Shown here piece by piece: positions 1-36,857 of a stretch of 36,857 nt of DNA. Origin of the DNA: Thalassobaculaceae bacterium (GTDB taxonomy: Bacteria; Pseudomonadota; Alphaproteobacteria; Thalassobaculales; Thalassobaculaceae); NCBI GenBank assembly GCA_029212785.1, contig JARGOG010000043.1:1-36857 (forward strand), given 5' to 3'. Each line of letters opens with the position of its first letter. Positions within the stretch are counted from its first letter, which is position 1. A program made the position numbers and the translations under genes. The notes beneath the pieces were generated by a model. That model saw only the letters and a program-made list of their open reading frames with translations, was not told the DNA's origin and searched no databases.

Positions 1-840
<840 letters not shown>

Positions 841-1935
841 CTATTCGGCGGCGGGCGCCGCGCCGCCGCCGTCCTCGGTTCCTGTTTCCGGATCGCCGAC
901 CAGCATCGCCTCGGCGACCAGACCGGCATTCTCACGAATCCGCCGCTCGATGCCCGAGGCCATGTCCGGGTTCGCTTTCAGGAACTGCTTCGCGTTCTCG
1001 CGTCCCTGGCCGATACGCTGACCGTCGCAGGAGAACCAGGCCCCGGACTTCTCGATGATGCCGGCATTGGTGCCAAGGTCGAGCAGCTCGCCCATCTTCG
1101 ACACGCCCTCGCCATACATGATGTCGAACTCGACGACCCGGAACGGCGGCGCCAGCTTGTTCTTCACCACTTTCACGCGGGTCTGGTTGCCGACCACTTC
1201 GTCGCGGTCCTTGATCGCGCCGATGCGGCGGATGTCGAGCCGGACCGAGGCGTAGAACTTCAGCGCGTTGCCGCCGGTCGTGGTCTCCGGGTTGCCGAAC
1301 ATCACGCCGATCTTCTGGCGGATCTGGTTGATGAAGATCACCATGCAGCGCGACTTGGAGATCGAACCGGTCAACTTGCGCAGCGCCTGACTCATCAGCC
1401 GGGCCTGCAAGCCGACATGGGTGTCGCCCATCTCGCCTTCGAGTTCGGCCCGCGGCACCAGGGCGGCGACGGAATCGATCACCAGCACGTCGATGGCGCC
1501 GGAGCGCACCAGCGTGTCGGCGATCTCCAGCGCCTGCTCGCCGGCATCCGGCTGGGAAATCAGCAGCTCGTCCACATCGACGCCGAGCTTGCGGGCATAG
1601 ATCGGGTCGAGGGCATGCTCGGCATCGACGAAGGCACAGGTGCCGCCGGCTTTCTGGGCCTCGGCCACCACATGCAGCGCCAGCGTTGTCTTGCCCGAGC
1701 TTTCCGGACCGTAGATCTCGACGATGCGACCGCGGGGCAGACCGCCGATGCCGAGCCCGATATCCAGCCCGATCGATCCGGTCGACACCGTATCTATCTC
1801 CACCCCGGCCTCTCGCGCTCCGAGCTTCATGACGGAGCCTTTGCCGAACGCGCGCTCGATCTGACCGAGTGCGGCTTCCAACGCTTTCGACTTATCCATG
1901 CCGTCCTTCTCAACAAGCTTGAGAGCTGCGCTCAT
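841..1935 (-). CDS. recA: RecA recombinase
   Basis: RecA is the ATP-dependent strand-exchange protein of homologous recombination and the co-protease that triggers LexA cleavage. The 364-residue product has Walker [10 protein letters not shown] at residues 76-84, the VIDSVAAL Walker B region, the QALRKLTG and [20 protein letters not shown] segments (DNA-binding loop L2), and an acidic/Ala-rich C-terminus. Length is normal for the family. The start is set by a strong Shine-Dalgarno (GAAGGAGG) just upstream of the ATG at 1933-1935; a later Met at residue 13 is less likely. The upstream region carries duplicated SOS-like elements, so LexA control is likely. Confidence 0.98.
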
Positions 1936-2040
1936 ATCCGCCTCCTTCTATCGTGCGCGCCGGGGTCGGGGCAACGGGAGAGGCCCGTCGTAGGCTCCGG
2001 TCGATCCGGTGCGAGGTGAAAGGTCACTGGAGACAGATTG

Positions 2041-2089
2041 TACTTATTTTGTTCTCATCGCAAGTGTATTTTCCCGTTTTGTTCTCATC
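2041..2089 (-). promoter_or_regulatory. recA upstream region with duplicated SOS-box-like element
   Basis: The 13-mer TTTTGTTCTCATC occurs exactly twice, at 2047-2059 and 2077-2089, with a 30-bp period. Each copy contains GTTC, the half-site of the alphaproteobacterial LexA box GTTC-N7-GTTC (read on minus as GAAC-N7-GAAC). On the minus strand the two candidate boxes read GAAC-N7-GAAA and GAAC-N7-GTAC, one mismatch each. The recA start is about 105 bp downstream. LexA control is inference from motif and location. Confidence 0.6.
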
Positions 2090-2118
2090 CAAATCTTGCG
2101 TTCGCGGCGCATCCGACC

Positions 2119-4056
2119 TCAAGATCCGGGGTCGACCGGCTGCGTCGCGTGCTTCACCGCCTGAGCGAGCTGTTTCAGGGAGAACGGTTTCGGCAGGAAC
2201 GCCACCGATTCGGCATCGGCGATCCGTTGGCGCAGCGCATCCTCGGAATAGCCGGAAATACAGACCACAGACAGGGTCGGTCGGTCCTTGCGGACCTCGC
2301 GGATCAGGGCCGGGCCGTCCATCCCCGGCATCATCACGTCGGTGACCATGAGGTCGATATCCGGGTTCTCGGCCTTCAGCAGCTCGAGCGCCGCCTCGCC
2401 GGACCGCGCTTCAAGCACCGTGTAGCCCTTGCCCCGCAGGGCCCGCGCCGCGAACAGCCGCACCGGATCCTCGTCCTCGACCAGCAGCACGGTGCCGGTG
2501 CCCGAAAGATCGGTGTCGAGCCGACGCAGGCCATCCCCCACGCTGACTTCGACCTCGCCGTTCCAGGCCGGCAGGTAGATCGAGAACGTGGTACCGACAT
2601 CGAGCGTGCTGTCGACGAACATGTAGCCGCCGAACTGCTTGATGATGCCGAAGGCGGTGGAGAGGCCGAGCCCGGTCCCCTGCCCGAGATCCTTGGTGGT
2701 GAAGAACGGTTCGAAGATCCGCTTCTGCACGTCCGGCGGCATGCCGGTGCCGGTATCGATCACTTCGATCAGCACATATTCGCCGGCCGGCATCACCTCG
2801 TCGCCCTGGCGCAGCGGCCGCACGGTCTCGGTCAGTCCGGTCCGCATGGCGATGCGTCCGCCCCCCGACATGGCATCGCGGGCATTGACCACCAGATTGA
2901 TGATCACCTGTTCGAGCTGGCCCGGATCGACCCGCACCGGCCGCAGGTCACGACCATGCTCCAAATCGAGGGTGATGGTCTCGCCGATCAGCCGGCGCAG
3001 CAGGTGCGACAGATCCGACAGGATCTCGGTCAGGTCGACCACCCGCGGAATCAGGGTCTGCTGACGCGAGAAAGCGAGCAGCTGGCGCACCAGATTGGCG
3101 GCGCGGTTCGCATTCTGCTTGATCTGCATCACGTCGGCAAAAGACTGGTCGCCGGCGCGGTGACGCTGCAGCAGCAGGTCGCAATACCCGGTCATGGCGG
3201 TGAGCAGGTTGTTGAAGTCGTGCGCCACGCCGCCGGCGAGCTGGCCGACCGCCTGCATCTTCTGGGACTGGGCGAACTGCAGTTCCAGCGACCGCTGTTC
3301 ACTGACGTCGATGAGGTAGATCACGCGCTGGTCGCGGTTGCTCTGCGGCCGGCGCACGAAAATGGAGGCAAACCGCTCGGCCTCGCCGTCGCCCATGACC
3401 ACATCGACCGATTTCGAGGTCTCGCCATCGGGATCGGCATCCGCCAAGACCTGGCGCAAGCGATCACGATCCTGCTCGGCCACCAGCGGCATGAAGTCGT
3501 GACCCAGCAGGGCGTTGCGGCCGCCCGGTCCGAGCCAACCGGACACGAAGCGGTTATGGCCGACGATCTTCCCTCCGGCGTCGATCCGAACGGCCCCGAT
3601 CGGCGCGAATTCAAGCGCGTCGGTCACGACCTCGGCGATCGATTCCGGCGGTGACGCGGCCGGCCGGGCCAGCGCCTCCAGATCCGCGGTGATCGTCCCG
3701 TCCTCCGCCACGCGCAGCATGACGTCGATCTGCCGGCCCTCATGGTCGATGGCCTCATGGAACTCGGCCTCCGACGGATCGCGCTTGAGGACGGCCAGAC
3801 GCAGGCGGGCGATCGATTTGCCCTCGCCCCGAGCCCCTGCCTCGCCGAGGATCTCGGCGACGCCCGCATCCGCCTCCAGGAACCGGCCGTCGGCGCCCAG
3901 GCGGACCTGCCCGCGATCCGGAGCCTGCGGCGCCACGCCGGACGCCGCGGCCGATGCGTCGGCGGCGTGTCCTTGCGGCGTCCATACGCCGGCCAGGGCC
4001 CGCCAGATCGCCGTACCCTTCATGCCGCCACCTGAAAACAGTTTCGCGTCCGCCAT
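2119..4056 (-). CDS. cckA: CckA-like hybrid histidine kinase, no visible membrane segment
   Basis: In alphaproteobacteria CckA passes phosphate through ChpT to CtrA, controlling cell cycle and motility genes. The 645 residues show a divergent N-terminal sensor region (about 45-130), a PAS domain (about 140-255), a HisKA domain with H279 in [15 protein letters not shown], an HATPase domain (N-box [11 protein letters not shown]1 DTGTGMP at 434-440, G2 [10 protein letters not shown]) and a C-terminal receiver (acidic pocket VEDEDPV, phospho-acceptor D573 in [14 protein letters not shown] near 623). The H-box, the GYCDLLL segment and the KPFSLKQL end match CckA rather than a generic hybrid kinase. 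No hydrophobic N-terminal helices are visible, unlike the two-helix Caulobacter protein. The ATG lies 9 bp after the flhB stop with AGGGA upstream, so it is probably the last gene of the flgB operon. Confidence 0.85.
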
Positions 4057-4065
4057 GCCATGTCC

Positions 4066-5139
4066 CTAGGTCGTCACCCGACCGCCCTTGAGGCGGTAGA
4101 CGTAGGAGATGATCTGCGCCACCGCCTGATAGTGCTCTTCGGGGATCTGCTGGTCCAGTTCGACGCCGCCGAACAGGGCCCGGGCCAAGGGCGGGTTCTC
4201 GACAATCGGAATGTCGTTGGCGCCGGCCACCTCGCGGATCCGGAAGGCGACGCTGTCCGCGCCCTTGGCGACGACGGTCGGCGCCGCCATCGTGGACGTG
4301 TCGTATTGCAGGGCCACCGCAAAGTGGGTCGGATTGGTGATGACGACATCGGCCTGAGGCACCGCCGCCATCATGCGCTGGCGGGCCCGGTCGTGGCGGA
4401 TCTGACGCAGGCGCGCCTTGACGTGCGGATCGCCTTCCGACTGCTTGTGTTCGTCGCGGATCTCCTGACGGCTCATCCGCAGCTGCTTTATGTGCTCATA
4501 TTTCTGGTAGACGAAATCGGCGAAGGCGATCACCGCCATGATCGAGGCGACGCCGATGAGCAGGCGCACCAGCAGTGTCTGGATCTCCTCCAGCAGCTGA
4601 CGCACATCCATCTGCACGATGGTCTCCAGCCGGTCGAGTTCCGGCATGACCAGGACCACCGCAACGGTGCCAACGATCAGCATCTTGGCGATGCCCTTGA
4701 GGAACTCGACCAAGGAGCGCAGCGAGAACAATCGCCCGACCCCTTTGATCGGCGAGAGCTTGTCGAGTTTCGGCGTCAGCGGGTCGGTGGTGAACAGAAT
4801 TCCCGACTGTCCCATGCTGGCGGCCAATGCCAGCACCATGAAGACGGCGAAGACCGGCAGCATGGCGATCAGCACCGAGGAGAAGGCGTCGTACAGGATC
4901 AGGCCCGTGTTGCCCTGATCAATCGGGAGAGACTCGCTCTTCTGGATGATGCCGGCGAGCGGACTGTAGACCCGGAGTGCCACAAACGGGCCGGCGATCG
5001 CGACCAGCAGAGTCGCCCCGAGCAGGACGGCGAAGCTGTTCACTTCCTTACTGTTCGGGATCTGACCCTTCTTGCGCGCCTCCGACAGTTTCTTCGGGGT
5101 CGGCTCTTCCGTTTTTTCTGACTGGTCCTGATCCGACAT
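4066..5139 (-). CDS. flhB: FlhB, flagellar export gate switch protein
   Basis: FlhB sits in the inner membrane with FlhA and FliPQR and switches export specificity from rod/hook to filament substrates. The 357-residue protein has the usual charged N-terminus (EKTEEPTPKKLSEARKKGQIPNSKE), hydrophobic segments at about 36-55, 88-110, 150-165 and 190-210, and the cytoplasmic domain with the autocleavage motif NPTH at 269-272 followed by FAVALQYD. Residue pattern and length are typical. It lies 24 bp after fliR and 9 bp before cckA, so co-transcription is likely. A separate copy of the FlhB C-terminal fold is encoded at 7676-8011 (FlhX). Confidence 0.97.
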   Translation of the reverse strand: MSDQDQSEKTEEPTPKKLSEARKKGQIPNSKEVNSFAVLLGATLLVAIAGPFVALRVYSPLAGIIQKSESLPIDQGNTGLILYDAFSSVLIAMLPVFAVFMVLALAASMGQSGILFTTDPLTPKLDKLSPIKGVGRLFSLRSLVEFLKGIAKMLIVGTVAVVLVMPELDRLETIVQMDVRQLLEEIQTLLVRLLIGVASIMAVIAFADFVYQKYEHIKQLRMSRQEIRDEHKQSEGDPHVKARLRQIRHDRARQRMMAAVPQADVVITNPTHFAVALQYDTSTMAAPTVVAKGADSVAFRIREVAGANDIPIVENPPLARALFGGVELDQQIPEEHYQAVAQIISYVYRLKGGRVTT

Positions 5140-5163
5140 GGGTGCTCTGTCGCCTTGCCGCGG

Positions 5164-5931
5164 TTAGCCGGGAACGAGATAGGAGGCGATCCCGTCCTCA
5201 TAGTAGCTGGTGAACACCTCCATCATCGTTCCCAGAATGGCGATGATGATCACGAAGCCGAGGATCATCTGTATCGGCAGTCCGATGAAGAAAATCTGAA
5301 GCTGCGGCATCAGCCGCGACACCACGCCGAGGGTGACGAAGAACATCAGCGAGAACAGGATGAAAGGCGCCGATAGCTGGACCGCCATTTCGAACGAGTC
5401 GGCGACCAGCCGCGCGAAGGCGAACGAGATATCGCCGATCGGAAGCGGCGCCCCTGGCGGGAACAGCGAGTAGCTGTCGATCAGCGCCAGGATCAGCATG
5501 TGATGCAGGTCCGTGGCCAGCACGATCATGGTCGCCAGCGTGCTGAAAAACAGGCTGATCGACGTTCCCTGACCCTGAAGCGCCGGGTTGAACGCCTGGG
5601 CATTCGCCAGGCCGGTGGCAAAGGAGATGATCATGCCGGCGGAGGCAAGGGTCAGCAGCAGGGTGCGGCCGACCAGGCCGAAGAACGTACCGATCACAAA
5701 CTCGAGGAAGACGAGCAGGAACATTTCCGGCAGCGATGGCGGGATGGTCGGCAGGTAGGTCATGACCGTCGGCGCCACGACCAGCGACATGGCCAGCAGG
5801 AACAGCATGCGGAAGCGCGTGGACACGAAGGACTCGCCGATGCCCGGCAGCAGGAACACCAGCGCCCCCAGCCGGGCCATGACCAGCGCCAGGGCATAAG
5901 CCTGAACCGGAAGGTATTCGAGGAGGGGCAT
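5164..5931 (-). CDS. fliR: FliR, flagellar export gate subunit
   Basis: FliR is the single-copy subunit that completes the FliP5-FliQ4-FliR1 export gate in the MS ring. The 255 residues are strongly hydrophobic with about six membrane-embedded segments, including the ARLGALVFLLPGIGESFVSTRFR region, the LFFSTLATMIVLATDLHHMLI region and the ILGFVIIIAILGTMMEVF segment near the C-terminus, which are characteristic of FliR. It starts 11 bp after the fliQ stop and ends 24 bp before flhB, the common fliQ-fliR-flhB order. Confidence 0.96.
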   Translation of the reverse strand: MPLLEYLPVQAYALALVMARLGALVFLLPGIGESFVSTRFRMLFLLAMSLVVAPTVMTYLPTIPPSLPEMFLLVFLEFVIGTFFGLVGRTLLLTLASAGMIISFATGLANAQAFNPALQGQGTSISLFFSTLATMIVLATDLHHMLILALIDSYSLFPPGAPLPIGDISFAFARLVADSFEMAVQLSAPFILFSLMFFVTLGVVSRLMPQLQIFFIGLPIQMILGFVIIIAILGTMMEVFTSYYEDGIASYLVPG

Positions 5932-5942
5932 CCGCCGCGCCC

Positions 5943-6209
5943 CTAGGACAGGCCGATGATCTTGTCGGCCAGCCCCTCGAAGAACGTGGCGATCGTGCCC
6001 AGCATGAACGGCAGCAGAAACAGCAGGGAGGCGAAGACCACCAGGATCTTCGGCACGAAGACCAGGGTCATTTCCTGAAGCTGGGTGAGCGCCTGGAACA
6101 GCGCGATGACCAGGCCGACGCCGAGAGCGATCAGCATGACCGGCAGGGTCATGGTCAGCAGCACCAGGACTGCCTCCCGGGCGATGTCGATCGCATCCGC
6201 CTCGGTCAT
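5943..6209 (-). CDS. fliQ: FliQ, flagellar export gate subunit
   Basis: FliQ is a small two-helix subunit of the flagellar type III export gate. The 88-residue product shows the family pattern: an N-terminal acidic stretch (MTEADAIDIAREA), a first hydrophobic helix (about 14-35), a loop with LTQLQEMTLVFVPKI, and a second hydrophobic helix (about 53-75). The ATG at 6207-6209 follows GTGAGGAA. It sits between fliE and fliR in the same direction. The dyad at 6233-6251 lies just upstream of its start. Confidence 0.95.
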   Translation of the reverse strand: MTEADAIDIAREAVLVLLTMTLPVMLIALGVGLVIALFQALTQLQEMTLVFVPKILVVFASLLFLLPFMLGTIATFFEGLADKIIGLS

Positions 6210-6232
6210 TTCCTCACCCCCAACGCCGACAT

Positions 6233-6251
6233 CCCGGCAAATGCTGCCGGG
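6233..6251. promoter_or_regulatory. Perfect dyad of the GGCA-N5-TGCC class in the fliE-fliQ gap
   Basis: CCCGGCA (6233-6239), five-base spacer, TGCCGGG (6245-6251) form a perfect 7-bp inverted repeat in the 96-bp gap between fliE and fliQ. The same GGCA-N5-TGCC core recurs at 18719-18737, 25895-25907 and 31674-31686. It could bind a dimeric regulator or form an mRNA hairpin before fliQ. No T-tract follows on either strand, so a simple terminator is less likely. Confidence 0.5.
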
Positions 6252-6305
6252 TCCTTTCGTACCGCCCTGTCGAACCGGTTGGCCGCCCGGAATGCTGCGG
6301 CCACC

Positions 6306-6599
6306 TCAGATCGGCATGCGGATGATCTCCTGATAGGCTGAGACAAGTTTGTCCCTCAGCGCGGTCACGGTCTGGAGGGTGAGTTCCGCGTCATTGACGG
6401 CCGCGACCACTTCCGTGAGGTCGGCCGTCCCGGCGATCCCGGCCTTGGACAGGGTTTCGCCCTTGTACATGGTATCGACCGAATTCTCGGCCGCGTCCTT
6501 CACGAAGCTGGCGAAGTCCTTGCCGCTCACCGGCGCGTCGCCAACGCCGCCGCCCAGTCCGGGCATTGGCGGTGTGATGTCTCCGATACGTGTCACCAT
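6306..6599 (-). CDS. fliE: FliE, MS ring-rod junction protein
   Basis: FliE joins the MS ring to the proximal rod and is among the first exported substrates. The 97 residues end with the typical FliE helical region: FVKDAAENSVDTMYKGETLSK, then DLTEVVAAVNDAELTLQTVTALRDKLVSAYQEIIRMPI. I choose the ATG at 6597-6599 because GGAGGG lies about seven bases upstream; an in-frame ATG 24 bases earlier would place that ribosome site inside the gene. It lies between flgC and fliQ, as in many alphaproteobacterial flgB-flgC-fliE runs. Confidence 0.93.
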   Translation of the reverse strand: MVTRIGDITPPMPGLGGGVGDAPVSGKDFASFVKDAAENSVDTMYKGETLSKAGIAGTADLTEVVAAVNDAELTLQTVTALRDKLVSAYQEIIRMPI

Positions 6600-6677
6600 A
6601 ACGGTCCCTCCATTGGGTGCCATTCTACGCCATGGGTCCGGCCGGCGAAACCGCGCCGACGACGCCGGCGTCCGGCC

Positions 6678-7085
6678 TTATCGCAGCATCTCGATGGTGC
6701 GCTGGATCATCGCCTTCGAGCTGTCGATCACGCTCATGTTCGCCTCGTAGCCGCGCTGGGCTTCCTTGAGGTCCGTCAGTTCGATCAACGCGTTGACATT
6801 CGGGCGCTTCACATAGCCGTTCTCGTCGGCCAGCGGGTGATACGGCTCGTAGGCGGTGTCGAAATCGCTCATGTCGCGGCCGATCCGCTTCACCGTCACC
6901 AGATCGGCGTTCAGGGTCCGATCCATCTCGTCCTGAAAGGTGATGGTCTTGCGGCGATACGGATCGTCGCCCGGCTTGTTGCCCATCGAATCGGCGTTGG
7001 CGACGTTCTCGGCGACGACCCGCAGGCGCGTGCCCTGGGCCTTCATGCCGGAAGCGGAGATCTTGATCGCGTTCATAAGTTCCAT
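6678..7085 (-). CDS. flgC: FlgC, proximal rod protein
   Basis: FlgC forms part of the proximal rod in the periplasm. The 135-residue protein has the N-terminal rod/hook signature (AIKISASGMKAQGTRLRVVAENVANADS) and the C-terminal coiled-coil half (ALIELTDLKEAQRGYEANMSVIDSSKAMIQRTIEMLR). The central YEPYHPLADENGYVKRPNVN segment is typical of FlgC. A GAGAGGA ribosome site precedes the ATG. It follows flgB by 17 bp. Confidence 0.97.
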   Translation of the reverse strand: MELMNAIKISASGMKAQGTRLRVVAENVANADSMGNKPGDDPYRRKTITFQDEMDRTLNADLVTVKRIGRDMSDFDTAYEPYHPLADENGYVKRPNVNALIELTDLKEAQRGYEANMSVIDSSKAMIQRTIEMLR

Positions 7086-7102
7086 GGTTCAGTCCTCTCC
7101 GC

Positions 7103-7513
7103 TTACTGGTTGTTCTGACCGATGGCGGTCCGAAGCATCTTCAGGTTCTTGTGATAGATGTTCGACGCCAATTGGTACTTCATCTGGGTGTCGGACACCT
7201 TCATGACCTGCTCTTCGAGGGCGACGCCGTTGTCGTTCGGGTTGGTCTCGTAAACTTCACGGGCCCGCAATTCCTCGACCCGGAAGTCGGGTTTCTGGAT
7301 GGTGCCCTGGAGATGGGTGCCGTTGGTCGCCTGCAACTTCACCGGCTGGACCTCGCGAAGCTCGCGCTCGAAGCTGAGCGCCTTCAGGTCCTTGGCACGG
7401 TAGTTCGGGGTGTCGGCATTGGCGATGTTCTGCGCCAGAACGGTCTGTCGGTCGCCCAGCCAGTTCATCTGCTGACGAGCCATCCGAAACAGGCTCATGT
7501 TCGACATATCCAT
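7103..7513 (-). CDS. flgB: FlgB, proximal rod protein
   Basis: FlgB is a proximal rod subunit. The 136 residues contain RQTVLAQNIANADTPNYRAKDLKALSFE, the classic FlgB N-terminal motif, and a C-terminal helix (DTQMKYQLASNIYHKNLKMLRTAIGQ). AAGGGG precedes the ATG at 7511-7513. This is the first gene of a minus-strand run to cckA. Upstream lie an AT-rich inverted repeat (7531-7549) and a perfect sigma-54 site (7607-7622). Confidence 0.97.
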   Translation of the reverse strand: MDMSNMSLFRMARQQMNWLGDRQTVLAQNIANADTPNYRAKDLKALSFERELREVQPVKLQATNGTHLQGTIQKPDFRVEELRAREVYETNPNDNGVALEEQVMKVSDTQMKYQLASNIYHKNLKMLRTAIGQNNQ

Positions 7514-7530
7514 CTCTCATCCCCTTTTCA

Positions 7531-7549
7531 GCAATTTACTTAAAATTGC
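7531..7549. repeat. Perfect AT-rich inverted repeat in the flgB leader
   Basis: GCAATTT (7531-7537), a five-base spacer and AAATTGC (7543-7549) form a perfect 7-bp inverted repeat 18 bp upstream of the flgB ATG and downstream of the sigma-54 site. It could be an operator or a leader hairpin. It stands out against the GC-rich surroundings. Confidence 0.45.
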
Positions 7550-7606
7550 TTCTTTCGTCGACCCTCACCGACCGGCACGCCGCCAATGGAAGTCACGAAG
7601 GGATAA

Positions 7607-7622
7607 GCAAGCACCGTGCCAA
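7607..7622 (-). promoter_or_regulatory. Sigma-54 promoter for the flgB operon
   Basis: On the minus strand the site reads TTGGCACGGTGCTTGC, a full match to the sigma-54 consensus TGGCACG-N4-TTGC with exact GG-N10-GC spacing. The predicted start is near 7596, giving a leader of about 83 nt before the flgB ATG. The same architecture appears at seven other flagellar promoters in the window. Confidence 0.85.
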
Positions 7623-7675
7623 CCGGATAACGGTCACCGCGTGCGGCCGGGCGGCCCGGGCGTTATACTGCGGCC

Positions 7676-8011
7676 ATGTCCGGTCGATCCGATACGCCAT
7701 CGAGCCGCCGCGCCGCCGCCCCCGAGCGGCAGATCGCCATCGCGCTCAGCCACGACATCGACGGCGGCACCGCGCCGACGGTGGTGGCGAAGGGCTATGG
7801 CGAACTGGCGGAGAAGATTCTGGATCTCGCCTTCCACAATAATGTGAAGGTCCGTACCGATCCGGATCTCGCGCAGATCCTCGAAGTGGTCGAGGTCGAC
7901 TGCGAGATCCCGCTGGAGGCGTTTGCCGCCGTTGCCGAGATCCTTACCTATGTCTACCGCGCCAATGGCCAGCTCGGGACCGATGGCAGCGATGCGGAGG
8001 AAACCCCATGA
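7676..8011 (+). CDS. flhX: FlhX: free-standing FlhB C-terminal-domain homologue
   Basis: This 111-residue cytoplasmic protein aligns with the end of the FlhB cytoplasmic domain: IALSHDIDGGTAPTVVAKGYGELAEKILDLA against FlhB VALQYDTSTMAAPTVVAKGADSVAFRIREVA, and IPLEAFAAVAEILTYVYRANGQ against IPEEHYQAVAQIISYVYRLKGG. It lacks membrane segments and the NPTH cleavage motif; it begins just after where FlhB is cut. Stand-alone proteins of this type exist in several bacteria and can stand in for the cleaved FlhB C-terminal fragment in export-specificity switching; that role here is inference. There is no Shine-Dalgarno before the ATG, and a TATACT element ends six bases upstream. The next gene overlaps by four bases (ATGA). 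Confidence 0.85.
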   Translation: MSGRSDTPSSRRAAAPERQIAIALSHDIDGGTAPTVVAKGYGELAEKILDLAFHNNVKVRTDPDLAQILEVVEVDCEIPLEAFAAVAEILTYVYRANGQLGTDGSDAEETP

Positions 8012-8331
8012 CCGAAGGCGGACGGCCCACGGCGGCATTGGATGCAGAGATCGCCGCCGTCACCGCCGAGATCGACGGGCTCACCGGCGGCGGCGCCGAC
8101 CGCGCGGCCCTGGAAGACCGGGTCTCGAAGCTGTGCGATGCCGTGCTCGCCCGCCCCCCGGCGGAGGCCAAGGCGTTGCTGCCGGTGCTGGAGCAGCTGA
8201 TTGCCCGGCTCGATACCGCCGCAGCAGCGATCCAGGCCCGTGGAGAGAACGGCGATTCGCCGGCGCCCGCCCGCTCGGCCCGCTCGGCCGCGGCCGCCTA
8301 CGGCGCCGGGCAGAGCCGCCGCCGACGCTGA
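8008..8331 (+). CDS. Small helical protein of unknown function between flhX and fliO
   Basis: The 107-residue product starts in an ATGA overlap with flhX, so translation is probably coupled. It looks largely helical: ALDAEIAAVTAEIDGLT, then ALEDRVSKLCDAVLARPPAEAKALLPVLEQLIARLDTAAAAIQ. A low-complexity Ala/Ser/Arg tail ends GAGQSRRRR. There is no signal peptide or membrane helix. Size, helical content and place in an export-gene run would suit a small chaperone or export accessory of the FlgN/FliT kind; its tail recalls the GYGAY/GGSG tail of the FlgN-like protein at 25401-25859. I recognise no family and do not assign a function. Confidence 0.75.
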   Translation: MTEGGRPTAALDAEIAAVTAEIDGLTGGGADRAALEDRVSKLCDAVLARPPAEAKALLPVLEQLIARLDTAAAAIQARGENGDSPAPARSARSAAAAYGAGQSRRRR

Positions 8332-8402
8332 TTCCGGGCCCCGCCATGTGCAGTCTCGACCTGTAGCCTTGGCAGACACCCGCCCGCCACCGACAATGCG
8401 CC

Positions 8403-8717
8403 ATGGGAGTGCTCGACTATATCCGCTACATCCTGTCCTTCGCCTTCGTTCTGGGGCTGATCGGCCTGTGCTATTGGCTGGTGAAGCGCTATGCGGTGAA
8501 CAGCCTCGGTCTGGCGATGAATCTCGGCAAGACCCCGCGCCTGCGGGTCGTCGAGAGTCGGGTCCTGGACGGCCGGCGGCGGCTTGTGCTGGTGCGGCGT
8601 GACGATGTGGAGCATCTGGTGGTGATCGGCGGCGAAAGCGACATGGTGGTCGAGACCGGCATTCCCGCGCCCCCTCTACCGGATCCGATTCCGACGAATG
8701 GCGAGGCGATCCGATGA
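8403..8717 (+). CDS. fliO: FliO, flagellar export gate assembly protein
   Basis: FliO is a membrane scaffold that helps FliP assemble in the export gate. The 104-residue product has one N-terminal membrane helix (about residues 6-27, YIRYILSFAFVLGLIGLCYW) followed by the short cytoplasmic domain with LRVVESRVLDGRRRLVLVRRDDVEHLVVIGG, the conserved FliO core. It overlaps fliP by four bases (ATGA), the normal fliO-fliP order. Confidence 0.92.
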   Translation: MGVLDYIRYILSFAFVLGLIGLCYWLVKRYAVNSLGLAMNLGKTPRLRVVESRVLDGRRRLVLVRRDDVEHLVVIGGESDMVVETGIPAPPLPDPIPTNGEAIR

Positions 8718-9463
8718 CGCGGCCACGCCTGCTCGTCCTCCTGTCGCTGCTCGCCGGTTTGGCCGGTGCCGTTTACGCAGTGCCCGCCCTCGCCCAGTCC
8801 CTGACCCTGGACGTCGGCGAACCCGGCGGATCGACGACGGCCCGCATCATCCAGCTCGTCGCCCTGGTCACGGTGCTGTCGCTGGCGCCGGGCATCCTGA
8901 TGATGGTGACGTCGTTCACCCGCATCATCGTGGTGTTCTCGCTGCTGCGCTCCGCCCTCGGCACCCAGCAGGCGCCGCCGAACATCGTCGCCATCAGCCT
9001 CGCCATGTTCCTGACCGCCTTCATCATGGCGGACACTTTCGAGACGGCCTGGCGCAACGGTGTGCAGCCGCTGATCGAGGAGCAGATCGACGAGGAGGAG
9101 GCGTTCCGGGAGACGATGGCGCCGTTCCGCGTCTTCATGCTCGCCCAGGTGCGCGAGAAGGACCTGCAGCTATTCGAGGACATTGCCCGGGTCGGTCCGG
9201 CAGAGACCGGCCTCAATGCACCGATCCAGGTGCTGGTACCGGCCTTCATGATCAGCGAATTGCGCCGCGCCTTCGAAATTGGCTTCCTGCTCTACCTGCC
9301 TTTCGTGATCCTCGACATGGTGATCGCCTCGGTGCTGATGTCGATGGGCATGATGATGGTGCCGCCGGTTACGATCTCGCTGCCGTTCAAGCTGATCTTC
9401 TTCGTGCTGGTCGACGGCTGGTACATGGTCGCCGGCAGCCTGGTGCGCAGCTTCACGACTTAG
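8714..9463 (+). CDS. fliP: FliP, flagellar export gate subunit
   Basis: FliP forms the pentameric core of the flagellar type III export gate. The 249-residue precursor has a cleavable signal peptide (MTRPRLLVLLSLLAGLAGA...ALAQ) and about four membrane segments. Family motifs include LSLAPGILMMVTSFTRIIVVFSLLRSALGTQQAPPN, LVPAFMISELRRAFEIGFLLYLPF and MGMMMVPPVTISLPFKLIFFVLVDGW. It is translationally coupled to fliO. It converges on the gene ending at 9499 with a 35-bp gap in which I see only weak GC-rich dyads. Confidence 0.98.
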   Translation: MTRPRLLVLLSLLAGLAGAVYAVPALAQSLTLDVGEPGGSTTARIIQLVALVTVLSLAPGILMMVTSFTRIIVVFSLLRSALGTQQAPPNIVAISLAMFLTAFIMADTFETAWRNGVQPLIEEQIDEEEAFRETMAPFRVFMLAQVREKDLQLFEDIARVGPAETGLNAPIQVLVPAFMISELRRAFEIGFLLYLPFVILDMVIASVLMSMGMMMVPPVTISLPFKLIFFVLVDGWYMVAGSLVRSFTT

Positions 9464-9498
9464 GCTCCGCCCACGGGCGCCCCCCCGAACGGAAGCCG

Positions 9499-12400
9499 TC
9501 AGTTGGTGGCGCTCAACGGTCCCTGTTTCAGCTTGTCCCGATAGCTCGACAGGAAGGCCTGGAACCGGCCGATTTCCTCGAACCGTTCGGACAGGCGCAG
9601 GAATTCGTCCGGCCCGCTGTCGGTATTGTTGGTGATCAGGCGGAAGGCCTCGCGGAACGGTGTATCGTCCATCTGCGTCCCGTAGATCTGACGCAGGCGG
9701 TTCAGACCGTTGTCGTTATCGCTGAGCGCCAGGGCCACGGCCCAATTGACGATGTAGTTCGCCTGCTCCGACGTCAGACGTCGGCCGTCGCGGCCGGCTT
9801 CACCGACCAGGGTCCGGAAGGTCTTTGCCGCTTCGACCCATTCCTGGGTCCGCCAGTGGATGTCGGCCCGCAACAGGTCCGCCTCGTGGCCCTTGTCGTC
9901 GGCCATCAACTCGAGCGCGCCCTGGGCGTCGCCAAGTTCGAAGATCGCCCGGGCCCTGAGCCGTCGACGCTCGGACGCGAGGGCGGATTGCAGACCGGGG
10001 GCAACACTTTCGTCGAGTGCCGCGATCGCACTCTCGGGCTGGCGGTCGAGCAGCAGGATCAGCGCGAGACGCGCGCCGACCCGCGCTTTTTCCGTGCCCT
10101 GCAGACGGAACTTCACCTGGCGGTCAAGCAGCCGGGAGGCACGGTCGAGCAGGTCGACCTTGACCAGGCGATCGGCCAGCGCCTCGATGATCTTGTCGCC
10201 GGCCGACCCGACCGGGGTCAGTTCGCGGAACTCGTCATACAGCGCCAGAGCCTGCAACGGCGTCATCGACTCGGCGACACCGCTGGTGAAGATATCGCTG
10301 AACGCCTCGGTCAGCTCGTAGGCGAGATCGCGGGACTCCGGATTGTCGGGGAAGAAGGTGACCGCCTGGCGCAATGCCGCAAGCCCCTCCTCGAACTCGT
10401 TCTCCTCGAGCCGCAACCGGCCGAGATCACGCAGCAGCTCGAACTCCACCCGGTCTCCGCGCCAGGCATAGCGCAGCTCGTCGATGCGATCGGCCGCCTG
10501 CTTGGTGGTAATGCGACCGTCATTGAGACGGTACTGGATCAGCTCCCGCTCGGAGCGGACCCGCGCCCAACGGTCCTCGCCTTCGGCCAACCGGTTCCAG
10601 ATATCGAGCGCCGCCTCGACATCGCCGAAGGCATAGAGAACGCGGCCGCGCAGAAAATCGAGCCGAGCCCGCTCGCCCGGTGTGGGGTCGCCTTCCGCAA
10701 TGACGTCGAGGAAGGCTCCGGCGCCGCGGAAGTCGCCGGCCCGGATCGCCGCCTCGGCCGCCTGCATGGCAAGCTCCGTGGTGTAGTTGCGCGGATAGCC
10801 GCCCGGAATCTCGCCGGCCCGCGCGATATGTTCGACGGCCTCATCCCATTTGCCCTGCCCCGCTGTCGCCGCGCCGCGCCAGAGCTCGGCCTCGGAGAAG
10901 CCGTTCAGAGCCGGATCGTCGAGATACTCCTCGGCCTCTGCATCGCGGCCGAGCATGAAGCTGGCCGCCCCTCTCAAGGCTTTGACGTCGGGCCGGTTGG
11001 CCAGATCCTCGTCGGACTGGGCAATGGTCCGCAACAGGCCGATCGCCTCCGCCGCCAGCCCCCGCGCGAAATAGAACTGTGCCAGTTCCAAGCGCGGCCC
11101 GTTGCGCGAGATGCTGGTCGCCTCGGAAATACGCAACTGCAACGCCTGGCGGCGGTCGAGGAAATCCGCAGCGTTTCCGAGCCGCCAGTTCGCCATATCG
11201 AAGATCCGTCCAGGCGGCAGCCCGGCGGTCAGGCCTTCAAATCGGCCGCCGGCATAGACATCGTCCGTCGACCTCGGCGCCGGCCCCGACAGCACCATGC
11301 CTTCGTCCCGGGTGACGGCAATGCCGTCCGGCAGCACCCGGACCGCTAGATCCTGGCGGTTCGGTCGGACAACCACACCCTGCAGCGACGCGAGGATCGA
11401 CATGTCGGGGTATTTGCGGTCGCCGTCGATGCCGCGGGACAGCGGCGTCACCGGAACCAGGAACAGCCCGTCGCCGACCTCCGGGTCGTTGACCACAATC
11501 GGCTCGCCGACGCCTTCGACCGGAATGAAGAGACGCGGACCCTGGGGGCTGACCATCTGGGCATCGACCCGCAGCGGCACATCGGGCCGAGACAGCTGCG
11601 GCTGCAGATCGAGAACCCAGGCCGTCCCGTCGCGCCACACCCGCGGGTTCACGCCTTCGACAACGGGAATCCGGGCGACCGCGCCGGTGGATGCCGGAAC
11701 TTGCTCGGGCCGACCGACGATCTCGTTCTCCAGCCCGGCGAGCTGACTGGTGTCGAATGTCGCGGTCTGATCGAAGCCGACCCAGACATAACCCGCGCGG
11801 GGGAAGACGACGGCGGCAACCTCCTCCTCGAAAGCAAAGCGCAGGGAGATCGCATCGGCATTGTTCAGCCGGGTGATCGCGATCGGTGGCCCTTCGGGGA
11901 TTCCGGCCGATTCCGGCGGGGCCGACGCCAGGCGCGTCGCGTCGTCGAGCACCGACTGGTTGACGTGCTGGGCGCCCTGATCCGTCGCGCGCACATCCGG
12001 CAGATGGGTGACCGCCGCCGTGGGATCCGAACCATGGCTACCGGCCGGCGGCGGTGCTGTCTCGCTGCGGACCTGCTGATGCGGAGTCGACGGCACCGGT
12101 GCCGCGTCGGGCGCGGGCGCGTGCCCCGGGGCCGAGGCATGACCGGCAGCCGGCGCTGCCTCAGAGCCGGTGGCGGCCGGTGCCGGCGTATTGGAATGCG
12201 CCGGCGGTACGTTCGCGGTCGGCGATTGGGCGGCCGGCGGTTGAGGGACCGAGGCCTGAGCCGGAGGTACGACAGCCTGAGGGGTAGCGGGCGGGGGTGT
12301 AGCGGGCGGCGGCGCGGAAGCGGCTGGCGATCCGGCCGGCGGCACCTGGAGGCCGCTGCCATCCCGCAGCACGTCGACGACCACCTTTGGGCCTGAGCGG

Positions 12401-13137
12401 AACGCCTTGATCGAGCGGCCGTCCGGTACTGGAACGGTGACCGTCAGACCACCCTCGGAGGGGGTGCTGACAAATCCGCGCAGTACCTCCGGCAACTGGC
12501 GACGGACCGCAGCATCGTCCAGACGGGCCGGGCTGGAGAACAGAACCCGCGCCGCGCCGGCATCGGGCTCCACCTGGAACTCCACCGGCGTCGGCCAGTC
12601 GAAGACAATTCGGTCATAGTTCGAATGCTGTCCGATACGCACGCCGAGAACCGGTGCGGATGACGGAGCGGCGACCTGCGCCGGCGCTGGTGTGGACTGG
12701 GCCGCTGTCTGGGGAGCTGGTTGAGGCGCCGCGGCCTGTTGCTGGGGCGCCGGTTGCGCCGGCGCGAGCGGAGCCGGCGCAGAGGCCCGGTCCGACAGGT
12801 CGATAACGATCCGATTGCCTTCACGCGTACTGCGCAGTCGATGATTGCCTGTCAGCTCGATCACCGCGCTCCGCCCGTCGCGCCCGATCCGACCACCGGC
12901 GATGAACCGCCCGAGACCGCTGGCGGCGGCGGCCACATCCCCTTCGATCGGCTGGGAAAAGCGGATCACCAGAGAATCGCCGAACCGCTCCGCCGAATAA
13001 TCGACCGATCGCGGCCAGTCGAAGACGAGCCGCTCGGATGTGGGGGTCGACCCGCCGGACACTTGAACCGGTACCGCCCAAGCCGTCCCACACAGCGCCA
13101 TCAGCGCGATGGCGGCCAGAAGGATCGCGCGGTTCAT
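9499..13137 (-). CDS. Giant secreted motor-operon protein: repeated beta modules plus TPR array
   Basis: The 1212-residue product has a signal peptide (residues 1-21, cleavage near AWA-VP), so it is probably periplasmic or outer-membrane associated. Two related modules follow: residues 24-115 with RLVFDWP at 36-42 and 163-257 with RIVFDWP at 176-182, each ending in an (I/V)V(I/V)D(L/V) strand; a third, weaker one spans about 420-515 (ending WVLDLQ). They resemble AMIN-type beta domains. Pro/Ala-rich linkers occupy about 119-160 and 260-420. From about 650 to the end the sequence is helical and TPR-like (ELAQFYFARGLAAEAIGLLRTIA, EGLAALRQAVTFFPDN). It overlaps the upstream MotB-like gene by four bases, implying coupled translation and a motor role. 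Rhizobial MotC is a periplasmic MotB partner of much smaller size; functional analogy is speculation. Confidence 0.8.
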   Translation of the reverse strand: MNRAILLAAIALMALCGTAWAVPVQVSGGSTPTSERLVFDWPRSVDYSAERFGDSLVIRFSQPIEGDVAAAASGLGRFIAGGRIGRDGRSAVIELTGNHRLRSTREGNRIVIDLSDRASAPAPLAPAQPAPQQQAAAPQPAPQTAAQSTPAPAQVAAPSSAPVLGVRIGQHSNYDRIVFDWPTPVEFQVEPDAGAARVLFSSPARLDDAAVRRQLPEVLRGFVSTPSEGGLTVTVPVPDGRSIKAFRSGPKVVVDVLRDGSGLQVPPAGSPAASAPPPATPPPATPQAVVPPAQASVPQPPAAQSPTANVPPAHSNTPAPAATGSEAAPAAGHASAPGHAPAPDAAPVPSTPHQQVRSETAPPPAGSHGSDPTAAVTHLPDVRATDQGAQHVNQSVLDDATRLASAPPESAGIPEGPPIAITRLNNADAISLRFAFEEEVAAVVFPRAGYVWVGFDQTATFDTSQLAGLENEIVGRPEQVPASTGAVARIPVVEGVNPRVWRDGTAWVLDLQPQLSRPDVPLRVDAQMVSPQGPRLFIPVEGVGEPIVVNDPEVGDGLFLVPVTPLSRGIDGDRKYPDMSILASLQGVVVRPNRQDLAVRVLPDGIAVTRDEGMVLSGPAPRSTDDVYAGGRFEGLTAGLPPGRIFDMANWRLGNAADFLDRRQALQLRISEATSISRNGPRLELAQFYFARGLAAEAIGLLRTIAQSDEDLANRPDVKALRGAASFMLGRDAEAEEYLDDPALNGFSEAELWRGAATAGQGKWDEAVEHIARAGEIPGGYPRNYTTELAMQAAEAAIRAGDFRGAGAFLDVIAEGDPTPGERARLDFLRGRVLYAFGDVEAALDIWNRLAEGEDRWARVRSERELIQYRLNDGRITTKQAADRIDELRYAWRGDRVEFELLRDLGRLRLEENEFEEGLAALRQAVTFFPDNPESRDLAYELTEAFSDIFTSGVAESMTPLQALALYDEFRELTPVGSAGDKIIEALADRLVKVDLLDRASRLLDRQVKFRLQGTEKARVGARLALILLLDRQPESAIAALDESVAPGLQSALASERRRLRARAIFELGDAQGALELMADDKGHEADLLRADIHWRTQEWVEAAKTFRTLVGEAGRDGRRLTSEQANYIVNWAVALALSDNDNGLNRLRQIYGTQMDDTPFREAFRLITNNTDSGPDEFLRLSERFEEIGRFQAFLSSYRDKLKQGPLSATN

Positions 13138-13892
13138 GGCGCGCGCTCCGGAAAGATCACGACATCCACGCGCCGCGACAGGGCGTAACGCCGCTCCATA
13201 TCCAATGTCGGCGCGACGGTGGAGAAGCGGCTGTCACCCTGTCCTTCCACCGTCGGCTGGCGCGGGTAGCCGGTTTCAACAAGACGGGTTGCGACCGCAT
13301 CGGCCCGGGCGAGCGACAGTTGCCAGTTCGAGGCGTAGCGGCCGCTGCCGCTCATCGGCTCGGGATCGGCATGGCCGACAACATCGATACGGTTCGGCAG
13401 CGTCGAAAGAGCTGACGACAGGACACCGACGGCGCTCCGGGCATCACGGGTCAGATTCGCCGCCCCGACCGGGAACAGCAGATCCGCCGGAAGCGCGATC
13501 ACCAATAGGTCTCCGGCCCGCGCGATCCTGGCCAACCGCAACACCGGGTCGTTGGCCATCTTGGCTTCGAGCACCGGCTCCAGATACCCGAGCGAAAATC
13601 CGCGGCGCGTGCGTTCTGCCTCGACGTTGAGCGTGACCGGCGGCGCACGCTCGACGACCGAGACCTCCTGACCAAGAACCAGGGCAATGGCGCCCGCCGC
13701 CTTCTCGAAACTCGGAGTGTCCAGCGTTGTCATCGCGAAGCGCAGCACGAAGAACGCCAGCATCAGCGAGACGAGATCGACCAGCGTGACCATCCAACTG
13801 GCGCCGCCGCCGTATTTGCGTCCGGCCCGTCGCCCGAGCTTGCGCTCGCCGCGATGCACCGCCGTTCGAGCGTGGGAGAGATGCACGGTCAT
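13134..13892 (-). CDS. MotB-like stator protein with conserved Asp and OmpA-like domain
   Basis: MotB anchors the stator to peptidoglycan and carries the proton-binding aspartate. The 252-residue protein has one membrane helix (about 34-52) reading WMVTLVDLVSLMLAFFVLRF, with D39 at the MotB aspartate position. Its C-terminal half is an OmpA/MotB peptidoglycan-binding domain: LLFPVGAANLTRDARSAV, then VVGHADPEP, WQLSLARADAVATRLVETGYP, VEGQGDSRF and RRVDVVI. It overlaps its neighbours by four bases on both sides. No motA is in this operon or window, so either MotA is encoded elsewhere or this is a MotB-like accessory. I leave the symbol blank because the pair with the next protein is atypical. 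Confidence 0.85.
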   Translation of the reverse strand: MTVHLSHARTAVHRGERKLGRRAGRKYGGGASWMVTLVDLVSLMLAFFVLRFAMTTLDTPSFEKAAGAIALVLGQEVSVVERAPPVTLNVEAERTRRGFSLGYLEPVLEAKMANDPVLRLARIARAGDLLVIALPADLLFPVGAANLTRDARSAVGVLSSALSTLPNRIDVVGHADPEPMSGSGRYASNWQLSLARADAVATRLVETGYPRQPTVEGQGDSRFSTVAPTLDMERRYALSRRVDVVIFPERAP

Positions 13893-14557
13893 GACGCCCC
13901 TCCCTCCAGGTCGGGGCCCACACGGCCGGCCGGGCGGGTCCGGAAGACCAGCCGCACGAACTCGGGATCGCGTGGTTCCAGGCCGGCGGAGAGGATCGCC
14001 GGATCGACTTCGTGCTCGACGAAGACGCGCACCGTCTCGCTGGCGCGGAAAATCAGCTCCTCGCGCGTCCGGAGGTCGGTATCGCTTCCGATGCCGTAGA
14101 GGATCTGGAGATCGAGAACGCTGCCTGCCGGCGGGTTGTTCAGAATCGGCGCGAGCCGCCCGGCCAATTCCTCCATCACCGGTGTGATTCCACCGGCCGC
14201 CGGCGCGTAGACCCGGCGGCCGGGGATCGACACGAAGATGGGATTGCCGTCGGCCTCGACCTCGACCGCGATCGCGGGCAGGACCTCGCGGAAAACGGTA
14301 CCGAGTGCGGCGCGTACCGACTCGCCGATCACCTTGCCTGGCTCGGCATCCAGAAGATCGTCGGCGATGTCCTTGCGCAAGGCCGAGGGGAAAGCGCGCT
14401 TCACGCTTTCCAGAACCTTATCGCTGCGGCCCTGCTCGACCGTCGACATGGCGTTCAACATGATGAAAAAGGCCAGCAGCAACAGAAACAGACTGAGAAA
14501 CAGCGGCTGGCTGCTGCCCTTATCCTGATCCCGTCGCTCTGAACGGCTGAATGTCAT
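13889..14557 (-). CDS. Second MotB-like protein, lacking the stator aspartate
   Basis: The 222-residue protein has a short charged N-terminus (MTFSRSERRDQDKGSS) and a single membrane helix (about 17-37, PLFLSLFLLLLAFFIMLNAMS). The LLAFFIMLN motif lines up with LMLAFFVLR of the neighbouring MotB-like protein, but the position of the proton-binding Asp is occupied by a hydrophobic or Ser residue. The periplasmic part (about 90-215) looks like a degenerate OmpA-like domain (ELAGRLAPILNNPPAGSVLDLQILYG, RASETVRVFVEHEVD, RLVFRTRP) without the usual HTD. The four-base overlap with the partner gene suggests the two are made together and may pair. It is probably a non-conducting partner or scaffold rather than a working proton channel; that is inference. 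Confidence 0.75.
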   Translation of the reverse strand: MTFSRSERRDQDKGSSQPLFLSLFLLLLAFFIMLNAMSTVEQGRSDKVLESVKRAFPSALRKDIADDLLDAEPGKVIGESVRAALGTVFREVLPAIAVEVEADGNPIFVSIPGRRVYAPAAGGITPVMEELAGRLAPILNNPPAGSVLDLQILYGIGSDTDLRTREELIFRASETVRVFVEHEVDPAILSAGLEPRDPEFVRLVFRTRPAGRVGPDLEGGAS

Positions 14558-14563
14558 CCGCGC

Positions 14564-14989
14564 CTAGTCGATGTTATCGAACAGCGCGTCGACCTCCGCT
14601 TGGCTCGTGGCCGCACCCGGCAGCTGGGGACCGTTGAGCAACCTGCTCTCCGAGGCCGACCCGTCCCCTCTTTTTTCCTCTATTTCCCGCGCTTTGTCAC
14701 GATTTGTTTCGAGCGCGGATGCAGTGGATGAACCGAGCAGCTCCACCGACTCGCGGATCGCACTCAACCGTTGACCGACAATGTCGCGCATGGCGGCGGC
14801 CTCGAAGATCGATCCGGTTGCCGCGGCGATGGCATCTGCCACCGTGCCGCCGGCCGCGTCACCGGTATCCATGAGGGATTCCGCCGCTTCCAGGACCCGG
14901 TCGAACGCGTCCTGCAGCTCGGTATCGGCAGCGGTGATCTCCGACAGGGCGCGCGCTGCCGCGTCGCTGCCCGTGACGCCGGACTTCAC
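14564..14989 (-). CDS. cheZ: Compact CheZ-like CheY-P phosphatase
   Basis: CheZ removes phosphate from CheY-P. The 141-residue protein is shorter than enteric CheZ (about 214), but the central helix IFEAAAMRDIVGQRLSAI contains the catalytic D-x-x-G-Q pattern (D69 and Q73, matching D143/Q147 of E. coli CheZ). The C-terminus LLNGPQLPG...SQAEVDALFDNID resembles the C-terminal CheY-binding tail found in CheZ proteins. The N-terminal two thirds are helical and a flexible charged linker joins the tail. It starts with GTG at 14987-14989, preceded by GGGCGGGA, 22 bp after cheY. The context directly beside cheY supports the call. The family is divergent, so I hold some doubt. Confidence 0.72.
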   Translation of the reverse strand: MKSGVTGSDAAARALSEITAADTELQDAFDRVLEAAESLMDTGDAAGGTVADAIAAATGSIFEAAAMRDIVGQRLSAIRESVELLGSSTASALETNRDKAREIEEKRGDGSASESRLLNGPQLPGAATSQAEVDALFDNID

Positions 14990-15011
14990 CCCATCCCGCC
15001 CGAGCGCATGC

Positions 15012-15398
15012 TCAGAAGTCGCCGATGACCGCAGTCATCTTGGTCTTGAGGGTGGCGGCGTTGAACGGCTTCACGATGTAGTTGTTCACACCGGCTTTCT
15101 TGGCGGCGATGACGTTCTCGGTCTTGCTTTCGGCGGTGACCATGATGAACGGCGTCGACTTCAGCTTGATATCGGTGCGGACTTCCTTGAGGAGCTGAAG
15201 GCCGGTCATCGGCTCCATGTTCCAGTCGGAGATCACAAGGCCGAATTCACCACGTCGCAATTTCTGCAGGGCGGTCGCCCCGTCGGACGCTTCGTCGACA
15301 TTGGCGAAGCCGAGCTGCCGCAGCAGATTTCGGATAATTCTCAACATCGTTTTGTAGTCGTCGACGATGAGAATCGCCATGTTCATGTCAACCGCCAT
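15012..15398 (-). CDS. cheY: CheY-type single-domain response regulator
   Basis: CheY-P binds FliM and alters motor rotation. The 128-residue receiver has the acidic pair D13-D14 (LIVDDYKTM), phospho-acceptor D58 in ISDWNMEPM, T88 in MVTAES and K110 in VKPFN, with no output domain. The start at 15396-15398 is chosen because GAGGAGAC lies about seven bases upstream and the receiver fold begins within a few residues; longer in-frame starts add an Arg-rich extension without support. It is encoded next to a CheZ-like phosphatase and MotB-like proteins and downstream of fliM, so it most likely acts directly on this motor. Confidence 0.93.
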   Translation of the reverse strand: MAVDMNMAILIVDDYKTMLRIIRNLLRQLGFANVDEASDGATALQKLRRGEFGLVISDWNMEPMTGLQLLKEVRTDIKLKSTPFIMVTAESKTENVIAAKKAGVNNYIVKPFNAATLKTKMTAVIGDF

Positions 15399-15475
15399 AT
15401 CCCGTCTCCTCAAGTCACTGATGCCCGCCCCAAGACGTGGACGCTGCCGAAGTGGGAACACCGTATGCCAGGGGG

Positions 15476-15491
15476 GTTAAAACCTTGTAAA
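15476..15491 (-). promoter_or_regulatory. Candidate CtrA box upstream of cheY
   Basis: On the minus strand the site reads TTTA-N7-TTAAC, one mismatch from the CtrA consensus TTAA-N7-TTAAC, about 80 bp upstream of the cheY ATG. CckA, which controls CtrA phosphorylation, is encoded in the same window. Binding is inference from the motif alone. Confidence 0.35.
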
Positions 15492-15507
15492 CGAGATTAG
15501 TGCTTCT

Positions 15508-15530
15508 GATGCCGTAATTTACACGGCATC
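15508..15530. repeat. Inverted repeat between motE and cheY
   Basis: GATGCCGT (15508-15515), a seven-base loop and ACGGCATC (15523-15530) form a perfect 8-bp stem, 40 bp after the motE stop and about 110 bp before the cheY start. No T-run follows, so it may be an operator, an RNA-processing hairpin or a weak terminator separating fliL-motE from cheY onward. Confidence 0.45.
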
Positions 15531-15569
15531 ACCTGTCAAGGTAGCGATTTCCAGGCGCCGTTCGCCTTA

Positions 15570-16481
15570 TCAGTTTATATCGGGCATCGTTCGTCGCTCG
15601 GCAATGCGCGCCGTCACCTCTTTCGCCCGTTCAGCCGTCATCGCCGCGAGCACCGGTGCGGTCTTCGAGGCCTTCATCCGCTCGATCACCTTGAGCAGGA
15701 TTTCCATGTCGAGAGCGTTGAAGATATTGGCCGCGTCCTTCGGCTTCATGGTCTCGTAAATTTTAACCAGCCCGGCGAGTTGGTCTTCTTCCTGCTTGTC
15801 GTATTTCCGGATCAGATCTTCGATCTCCGCCTTGACGCCCTTCAATTCGCCGATCTTCTGATCGATCCGGTGTTCGGCCGCGGCAAGCAGGCCCTCCCGC
15901 TGGACCAACGTGTTCTCCCGCTCCTCCAACTCCCGGCGTCGGTCGGCCAGACTCTGCAGAAGTTCGATCTGCGATTTTCCGAGATTGAACGGATCGACCT
16001 TGTCGTCGGGCGAGGTCGATCCGGCCTGGGCCAGTTGCATCAGCGGGGTCGATGCGGGCTTGGTCCCGATGCCACCGGCGGTCGACACCGACGCGGCGGC
16101 CGTCGCCGGCCGGTCCGGCGATGCGGCAACCGCAACCGACCCGACGCTGAAGGTCTCGACAAGCGTCTCGCGGCGGTCCCACAGGTCGGCGACCTTGAAT
16201 GACAGGACCAGCACCGCGACGAAGGCCGTCAGCGGCAGGACCCGGAACGCCGACAGGCTCTTACGCTTCTTTGCCGGTTTGGCCGGTTTAGCCGGCTCGG
16301 CCGCCTGCCGAGGTTGCTGCTGTGCCGCCCGCATGGCGGCGGCCGCCGCCCGGCCTCTGGCCAGACGCTCGGCATTGGGCGTGGCGGGCCGCGACGAGAC
16401 CGGCGCCTGTGCCTGCGCGGCATCCGCGCCGTCATCCTGCGGGGGCGGAGCGGCTTTTCGTCCTAATCGGTCGTAGCTCAT
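15570..16481 (-). CDS. motE: MotE-like flagellar stator accessory protein
   Basis: MotE proteins are periplasmic partners of the stator in alphaproteobacteria. The 303-residue product has a cytoplasmic Ala/Pro-rich N-terminus, a basic stretch (AKKRKS), one membrane helix (about 79-98, FRVLPLTAFVAVLVLSFKV), a linker, a coiled coil (about 178-235, SLADRRRELEERENTLVQREGLL) and a C-terminal MgtE-N-like domain (LVKIYETMKPKDAANIFNALDMEILLKVIERMKASKTAPVLAAMTAERAKEVTARIAE). Domain order and KPKDAA/MKASK motifs match the MotE family. It lies one base after the DUF6468-type gene, so the two are co-translated. Confidence 0.87.
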   Translation of the reverse strand: MSYDRLGRKAAPPPQDDGADAAQAQAPVSSRPATPNAERLARGRAAAAAMRAAQQQPRQAAEPAKPAKPAKKRKSLSAFRVLPLTAFVAVLVLSFKVADLWDRRETLVETFSVGSVAVAASPDRPATAAASVSTAGGIGTKPASTPLMQLAQAGSTSPDDKVDPFNLGKSQIELLQSLADRRRELEERENTLVQREGLLAAAEHRIDQKIGELKGVKAEIEDLIRKYDKQEEDQLAGLVKIYETMKPKDAANIFNALDMEILLKVIERMKASKTAPVLAAMTAERAKEVTARIAERRTMPDIN

Positions 16482-16482
16482 C

Positions 16483-16959
16483 TCAGCGCACGTTCCTCAA
16501 TGCGTTCATCAGGTCACGCTCGGCCTGGGAGCGTGCTTCACCGTCATTGCCCGCCGCCGCCTCGGGCGGAGCCGGCTGCGGCTGCGCCGGTGGCGCGCGA
16601 CGCGCCGGCCTGCGGGCGGGCGCGGCCTCCGCCGGCTGCGGCTTGCCGCTTGTGGCGTCGGCAATCCGCTCGGCCGTTCCGTCGGCCCGCTCGATCAGGA
16701 ACAGCAACTCGTCCCGCAGGGCTTGCGCCTTGACGATCGGTTCATTGAGCAGGGTCTGGGTCTGCTCGGCCGCCTGGCGAATTCCCTTGAGGCTGGCATC
16801 GGCTTTGGCCGTGGCCTGGCTCATCCGTTCCAGGAAAGTCTCCAGACCTTCCTTCTCGGATCTGAGCATTGCGAGACGCCGATGCAAGACCACGGCATAG
16901 ACGATCGTCGCGAGCAGCAGAATGATCAGGAGGACATCGAGGATCAACGCCACGTTCAT
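16483..16959 (-). CDS. DUF6468-type flagellar-associated membrane protein
   Basis: The 158-residue protein has one N-terminal membrane helix (about 5-25, LILDVLLIILLLATIVYAVVL) followed by a basic flank (HRRLAMLRSEKEGLE), a helical segment (FLERMSQATAKADASLKGIRQAAEQTQTLLNEPIVKAQALRDELLFLIERADGTAERI) and a Pro/Ala-rich tail ending AERDLMNALRNVR. This architecture between fliM and motE matches the uncharacterised DUF6468 family common in alphaproteobacterial flagellar operons; the name is from memory of that family. No biochemical function is known to me. It probably sits in the inner membrane near the stator or C-ring. Confidence 0.75.
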   Translation of the reverse strand: MNVALILDVLLIILLLATIVYAVVLHRRLAMLRSEKEGLETFLERMSQATAKADASLKGIRQAAEQTQTLLNEPIVKAQALRDELLFLIERADGTAERIADATSGKPQPAEAAPARRPARRAPPAQPQPAPPEAAAGNDGEARSQAERDLMNALRNVR

Positions 16960-17039
16960 GCACGCCCCCTCATCGCCAGTTCTGCCATCAGCCGCCTATC
17001 CTCTCACCGGCCGGCGCCAAGGCGCCGCCCATCCAGCCC

Positions 17040-18065
17040 TCACATCTTGCGGAGACGGTTGCTGATCCGCACCGCGATGCTGCCGCCCTTGCGCCCCATC
17101 TTACCATTGAACAGCGAGACATTCCCGCATCGCATGTCGATGGTCGAGTTCGGCATCGCGTTCAGCAGGATCCGGCTGCCCGGCTTCAGGTTGAGCACGT
17201 CGTTCAGCGGCATCACCACCTCGTCGAGCACGGCGTCCAGTTCGACGTCGGTGTTCCACAATTCGTTCGCCAGGTGGGTTTCCCAGATCGAGTCACGGCC
17301 GAACTTCTCGCCCATGAACATCTGCAGCAGCAGCTCGCGCACCGGTTCCAGGGTGGCGTAGGGCAGCATCAGTTCCAGTCGGCCGCCGCGGTCTTCCATG
17401 TCGATGCGCAGCCGCGCGAGCACGGCCGCGTTCGCCGGGCGGGCGATCGTCGCGAAGCGCGGGTTGGTCTCCAGCCGGTCGAAGCGGAAGGTCACCGGGC
17501 TCAGCGGATCGAAGGCGGCGGACAGGTCGCTCAGCACCACGTTGACCATGCGTTCGACGAGGTTGCGCTCGATCGTCGTGTAGGGCCGACCTTCAATACG
17601 CATCGCCGCCGTGCCGCGGCGACCGCCGAGCAGCACGTCGACGATCGAGTAGATCAGCGCGCTGTCCACGACCAGCAGGCCGTAATTGTCCCATTCCTCC
17701 GCCTTGAACACCGACAGCATCGCCGGCAGCGGGATCGAGTTCAGGTAGTCGCCGAAGCGGATGGAGGTGATGTTGTCGAGCGAGACTTCGACGTTGTCCG
17801 AAGTGAAGTTTCGCAGGCTGGTCGACATCATGCGGACGAGGCGGTCGAACACGACCTCGAGCATCGGCAGGCGTTCGTAGGAAACGAGCGCCGAGTTGAC
17901 GATGGCATGAATGCCCGAAGTGTCGCTTTCGCCGCCACCGGCTTCGTCGAAGCCAAGCAGACTGTCGATCTCGTCCTGGTTTAGGACGCGCGCGGAGCCG
18001 ACATCTTCCTCTTCGTCATCTCCCATCGCCTCCCATTCGGCGGCGAGATCGTCATCGGTTGCCAT
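17040..18065 (-). CDS. fliM: FliM, C-ring switch protein
   Basis: FliM is the middle part of the flagellar C-ring; it binds CheY-P and FliG. The 341-residue product contains the CheY-binding peptide LNQDEIDSLLGF (about 28-39), the middle CheC-like domain (LRNFTSDNVEVSLDNITSIRFGDYLNSIP...) and a C-terminal FliN-like SpoA domain (VELDAVLDEVVMPLNDVLNLKPGSRILLNAMPNSTIDMRCGNVSLFNGKMGRKGGSIAVRI). The ATG at 18063-18065 follows GAGG by eight bases; an upstream extension would be Cys/Arg-rich and unrelated to FliM. It follows fliL by 46 bp and precedes the DUF6468-type gene. Confidence 0.97.
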   Translation of the reverse strand: MATDDDLAAEWEAMGDDEEEDVGSARVLNQDEIDSLLGFDEAGGGESDTSGIHAIVNSALVSYERLPMLEVVFDRLVRMMSTSLRNFTSDNVEVSLDNITSIRFGDYLNSIPLPAMLSVFKAEEWDNYGLLVVDSALIYSIVDVLLGGRRGTAAMRIEGRPYTTIERNLVERMVNVVLSDLSAAFDPLSPVTFRFDRLETNPRFATIARPANAAVLARLRIDMEDRGGRLELMLPYATLEPVRELLLQMFMGEKFGRDSIWETHLANELWNTDVELDAVLDEVVMPLNDVLNLKPGSRILLNAMPNSTIDMRCGNVSLFNGKMGRKGGSIAVRISNRLRKM

Positions 18066-18111
18066 CAGCCCAGCCTCATCTCTTTCCGGCTCGTCTGCCT
18101 CGGGGCCGGTC

Positions 18112-18648
18112 CTACTGGACCAGCATTTCCTTGAATAGCACGTCCCGCACCCGGACCGGTCGGGCGGCGAGATTGACCCGCCGAAGCAGCTCTTCACGCA
18201 GGCGATACATACCGGCCGACCCGTTCAGGTCGTCGACCCGCAGTTCGCGCAGATAGACCTGGAAGTTGTCGACGATGCGCGGCAGCACCTCGTTGATCCT
18301 GTCGGTGTCCTGCGGACCTTCCAACTCCAGTGCGATCTTGATCTTCAGGAAGGTCGACTTCCGGCCATTGGTGTTCAGGTTCACGATCAGGTCGGGCACC
18401 TCGAAGAAGAAGGCCCGCGTCTCCTGCGGCTGCGGCGGTGGCGCCGGCGCGTGCTCGCCCTCGGCGGCCTCGGCCGGTGGCGGCTCGTGACTGCTGAACA
18501 GGCCAAGCATGACCGCCGCCCCTACGCCGCCGCCGACGAGGACGAGGACGAGAATGGCGGCAAAGATGATCAGCCGCTTGCCGCTGACGCGTTTCTTGTC
18601 CGGCTCATCGCCGGAGGAATCCATTTCGTCGAGGGCTTCTTCAGCCAT
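18112..18648 (-). CDS. fliL: FliL, stator-associated flagellar protein
   Basis: FliL forms rings around stator units and helps torque. The 178-residue protein has an acidic N-terminus, one membrane helix (about 25-45, LIIFAAILVLVLVGGGVGAAVML) and a periplasmic FliL domain (VPDLIVNLNTNGRKSTFLKIKIALELEGPQDTDRINEVLPRIVDNFQVYLRELRVDDLNG...LREELLRRVNLAARPVRVRDVLFKEMLVQ). The ATG at 18646-18648 is chosen because GGGAGA lies upstream; longer in-frame starts lack support. It is the first gene of the long minus-strand motor operon behind a sigma-54-like site at 18779-18794. Confidence 0.96.
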   Translation of the reverse strand: MAEEALDEMDSSGDEPDKKRVSGKRLIIFAAILVLVLVGGGVGAAVMLGLFSSHEPPPAEAAEGEHAPAPPPQPQETRAFFFEVPDLIVNLNTNGRKSTFLKIKIALELEGPQDTDRINEVLPRIVDNFQVYLRELRVDDLNGSAGMYRLREELLRRVNLAARPVRVRDVLFKEMLVQ

Positions 18649-18718
18649 CAGACTCTCCCTCGGGCCGATCTGTCGGGCCCTGGTCTCCGCCGGCTCGAGC
18701 GACAATCGAGCGTATGCC

Positions 18719-18737
18719 GCCGGCACATCCTGCCGGC
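18719..18737. promoter_or_regulatory. Perfect GGCA-N5-TGCC dyad in the fliL/flgF control region
   Basis: GCCGGCA (18719-18725), a five-base spacer and TGCCGGC (18731-18737) form a perfect 7-bp inverted repeat. It is about 40 bp downstream of the predicted fliL start and about 180 bp upstream of the predicted flgF start, distances usable by a sigma-54 activator. The core matches three other dyads in the window. It is a candidate site for an FlbD-type activator. Confidence 0.55.
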
Positions 18738-18778
18738 CCATGACGCGCGATGCGTCGCCGCCGGCCTGTCGATCCCAT

Positions 18779-18794
18779 GCAAGCACGGTGCCGA
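18779..18794 (-). promoter_or_regulatory. Sigma-54-like promoter for the fliL operon
   Basis: On the minus strand the site reads TCGGCACCGTGCTTGC: GG-N10-GC spacing is exact, and the only departures are C for T before GGCAC and C for G after it. The predicted start is near 18768, about 120 nt before the fliL ATG. Confidence 0.65.
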
Positions 18795-18880
18795 CTCACC
18801 TGATTCTACAGAAAGGACGCCGTCGGTTAAAGGCCGGTGCCGTCGAGGCCGACATCAGGCGTTCTCTGGCGCTCCTGAGT

Positions 18881-18897
18881 TTGGCACGGAGCCTGCA
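18881..18897 (+). promoter_or_regulatory. Sigma-54 promoter for flgF
   Basis: TTGGCACGGAGCCTGCA carries a full TGGCACG -24 element and GC at exact N10 spacing. The predicted start is near 18907, about 75 nt upstream of the flgF ATG. Confidence 0.85.
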
Positions 18898-18981
18898 TAT
18901 GAAATCGCCGAGACCTCGGGGCCACCCCGACGGCCCACAGACAAGAGCCCGAAACGGGCCTGTGCATCAAAGGAGAGAGTG

Positions 18982-19713
18982 ATGGAGAACTCGATCTATA
19001 TCGGCCTGTCGCGCCAGGCGGCACTCCGCCGGCAGATGAGCCAGGTCGCGAACAACATCGCGAACATGAACACCACCGGCTTCAAACGCGAGCTGATGAT
19101 CTATCAGGCGTACGAGACCAAGATCCCGTTCGCTCAGGAGAACGACTTCGTCATCGACAAGGGCTCGGCGATCGATCATCAGCCGGGCGCGATGCACAAG
19201 ACCGGCAACACCTTCGATCTGGCGATCGCGGGTCCGGGCTTCTTCCAGGTGGATGACGGCACCGGCACCTACTACACCCGCAACGGCACCTTCTCGCTCG
19301 ACGAGAACAACCAACTCGTCACCAACCAGGGCCACACGGTGCTCGACGCGGCGGGCGATCCGATCTTCGTGCCGCGCTCCGACGAGAAGATCGTCATCGA
19401 GACCGACGGCAGCGTAAAGCTCGGCGACGAGGTCTTCGGACAGCTTGCCGTTGTCGAGTTCGACAATCCCGTGGGCCTCAAGAAGGTCCGCAACTCCCTG
19501 TTCGAAACCGATGAGCTGCCGCGCCCCGCCGAAAACAGCGCGGTTCAGCAGGGATTGATCGAATCCTCGAACGTGAACCCGATCACCGAGCTCACCACCA
19601 TGATCGAAGTCAGCCGCATGTACGAGGCGGTGAAGAACCTGATCAGCACCGAAAGCGAGCGCGAGCAGCAGGCGATCCAGCGGTTGGCACGACCTGTGCA
19701 AGGTTCCGCCTGA
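18982..19713 (+). CDS. flgF: FlgF, proximal rod protein
   Basis: FlgF is a rod subunit between FlgC and FlgG. The 243-residue protein has the rod/hook N-terminal motif NNIANMNTTGFKRE, the central GFFQVDDGTGTYYTRNGTFSLDENNQLVTNQGHTVLD segment, and the C-terminal motif LIESSNVNPITELTTMIEVSRMYE. The start ATG is preceded by AGGAGAGAG. Length is normal for an alphaproteobacterial FlgF. A 37-bp stretch (19049-19085) is repeated exactly in flgG. Confidence 0.96.
   Translation: MENSIYIGLSRQAALRRQMSQVANNIANMNTTGFKRELMIYQAYETKIPFAQENDFVIDKGSAIDHQPGAMHKTGNTFDLAIAGPGFFQVDDGTGTYYTRNGTFSLDENNQLVTNQGHTVLDAAGDPIFVPRSDEKIVIETDGSVKLGDEVFGQLAVVEFDNPVGLKKVRNSLFETDELPRPAENSAVQQGLIESSNVNPITELTTMIEVSRMYEAVKNLISTESEREQQAIQRLARPVQGSA
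19049..19085. repeat. 37-bp exact direct repeat shared with flgG (copy 1)
   Basis: This stretch in flgF, encoding the NNIANMNTTGFK motif, is identical to 19865-19901 in flgG. The two copies are 816 bp apart and in the same reading phase of their genes, so recombination between them would fuse flgF to flgG in frame. Confidence 0.85.
19684..19700 (+). promoter_or_regulatory. Sigma-54 promoter for flgG, inside the flgF 3' end
   Basis: TTGGCACGACCTGTGCA has a full -24 element and GC at exact N10 spacing. It overlaps the last codons of flgF and predicts a start near 19710, about 90 nt upstream of the flgG ATG. This allows flgG expression independent of flgF. Confidence 0.75.
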
Positions 19714-19800
19714 ACCTTTTGACAGGTGACCGGCCGAGTTGAGGCCTGGCCCTAGACCAGACGAGACAGGACCCGACGCGGTCATCCAGGGAGTAGAGTT

Positions 19801-20586
19801 ATGCAGTCGCTGAACATCGCCGCCACCGGCATGAACGCACAGCAGATGAATGTCGAGGTCATCTCGAACAACATCGCGAACATGAACACCACCGGCTTCA
19901 AGCGCCAGCGCGTTGAGTTCCAGGACCTGATCTACCAGGATCAGCGCCGGGTGGGTACGGCCTCCTCCGACGCCGGTACGGTGGTTCCCTCGGGTATCCA
20001 GCTTGGTCTCGGCGTGAAAACGGCCGCGACCTACCGGGTGAACGAGCAGGGCGCGCTGATCCTCACGGATAACCAGTTCGACCTGTCGATCCGCGGCGAA
20101 GGGTACTTCCAGATCACCCTGCCGAACGGCAATACGGCCTACAGCCGGTCCGGCTCGTTCCAGCTCGACCAGAACGGCACGCTGGTCACCCCTGACGGTT
20201 ACACCGTACAGCCGGGGATCACCATTCCGGCCGACGCGCTCAACGTGACGATCAACGAATCCGGTCAGGTCTTCGCCCAGATCGACGGCCAGGTCGACGA
20301 GCAGAATGTCGGCCAGTTGCAGCTCGCGATCTTCCAGAACCCGGCCGGCCTCGAGAATGTCGGCAACAACCTGCTGCTGGAGACCGCCGCGTCCGGCGCC
20401 GCCAGTTCCGGCGCGCCCGGTGCCGCCGGTTACGGCCGCCTGCAGCAGGGTTTCCTGGAATCCTCGAACGTCGACCCGGTGCAGGAGATCACCAACCTGA
20501 TCACCGCCCAGCGCGCGTACGAGTTGAACTCCAAGGTCATCGAGACCTCGGACCAGATGATGTCGACGGTCAACAACGTCCGATAA
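19801..20586 (+). CDS. flgG: FlgG, distal rod protein
   Basis: FlgG builds the distal rod that crosses the P and L rings. The 261-residue protein begins MQSLNIAATGMNAQQMNVEV, has NNIANMNTTGFKRQRVEFQDLIYQ, the FlgG-specific VPSGIQLGLGVKTAAT segment, and ends LESSNVDPVQEITNLITAQRAYELNSKVIETSDQMMSTVNNVR. Length is typical. A GGGAGTAG sequence precedes the ATG. flgA follows after a 70-bp gap with a strong hairpin. Confidence 0.98.
   Translation: MQSLNIAATGMNAQQMNVEVISNNIANMNTTGFKRQRVEFQDLIYQDQRRVGTASSDAGTVVPSGIQLGLGVKTAATYRVNEQGALILTDNQFDLSIRGEGYFQITLPNGNTAYSRSGSFQLDQNGTLVTPDGYTVQPGITIPADALNVTINESGQVFAQIDGQVDEQNVGQLQLAIFQNPAGLENVGNNLLLETAASGAASSGAPGAAGYGRLQQGFLESSNVDPVQEITNLITAQRAYELNSKVIETSDQMMSTVNNVR
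19865..19901. repeat. 37-bp exact direct repeat shared with flgF (copy 2)
   Basis: Identical to 19049-19085. It encodes the rod-family NNIANMNTTGFK motif in flgG. Identity extends to synonymous positions, so recent gene conversion or strong constraint are both possible. Confidence 0.85.
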
Positions 20587-20614
20587 CACCATCTGACGCC
20601 CCTCTTTGAGCATG

Positions 20615-20637
20615 CGGTCCCCGCGCTGCGGGGACCG
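20615..20637. repeat. GC-rich perfect hairpin between flgG and flgA
   Basis: CGGTCCCCGC, loop GCT, GCGGGGACCG form a perfect 10-bp stem with a three-base loop, 28 bp after the flgG stop and 20 bp before the flgA ATG. There is no T-run. It may stabilise the flgG transcript, attenuate read-through into flgA, or limit flgA translation relative to the abundant rod protein. Confidence 0.6.
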
Positions 20638-20656
20638 GGACGACGGGAGAATACCC

Positions 20657-21670
20657 ATGATCCGGATGCGAAACGCCTTCACCAGCCTGGCCCTCGCCGC
20701 ATCGCTGGCAACCGGCCTCACCGTTGCGGCCGCGCCGACGGCCGGCGCGTCGGGAACCGGGCAGTCTCTGCAGGCTGGGCAGAACCTGCCGCTCATCTTG
20801 CGCGACCGGATCTCGTTGGAGCACGGGGAGCTGATGCTCTCCGATCTCTTCGCCAATCTGCCGGACGGGGTCGACCACCGGATCTCCGACGCCCCGGCCC
20901 CCGGCGAACGCATGGTGCTCGGCGCGCGCCAGATCTGGCAGTACACCCAGGCGTTCGACCTGAACTGGCGGCCCGAGCGCTCGAAGATCGCAGTGATCGT
21001 GACCCGGGCCAGCATCGAAATTCCGATGGACGTGATCGCCGACACGCTGACCGACCGTCTGGCGATGGAGTATGTCGAAGACCAGTTCGAGATCGACCTG
21101 TTCGGCCGTACCTCGAACATGTTCATCGCCGCCAGCGAACCGATGGACCTGACCGTTCATTCGCTCAGCTACGAACCGCGCTCCAAGCGCTTCGACGCCT
21201 CGGTCAGCGCCAATGGTGGCCCGGTCACCCAGGTCAGCGGCAAAGTCGTCGCGATGGTCGAGGTGCCGATGTTGCGCCGGCACGCCATGCCGGGTCAGGT
21301 CATCACCGAGGAAATGATTGCCTGGCAGCGCGTGCCGACCCGCCGCGCCAGCGTGACCACGGTCACCCGCCGCGAGGATATCATCGGCCAAACCGCGCGC
21401 CGTCCGTTGACCGCCGGCGTGCCGATCCGCCTGACCGACCTGAAGCCGAACCTGCTGGTCACCAAGGGCGAAATGATCACCCTCATGGTCCGCACCGGCC
21501 AGATGACCCTGACCGCCCGCGGCAAGGCCTTGGAATCCGCGACCAGGGGTGCAGTCATCCGGGTCACGAACACCCAGAGCAAGAAGGTCGTGGAGGCGCG
21601 GGTGATCGGCCCGGACATGGCCATCGTCGAACCGGCGTCGCTCGCCAACCTCGCCGCCCTGAACGGCTGA
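20657..21670 (+). CDS. flgA: FlgA, P-ring assembly chaperone
   Basis: FlgA is a periplasmic chaperone that helps FlgI polymerise into the P ring. The 337-residue precursor has a signal peptide (MIRMRNAFTSLALAASLATGLTVAAAPTAGA). The C-terminal SAF/FlgA domain reads VEVPMLRRHAMPGQVITEEMIAWQRVPTRRA...DIIGQTARRPLTAGVPIRLTDLKP...GEMITLMVRTGQMTLTARGKALESATRGAVIRVTNTQSKKVVEARVIG, which is characteristic. The ATG at 20657 follows GGGAGA; an earlier in-frame start at 20606 would bury that site and the signal peptide. flgH follows. Confidence 0.95.
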   Translation: MIRMRNAFTSLALAASLATGLTVAAAPTAGASGTGQSLQAGQNLPLILRDRISLEHGELMLSDLFANLPDGVDHRISDAPAPGERMVLGARQIWQYTQAFDLNWRPERSKIAVIVTRASIEIPMDVIADTLTDRLAMEYVEDQFEIDLFGRTSNMFIAASEPMDLTVHSLSYEPRSKRFDASVSANGGPVTQVSGKVVAMVEVPMLRRHAMPGQVITEEMIAWQRVPTRRASVTTVTRREDIIGQTARRPLTAGVPIRLTDLKPNLLVTKGEMITLMVRTGQMTLTARGKALESATRGAVIRVTNTQSKKVVEARVIGPDMAIVEPASLANLAALNG

Positions 21671-21717
21671 GCCGAGCGCCCGCCCAGAAACCCGCCGCGC
21701 CGCCACGCAAAGCGAAA

Positions 21718-21733
21718 CTGGCACGGCTCTTGA
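21718..21733 (+). promoter_or_regulatory. Sigma-54-like promoter for flgH
   Basis: CTGGCACGGCTCTTGA has a full TGGCACG -24 element but GA instead of GC at the -12 position. It lies about 38 bp before the flgH ATG. It may be a weaker promoter or flgH may rely mainly on read-through from flgA. Confidence 0.5.
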
Positions 21734-21770
21734 TACACGGGTGCAGAAGCGCCCTTTGGAGGATGAAGAA

Positions 21771-22535
21771 ATGACCCGCCTCACCTCACCGAACCGGATC
21801 CGGCCGTTCCTCGGCATCACCGCCGTCGCGATCCTGCTCTCCGGCTGCAACGCGCTCGACCGACTGTCCAATCTCGGCGCGGCGCCGGAACTCTCACGAA
21901 TCCAGAACCCCATCGACTCTCCGGGTTACCAACCGGTCAACATGCCGATGCCGGCGCCGGTCGTCGCGACCCGACAGGCCAATTCGTTGTGGCAGGAAGG
22001 CAGCCGCGCCTTCTTCAAGGATCAGCGCGCCAGCGACATCGGCGACATCATCACCGTGGTGGTCGAGATCGACGACGACGCCGCCGTGACCAACACCACG
22101 ACCCGGACCCGCACCAACAGCGACGCCGCGCAGCTCGGCGGTCTGTTCGGCTTCGAAGGGTCGCTCGGCGATGTCTTCCCGGAAGCGGTGACCGGCGACA
22201 ACCTGGTGGACCTCGGGTCCTCGACCAGCAACGTGGGCAACGGCGAGGTCGACCGCGAGGAAGACATCAACATCCGCATCGCCGCGGTGATCACGCAGAA
22301 ACTGCCGAACGGCAACCTTGTCCTCTACGGTCGGCAGGAAGTGCGCGTGAACTTCGAGGTCCGCGAGATCGTGGTCGGCGGCGTGATCCGCGCGGCGGAC
22401 ATCACCGCCACCAACACGATCAGCTACGACCAGATGGCGGAGGCGCGCATCGCCTACGGCGGCCGCGGCCAGCTCACCGATGTGCAGCAGCCGCGCTACG
22501 GCAGCCAGGTGCTCGACGTCATCATGCCATTCTGA
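21771..22535 (+). CDS. flgH: FlgH, L-ring lipoprotein
   Basis: FlgH forms the outer-membrane L ring. The 254-residue lipoprotein has a lipobox LLSGC after a hydrophobic signal, then the family motifs SLWQEGSRAFFKDQRASDIGDIITVVVEIDD, the NGNLVLYGRQEVRVNFEVREIVVGGVIRAADITATNTISYDQMAEARIAYGGRGQLTDVQQPRYGSQVLDVIMPF C-terminal block. The ATG at 21771 follows GGAGGA; an earlier in-frame ATG (21741) would place that site within the gene. It ends 60 bp before a strong terminator and converges on dksA. Confidence 0.96.
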   Translation: MTRLTSPNRIRPFLGITAVAILLSGCNALDRLSNLGAAPELSRIQNPIDSPGYQPVNMPMPAPVVATRQANSLWQEGSRAFFKDQRASDIGDIITVVVEIDDDAAVTNTTTRTRTNSDAAQLGGLFGFEGSLGDVFPEAVTGDNLVDLGSSTSNVGNGEVDREEDINIRIAAVITQKLPNGNLVLYGRQEVRVNFEVREIVVGGVIRAADITATNTISYDQMAEARIAYGGRGQLTDVQQPRYGSQVLDVIMPF

Positions 22536-22595
22536 CCCCGAGCATCTTCCGGCCGGCGAAGTCTCCCGCGTCGCACGCCGCCGGTCCGGAAAGCA

Positions 22596-22621
22596 GAAGG
22601 CCGCCCCCAAGGGCGGCCTTC
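22596..22621. terminator. Bidirectional terminator between flgH and dksA
   Basis: GAAGGCCGCCC (22596-22606), loop CCAA, GGGCGGCCTTC (22611-22621) form a perfect 11-bp stem between two convergent genes. The A/T-containing outer ends can supply a short T stretch on either strand. Confidence 0.8.
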
Positions 22622-22657
22622 GTGCGTTCAACGGTGCGCGCCGCGCGCGGTGTTCAT

Positions 22658-23074
22658 TCAGTCGTCGCGATGGGTACGTTCCATGCGCTCGTGGCGCTCC
22701 TGCGCTTCGAGGCTCAGGGTGGCGATCGGCCGCGCCTCCAGCCGTCGCAGGCTGATCGGCTCGTCCGTCTCTTCGCAATATCCGTACGTGCCGTCTTCGA
22801 TCCGCTTGAGCGCCGCTTCGATCTTGTTGATCAGCTTGCGTTCGCGGTCCCGGGTCCGCAGCTCGATGGAGTGCTCGGTCTCCAGCGACGCCCGATCCGC
22901 CATGTCCGGCTGCTGTAGATTCTGTTCTGTCAGGTTGCTCAGGGTTTCCCCGGCTTCCTTCACAAGGTCGGACTTCCAACGCAGCAGCTTCTGACGGAAA
23001 TACTCCAGCTGCTTCGGATTCATGAACTCCTCTTCATCCGACGGCTGATAGTCCGGCGGCAAGGTAACGCTCAT
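22658..23074 (-). CDS. dksA: DksA-family RNA polymerase regulator, single-cysteine type
   Basis: DksA binds the RNA polymerase secondary channel and works with ppGpp. The 138-residue protein has the coiled-coil region (about 18-92) with the tip motif DMADRA (57-62, the DxxDxA pattern), then the globular zinc-finger-like part GYCEETDEPISLRRLEARPIATLSLEAQERHER. Only one of the four zinc cysteines remains (C100), a pattern I associate with alphaproteobacterial DksA. GGAGGA precedes the ATG. It lies between flgH and fliX, an arrangement common in alphaproteobacteria. Confidence 0.95.
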   Translation of the reverse strand: MSVTLPPDYQPSDEEEFMNPKQLEYFRQKLLRWKSDLVKEAGETLSNLTEQNLQQPDMADRASLETEHSIELRTRDRERKLINKIEAALKRIEDGTYGYCEETDEPISLRRLEARPIATLSLEAQERHERMERTHRDD

Positions 23075-23092
23075 CCGAAATCCTCCACGGGT

Positions 23093-23104
23093 CTGCGATC
23101 GCAG
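23093..23104. promoter_or_regulatory. 12-bp perfect palindrome upstream of dksA
   Basis: CTGCGATCGCAG lies 18 bp upstream of the dksA ATG, just before its Shine-Dalgarno. It could be an operator or chance; there is no second copy nearby. Confidence 0.3.
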
Positions 23105-23214
23105 CCGGCCCGATCGGAGCGCCCGTAAGCGAGGGCCACTCCTGCCGGAACCAGCAGATATCGCCGATGGCCGGTGCCATTGCGCCGGTACCGCCGACAG
23201 CGACGGGCGTGGGG

Positions 23215-23631
23215 TTACACGCTTCGCCCCAGTTTCGCAAGCTCGACTCGCGCGCGGAGTTCGATGTCATCGAGGATTTCGGAGAGTTGGGGATCGTCGA
23301 GTTCCTCGCGCTGCTGGCGTACAGCCGTTGCGAGGTCATGGAGACGGTCGGCCGGGACCATCCCCATCAGCAGGCCGTCGCGAATATCTTCCAGGCGCGA
23401 CAGCATCAGTTCGGCCCGCTCCTTCGCCTTGCGGGCGTTGCCCTCGCGGTCGCCGACGGACTGCACCGCGAAGACGGACTCGACACCCGACAGCGGCGCC
23501 GGGCCGCTGGCCTGCTCGGTGGATTCGGTATCGGAGATCATGTCGGCGAAAGCCGAGCCGCCGGCGGACGACGACTTCTTCGCCCGCTTGGCCTGGGAGA
23601 CACCGCTGATCTTGGTAGGGTCGACCTTCAT
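23215..23631 (-). CDS. fliX: FliX, flagellar class II assembly regulator
   Basis: In Caulobacter FliX couples early flagellar assembly to FlbD, the sigma-54 activator. The 138-residue product starts MKVDPTKISGVSQAKRAKK and contains the family segments ALSGVESVFAVQSV-like (PLSGVESVFAVQSVG), KERAELMLSRLEDIRDGLLMGMVPADRLHDLATAVRQQREELDDPQLSEILDDIELRARVELAKL. The ATG at 23629-23631 follows GAGG by seven bases; an in-frame TTG at 23641-23643 is less likely. It is divergent from flgI, as in Caulobacter. Its presence implies an FlbD-type activator in this genome. Confidence 0.92.
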   Translation of the reverse strand: MKVDPTKISGVSQAKRAKKSSSAGGSAFADMISDTESTEQASGPAPLSGVESVFAVQSVGDREGNARKAKERAELMLSRLEDIRDGLLMGMVPADRLHDLATAVRQQREELDDPQLSEILDDIELRARVELAKLGRSV

Positions 23632-23822
23632 TCGAAGCCTCAATTGCCGTGGCGGTCGCGACGCGGCCCTGGCGCATATCCTGCAATTCTTTCCGCGTCA
23701 TAGCAAACACGGGCGCCGGCCCCCGAACGGGATCCCACGCAATTCGGATCCGCCCTTATATCACGGCCACCGCCGACACACGAACCCACCAGATCCTTCG
23801 CCGGAATGGTCGGTTCCCGCAC

Positions 23823-23839
23823 TTGGCACGAAACTCGCA
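23823..23839 (+). promoter_or_regulatory. Sigma-54 promoter for flgI
   Basis: TTGGCACGAAACTCGCA has a full -24 element and GC at exact N10 spacing. The predicted start is near 23850, about 66 nt upstream of the flgI ATG. It lies in the 284-bp fliX/flgI divergent region, in which I see no other clear signal. Confidence 0.8.
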
Positions 23840-23915
23840 TAGAAATCAGCGAGGCCGGTGAACCCGGCAGAAACGACAATCGAACCAAGACGCGCGAAAC
23901 GCGGGGACAGAGACG

Positions 23916-25037
23916 ATGACGCTGACACGCTTCCTGAAAGGCATCGCGACGGGGCTGGTGGCCCTGGTGCTGACGGCGACCGCCGCGGGCGCCCAGACGC
24001 GAATCAAGGACATCGTCGACTTCGAGGGCGTGCGCGAGAACATGCTGATCGGCTACGGTCTGGTGGTCGGCCTGAACGGCAGCGGCGACTCGCTGAGCTC
24101 GGCGATCTTCACCCGGGAGAGCCTGGTCGGCATGCTCGAGCGTCTCGGCGTCAACTCCCGCGACAGCAGCCTGAGCACGGACAATGTTGCCGCGGTCATG
24201 GTCACCGCCACCCTGCCGCCGTTCTCCACCCAGGGCACGCGGATCGATGTCACCATCTCGGCGATCGGCGACGCCTCCGACCTGCTCGGCGGCACGCTCC
24301 TCGTCACGCCGCTGGTCGGCGCCGACGGCGAAGTCTACGCCGTCGCCCAGGGACCGGTCGCCACCGGCGCCTTTTCGGCCCAGGGTGCCGCCGCATCGAT
24401 CAGCCGCGGCGTGCCGACCGGTGGTCGCATCGCCAACGGCGCCATCGTCGAGCGCGAGATCGACTTCAAGCTGAACATGATGGAGACGGTGCGCATCGCC
24501 CTCCGCAACCCGGACTTCACCACCTCGCGCCGCATCGCCCAGGCGATCAACGCCTTCGTCGGCGGCCCGATCGCCCAGTCCGTCGACCCGGGCACGGTGC
24601 GGATGCTGGTGCCAGACGCCTATCGCAACAACGCCGTCGCGCTGATCACCGATATCGAGCAGCTGCGCGTCACCCCGGACAACATCGCCAAAGTGGTGAT
24701 CGACGAGCAGACCGGCGTGATCGTGATGGGCGAGAACGTGCGCATCAACACCGTCGCCATCGCCCAGGGCAACCTGACGATCCGGATCAGCGAGACCCCG
24801 CAGGTCAGCCAGCCGCAGCCGTTCAGCCAGACCGGCGATACGGTGGAAGTGCCGCGCACCCAGATCGAGATCGACGACGAGAGCGACAACCGCCTCACGG
24901 TGCTGCCGACCACGGTCACCCTGCAGGAACTCGTCGACGGCCTGAACGCCCTCGGCGTCGGCCCGCGCGACATGATCTCCATACTGCAGGCGATCAAGGC
25001 GTCCGGCGCCCTGCAAGCCGAACTCGAAGTGCTCTGA
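23916..25037 (+). CDS. flgI: FlgI, P-ring protein
   Basis: FlgI forms the periplasmic P ring around the distal rod. The 373-residue precursor has a signal peptide (MTLTRFLKGIATGLVALVLTATAAGA, cleavage before QTRIKDI) and conserved blocks RIKDIVDFEGVRENMLIGYGLVVGLNGSGD, RLGVNSRDSSLSTDNVAAVMVTATLPPFSTQGTRIDVTISAIGDASDLLGGTLLVTPL, QGPVATGAFSA and the C-terminal TLQELVDGLNALGVGPRDMISILQAIKASGALQAELEVL. Length is typical. flgJ follows by 13 bp. Confidence 0.98.
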   Translation: MTLTRFLKGIATGLVALVLTATAAGAQTRIKDIVDFEGVRENMLIGYGLVVGLNGSGDSLSSAIFTRESLVGMLERLGVNSRDSSLSTDNVAAVMVTATLPPFSTQGTRIDVTISAIGDASDLLGGTLLVTPLVGADGEVYAVAQGPVATGAFSAQGAAASISRGVPTGGRIANGAIVEREIDFKLNMMETVRIALRNPDFTTSRRIAQAINAFVGGPIAQSVDPGTVRMLVPDAYRNNAVALITDIEQLRVTPDNIAKVVIDEQTGVIVMGENVRINTVAIAQGNLTIRISETPQVSQPQPFSQTGDTVEVPRTQIEIDDESDNRLTVLPTTVTLQELVDGLNALGVGPRDMISILQAIKASGALQAELEVL

Positions 25038-25050
25038 GGAGGAGAGGACG

Positions 25051-25401
25051 ATGACCACAGACCTTTCCATGGCCAATCTCGGCACCGCAGACTTGGCCCT
25101 GGCCCGCAGCCAGGGAGCCGCCCGGAACACCGGCGCCGAGATCCAGGCCGCAGCCCGAGCCAAGAACGGCGAAGTCGTCCGCGCCACCGCCGAGAAGTTC
25201 GAGGCCCAGTTCCTGTCGCAGATGATGGGACACATGTTCAAGGGCATCAGCGGCGATGGCGTGTTCGGTGGTGGCCATGCCGAGGAAGTCTGGCGCGACT
25301 TCTACGTCGAAGAAATCACCAAATCCTTTGCCAGTCGGGGCGGTATCGGCCTGGCTGACAGCATCGAACGGCAGCTGCTGACGCTGCAGGAGGCCGCATA
25401 A
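25051..25401 (+). CDS. flgJ: FlgJ-type rod-binding protein without muramidase domain
   Basis: This 116-residue protein corresponds to the N-terminal rod-capping domain of FlgJ: ATAEKFEAQFLSQMMGHMFKGISGDGVFGGGHAEEVWRDFYVEEITKSFASRGGIGLADSIERQLL. The C-terminal peptidoglycan hydrolase domain of enteric FlgJ is absent, as in many alphaproteobacteria, so another lytic enzyme must open the wall for the rod. GAGGAGGAGAGG precedes the ATG directly after flgI. Its TAA overlaps the next ATG by one base (TAATG). Confidence 0.92.
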   Translation: MTTDLSMANLGTADLALARSQGAARNTGAEIQAAARAKNGEVVRATAEKFEAQFLSQMMGHMFKGISGDGVFGGGHAEEVWRDFYVEEITKSFASRGGIGLADSIERQLLTLQEAA

Positions 25402-25859
25402 TGGACCCCCGTGACCTGATCCAGCATTTCGTCGAGGCAATGACCCAGCTTATGGCGCTGATGCGCCAGGAAACCGACCTTGTCCGCAGCAAGAACTACG
25501 ATCAGGTCGAGCGCATCCAGCGCCACAAGGCCAAGCTGAGCCAGGCATTCGAAACGCATCAGACCGCCCTCAGGGAGGATCTGAGCGCCGTCGAAAGACT
25601 GTCGGACGAGGAACGTTCCGAACTCCGCTCGCTCTATCAGGCGTTCCGCGAGACGCTGTCGGAGAACATGCTGGCGCTGAAGGCGGCCCAGGACGCCGCC
25701 GACAAGATGGTGAAGATGATCATCAGCGGTGTGCGCAAGTCGCGCGGACTGCCAGAGGAAGCCATGCCGCAGAAACGCGGCAAGGCGGCAACGCAACGCG
25801 GCTACGGCGCCTACGCCACGGCCGGTGGCTCCGGTCAGTTGATGAGCAGAACGCTTTAG
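25401..25859 (+). CDS. flgN: FlgN-like export chaperone
   Basis: FlgN keeps FlgK and FlgL export-competent. The 152-residue protein is almost wholly helical (LIQHFVEAMTQLMALMRQETDLVRSKNYDQVERIQRHKAKLSQAFETHQTALREDL, then LRSLYQAFRETLSENMLALKAAQDAADKMVKMIISGVRKS) with a flexible tail GYGAYATAGGSGQLMSRTL, a pattern typical of FlgN in rod-gene operons. It is coupled to flgJ by TAATG. The sequence is divergent, so the call depends on helical pattern, length and position. Confidence 0.75.
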   Translation: MDPRDLIQHFVEAMTQLMALMRQETDLVRSKNYDQVERIQRHKAKLSQAFETHQTALREDLSAVERLSDEERSELRSLYQAFRETLSENMLALKAAQDAADKMVKMIISGVRKSRGLPEEAMPQKRGKAATQRGYGAYATAGGSGQLMSRTL

Positions 25860-25883
25860 GCGCTCCCGATACCCGTCACCGAT

Positions 25884-25916
25884 CCGGCGCGACCGGCAAA
25901 GTCTGCCGCGCGCCGG
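25884..25916. terminator. Large stem-loop between convergent flgN-like and TPR genes, enclosing a GGCA-N5-TGCC dyad
   Basis: Outer arms CCGGCGCG (25884-25891) and CGCGCCGG (25909-25916) pair perfectly. Inside them GGCA (25895-25898), a five-base spacer and TGCC (25904-25907) pair as a second stem. Location between converging genes suits a bidirectional terminator, but the inner core is the same GGCA-N5-TGCC found at three other intergenic sites, so it may also bind a regulator. Confidence 0.6.
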
Positions 25917-25937
25917 ACAGCGGGGCCGGCTCAAGCC

Positions 25938-26897
25938 CTAAAGTTCAGAGAGATACCGCGCGTTGTCCGGCGCCAGCTCACGCACCCGGCTGCGCGCCTC
26001 CTCGGCAAGATCTGCCTCGCCCGAGAGATCGTGGATCTTGGCCAGCGCGAAGTGACCGTCAATGCTCTGCGGGTCGACCTCGACCGACCGAGTCGCCGCT
26101 TCACGCGCCTCGCCCAGGTCACCGTGCCCGGCCTTGAGCCACGCGAGACCTCCCAGCAGGGCCGGGTCGTCGGGATTCGCCGCCAGCGCCGTCTCGAACT
26201 CGGCGACGGCTTCCTTGATCTTTCCGATCTGGCCAAGACAGCTCGCCAGCTTGCCGCGGAACGCCGTCACGTCCGGAGCGTGCTCGACCGCGGCGCGGAA
26301 ACATTGCTCGGCCTGATCCAATTCGCCCAGATCGACGAAGGACTCGCCGAGCTGATACAGGGCATTGGTGTTGTTCGGATTGACTTCGACCGCCTTGATC
26401 AGGAACGCGACCGCGTCTGCCCCTTCCCCATTCTCCCGCCCGATGATGCCGCGCCAGACCAGGATTTCCGACGCGCTCGGATCGGCCTTGATGGCCTTGT
26501 CCAGACTCGCCACGGCACCGACAAGGTTGTCCATGCCGCGCTGGGTCAGCGCCTTGTTGAACAGTGCCTCGGCATAATTCGGATCCAGTTCCAGCGCCTT
26601 GTCGAACATCCGCTCGGCGGTCACGAGATCGCCGAGCTTCAGCTCCGCGGTACCGATATGGTTTGGATAGGCCGCATTCGTGGGGTCCAGGTCCGCGGCA
26701 GCCGCCAGCAGGCCCTTGGCGCCTTCGAACTCACCGCATTGCAGGCACAGCAAACCGGCCAAGTGCAATGCCCTTTCATGCTGCGGGTCAACATTCAAGA
26801 TCTCGATATAGAGATCGCGCGCCTGCTCGTACTCCCCCACCTCATGGTGGCGGACGGCCGCAACAAGTTTCGGCTGCAGGTCATCGTCAACAGTCAT
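25938..26897 (-). CDS. TPR-repeat protein of unknown function
   Basis: The 319-residue protein is built almost entirely of about eight tetratricopeptide repeats, for example AVRHHEVGEYEQARDLYIEILNVDPQHERALHLAGLL, AERMFDKALELDPNYAEALFNKAL and ALYQLGESFVDLGELDQAEQCFRAAVEHAPDV. It has no signal peptide, membrane helix or catalytic domain, so it is probably a cytoplasmic scaffold or adaptor. It lies between the flgN-like gene and the FlaG-like gene and reads in the direction of flgK-flgL. A partner among the flagellar export or glycosylation proteins is plausible, but I cannot name it. Confidence 0.85.
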   Translation of the reverse strand: MTVDDDLQPKLVAAVRHHEVGEYEQARDLYIEILNVDPQHERALHLAGLLCLQCGEFEGAKGLLAAAADLDPTNAAYPNHIGTAELKLGDLVTAERMFDKALELDPNYAEALFNKALTQRGMDNLVGAVASLDKAIKADPSASEILVWRGIIGRENGEGADAVAFLIKAVEVNPNNTNALYQLGESFVDLGELDQAEQCFRAAVEHAPDVTAFRGKLASCLGQIGKIKEAVAEFETALAANPDDPALLGGLAWLKAGHGDLGEAREAATRSVEVDPQSIDGHFALAKIHDLSGEADLAEEARSRVRELAPDNARYLSEL

Positions 26898-26933
26898 GCG
26901 GGTTCACTCCGCCACGGATGGATACCGAATCTG

Positions 26934-26954
26934 AACAACGTACCACATGTTGTT
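26934..26954. repeat. Inverted repeat upstream of the TPR gene
   Basis: AACAAC (26934-26939), nine-base spacer, GTTGTT (26949-26954) lie 37 bp before the TPR gene start and 62 bp after the FlaG-like stop. It may be an operator or a weak terminator stem; evidence is limited to symmetry. Confidence 0.3.
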
Positions 26955-27015
26955 GATCCGGGGCAGGTATTCGAACAACGACGAAATCGCAGCGCTACCG
27001 CGTCGGTTGCCGGTT

Positions 27016-27558
27016 TCAGGCGACCAGATCGACTGCCGGGCGGGGCGTTGCCGGACTGCTTTGCCGACCGTCATCCGATCCCGGCAACGTGGTCTCCTGC
27101 GCGGCTGGGTCGCCCCCGGTCGGGCGCTGCTCCTGCTCGCTCGCCGCCTCGGCCACCGGGCCGCCGATCGTCGGCGGCGGGGGTCCGGCCTGCTGCCCGT
27201 CATCCGACGCTGCCGGTTCTGGCAGAACGAAGGGACGCGCGGACGGATCGCGGCGGTACCGCTCAACCACGGTCTCGGACGGGAACTGGCGGGTTACATC
27301 GCCGGACTCGGTGTCGCGCACCTGAAAGATCACCGTCAGGGATCGCGAATCGAACGTGAGAAACGGGCTCACATAGAACTGTCCGGACGATGCCGCTCGC
27401 ACGTTCTCGGCAGCAGCCGTCTCGCCGGATCCCGCGCCGCTACCGGCTCCGGTCACATCGCTGGTGGTCTGGGATGAGGATACATTGGTGGACTCGCGCG
27501 TGGCCGAACGCGGCTCTGTCGCCACGCGTGCAATGTCAGCTGCCAGTCGTATGTCCAC
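27016..27558 (-). CDS. FlaG-like protein with extended low-complexity ends
   Basis: The 180-residue protein has a compact central domain FYVSPFLTFDSRSLTVIFQVRDTESGDVTRQFPSETVVERYRRDPSARPFV that resembles FlaG (hydrophobic strand, V-D-x-x-T/S-G-x-V-R-Q-F/I-P-x-E). FlaG proteins influence filament length and export. The flanks are Ser/Gly- and Pro/Ala/Gln-rich and probably disordered. An in-frame ATG at 27570 has no ribosome site, whereas GGAGG lies five bases before the GTG at 27556-27558; I therefore prefer the GTG. It sits just downstream of flgK-flgL, which supports a filament-related role. Confidence 0.7.
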   Translation of the reverse strand: MDIRLAADIARVATEPRSATRESTNVSSSQTTSDVTGAGSGAGSGETAAAENVRAASSGQFYVSPFLTFDSRSLTVIFQVRDTESGDVTRQFPSETVVERYRRDPSARPFVLPEPAASDDGQQAGPPPPTIGGPVAEAASEQEQRPTGGDPAAQETTLPGSDDGRQSSPATPRPAVDLVA

Positions 27559-27596
27559 GGGCTCCTCCATTCTGGAGCGCCAAACTTGCTACACGC

Positions 27597-27609
27597 CTAT
27601 ATCATATAG
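27597..27609. repeat. AT-rich palindrome upstream of the FlaG-like gene
   Basis: CTATAT-C-ATATAG is a 13-bp perfect palindrome in an otherwise GC-rich gap between flgL and the FlaG-like gene, about 40 bp before the latter. It could be part of a housekeeping-type -10 region or an operator. No clear -35 element is seen. Confidence 0.35.
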
Positions 27610-27707
27610 TGGAAGAGTTCGGGCGCACAAGGTTCACGCTGCCGCACCGCACAATTGGCATGAGCGCCGTTAGCCGAGCCCCCGAGGGCAAGTCGGCGAA
27701 CAAGTCC

Positions 27708-28694
27708 TCAGATGAATCTGGTCAGCGTCAGATTGCGGAGGACCGCTGTGGTCTGGAACGAGGCCTCGAGCTGAGCCTGCAGGGTCTGGAACTCGCTGAC
27801 GGCTTCGTAGGGGTCCACGTCCTCGATATTGCCGATCTGGGTCTCCAGCAGCAGGATCGTCTCTTTGTGAGCATTCTCGCGCGACAGCATCTCGGCGCCG
27901 ACAACGCCATTCTGACCGACCATGTCGTTCATCAGGTCCAGCGCAGCCTCGACCTTGCCGAGCCCCCAGTTCACCAGGTTGCGGTATTCGGTATCGTCTC
28001 CGGCCGTGAACGTGACGTTGGAGAAGGCATACAGCACGTCGAACACTTCTTCGAAGGTCGAGCTGTCATTCGCCAATTCGCCATAGGTGAGATCGACCCC
28101 CTGATCGACACGGACGGTGAGCGAGCCCGGCGCCGGCGTGGTGACGTTGGTCCAGTTTGCATCGACATCGAAAAAGGCTTCAGCCGCCGCAATGATGCCG
28201 GCGGAGCCGCCGGCCAGGGCCGGCTGGGCATACGCGCCCTGGGTCGTCGCCGGATCGATGACCGGCTGGGTGTTGGTGTCCGTCCCGTTGAACAGATACT
28301 TGCCGTCGACCGTCTGGTTCAGCAGGTTCGACATCTGATTGATCGCTGCCGTCGCGAAAGTCGACAAGGCTAGAGACGACTGGTCGAACAGACCTTCGAC
28401 CTGCTCGTAGAGCTGCTTGCGCAGGTCCTCGGCGACGGTCGTCATCTGCTGCAGCGAAGCGTCGATCGTCTGGGTCTTCACTTTCGTGTTGTTGATGGAG
28501 TTGATGTAGGAGTCCATCGACGTCCGCTGCTCTTTCAAGGTGATGAGCAGGCGGGTGTCCTGTCCTCGGAAGCCGCTGTAAACCTGACTGCGCTTGCCGG
28601 TCGAGATCTGCTGCTGCGCATCGGCGATGTTGCGCTGGATCGAGGTGATCGAATTGTCGATCCGCAGGTTCTGGCTCAGGGTCGAGATACGCAT
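27708..28694 (-). CDS. flgL: FlgL, hook-filament junction protein
   Basis: FlgL (HAP3) joins the hook to the filament. The 328-residue protein has a flagellin-like N-terminus (MRISTLSQNLRIDNSITSIQRNIADAQQQISTGKRSQVYSGFRGQDTRLLITLKEQR), NQTVDGKYLFNGTDTNTQPV, typical of FlgL, and a flagellin-like C-terminus (VDPYEAVSEFQTLQAQLEASFQTTAVLRNLTLTRFI). GGGAGAG precedes the ATG. It follows flgK by 18 bp. Confidence 0.95.
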   Translation of the reverse strand: MRISTLSQNLRIDNSITSIQRNIADAQQQISTGKRSQVYSGFRGQDTRLLITLKEQRTSMDSYINSINNTKVKTQTIDASLQQMTTVAEDLRKQLYEQVEGLFDQSSLALSTFATAAINQMSNLLNQTVDGKYLFNGTDTNTQPVIDPATTQGAYAQPALAGGSAGIIAAAEAFFDVDANWTNVTTPAPGSLTVRVDQGVDLTYGELANDSSTFEEVFDVLYAFSNVTFTAGDDTEYRNLVNWGLGKVEAALDLMNDMVGQNGVVGAEMLSRENAHKETILLLETQIGNIEDVDPYEAVSEFQTLQAQLEASFQTTAVLRNLTLTRFI

Positions 28695-28712
28695 GATCTG
28701 GCTCTCCCGCGC

Positions 28713-30146
28713 TTAGCGAACGATTGCCAGGAGCTCGTCGAGTGCATCCTGCACCGACGTCAGCACCCGGGCAGAGGCCGCGAACGCGCTTTCCAACTGA
28801 ATGAGGCTGGCGAGTTCTTCGTCGACATTGACGCCGCTCTCGTCCCGAAGCCGTTCCTGGAGCAGGTTGCGGACCTGATCCTGGAATCCAAGCTGACTCT
28901 CGTAATCTGCTTTCTGGTTGGCCTGGTAGGACACCAGTTCCGCGGCGAATTCCTCGAGCGTCGCCGTGCCGTTCAGGCCGGAGACCGCAACGAAAGTCTG
29001 GGCGCCATCGAACATGTCGATGATCGCCAGCGGCAGCGAACTGTCGCTGACGCCGCTGGCGGTGAACGTGCCGCCGTTGCCGTCGCGTAGAATCGAGGGC
29101 GTGGCCGTCACCGTCGGGTTCACCTGGATCTGGGCGGAGAAGCCCTGATCCGTGCCCGGGATCGCGTTGCCCGCATCGACGAACAGGTCAAGGTTCGCGA
29201 CGTTGCCGCCGACTGTGATCGCGTCGAACTGCTGAGCCATTTCGAAGGCAAGCGAGTCAAGCTGATCCTGCGCCAGCGGCAGAATGGTATCGCGCACCGC
29301 AAGCAGGCCGCCCAGTTTGCCTGTACTGACGCTGGCATTGATCGAGAACGGCGCATTGAAGCCGTTATCCAGCATGACGGCATTCAGGCCGACGTCGGCG
29401 GCAACCGTATTGGTCGGCGTGAAGGTCAGGGTCACCGCCGTCTGATCGAGCAGGAAATCGCTCGCGCCCGTCAGGATGGCGACCGTGCCGTCGTCACGGG
29501 TGAACGTGCGGATATCCATCTCTTCGGACAGCGCCTCGATCCATTTGTCGCGCTCGTCCTCGAGGTCGGCAGTCGATTCGCCGACAGACTTCCGGGAGCC
29601 GATTTCGCCGTTCAGTCGCTCAACATTGGCCAGAGCCTCGTTGATGTTGGCGACCGACTCCTCGATGCGCGTGTCGGCCTCGGCCCGCAGGCTCTGGATG
29701 GAGCTGGACAGATCCTGGAACGCTTCGGCCACGGCCTCCGCCGAGCGGAGCACGTCGGCCTGGGCGGTCGCGGAGTCCGGGTTGGTTGCCAGAACCTGGA
29801 ACGATTCCTTCAGGTCGGTAATTTTTGCCGAGATCGAGGAGTTATCTTCCGGTCGGCCGAACTGAAGTTCCAGGCGCCCAAGAAAATCGTCGATGACGTT
29901 AAGTTCCTCGACCACGGATGTCTGATTGCGCACATCGATCTGTAGCTGGGCATTCACCTCTCGGGTGACCGCCTCCAGCCGAACGGTGCTGCTCTGACCA
30001 TCAATGATCCGGGTGGTCTGGGTCTGAGTCTTCTTGGTGTAGCCATCGACATTCGCGTTCGTGATGTTGCGCGACGCGATATCGATCCCGGCCTGGGCGG
30101 CGTTCAGTCCGCTGGTGGCGGTGGTGAGGGCTGAAAGGAGACTCAT
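28713..30146 (-). CDS. flgK: FlgK, hook-filament junction protein
   Basis: FlgK (HAP1) is the first junction protein between hook and filament. The 477-residue product starts MSLLSALTTATSGLNAAQAGIDIASRNITNANVDGYTKKT and ends with the FlgK motif SGVNVDEELASLIQLESAFAASARVLTSVQDALDELLAIVR. It is shorter than enteric FlgK (about 547) because of a reduced variable middle. A sigma-54 site lies 35 bp upstream (30181-30196). It is co-transcribed with flgL. Confidence 0.97.
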   Translation of the reverse strand: MSLLSALTTATSGLNAAQAGIDIASRNITNANVDGYTKKTQTQTTRIIDGQSSTVRLEAVTREVNAQLQIDVRNQTSVVEELNVIDDFLGRLELQFGRPEDNSSISAKITDLKESFQVLATNPDSATAQADVLRSAEAVAEAFQDLSSSIQSLRAEADTRIEESVANINEALANVERLNGEIGSRKSVGESTADLEDERDKWIEALSEEMDIRTFTRDDGTVAILTGASDFLLDQTAVTLTFTPTNTVAADVGLNAVMLDNGFNAPFSINASVSTGKLGGLLAVRDTILPLAQDQLDSLAFEMAQQFDAITVGGNVANLDLFVDAGNAIPGTDQGFSAQIQVNPTVTATPSILRDGNGGTFTASGVSDSSLPLAIIDMFDGAQTFVAVSGLNGTATLEEFAAELVSYQANQKADYESQLGFQDQVRNLLQERLRDESGVNVDEELASLIQLESAFAASARVLTSVQDALDELLAIVR

Positions 30147-30180
30147 GTCTGATCCTCGAGATTGACGCTCAAAGCAACAA

Positions 30181-30196
30181 GCAAGAAGCGTGCCGT
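30181..30196 (-). promoter_or_regulatory. Sigma-54 promoter for flgK-flgL
   Basis: On the minus strand the site reads ACGGCACGCTTCTTGC: exact GG-N10-GC, with only C for T before GGCACG. The predicted start near 30170 gives a leader of about 24 nt before the flgK ATG. Confidence 0.75.
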
Positions 30197-30216
30197 TTCC
30201 ACGTCAATCCGGACGA

Positions 30217-30594
30217 CTATCCGGCCATGGACTGCGGTTCGGGTTTCAGGCCCGCCATGATCTGGCGGTTGATCTCAATGAGATCGTCCAGGGACGCGTT
30301 GTCGTCCGACATCACGAACTTGGTTTCCTTCATGACCCAGAGCGCCAGGCTCGCGATCCCGCCCTTGAGCTGGCGCGGCAGGGAATTGTCCGGGTCGTTC
30401 ACGTCTGCCAGGAACACACCCCAGACCTTCTCGTTCTGGAGGATCCAGTTGTACTTCTCCTGAAGCGCGGCTCTGCCGTCACGGGCCTTCATCAGGCCGC
30501 CCGTAACCTGGGCCAGAAGCCGGTATTCAAGGTCGCGTCCATTCTGAACCGCGGTCGCCCCTTGGGCGCTCTTGTAGGCACCGTATCCCCGCAT
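30217..30594 (-). CDS. flaF: FlaF, flagellin regulator (copy 1, beside flagellin)
   Basis: FlaF is needed for flagellin synthesis and secretion in Caulobacter and acts opposite to FlbT. The 125-residue product contains YGAYKSAQGA...GRDLEYRLLAQVTGGLMKARD, WILQNEKVWGVFLADVNDPDNSLPRQLKGGIASLALWVMKETKFVMSDDNASLDDLIEINRQIMAGL, all typical of FlaF. GGAGGA lies about seven bases before the ATG. It follows flagellin by 87 bp on the same strand. A second FlaF is encoded at 35649-36098. Confidence 0.94.
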   Translation of the reverse strand: MRGYGAYKSAQGATAVQNGRDLEYRLLAQVTGGLMKARDGRAALQEKYNWILQNEKVWGVFLADVNDPDNSLPRQLKGGIASLALWVMKETKFVMSDDNASLDDLIEINRQIMAGLKPEPQSMAG

Positions 30595-30659
30595 TCCTTA
30601 TTCCTCCGTCTTGACCGTCCCTCACCCTGCCTCATGCGGCAGAGAGCGGCGGCCCAACA

Positions 30660-30678
30660 GCGCCGACTTGGCCGGCGC
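30660..30678. terminator. Weak stem-loop after the flagellin stop
   Basis: GCGCCG (30660-30665), seven-base loop, CGGCGC (30673-30678) form a 6-bp GC stem directly after the flagellin stop and before flaF. It may give partial termination, so that flagellin mRNA exceeds flaF mRNA; there is no T-run, so confidence is low. Confidence 0.35.
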
Positions 30679-30681
30679 CGA

Positions 30682-31509
30682 TTACTGGAACAGACCGAGC
30701 AGGATCTGCGGTGCCTGGTTGGCGATACCGAGAACCTGGACACCCAGCTGCTGGCGAACCTGCAGCGCGGTCAGTCGGGCACTTTCGCGAGCCATGTCGG
30801 CGTCAACGATGTTACCGAGGCCTTCTTCGGTCGCATCCGTGATCTGGTCCAGGAAGGTGGTCTGCAGGTCGAGCGCGCGGGCTTCCGCACCGAGCGAGCC
30901 GAGGGCCGCGTTCACCACCGATTCCAGATCGGAATAGGCGTTGGCGATGACCGCCTGGGCCGAGGTCGCCGATCCCAGGCTGACCGCGGCCAGCGACAGG
31001 ACCTGCGTGCGCAGGTTCTGGTTGGTCAGGGTCAGCGTGCCGCCGGCGAGGTTGGACAGCGTGTTGATGCTCGGCGCCGCCAGGGCGGTATCGAGCAGGT
31101 TCACGCCGTTGAACACCGCGTTGTCGATGAAGTTGGCCGCCTGCGACAGCAGTTCGGCGAAGTCGTTGCTCAGGATCGCTCGCTGAGTGGTCGTGATGCC
31201 TTCGTTCGACAGCTCCGTCAGTTTCTGCCGCACGGTCTGCAGCAGGTCCGAGATGCTGGTCGCACCGGCGATCGCCACGTTGGCGATGCCCTTGGAGTTG
31301 TTCAGGCCCTGGCTGATCGCGCCGAGCGCCTTGATATCGCCTCGGATACCCTGGGCAATCGCGAAGTTCGAAGCATCGTCGATCGCGCCGGTGACCTTGA
31401 GGCCGGTGGAGACCCGGTTCTGAGTGGTGGCGAGGAGGTTGTTGGTCCGCTCGAGGTTACGAAGCGCGACCAGGGCCTCTGGGTTGGTGAGGATTGAGTT
31501 GCTAGCCAT
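30682..31509 (-). CDS. fliC: Flagellin
   Basis: This is the only flagellin in the window. The 275-residue protein has the conserved N-terminal helical domain (NNLLATTQNRVSTGLKVTGAIDDASNFAIAQGIRGDIKALGAISQGLNNSKGIANVAIAGATSISDLLQTVRQKLTELSNEGITTTQRAILSNDFAELLSQ) and the C-terminal domain ending ARLTALQVRQQLGVQVLGIANQAPQILLGLF. The variable middle is very short, so the filament surface is minimal. A sigma-54 site (31609-31624) predicts a leader of about 88 nt, the kind of target on which FlbT acts. Neighbouring glycosyltransferase-like genes suggest it is glycosylated. Confidence 0.96.
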   Translation of the reverse strand: MASNSILTNPEALVALRNLERTNNLLATTQNRVSTGLKVTGAIDDASNFAIAQGIRGDIKALGAISQGLNNSKGIANVAIAGATSISDLLQTVRQKLTELSNEGITTTQRAILSNDFAELLSQAANFIDNAVFNGVNLLDTALAAPSINTLSNLAGGTLTLTNQNLRTQVLSLAAVSLGSATSAQAVIANAYSDLESVVNAALGSLGAEARALDLQTTFLDQITDATEEGLGNIVDADMARESARLTALQVRQQLGVQVLGIANQAPQILLGLFQ

Positions 31510-31608
31510 CGTTCTGTTCCTTCGTCAACGTTCTGCTGACCCCTGATCTTTGGCTCCCCGCCACGATCCTCGACGCTTGCCGAGATGGGTCCGTCCGTTC
31601 CCACCTCC

Positions 31609-31624
31609 GCAAGCGGCGGGCCAA
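31609..31624 (-). promoter_or_regulatory. Sigma-54 promoter for flagellin
   Basis: On the minus strand the site reads TTGGCCCGCCGCTTGC: exact GG-N10-GC, with C for A in the -24 TGGCAC. The predicted start is near 31598. Confidence 0.7.
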
Positions 31625-31673
31625 ACCGTTCTGGAACAGAAATTATGTTTAGTTTTATATAGTTAGCCAGAAA

Positions 31674-31686
31674 GGCAGAATCTGCC
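31674..31686. promoter_or_regulatory. GGCA-N5-TGCC dyad upstream of the flagellin promoter
   Basis: GGCAGA-A-TCTGCC is a perfect 13-bp palindrome centred about 82 bp upstream of the predicted flagellin start, a usual distance for a sigma-54 activator site. Its core matches the dyads at 6233, 18719 and 25895. Confidence 0.55.
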
Positions 31687-31758
31687 CCCAGCCCTTGCAG
31701 ACGCCATGGCGGCAGAAACTCACCGGCTGATCGGGTAATTTCGTCCCGGTAAGGGCGG

Positions 31759-33678
31759 TTATTTCCGCGCCTTGACCCGGGTCGCGAGCAGGTCCGCTGC
31801 CCGCGCGATGGCAACCGACACGTCCATCGGCTCGTCGCGGCGGAGGGTCGGCGTCATGTTGGCAAAGAAGAAATCCCTGCCATCCGTGATGTTGTAGAGC
31901 GACGGTGCCAGCCGGATCGTCTGGCATCCCACGGCCGCGGCGAGCACGCACACGCTGGTCGCCGTCGACACCGCCCCGTCCAGGGCAGCGATCAGGGCCG
32001 CCACGCCGTCGAGGTCCTCGCGCTGATCCAGGTCGCGCGGTCGCCAGATGTCGATCCCCTGGTCGCGGCGCAAAGCTTCGAGCTCTGCGTCGCACTCGTC
32101 ATACTGGAGGCAGACGAACCGGTATCCGGGCAGTCGGAGAATCGGCAGCATCTCCGGCAGCTCCGCGTAGAATGCGGAGCGGATGCCGCTGCGCAGCATG
32201 CTGCGCCAGCACAAACCGACCAGCGGACCGCTGCCCGGGAGTTCGGCCAGACGTCCCCGCCATTCCGCCACCCTGACCGGATCCGGCAGCAGATAACCCG
32301 ACCGTTCGGTCGGCCGGTCGCGGTCGCGGCGGTAGCGCCCCGGCAGGTCGCCCGCATGGATATGCGTTGTGAGGCCCAGGTCCGAGACGACCCGGTTGTA
32401 GTCGTATATCGCCCCCTCCCCGTCCACCCGGACCTGGCGATCGATCAGCGACAGACCGGGAAAGCTCCTGGACAGCAACGAATGAAACCGGGGATCGGCC
32501 TCCACCACCGGTTCCGGGCACTCCGCCAGCAGATCGGGCAGGCAGGACAGAAACAGAAGCTCGTCGCCGATCCCCTGTTCGGCCGCCACCAGAAGGTGGC
32601 CCGGCGGCAGATCTTTCCTCGACGCGCGCGGCGGGAGTCCGGTCGTCCGGTGGAACCGCGGTCCAACGGTACGCAACGCATCGAGATCCCAGCCGCGGCC
32701 AAGATCCCCATTCGCCTTCTCCGCCTGTGCCAACTGGTAGGCAAGCTCTCCGTCGCCCGGATGCGCCATCCGTGCGGTCCGGGCCACCCGCCGGGTGACC
32801 GCGAACCGCATTTCGCTGATCGCCGCCTGTGCCATGGACCGGGCACAGCCAAGATCGTCGGGAACCGCGACGAGTCCATGCCGGGCGGCCGACAGGCTCG
32901 CCGAGAACCACCCCTCCGCCCGCAGGGTCCGTGCGACCGCATCCCAGGCCGGGGCCGATAGCGGCGCGGTCGCGACCGCGCGACGGGACCACACGCGCGC
33001 CGACGCCATGCCCTCGGGCCGCGTTCCGCCCTCCGTCAGCAGATAGGTGACATCGCCGGATTGCGGGGCGACCAGCGCGGCGCGTCTGGCACAGATCCAG
33101 GCCTCCCGCCGCAGGCCGGCCCGCCGTGCGGATTGAACGGCCGTCACCGACAGGTCCGTGACGGCAGGAAGCAACCGGGCTGCGGCAAGCGAGGCTGTCG
33201 CCGCCGTCCCCTTGCGTCCAATCTGACCGGCGACCGCCGCAAGTCGGACCTGAGCCGCGGCATTGCCCGGCGCATTGACCGCCGCCCACCAGGCTAACGG
33301 ATAGGCGCCGGACAGGCGTCCCGCGCGGGCGAGAACGTCGGCCATCGCGAAGGCGGCGTCCCGCGTCTTTTGCGGGTCCGCAACCAGGGCGCGGCGCAGA
33401 AAACTTATCGCCCGGCCACCATCGCCGACTTCCGCGAGCGCCCGGCCACCGAGTTCAAGCACCGGCGTCAGTACCGGATCGAGGCACGCCGTCCTCAGAC
33501 ACCAGCGCGCCTGATCTTGGGCGGATCCGCCGATGACCAGGGTCACGACACGAGTATCGCCGGGGGCGGCGCAGGCGGCCAGGCGAAACCAGGCCTGCGC
33601 CTGTGTCGTCCGCTGCGCCCGTCGGTCAGCCAATGCGCGCTGTACGGCGGTCTGCGCGACCGGATCGAGCGGCGGCAT
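31759..33678 (-). CDS. Repeat/glycosyltransferase-like protein, distal member of a tandem pair
   Basis: The 639-residue protein has a helical, degenerate TPR-like N-terminal half (about 1-330) and a C-terminal half (about 360-625) resembling GT-B glycosyltransferases of the TPR/heptosyltransferase-like type: LLVAAEQGIGDELLFLSCLPDL near 362-383, RDRDRPTERSGYLLPDP near 451-467, VGLCWRS near 487-493, then DLDGVAALIAALDGAVSTATSVCVLAAAVGCQTIRLAP and DGRDFFFANMTPTL. It shares these blocks with the upstream protein and overlaps it by one base (TGATG). Proximity to flagellin suggests flagellin glycosylation; sugar and site are unknown. It ends 81 bp upstream of the flagellin dyad at 31674. Confidence 0.8.
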   Translation of the reverse strand: MPPLDPVAQTAVQRALADRRAQRTTQAQAWFRLAACAAPGDTRVVTLVIGGSAQDQARWCLRTACLDPVLTPVLELGGRALAEVGDGGRAISFLRRALVADPQKTRDAAFAMADVLARAGRLSGAYPLAWWAAVNAPGNAAAQVRLAAVAGQIGRKGTAATASLAAARLLPAVTDLSVTAVQSARRAGLRREAWICARRAALVAPQSGDVTYLLTEGGTRPEGMASARVWSRRAVATAPLSAPAWDAVARTLRAEGWFSASLSAARHGLVAVPDDLGCARSMAQAAISEMRFAVTRRVARTARMAHPGDGELAYQLAQAEKANGDLGRGWDLDALRTVGPRFHRTTGLPPRASRKDLPPGHLLVAAEQGIGDELLFLSCLPDLLAECPEPVVEADPRFHSLLSRSFPGLSLIDRQVRVDGEGAIYDYNRVVSDLGLTTHIHAGDLPGRYRRDRDRPTERSGYLLPDPVRVAEWRGRLAELPGSGPLVGLCWRSMLRSGIRSAFYAELPEMLPILRLPGYRFVCLQYDECDAELEALRRDQGIDIWRPRDLDQREDLDGVAALIAALDGAVSTATSVCVLAAAVGCQTIRLAPSLYNITDGRDFFFANMTPTLRRDEPMDVSVAIARAADLLATRVKARK

Positions 33679-35636
33679 CAGCCGGCGGAGGCCGGCGCCA
33701 CCAGCCGCGCCAGCATAGCCGCTGCCCGTCGGCCCGCTTCGGGACCGTCAAAGGCCTCGTCACGGTCGAAGACCGGATGGACATTGGGAAAGAAGAACTC
33801 GCGCCCGTTGGATACATAAAGGAAGCCCTGGGCCAGACGGACCGTCGGCGTGCCTACCGCGCCCGCGAAGGCGCAGTTCGCCGTCCGCGCCGAGACCACT
33901 GCGTCCAAAGCCCGCATCAAGGCCGACAGATCATCGAGATTCTCCCAGATGTCGAGACCGGGCGGGCGGATCATCTCCACTCCGGTCGCCGCCTTCACCT
34001 TCGCCAGATCCTCGGCATTGTTGCCGACCATCAGGTTTATGAACGTGCAGCCCGGCGTTGCCAGAACCGGAAACAGGTCCTCGATCGAGCAATGGATGCG
34101 GGCGCGGAACCGGGTCCATTGGGCGGTGCGCCAGACCATGCCGATCGTCTTGCCGCCACCGAGGGTCGCCAGCCAGTCGCGCCAATGGGCCACCCGGCCG
34201 GGATCCGGCTGCAGATAGCCCACCCGCTCCAGAGGCCGGTCGCGGTCGCGGCCGAGGATCCGCGGCAGGCTGCCGGAATAGGCGAACTGATGAATGCCGT
34301 ACTGGGCGGTCACTGTCTTGTAGTCGAGGAACTGTCCGAGCCCATCCCCCGGCACAAACTGCCGAGGCACCACGGTGGCCGACGGAAACGTTCGTGCGAT
34401 CAGGGGAATCAAACGCTTGTCGACCTCAATGACGACCGGCTGGGTGATGCGCTCATACATCTCGGCAAGGCAGGAGAGGAAGGTGACCTCGTCACCCACA
34501 CCTTGCTCGGAAGCGATGAGCAGCGGTCCGGTTTCCGTTCCCGGGCCCTGCCAGGATGCCGGCACATTCAGGCGCGGCCGGTGAACATCCCGCCGGATCC
34601 GCGCCTCGTGGAGATCCCAGGCGGTCTTCGCGTCGCCAATCCGGAATTCGACTTCGGCCAGGGTGTACTGGGCGTCCGCGTTATCGGGCTCGAGCACCAG
34701 GACGCGCCGTGAGACCGCCCGGCAATACGCAAGCTCATGGCGGTTGATCGCCGCGGACGCCAGGTTCCGCATGCCCATGTCGGACCCCGGCTCCAGCATC
34801 AGTGTCCGGCGGGACGCCTCGAAGGCGGTGTCGATCCGCCCGTCACGATAGGTCTCGGCACAGAGATTGAGCCAGTTCCGGGCATCGAGCGGCCGCAGGA
34901 TGGTCGCCGCCCGGGCCCAGGCGACATCCCGGTCGGTCGACCAGCGCGGATCGTGGGAAGTGGCAAGCGACCCATAGAGTTCATGCGTCTCCGGCGACAG
35001 CGCGATGGCCATCATGACCACCCGCCTGGCCGTCGCCAGATGGCCGAGATCGACGTTCGCCCGGGCCAGGTTCAGCGCAATCTCGGTATTTCCGATCTGG
35101 CGCTTCCAGGCCGCTTCCAGAGGCGGGATCGCCTCGGCCGGCCGGCCGGCGCGGCGCAACAGCACGCCCTGGCGCAGGACTGCATCGGGAGATTGCGGAA
35201 ACGCCATCAGCGCCTTGCGTGTGAGGGCGAGGCCGACAGCCGTCTGATCGCGGTCACCGAAGATCGCAGCAAGATTCACCAGGGCTTCCGCCCTGCCCGG
35301 ATCGAGCAGGATGGAGCGCCGAAACGCACCTTCGGCGGCGGGATCGTCGCGCAGGCTACGGTCGATGGCCCCCAGATGGTTCCAGGCCGGCCCGTAAATC
35401 GGCCGACGCTTCAGCGATGCGGCAACATAGGCGCGGCCATGCTCGGCCGCCCCGAGTTGGAACAGGGCGGTACCATAGAGGTCCAGAACATCGGCGTGGT
35501 TCGGGATGTCTTTGAGAAGCTGCTCGTAGGCCTGTGCCGCGGCCAGAACATTGCCGGACACGTGCAACTGAACAGCCTGATCGAACAGTTTGTGGAGGGC
35601 CGCTTTGCGCTCGGCGGTCAGCGGATCACCGGTCAC
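33678..35636 (-). CDS. TPR/glycosyltransferase-like protein, proximal member of a tandem pair
   Basis: The 652-residue protein has a clear N-terminal TPR array (about 10-345; for example FDQAVQLHVSGNVLAAAQAYEQLLKDIPNHADVLDLYGTALFQLG and AFRRSILLDPGRAEALVNLAAIFG) and a GT-B-like C-terminal half: LLIASEQGVGDEVTFLSCLAEM near 372-393, RDRDRPLERVGYLQPDP near 463-479, IGMVWRT near 498-504, then LMRALDAVVSARTANCAFAGAVGTPTVRLAQG and NGREFFFPNVHPVFDRDE. The pattern of helical repeats plus GT-B half is seen in protein O-glycosyltransferases. It stands between flaF copy 2 and its paralogue in the flbT operon, so flagellin is the most likely substrate. The donor sugar cannot be read from sequence. Confidence 0.82.
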   Translation of the reverse strand: MTGDPLTAERKAALHKLFDQAVQLHVSGNVLAAAQAYEQLLKDIPNHADVLDLYGTALFQLGAAEHGRAYVAASLKRRPIYGPAWNHLGAIDRSLRDDPAAEGAFRRSILLDPGRAEALVNLAAIFGDRDQTAVGLALTRKALMAFPQSPDAVLRQGVLLRRAGRPAEAIPPLEAAWKRQIGNTEIALNLARANVDLGHLATARRVVMMAIALSPETHELYGSLATSHDPRWSTDRDVAWARAATILRPLDARNWLNLCAETYRDGRIDTAFEASRRTLMLEPGSDMGMRNLASAAINRHELAYCRAVSRRVLVLEPDNADAQYTLAEVEFRIGDAKTAWDLHEARIRRDVHRPRLNVPASWQGPGTETGPLLIASEQGVGDEVTFLSCLAEMYERITQPVVIEVDKRLIPLIARTFPSATVVPRQFVPGDGLGQFLDYKTVTAQYGIHQFAYSGSLPRILGRDRDRPLERVGYLQPDPGRVAHWRDWLATLGGGKTIGMVWRTAQWTRFRARIHCSIEDLFPVLATPGCTFINLMVGNNAEDLAKVKAATGVEMIRPPGLDIWENLDDLSALMRALDAVVSARTANCAFAGAVGTPTVRLAQGFLYVSNGREFFFPNVHPVFDRDEAFDGPEAGRRAAAMLARLVAPASAG

Positions 35637-35648
35637 GGACCGGAACGC

Positions 35649-36098
35649 TCAGAACGAGTCGCGTGACGCCGCCCCGCCTGAGGCCGGCGCCGTGGCCTGC
35701 GCGACCGCGAGCTCTTCCTGCTCGGCCCGGGCCGGGTTCAGGCCACGCATGATCGCTTTGTTCACCGAGATCAACGCTTCGATATCGCCCTGTCCCGAGG
35801 TCACCAGTCCGGTCTCGCGCGACACCCAGATACCGAGGCTGACGATCGCCGCCCGCAGTTCGCGCGGTAGCATGTTGCCTTCGGTGCCGACGTCCTCGAC
35901 GAACGTATCCCAGACTTGGTTGTTCCAGTTGAGCGCATCCATGACCTCGGCCATGACGGACGGCTTGTTGCGCGCGTCCTCCATGCGGTCCTTCGCCTTC
36001 ATCAGAGCAGCCGTCACCTGACCCAGAAGACGATATTCCACATCCCGCGGGGACGCAGTGTTCTTAATCGCTCGGTTATAGGCATCGTAGCTGGACAT
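35649..36098 (-). CDS. flaF2: FlaF paralogue (copy 2, beside flbT)
   Basis: The 149-residue product aligns with the FlaF at 30217-30594: MSSYDAYNRAIKNTASPRDVEYRLLGQVTAALMKAKD against MRGYGAYKSAQGATAVQNGRDLEYRLLAQVTGGLMKARD, and LPRELRAAIVSLGIWVSRETGLVTSGQGDIEALISVNKAIMRGL against LPRQLKGGIASLALWVMKETKFVMSDDNASLDDLIEINRQIMAGL. It has an extra C-terminal tail of about 25 residues. A GTG at 36114-36116 overlaps the flbT stop (TAGTG) and is an alternative start; I chose the ATG at 36096-36098 because it matches the FlaF N-terminus. It probably follows flbT in one transcript. Confidence 0.88.
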   Translation of the reverse strand: MSSYDAYNRAIKNTASPRDVEYRLLGQVTAALMKAKDRMEDARNKPSVMAEVMDALNWNNQVWDTFVEDVGTEGNMLPRELRAAIVSLGIWVSRETGLVTSGQGDIEALISVNKAIMRGLNPARAEQEELAVAQATAPASGGAASRDSF

Positions 36099-36115
36099 TC
36101 GGACTTCACCGTCCA

Positions 36116-36553
36116 CTAAGGCGTTTCCAGTGCAATGCTCGGCCGTTCGGTCGTTTCTCCCCGCCCGAAAGCCAGCACCTGATCTTCATACGCGATCAAC
36201 GCTTTACAAGTCTTTAACGCCCGGTAGTAACGAGCCGCGTTCGCGTCCTGCACGATGTGCAGGAGCGTCCGGCGCACCTCGTTGAATGTCGTCGCCTCCA
36301 TGAAATCTTCGACCAATTTCATGAAGGTCGGGTAGTAATCCTGACGGCCCTCGTCGTCGAGGTACATCAAGAGGATCGTGAAATAGATCCGCTTGGCCGG
36401 CGTATCGGCCTCATGCTCCTGCATGATGTCCTTGCCCAGCAGGATCGTCGCCTCGTTCTGCAACACCAGGGACGCACCCTTGTTGCCGGCGACCATGACC
36501 GCGCCGTTGACGACGAACTTTTCCCCAGGCTTGATGTTGACCTTTAGTGGCAT
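36116..36553 (-). CDS. flbT: FlbT, post-transcriptional flagellin regulator
   Basis: In Caulobacter FlbT binds the flagellin mRNA leader and limits its translation until the hook is complete. The 145-residue protein has LKVNIKPGEKFVVNGAVMVAGNKGASLVLQNEATILLGKDIMQEHEADTPAKRIYFTILLMYLDDEGRQDYYPTFMKLVEDFMEATTFNEVRRTLLHIVQDANAARYYRALKTCKALIAYEDQVL, matching FlbT throughout. Length is typical. It is the first gene of the flbT-flaF2-TPR/GT-TPR/GT run. Only AAGG immediately before the ATG could serve as ribosome site, so initiation may be weak. Confidence 0.95.
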   Translation of the reverse strand: MPLKVNIKPGEKFVVNGAVMVAGNKGASLVLQNEATILLGKDIMQEHEADTPAKRIYFTILLMYLDDEGRQDYYPTFMKLVEDFMEATTFNEVRRTLLHIVQDANAARYYRALKTCKALIAYEDQVLAFGRGETTERPSIALETP

Positions 36554-36728
36554 GCCTTAAATGTCGCATCCATATTCAGACTGTCAAGCAAAGCTGGGAA
36601 TCGACGAATGATCTGCCGTTGGCACCATAGCGTCCGTGCGGGTTTCCGCATACGGCCGGCCGGTGCTCCGGATCCGGCGGGAGGGTCGAGTCGGCGACTT
36701 ACGTCGACATCGATTCGCCTGCACTAAG

Positions 36729-36857
36729 ATGTCCACCACTCTCGCCGCAACTCTGAAGGCCGGGCTGCGGGCGCACAAGGCCGGACAGATCGACCACGCG
36801 ATCACGGCCTACGGCGCCATTCTGCAGATCGTCCCGATCACCCGACCGCGCGCCATC
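36729..36857 (+). CDS. Start of a TPR protein (cut by window edge)
   Basis: From the ATG at 36729 the frame stays open to the window end for 43 codons: MSTTLAATLKAGLRAHKAGQ then IDHAITAYGAILQIVP. This reads as the first tetratricopeptide repeat (helix A LKAGLRAHKAGQIDHA, helix B ITAYGAILQIVP). It is divergent from flbT with a 175-bp gap. No Shine-Dalgarno is evident, and upstream in-frame non-ATG starts cannot be excluded. Given the tandem TPR/glycosyltransferase proteins on the other side of flbT, this may be another member of that group, but its C-terminal part is not visible. Confidence 0.55.
   Translation, partial: MSTTLAATLKAGLRAHKAGQIDHAITAYGAILQIVPITRPRAI

Follow-up and report, generated by a model that had tools for sequence, protein, structure and literature searches.

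A conserved alphaproteobacterial flagellar gene row encoding a putative periplasmic spoke and an orphan pair of MotB-like proteins

Results

The window (the whole stretch of 36,857 nt analysed, from Thalassobaculaceae contig JARGOG010000043.1) carries a minus-strand row of five genes, in the order cheY, cheZ, MotB-like 2, MotB-like 1 and a gene for a giant secreted protein, downstream of a set of flagellar genes (Table 1). The preliminary description of this DNA had reported five consecutive genes with 4-base overlaps, and we confirmed their coordinates, their strand and the two overlaps, which lie at 13889–13892 (MotB-like 2/MotB-like 1) and 13134–13137 (MotB-like 1/giant); cheY and cheZ are 22 nt apart, and cheZ and MotB-like 2 are 6 nt apart. 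Where both MotB-like genes could be read (45 loci), the MotB-like 2/MotB-like 1 junction fell within -20 to +30 nt in 44 and was exactly -4 in 22, and the MotB-like 1/giant junction fell within this range in 42 and was exactly -4 in 23. For these counts each gene was taken to start at the in-frame start codon closest to the preceding stop, which biases the junction values towards small distances. The overlaps and the recurrence of the spacing across loci bear out the proposal that the MotB-like genes and the giant gene are translationally coupled. Other genomes conserve both the proteins and the row itself, and the tight spacing recurs, so the block is more than a product of chance, and we rejected the explanation that it consists of chance open reading frames.

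Table 1. Positions of genes, protein domains and the promoter-type element in the window
Feature	Positions	Strand	Evidence or remark
fliL	about 18112..18786	-	FliL 7.3e-20; start uncertain
fliM	17040..18065	-	FliM 1.1e-65; start set by length of relatives
Gene for DUF6468 protein	16483..16959	-	DUF6468 2.6e-18
motE, E-ring-type protein, conserved neighbour	15570..16481	-	NCBIfam FlbB collar model
CtrA-type box TTTA-N7-TTAAC	15476..15491	-	In motE-cheY gap; probable promoter element of cheY-to-giant unit
cheY, single-domain response regulator, 128 aa	15012..15398	-	Pfam Response_reg 5.8e-29
cheZ, short CheY-P phosphatase homologue, 141 aa, GTG start	14564..14989	-	Profile and motif
MotB-like 2, 222 aa, one TM helix and degenerate OmpA-fold domain	13889..14557	-	MotB_plug 25.3 bits
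MotB-like 1, 252 aa, TM helix with Asp39 and OmpA-type domain	13134..13892	-	OmpA 4.8e-11, MotB_plug 4.4e-10
Giant secreted spoke-type protein (PflA/MotK/FssB class), 1212 aa	9499..13137	-	Model mean pLDDT 83.5
Giant, AMIN-like domain 1, residues 22-116	12790..13074	-	Predicted model and hhalign
Giant, AMIN-like domain 2, residues 165-257	12367..12645	-	Pfam AMIN-like; hhalign to domain 1 99.8%
Giant, AMIN-like domain 3, residues 418-513	11599..11886	-	hhalign to domains 1 and 2, 98.2 and 98.5%
Giant, further beta domain, residues 521-611	11305..11577	-	Not AMIN-like by profile
Giant, TPR-like superhelix, residues 648-1205	9523..11196	-	Domain search and predicted model

Because a gap of 171 nt with a CtrA-type box divides cheY from motE, the genes from cheY to the giant probably form a transcription unit of their own. 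The motif TTWA-N7-TTAAC occurs twice in the window against 0.00 expected, and with the last C dropped (TTWA-N7-TTAA) there are likewise 2 sites, against 0.05 expected, a number reached in 1/100 shuffles. The box is kept in 4/4 aligned sequences (the window and three near relatives), and TTWA-N7-TTAA was found 5' of cheY in 22/45 loci, versus 0.16 in shuffles, and 5' of motE in 0/81. A promoter and terminator consensus scan of the motE-cheY gap returned nothing useful. Upstream, the motE product matched the NCBIfam FlbB collar model at 9.7e-10 and 38.6 bits, below the cut-off of 110, and the fliM product begins with a stretch resembling the CheY-binding motif. By its position in the operon order given in the excerpted text of PMC10954123, the DUF6468 gene would correspond to the PflI gene of the Cereibacter operon.

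The giant protein starts with a Sec-type signal peptide, judged by eye from a hydrophobic start followed by AWA before the mature domain. Its N-terminal AMIN and beta domains followed by a TPR superhelix reproduce the layout of the PflA/MotK/FssB spoke class, and Pfam AMIN-like was matched in 11/11 family members scanned, the window protein scoring under the curated cut-off. The top match in a fold search of the PDB was 9hmf chain K (E 3.1e-9) of the Campylobacter jejuni motor scaffold, a chain that we infer to be PflA from its length; the TM-scores were low (0.18/0.26), and generic TPR proteins came less than two orders of magnitude behind this match. A PDB sequence search returned mainly generic TPR proteins and PilQ, and a PHROGs comparison was uninformative. 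By published description, architecture and gene position, the giant looks like a spoke of the PflA/MotK/FssB class comparable to CC_2058 and MotK. The periplasmic repeat protein noted earlier is a secreted TPR protein of the stator-anchoring kind. Since its architecture and its place after motE match this class, the core of the operon, motE plus the spoke, is known biology that is widely shared in alphaproteobacteria.

The preliminary description had proposed a search for the block in other alphaproteobacteria; by profile search the giant is present in 110/192 sampled genomes, and the gene row recurs. The giant tracks MotA, being found in 95/105 genomes with a strong MotA match, and 72/192 genomes have neither. 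Phylum-wide, it occurs in 17/150 genomes, all of the same class; given its class-wide spread, we rejected a lineage-specific novelty. The motE gene was in view beside the giant in 72/90 neighbourhoods and out of view in the other 18. In 12 of the 72 the giant directly follows motE, compared with four intervening genes in the window; in most others only cheY, cheZ or MotB-like genes lie between, the exceptions being other open reading frames in 4 and an inverted motE in 1. Azospirillum chromids carry a TPR relative directly upstream of motA-motB.

CheY has the acidic pair, the phospho-Asp and the Thr and Lys positions, and the protein scored 159 bits with the NCBIfam CheY model, under the cut-off of 189. 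The CheZ-like protein falls below the Pfam CheZ gathering score (16.1 bits vs 30.7), a model matched at E <= 0.01 by 39/43 members of its family, and a profile of relatives matches E. coli CheZ 1kmi at 5.9e-13. Residues D69, G72 and Q73 are kept in 43/43 rows (4 longer relatives were left out), and with the alignment to 1kmi this places both the catalytic Asp/Gln (D143 and Q147 in E. coli CheZ numbering) and the C-terminal CheY-binding helix in the short protein. A second CheZ of 254 aa is encoded elsewhere in the genome (L138). Of the 72 neighbourhoods with motE in view, 18 had all four middle genes, 14 had the MotB pair but no CheZ, another 14 had CheZ but no MotB pair, and 12 lacked all four; leaving out 3 loci with a single MotB-like gene, the association between CheZ and the MotB pair was not significant (Fisher p = 0.15).

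The two MotB-like proteins are homologous to each other, and the fold of MotB-like 2 matches MotB/OmpA periplasmic domains. In the MotB-like 1 alignment, from which broken, partial or over-long genes were left out, W33 and the stator Asp, D39 (the position of MotB D32), are kept in 48/48 rows, as are the W-x5-D spacing and the FF pair of the MotB TM helix. MotB-like 2 carries Ser22 in place of this Asp, with S, G or A there in 41/41 rows, and mostly keeps the LAFF core (36 to 40 of 41 per position); locus L054, left out of these rows, carries Asp in its first MotB gene too. The MotB_plug segment was found in 48/48 MotB-like 1 and 36/41 MotB-like 2 members. The OmpA model was matched above cut-off by MotB-like 1 of the window and found in 38/48 members, and its peptidoglycan motif retains Arg in 44/48 and Asp in only 30/48. 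In a tree, the MotB-like 2 rows formed one group apart from canonical MotB, and MotB-like 1 was not strictly one group; the bootstrap of this tree had not converged. We rejected a recent origin of the pair by copying of canonical MotB, since the 16 canonical rows group apart with support 100/100. No motA-type open reading frame was found next to the pair in the block, and neither gene lies directly downstream of motA; a canonical motA-motB pair is encoded elsewhere in the same genome (G000, C63).

MotB-like 1 and MotB-like 2 stay paired in 48/53 loci with either gene. MotB-like 2 was found in 51/192 genomes, 51/51 of which have the giant (chance 6e-16, with kinship ignored), and 45/51 have exactly one strong MotA match. 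It is absent at the threshold used from 59/110 giant-bearing genomes, and a spoke therefore does not generally require the pair. In G062 (L140) and G104 (L139) the pair lies on another contig than the giant, with no giant beside it though the sequence continues, and in G114 MotB-like 2 is in the opposite orientation. We rejected the view that location on different contigs always means a true separation of pair and giant, as the block meets a contig end in three genomes with such a split (L141-L143). In a phylum-wide search, MotB-like 2 exceeded 180 bits in 4/249 genomes, all of the same class; matches in 28 genomes of other classes reached at most 76 bits, little more than the scores of MotB-like 1 genes, which do not exceed 63 bits, and were therefore taken as ordinary MotB relatives. 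Outside this block, MotB-type genes were seen elsewhere in giant-bearing (L118-L120, L124) and giant-less (L123, L125) genomes, those of L120 and L124 having a MotA-like neighbour.

Discussion

We consider it probable that the row encodes peripheral parts of the flagellar motor, namely a giant spoke and a MotB-like heterodimer as its anchor or stator-side partner, with CheY and CheZ separate. In such a periplasmic assembly the giant would be secreted as a spoke of the PflA/MotK/FssB class, its TPR superhelix reaching outwards from the MotE (E-ring) collar and its AMIN-like domains docking on peptidoglycan, an arrangement that would hold and activate the stators. MotB-like 1 and MotB-like 2 would most likely form an inner-membrane heterodimer made together with the spoke, the former contributing an OmpA domain that binds peptidoglycan together with a TM helix of the MotB type, the latter a second TM helix lacking the Asp and a degenerate OmpA-fold head. 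This heterodimer would serve the spoke as its anchor in the membrane or as its partner on the stator side.

Of the alternatives, a pair of stator B subunits is the likeliest, though still a minority view: MotB-like 1 and 2 would combine with the single MotA as MotA5-B1-B2 with one Asp, and this alternative stator, or stator of low conductance, would compete with MotA5-MotB2. The MotB TM helix features of MotB-like 1 and the LAFF core of MotB-like 2 point this way, a TM Asp is hard to account for without an ion path, and the single strong MotA of most MotB-like 2 genomes could be shared. Against it, B genes normally follow A genes (excerpt of PMC12505986) and the window pair has no adjacent motA, the genome has its canonical motA-motB elsewhere, and G038 and G174 carry the pair without a MotA_N match, having only MotA_ExbB matches judged ExbB-type by score, in drafts that may be incomplete. 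A bolder form, which we put forward speculatively, is an asymmetric B dimer that has one ion-carrying Asp where two are usual, shares the single MotA and docks on a spoke of its own; it would make up a second class of stator, perhaps of one-stroke or brake type, in the 51/192 genomes. It is unlikely that the pair instead regulates canonical MotB, MotB-like 2 or 1 dimerising with it to limit ion flow or stator number as a plug or brake; both proteins have the plug-type segment, but their usual pairing and frequent overlap fit a mutual partnership better.

The preliminary description had seen a motor-control module in which CheY-P turnover and stator anchoring are made together. The block is real and conserved, with coupled MotB-like genes and a stator-anchoring giant, but an obligatory union of CheY-P turnover with stator anchoring is not supported, as CheZ and the MotB pair also occur one without the other. 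We regard as distinctly improbable that CheY and CheZ link CheY-P to stator engagement: they share the probable transcription unit, and a quarter of the 72 loci have all four genes, but the association is not significant, ordinary switching suffices because fliM of the same cluster has a CheY-binding-like N-terminus, and cheY-cheZ lies beside flagellar genes elsewhere too (Azorhizobium, excerpt of PMC8639532). We read CheY-CheZ as a normal switching module whose presence varies independently, which shares the promoter and is no part of the spoke. Least credible is that the giant is an envelope TPR protein (e.g. a PilQ/amidase-type cell-wall factor) merely located in a flagellar cluster: PilQ and AmiC have AMIN domains as well, and the TPR part of the giant resembles many unrelated TPR proteins, but the strong co-occurrence with MotA, the nearby motE and, in the excerpts cited below, the paralysed class mutants of Caulobacter and Cereibacter already disfavour it.

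How periplasmic scaffolds hold and activate stators is an open question outside Campylobacter. One survey infers stator B subunits from nearness to motA (excerpt of PMC12505986); a spoke-tied heterodimer would be a stator-side part missed by this approach, and if the pair binds MotA, it would put to the test whether one Asp is enough for a rotary stator. The conserved operon splits into separable modules, switch signal, MotB pair and spoke, each of which can be deleted singly.

MotB-like 1 shares the TM Asp, plug segment and OmpA-type head of MotB/PomB B subunits, and MotB-like 2 their fold; unlike these, the two are tandem B-type genes with no adjacent motA, one lacking the Asp in all aligned rows. 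In the literature searched, including the excerpt of PMC12505986, we found no description of an orphan MotB pair, and the new part is apparently this conserved pair, one member of which lacks the ion-carrying residue. The window CheZ shares the catalytic DxxGQ motif and the C-terminal CheY-binding helix of E. coli CheZ and differs in having only 141 aa. The earlier remark that no described system with exactly this set was known is not supported: excerpts of the papers cited here describe the motE-spoke core for Cereibacter (MotE-MotK) and for Caulobacter (CC_2059-CC_2058/fssB), and report that in Azorhizobium caulinodans cheY-cheZ adjoins motB-motC and other flagellar genes (PMC8639532), as cheY-cheZ of the window adjoins a motB-type gene.

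A review likens CC_2058 and MotK to PflA, which in C. jejuni is a spoke that scaffolds the stators and meets the E-ring (excerpts of PMC12222027 and PMC11870540). PflA resembles the giant, structurally only, in an N-terminal beta-sandwich/AMIN domain, a linker and 16-17 TPRs, and differs in having one AMIN domain and the TPR rim protein PflB as partner; no MotB-like pair is named with it in these excerpts. In excerpts of PMC7885107 and PMC13023049, a Caulobacter crescentus fssB/CC_2058 mutant is flagellated and non-motile, and FssB, compared by description, has a Sec signal, a TPR domain and a gene near motE (CC_2059), as the giant does. There CC_2059 and CC_2058 are adjacent, unlike the window, so Caulobacter has neither a MotB-like pair nor CheY-CheZ between them. 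Cereibacter sphaeroides MotK is essential for rotation and binds MotE and MotB2, and like the giant it is secreted, with an N-terminal AMIN-like domain, a TPR region and a gene in the fliL-motE operon (excerpt of PMC10954123). MotK is a 652-aa protein with a single AMIN-like domain, and motA2 separates motE from motK; the giant, at 1212 aa, carries three AMIN-like domains and a further beta domain, with cheY, cheZ and the MotB pair lying between motE and its gene.

Organization and distribution of the gene block

In the interval from motE to fliO-fliP, which have the opposite orientation, the minus strand of the window carries cheY, a CheZ-like gene, MotB-like 2, MotB-like 1 and a gene for a secreted protein of 1212 residues, referred to herein as the giant. 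As the preliminary description had claimed, these are five genes in a row, of which the last three are joined by overlaps of 4 bases; the two preceding spacings are 22 nt and 6 nt. Upstream of cheY lie motE, DUF6468, fliM and fliL. The genome is 4.9 Mb in size; among named relatives, the nearest one found is Thalassobaculum litoreum, whose giant is 82% identical and in which the block is complete (L004). Elsewhere in the window, a 111-residue ORF (7676–8011, plus strand) resembles by eye the C-terminal part of FlhB and looks like a stand-alone FlhB-C-domain paralogue, flhB itself being at 4066–5139.

A profile search of 192 genomes drawn evenly across the class Alphaproteobacteria found the giant in 110, a few of these being weak or partial matches. 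The giant tracks the stator across the sampled genomes: counting strong MotA_N matches and leaving out weak or partial ones, both were present in 95 genomes, the giant only in 15, MotA only in 10 and neither in 72. Among 150 genomes of the phylum, the giant was found by sequence in 17, all 17 of them alphaproteobacterial, and none was seen in other classes.

We fetched 90 neighbourhoods around the better giant matches. The usual order in these was fliL-fliM-DUF6468-motE-[cheY-cheZ]-[MotB-like 2-MotB-like 1]-giant, and in many cases fliP/fliO came next, on the opposite strand. The preliminary description had proposed looking for the block in other alphaproteobacteria, and all four middle genes were present between motE and the giant in 18 of the 72 neighbourhoods with motE in view. 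The remaining loci had none of the four (12), the pair of MotB-like genes only (12), cheY and cheZ (11), cheY only (6), cheZ and the pair (5), cheZ only (3), cheY and the pair (2), or were odd cases (three). In Erythrobacter and Sphingobium a relative of the giant follows fliL-fliM-DUF6468-motE with a gap between, and on Azospirillum chromids a shorter TPR relative lies directly upstream of motA-motB (L113, 9257–13595; L114, 9278–13580). Several block genes of one MAG (L011, 5220–12480) are broken by frame breaks, perhaps through sequencing error and not decay.

CheY, CheZ and a putative CtrA-controlled unit

The CheZ-like protein of the window is just 141 aa long and falls under the Pfam CheZ cut-off. 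A profile of its relatives matches E. coli CheZ (5.9e-13), and the alignment takes in both the catalytic Asp/Gln motif, which is invariant in 43 rows, and the CheY-binding stretch at the C-terminus; judged by its relatives, the protein is CheZ. A second, full-length CheZ of 254 aa is encoded away from the block in the same genome (contig C129, 15554–16114; locus L138, 7354–8118). In three genomes a gene (360–372 aa) that includes a CheY-type receiver part comes directly after cheZ in the block (L121, 14463–15551; L122, 2627–3745; L145, 3954–5036). The preliminary description had joined CheY-P turnover and stator anchoring in one motor-control module. This proposal was not supported: at loci with motE in view the association between CheZ and the MotB-like pair was not significant (p = 0.15), and nothing was found to link CheY-CheZ to the giant beyond their probable common transcription unit.

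The motif TTWA-N7-TTAAC occurs twice in the window versus 0.00 expected. The copy in the motE-cheY gap (see table) is present in 4/4 aligned sequences, from the window and three near relatives; the second CtrA-type box, also TTTA-N7-TTAAC, is at 36203–36218 on the plus strand. The published full CtrA site is TTAA-N7-TTAA (PMC6180460). With approximate gene starts, several loci that are close kin and shuffles that preserve base content only, TTWA-N7-TTAA was found within 300 nt upstream of cheY at 22/45 loci versus 0.16 in base-shuffled regions, and within 300 nt upstream of motE at 0/81. Upstream of the other genes the counts (expected in brackets) were 4/80 for fliL (0.86), 5/46 for cheZ (0.26), 4/49 for MotB-like 2 (0.24), 1/52 for MotB-like 1 (0.24) and 5/103 for the giant (0.80). 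We infer that cheY-to-giant forms a CtrA-controlled unit.

Features of the block and of the giant. Residue numbers of the structure model, which was made for the mature protein, are shifted by the 21-residue signal peptide.
Feature	Position	Strand	Location or source
giant	9499–13137	-	block
MotB-like 1	13134–13892	-	block
MotB-like 2	13889–14557	-	block
CheZ-like gene	14564–14989	-	block
cheY	15012–15398	-	block
TTTA-N7-TTAAC box	15476–15491	-	motE-cheY gap
Giant beta domains 1 and 2	residues 22–116 and 165–257		structure model
Giant proline-rich linker, low confidence	between beta domains 165–257 and 418–513		structure model
Giant beta domains 3 and 4	residues 418–513 and 521–611		structure model
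Giant TPR-like superhelix	residues 648–1205		structure model

A pair of MotB-like proteins adjoins the giant

MotB-like 1 combines the MotB TM helix, whose Trp and Asp are kept in 48/48 aligned rows, with an OmpA domain that Pfam OmpA scored in 38/48 members. MotB-like 2 has a similar TM helix in which the Asp position is Ser, Gly or Ala in 41/41 rows, an alignment that leaves out one locus (L054) with Asp in both MotB-like genes; S22 of MotB-like 2 aligns with D39 of MotB-like 1 in a profile-profile alignment. Structure prediction gave MotB-like 2 a TM helix together with a domain of OmpA type, with PA0833 and MotB periplasmic domains as the nearest folds, and Pfam OmpA scored in just 1/41 members. 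In a tree, the rows of MotB-like 2 cluster together (100/99), as do those of canonical MotB in a group of their own (100/100); MotB-like 1 needs two changes, with one long-branched row set apart, and the bootstrap was not settled.

Using a presence threshold of 70 bits, which we set between two kinds of match, MotB-like 2 was present in 51/192 genomes, 51/51 of them with the giant. Strong MotA matches in these 51 numbered exactly one in 45, two in 1 and none in 5; three of the five without MotA_N have a weak MotA_ExbB candidate, and in G038 and G174 the only matches were judged ExbB-type by score. A single canonical motA-motB pair exists in the window's genome and lies on a different contig. 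The pair thus consists of B-type proteins that lack an A partner of their own and whose genes almost always adjoin the spoke gene, as we call that of the giant (see below); two genomes (G062, G104) carry the pair on a different contig, without the giant as a neighbour, and in a third (G114) MotB-like 2 is oriented away. No description of the pair was found in the portions of the literature searched, which comprised open-licence papers only. At two loci away from the flagellar block (L120, 5462–6945; L124, 5741–7246), short MotB-type genes (218–222 aa) lie beside a divergent MotA-like gene and probably make up another ion-channel pair with it.

The best reading of these sequences is that the giant acts as a spoke with a heterodimeric MotB-type membrane partner, MotB-like 1 plus MotB-like 2, which would anchor spoke and stators to the cell wall. 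The main rival is that the two proteins would instead form an asymmetric stator with MotA. The sequence data weigh on both sides: the Asp kept in MotB-like 1 argues for ion conduction, and a normal stator is argued against both by the loss of this Asp in MotB-like 2 and by the lack of a motA neighbour beside the pair.

The giant resembles periplasmic spoke proteins

The structure of the giant was modelled from 59 aligned rows (mean pLDDT 83.5). Profile comparison showed beta domains 1–3 to be mutually homologous (98.2–99.8%) and detected no homology of the fourth to these three. The Pfam AMIN-like family matches 11/11 giant members scanned, the window protein itself being below the curated cut-off. 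Among PDB folds, the top match was to 9hmf chain K, from the periplasmic scaffold of the Campylobacter motor (E 3.1e-9). With its low TM-scores, and with further TPR superhelices next in the list, this match supports a relation to PflA but does not prove it.

Cereibacter MotK is a secreted AMIN plus TPR protein that is required for rotation, binds both MotE and MotB2 and depends on MotA2/MotB2 for its localisation (PMC10954123), and Caulobacter fssB (CC_2058) mutants have filaments and do not swim (PMC7885107). On structural grounds, a review from 2026 and a preprint from 2025 assign CC_2058 and MotK to one group together with PflA, and likewise join MotE to the E-ring protein FlgY/FlbB (PMC13023049, PMC11870540); MotE of the window matches the FlbB model at 9.7e-10, which is under that model's cut-off. 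The most fitting reading of the giant is therefore that of an alphaproteobacterial spoke belonging to the PflA/MotK/FssB class and larger than MotK of Cereibacter.
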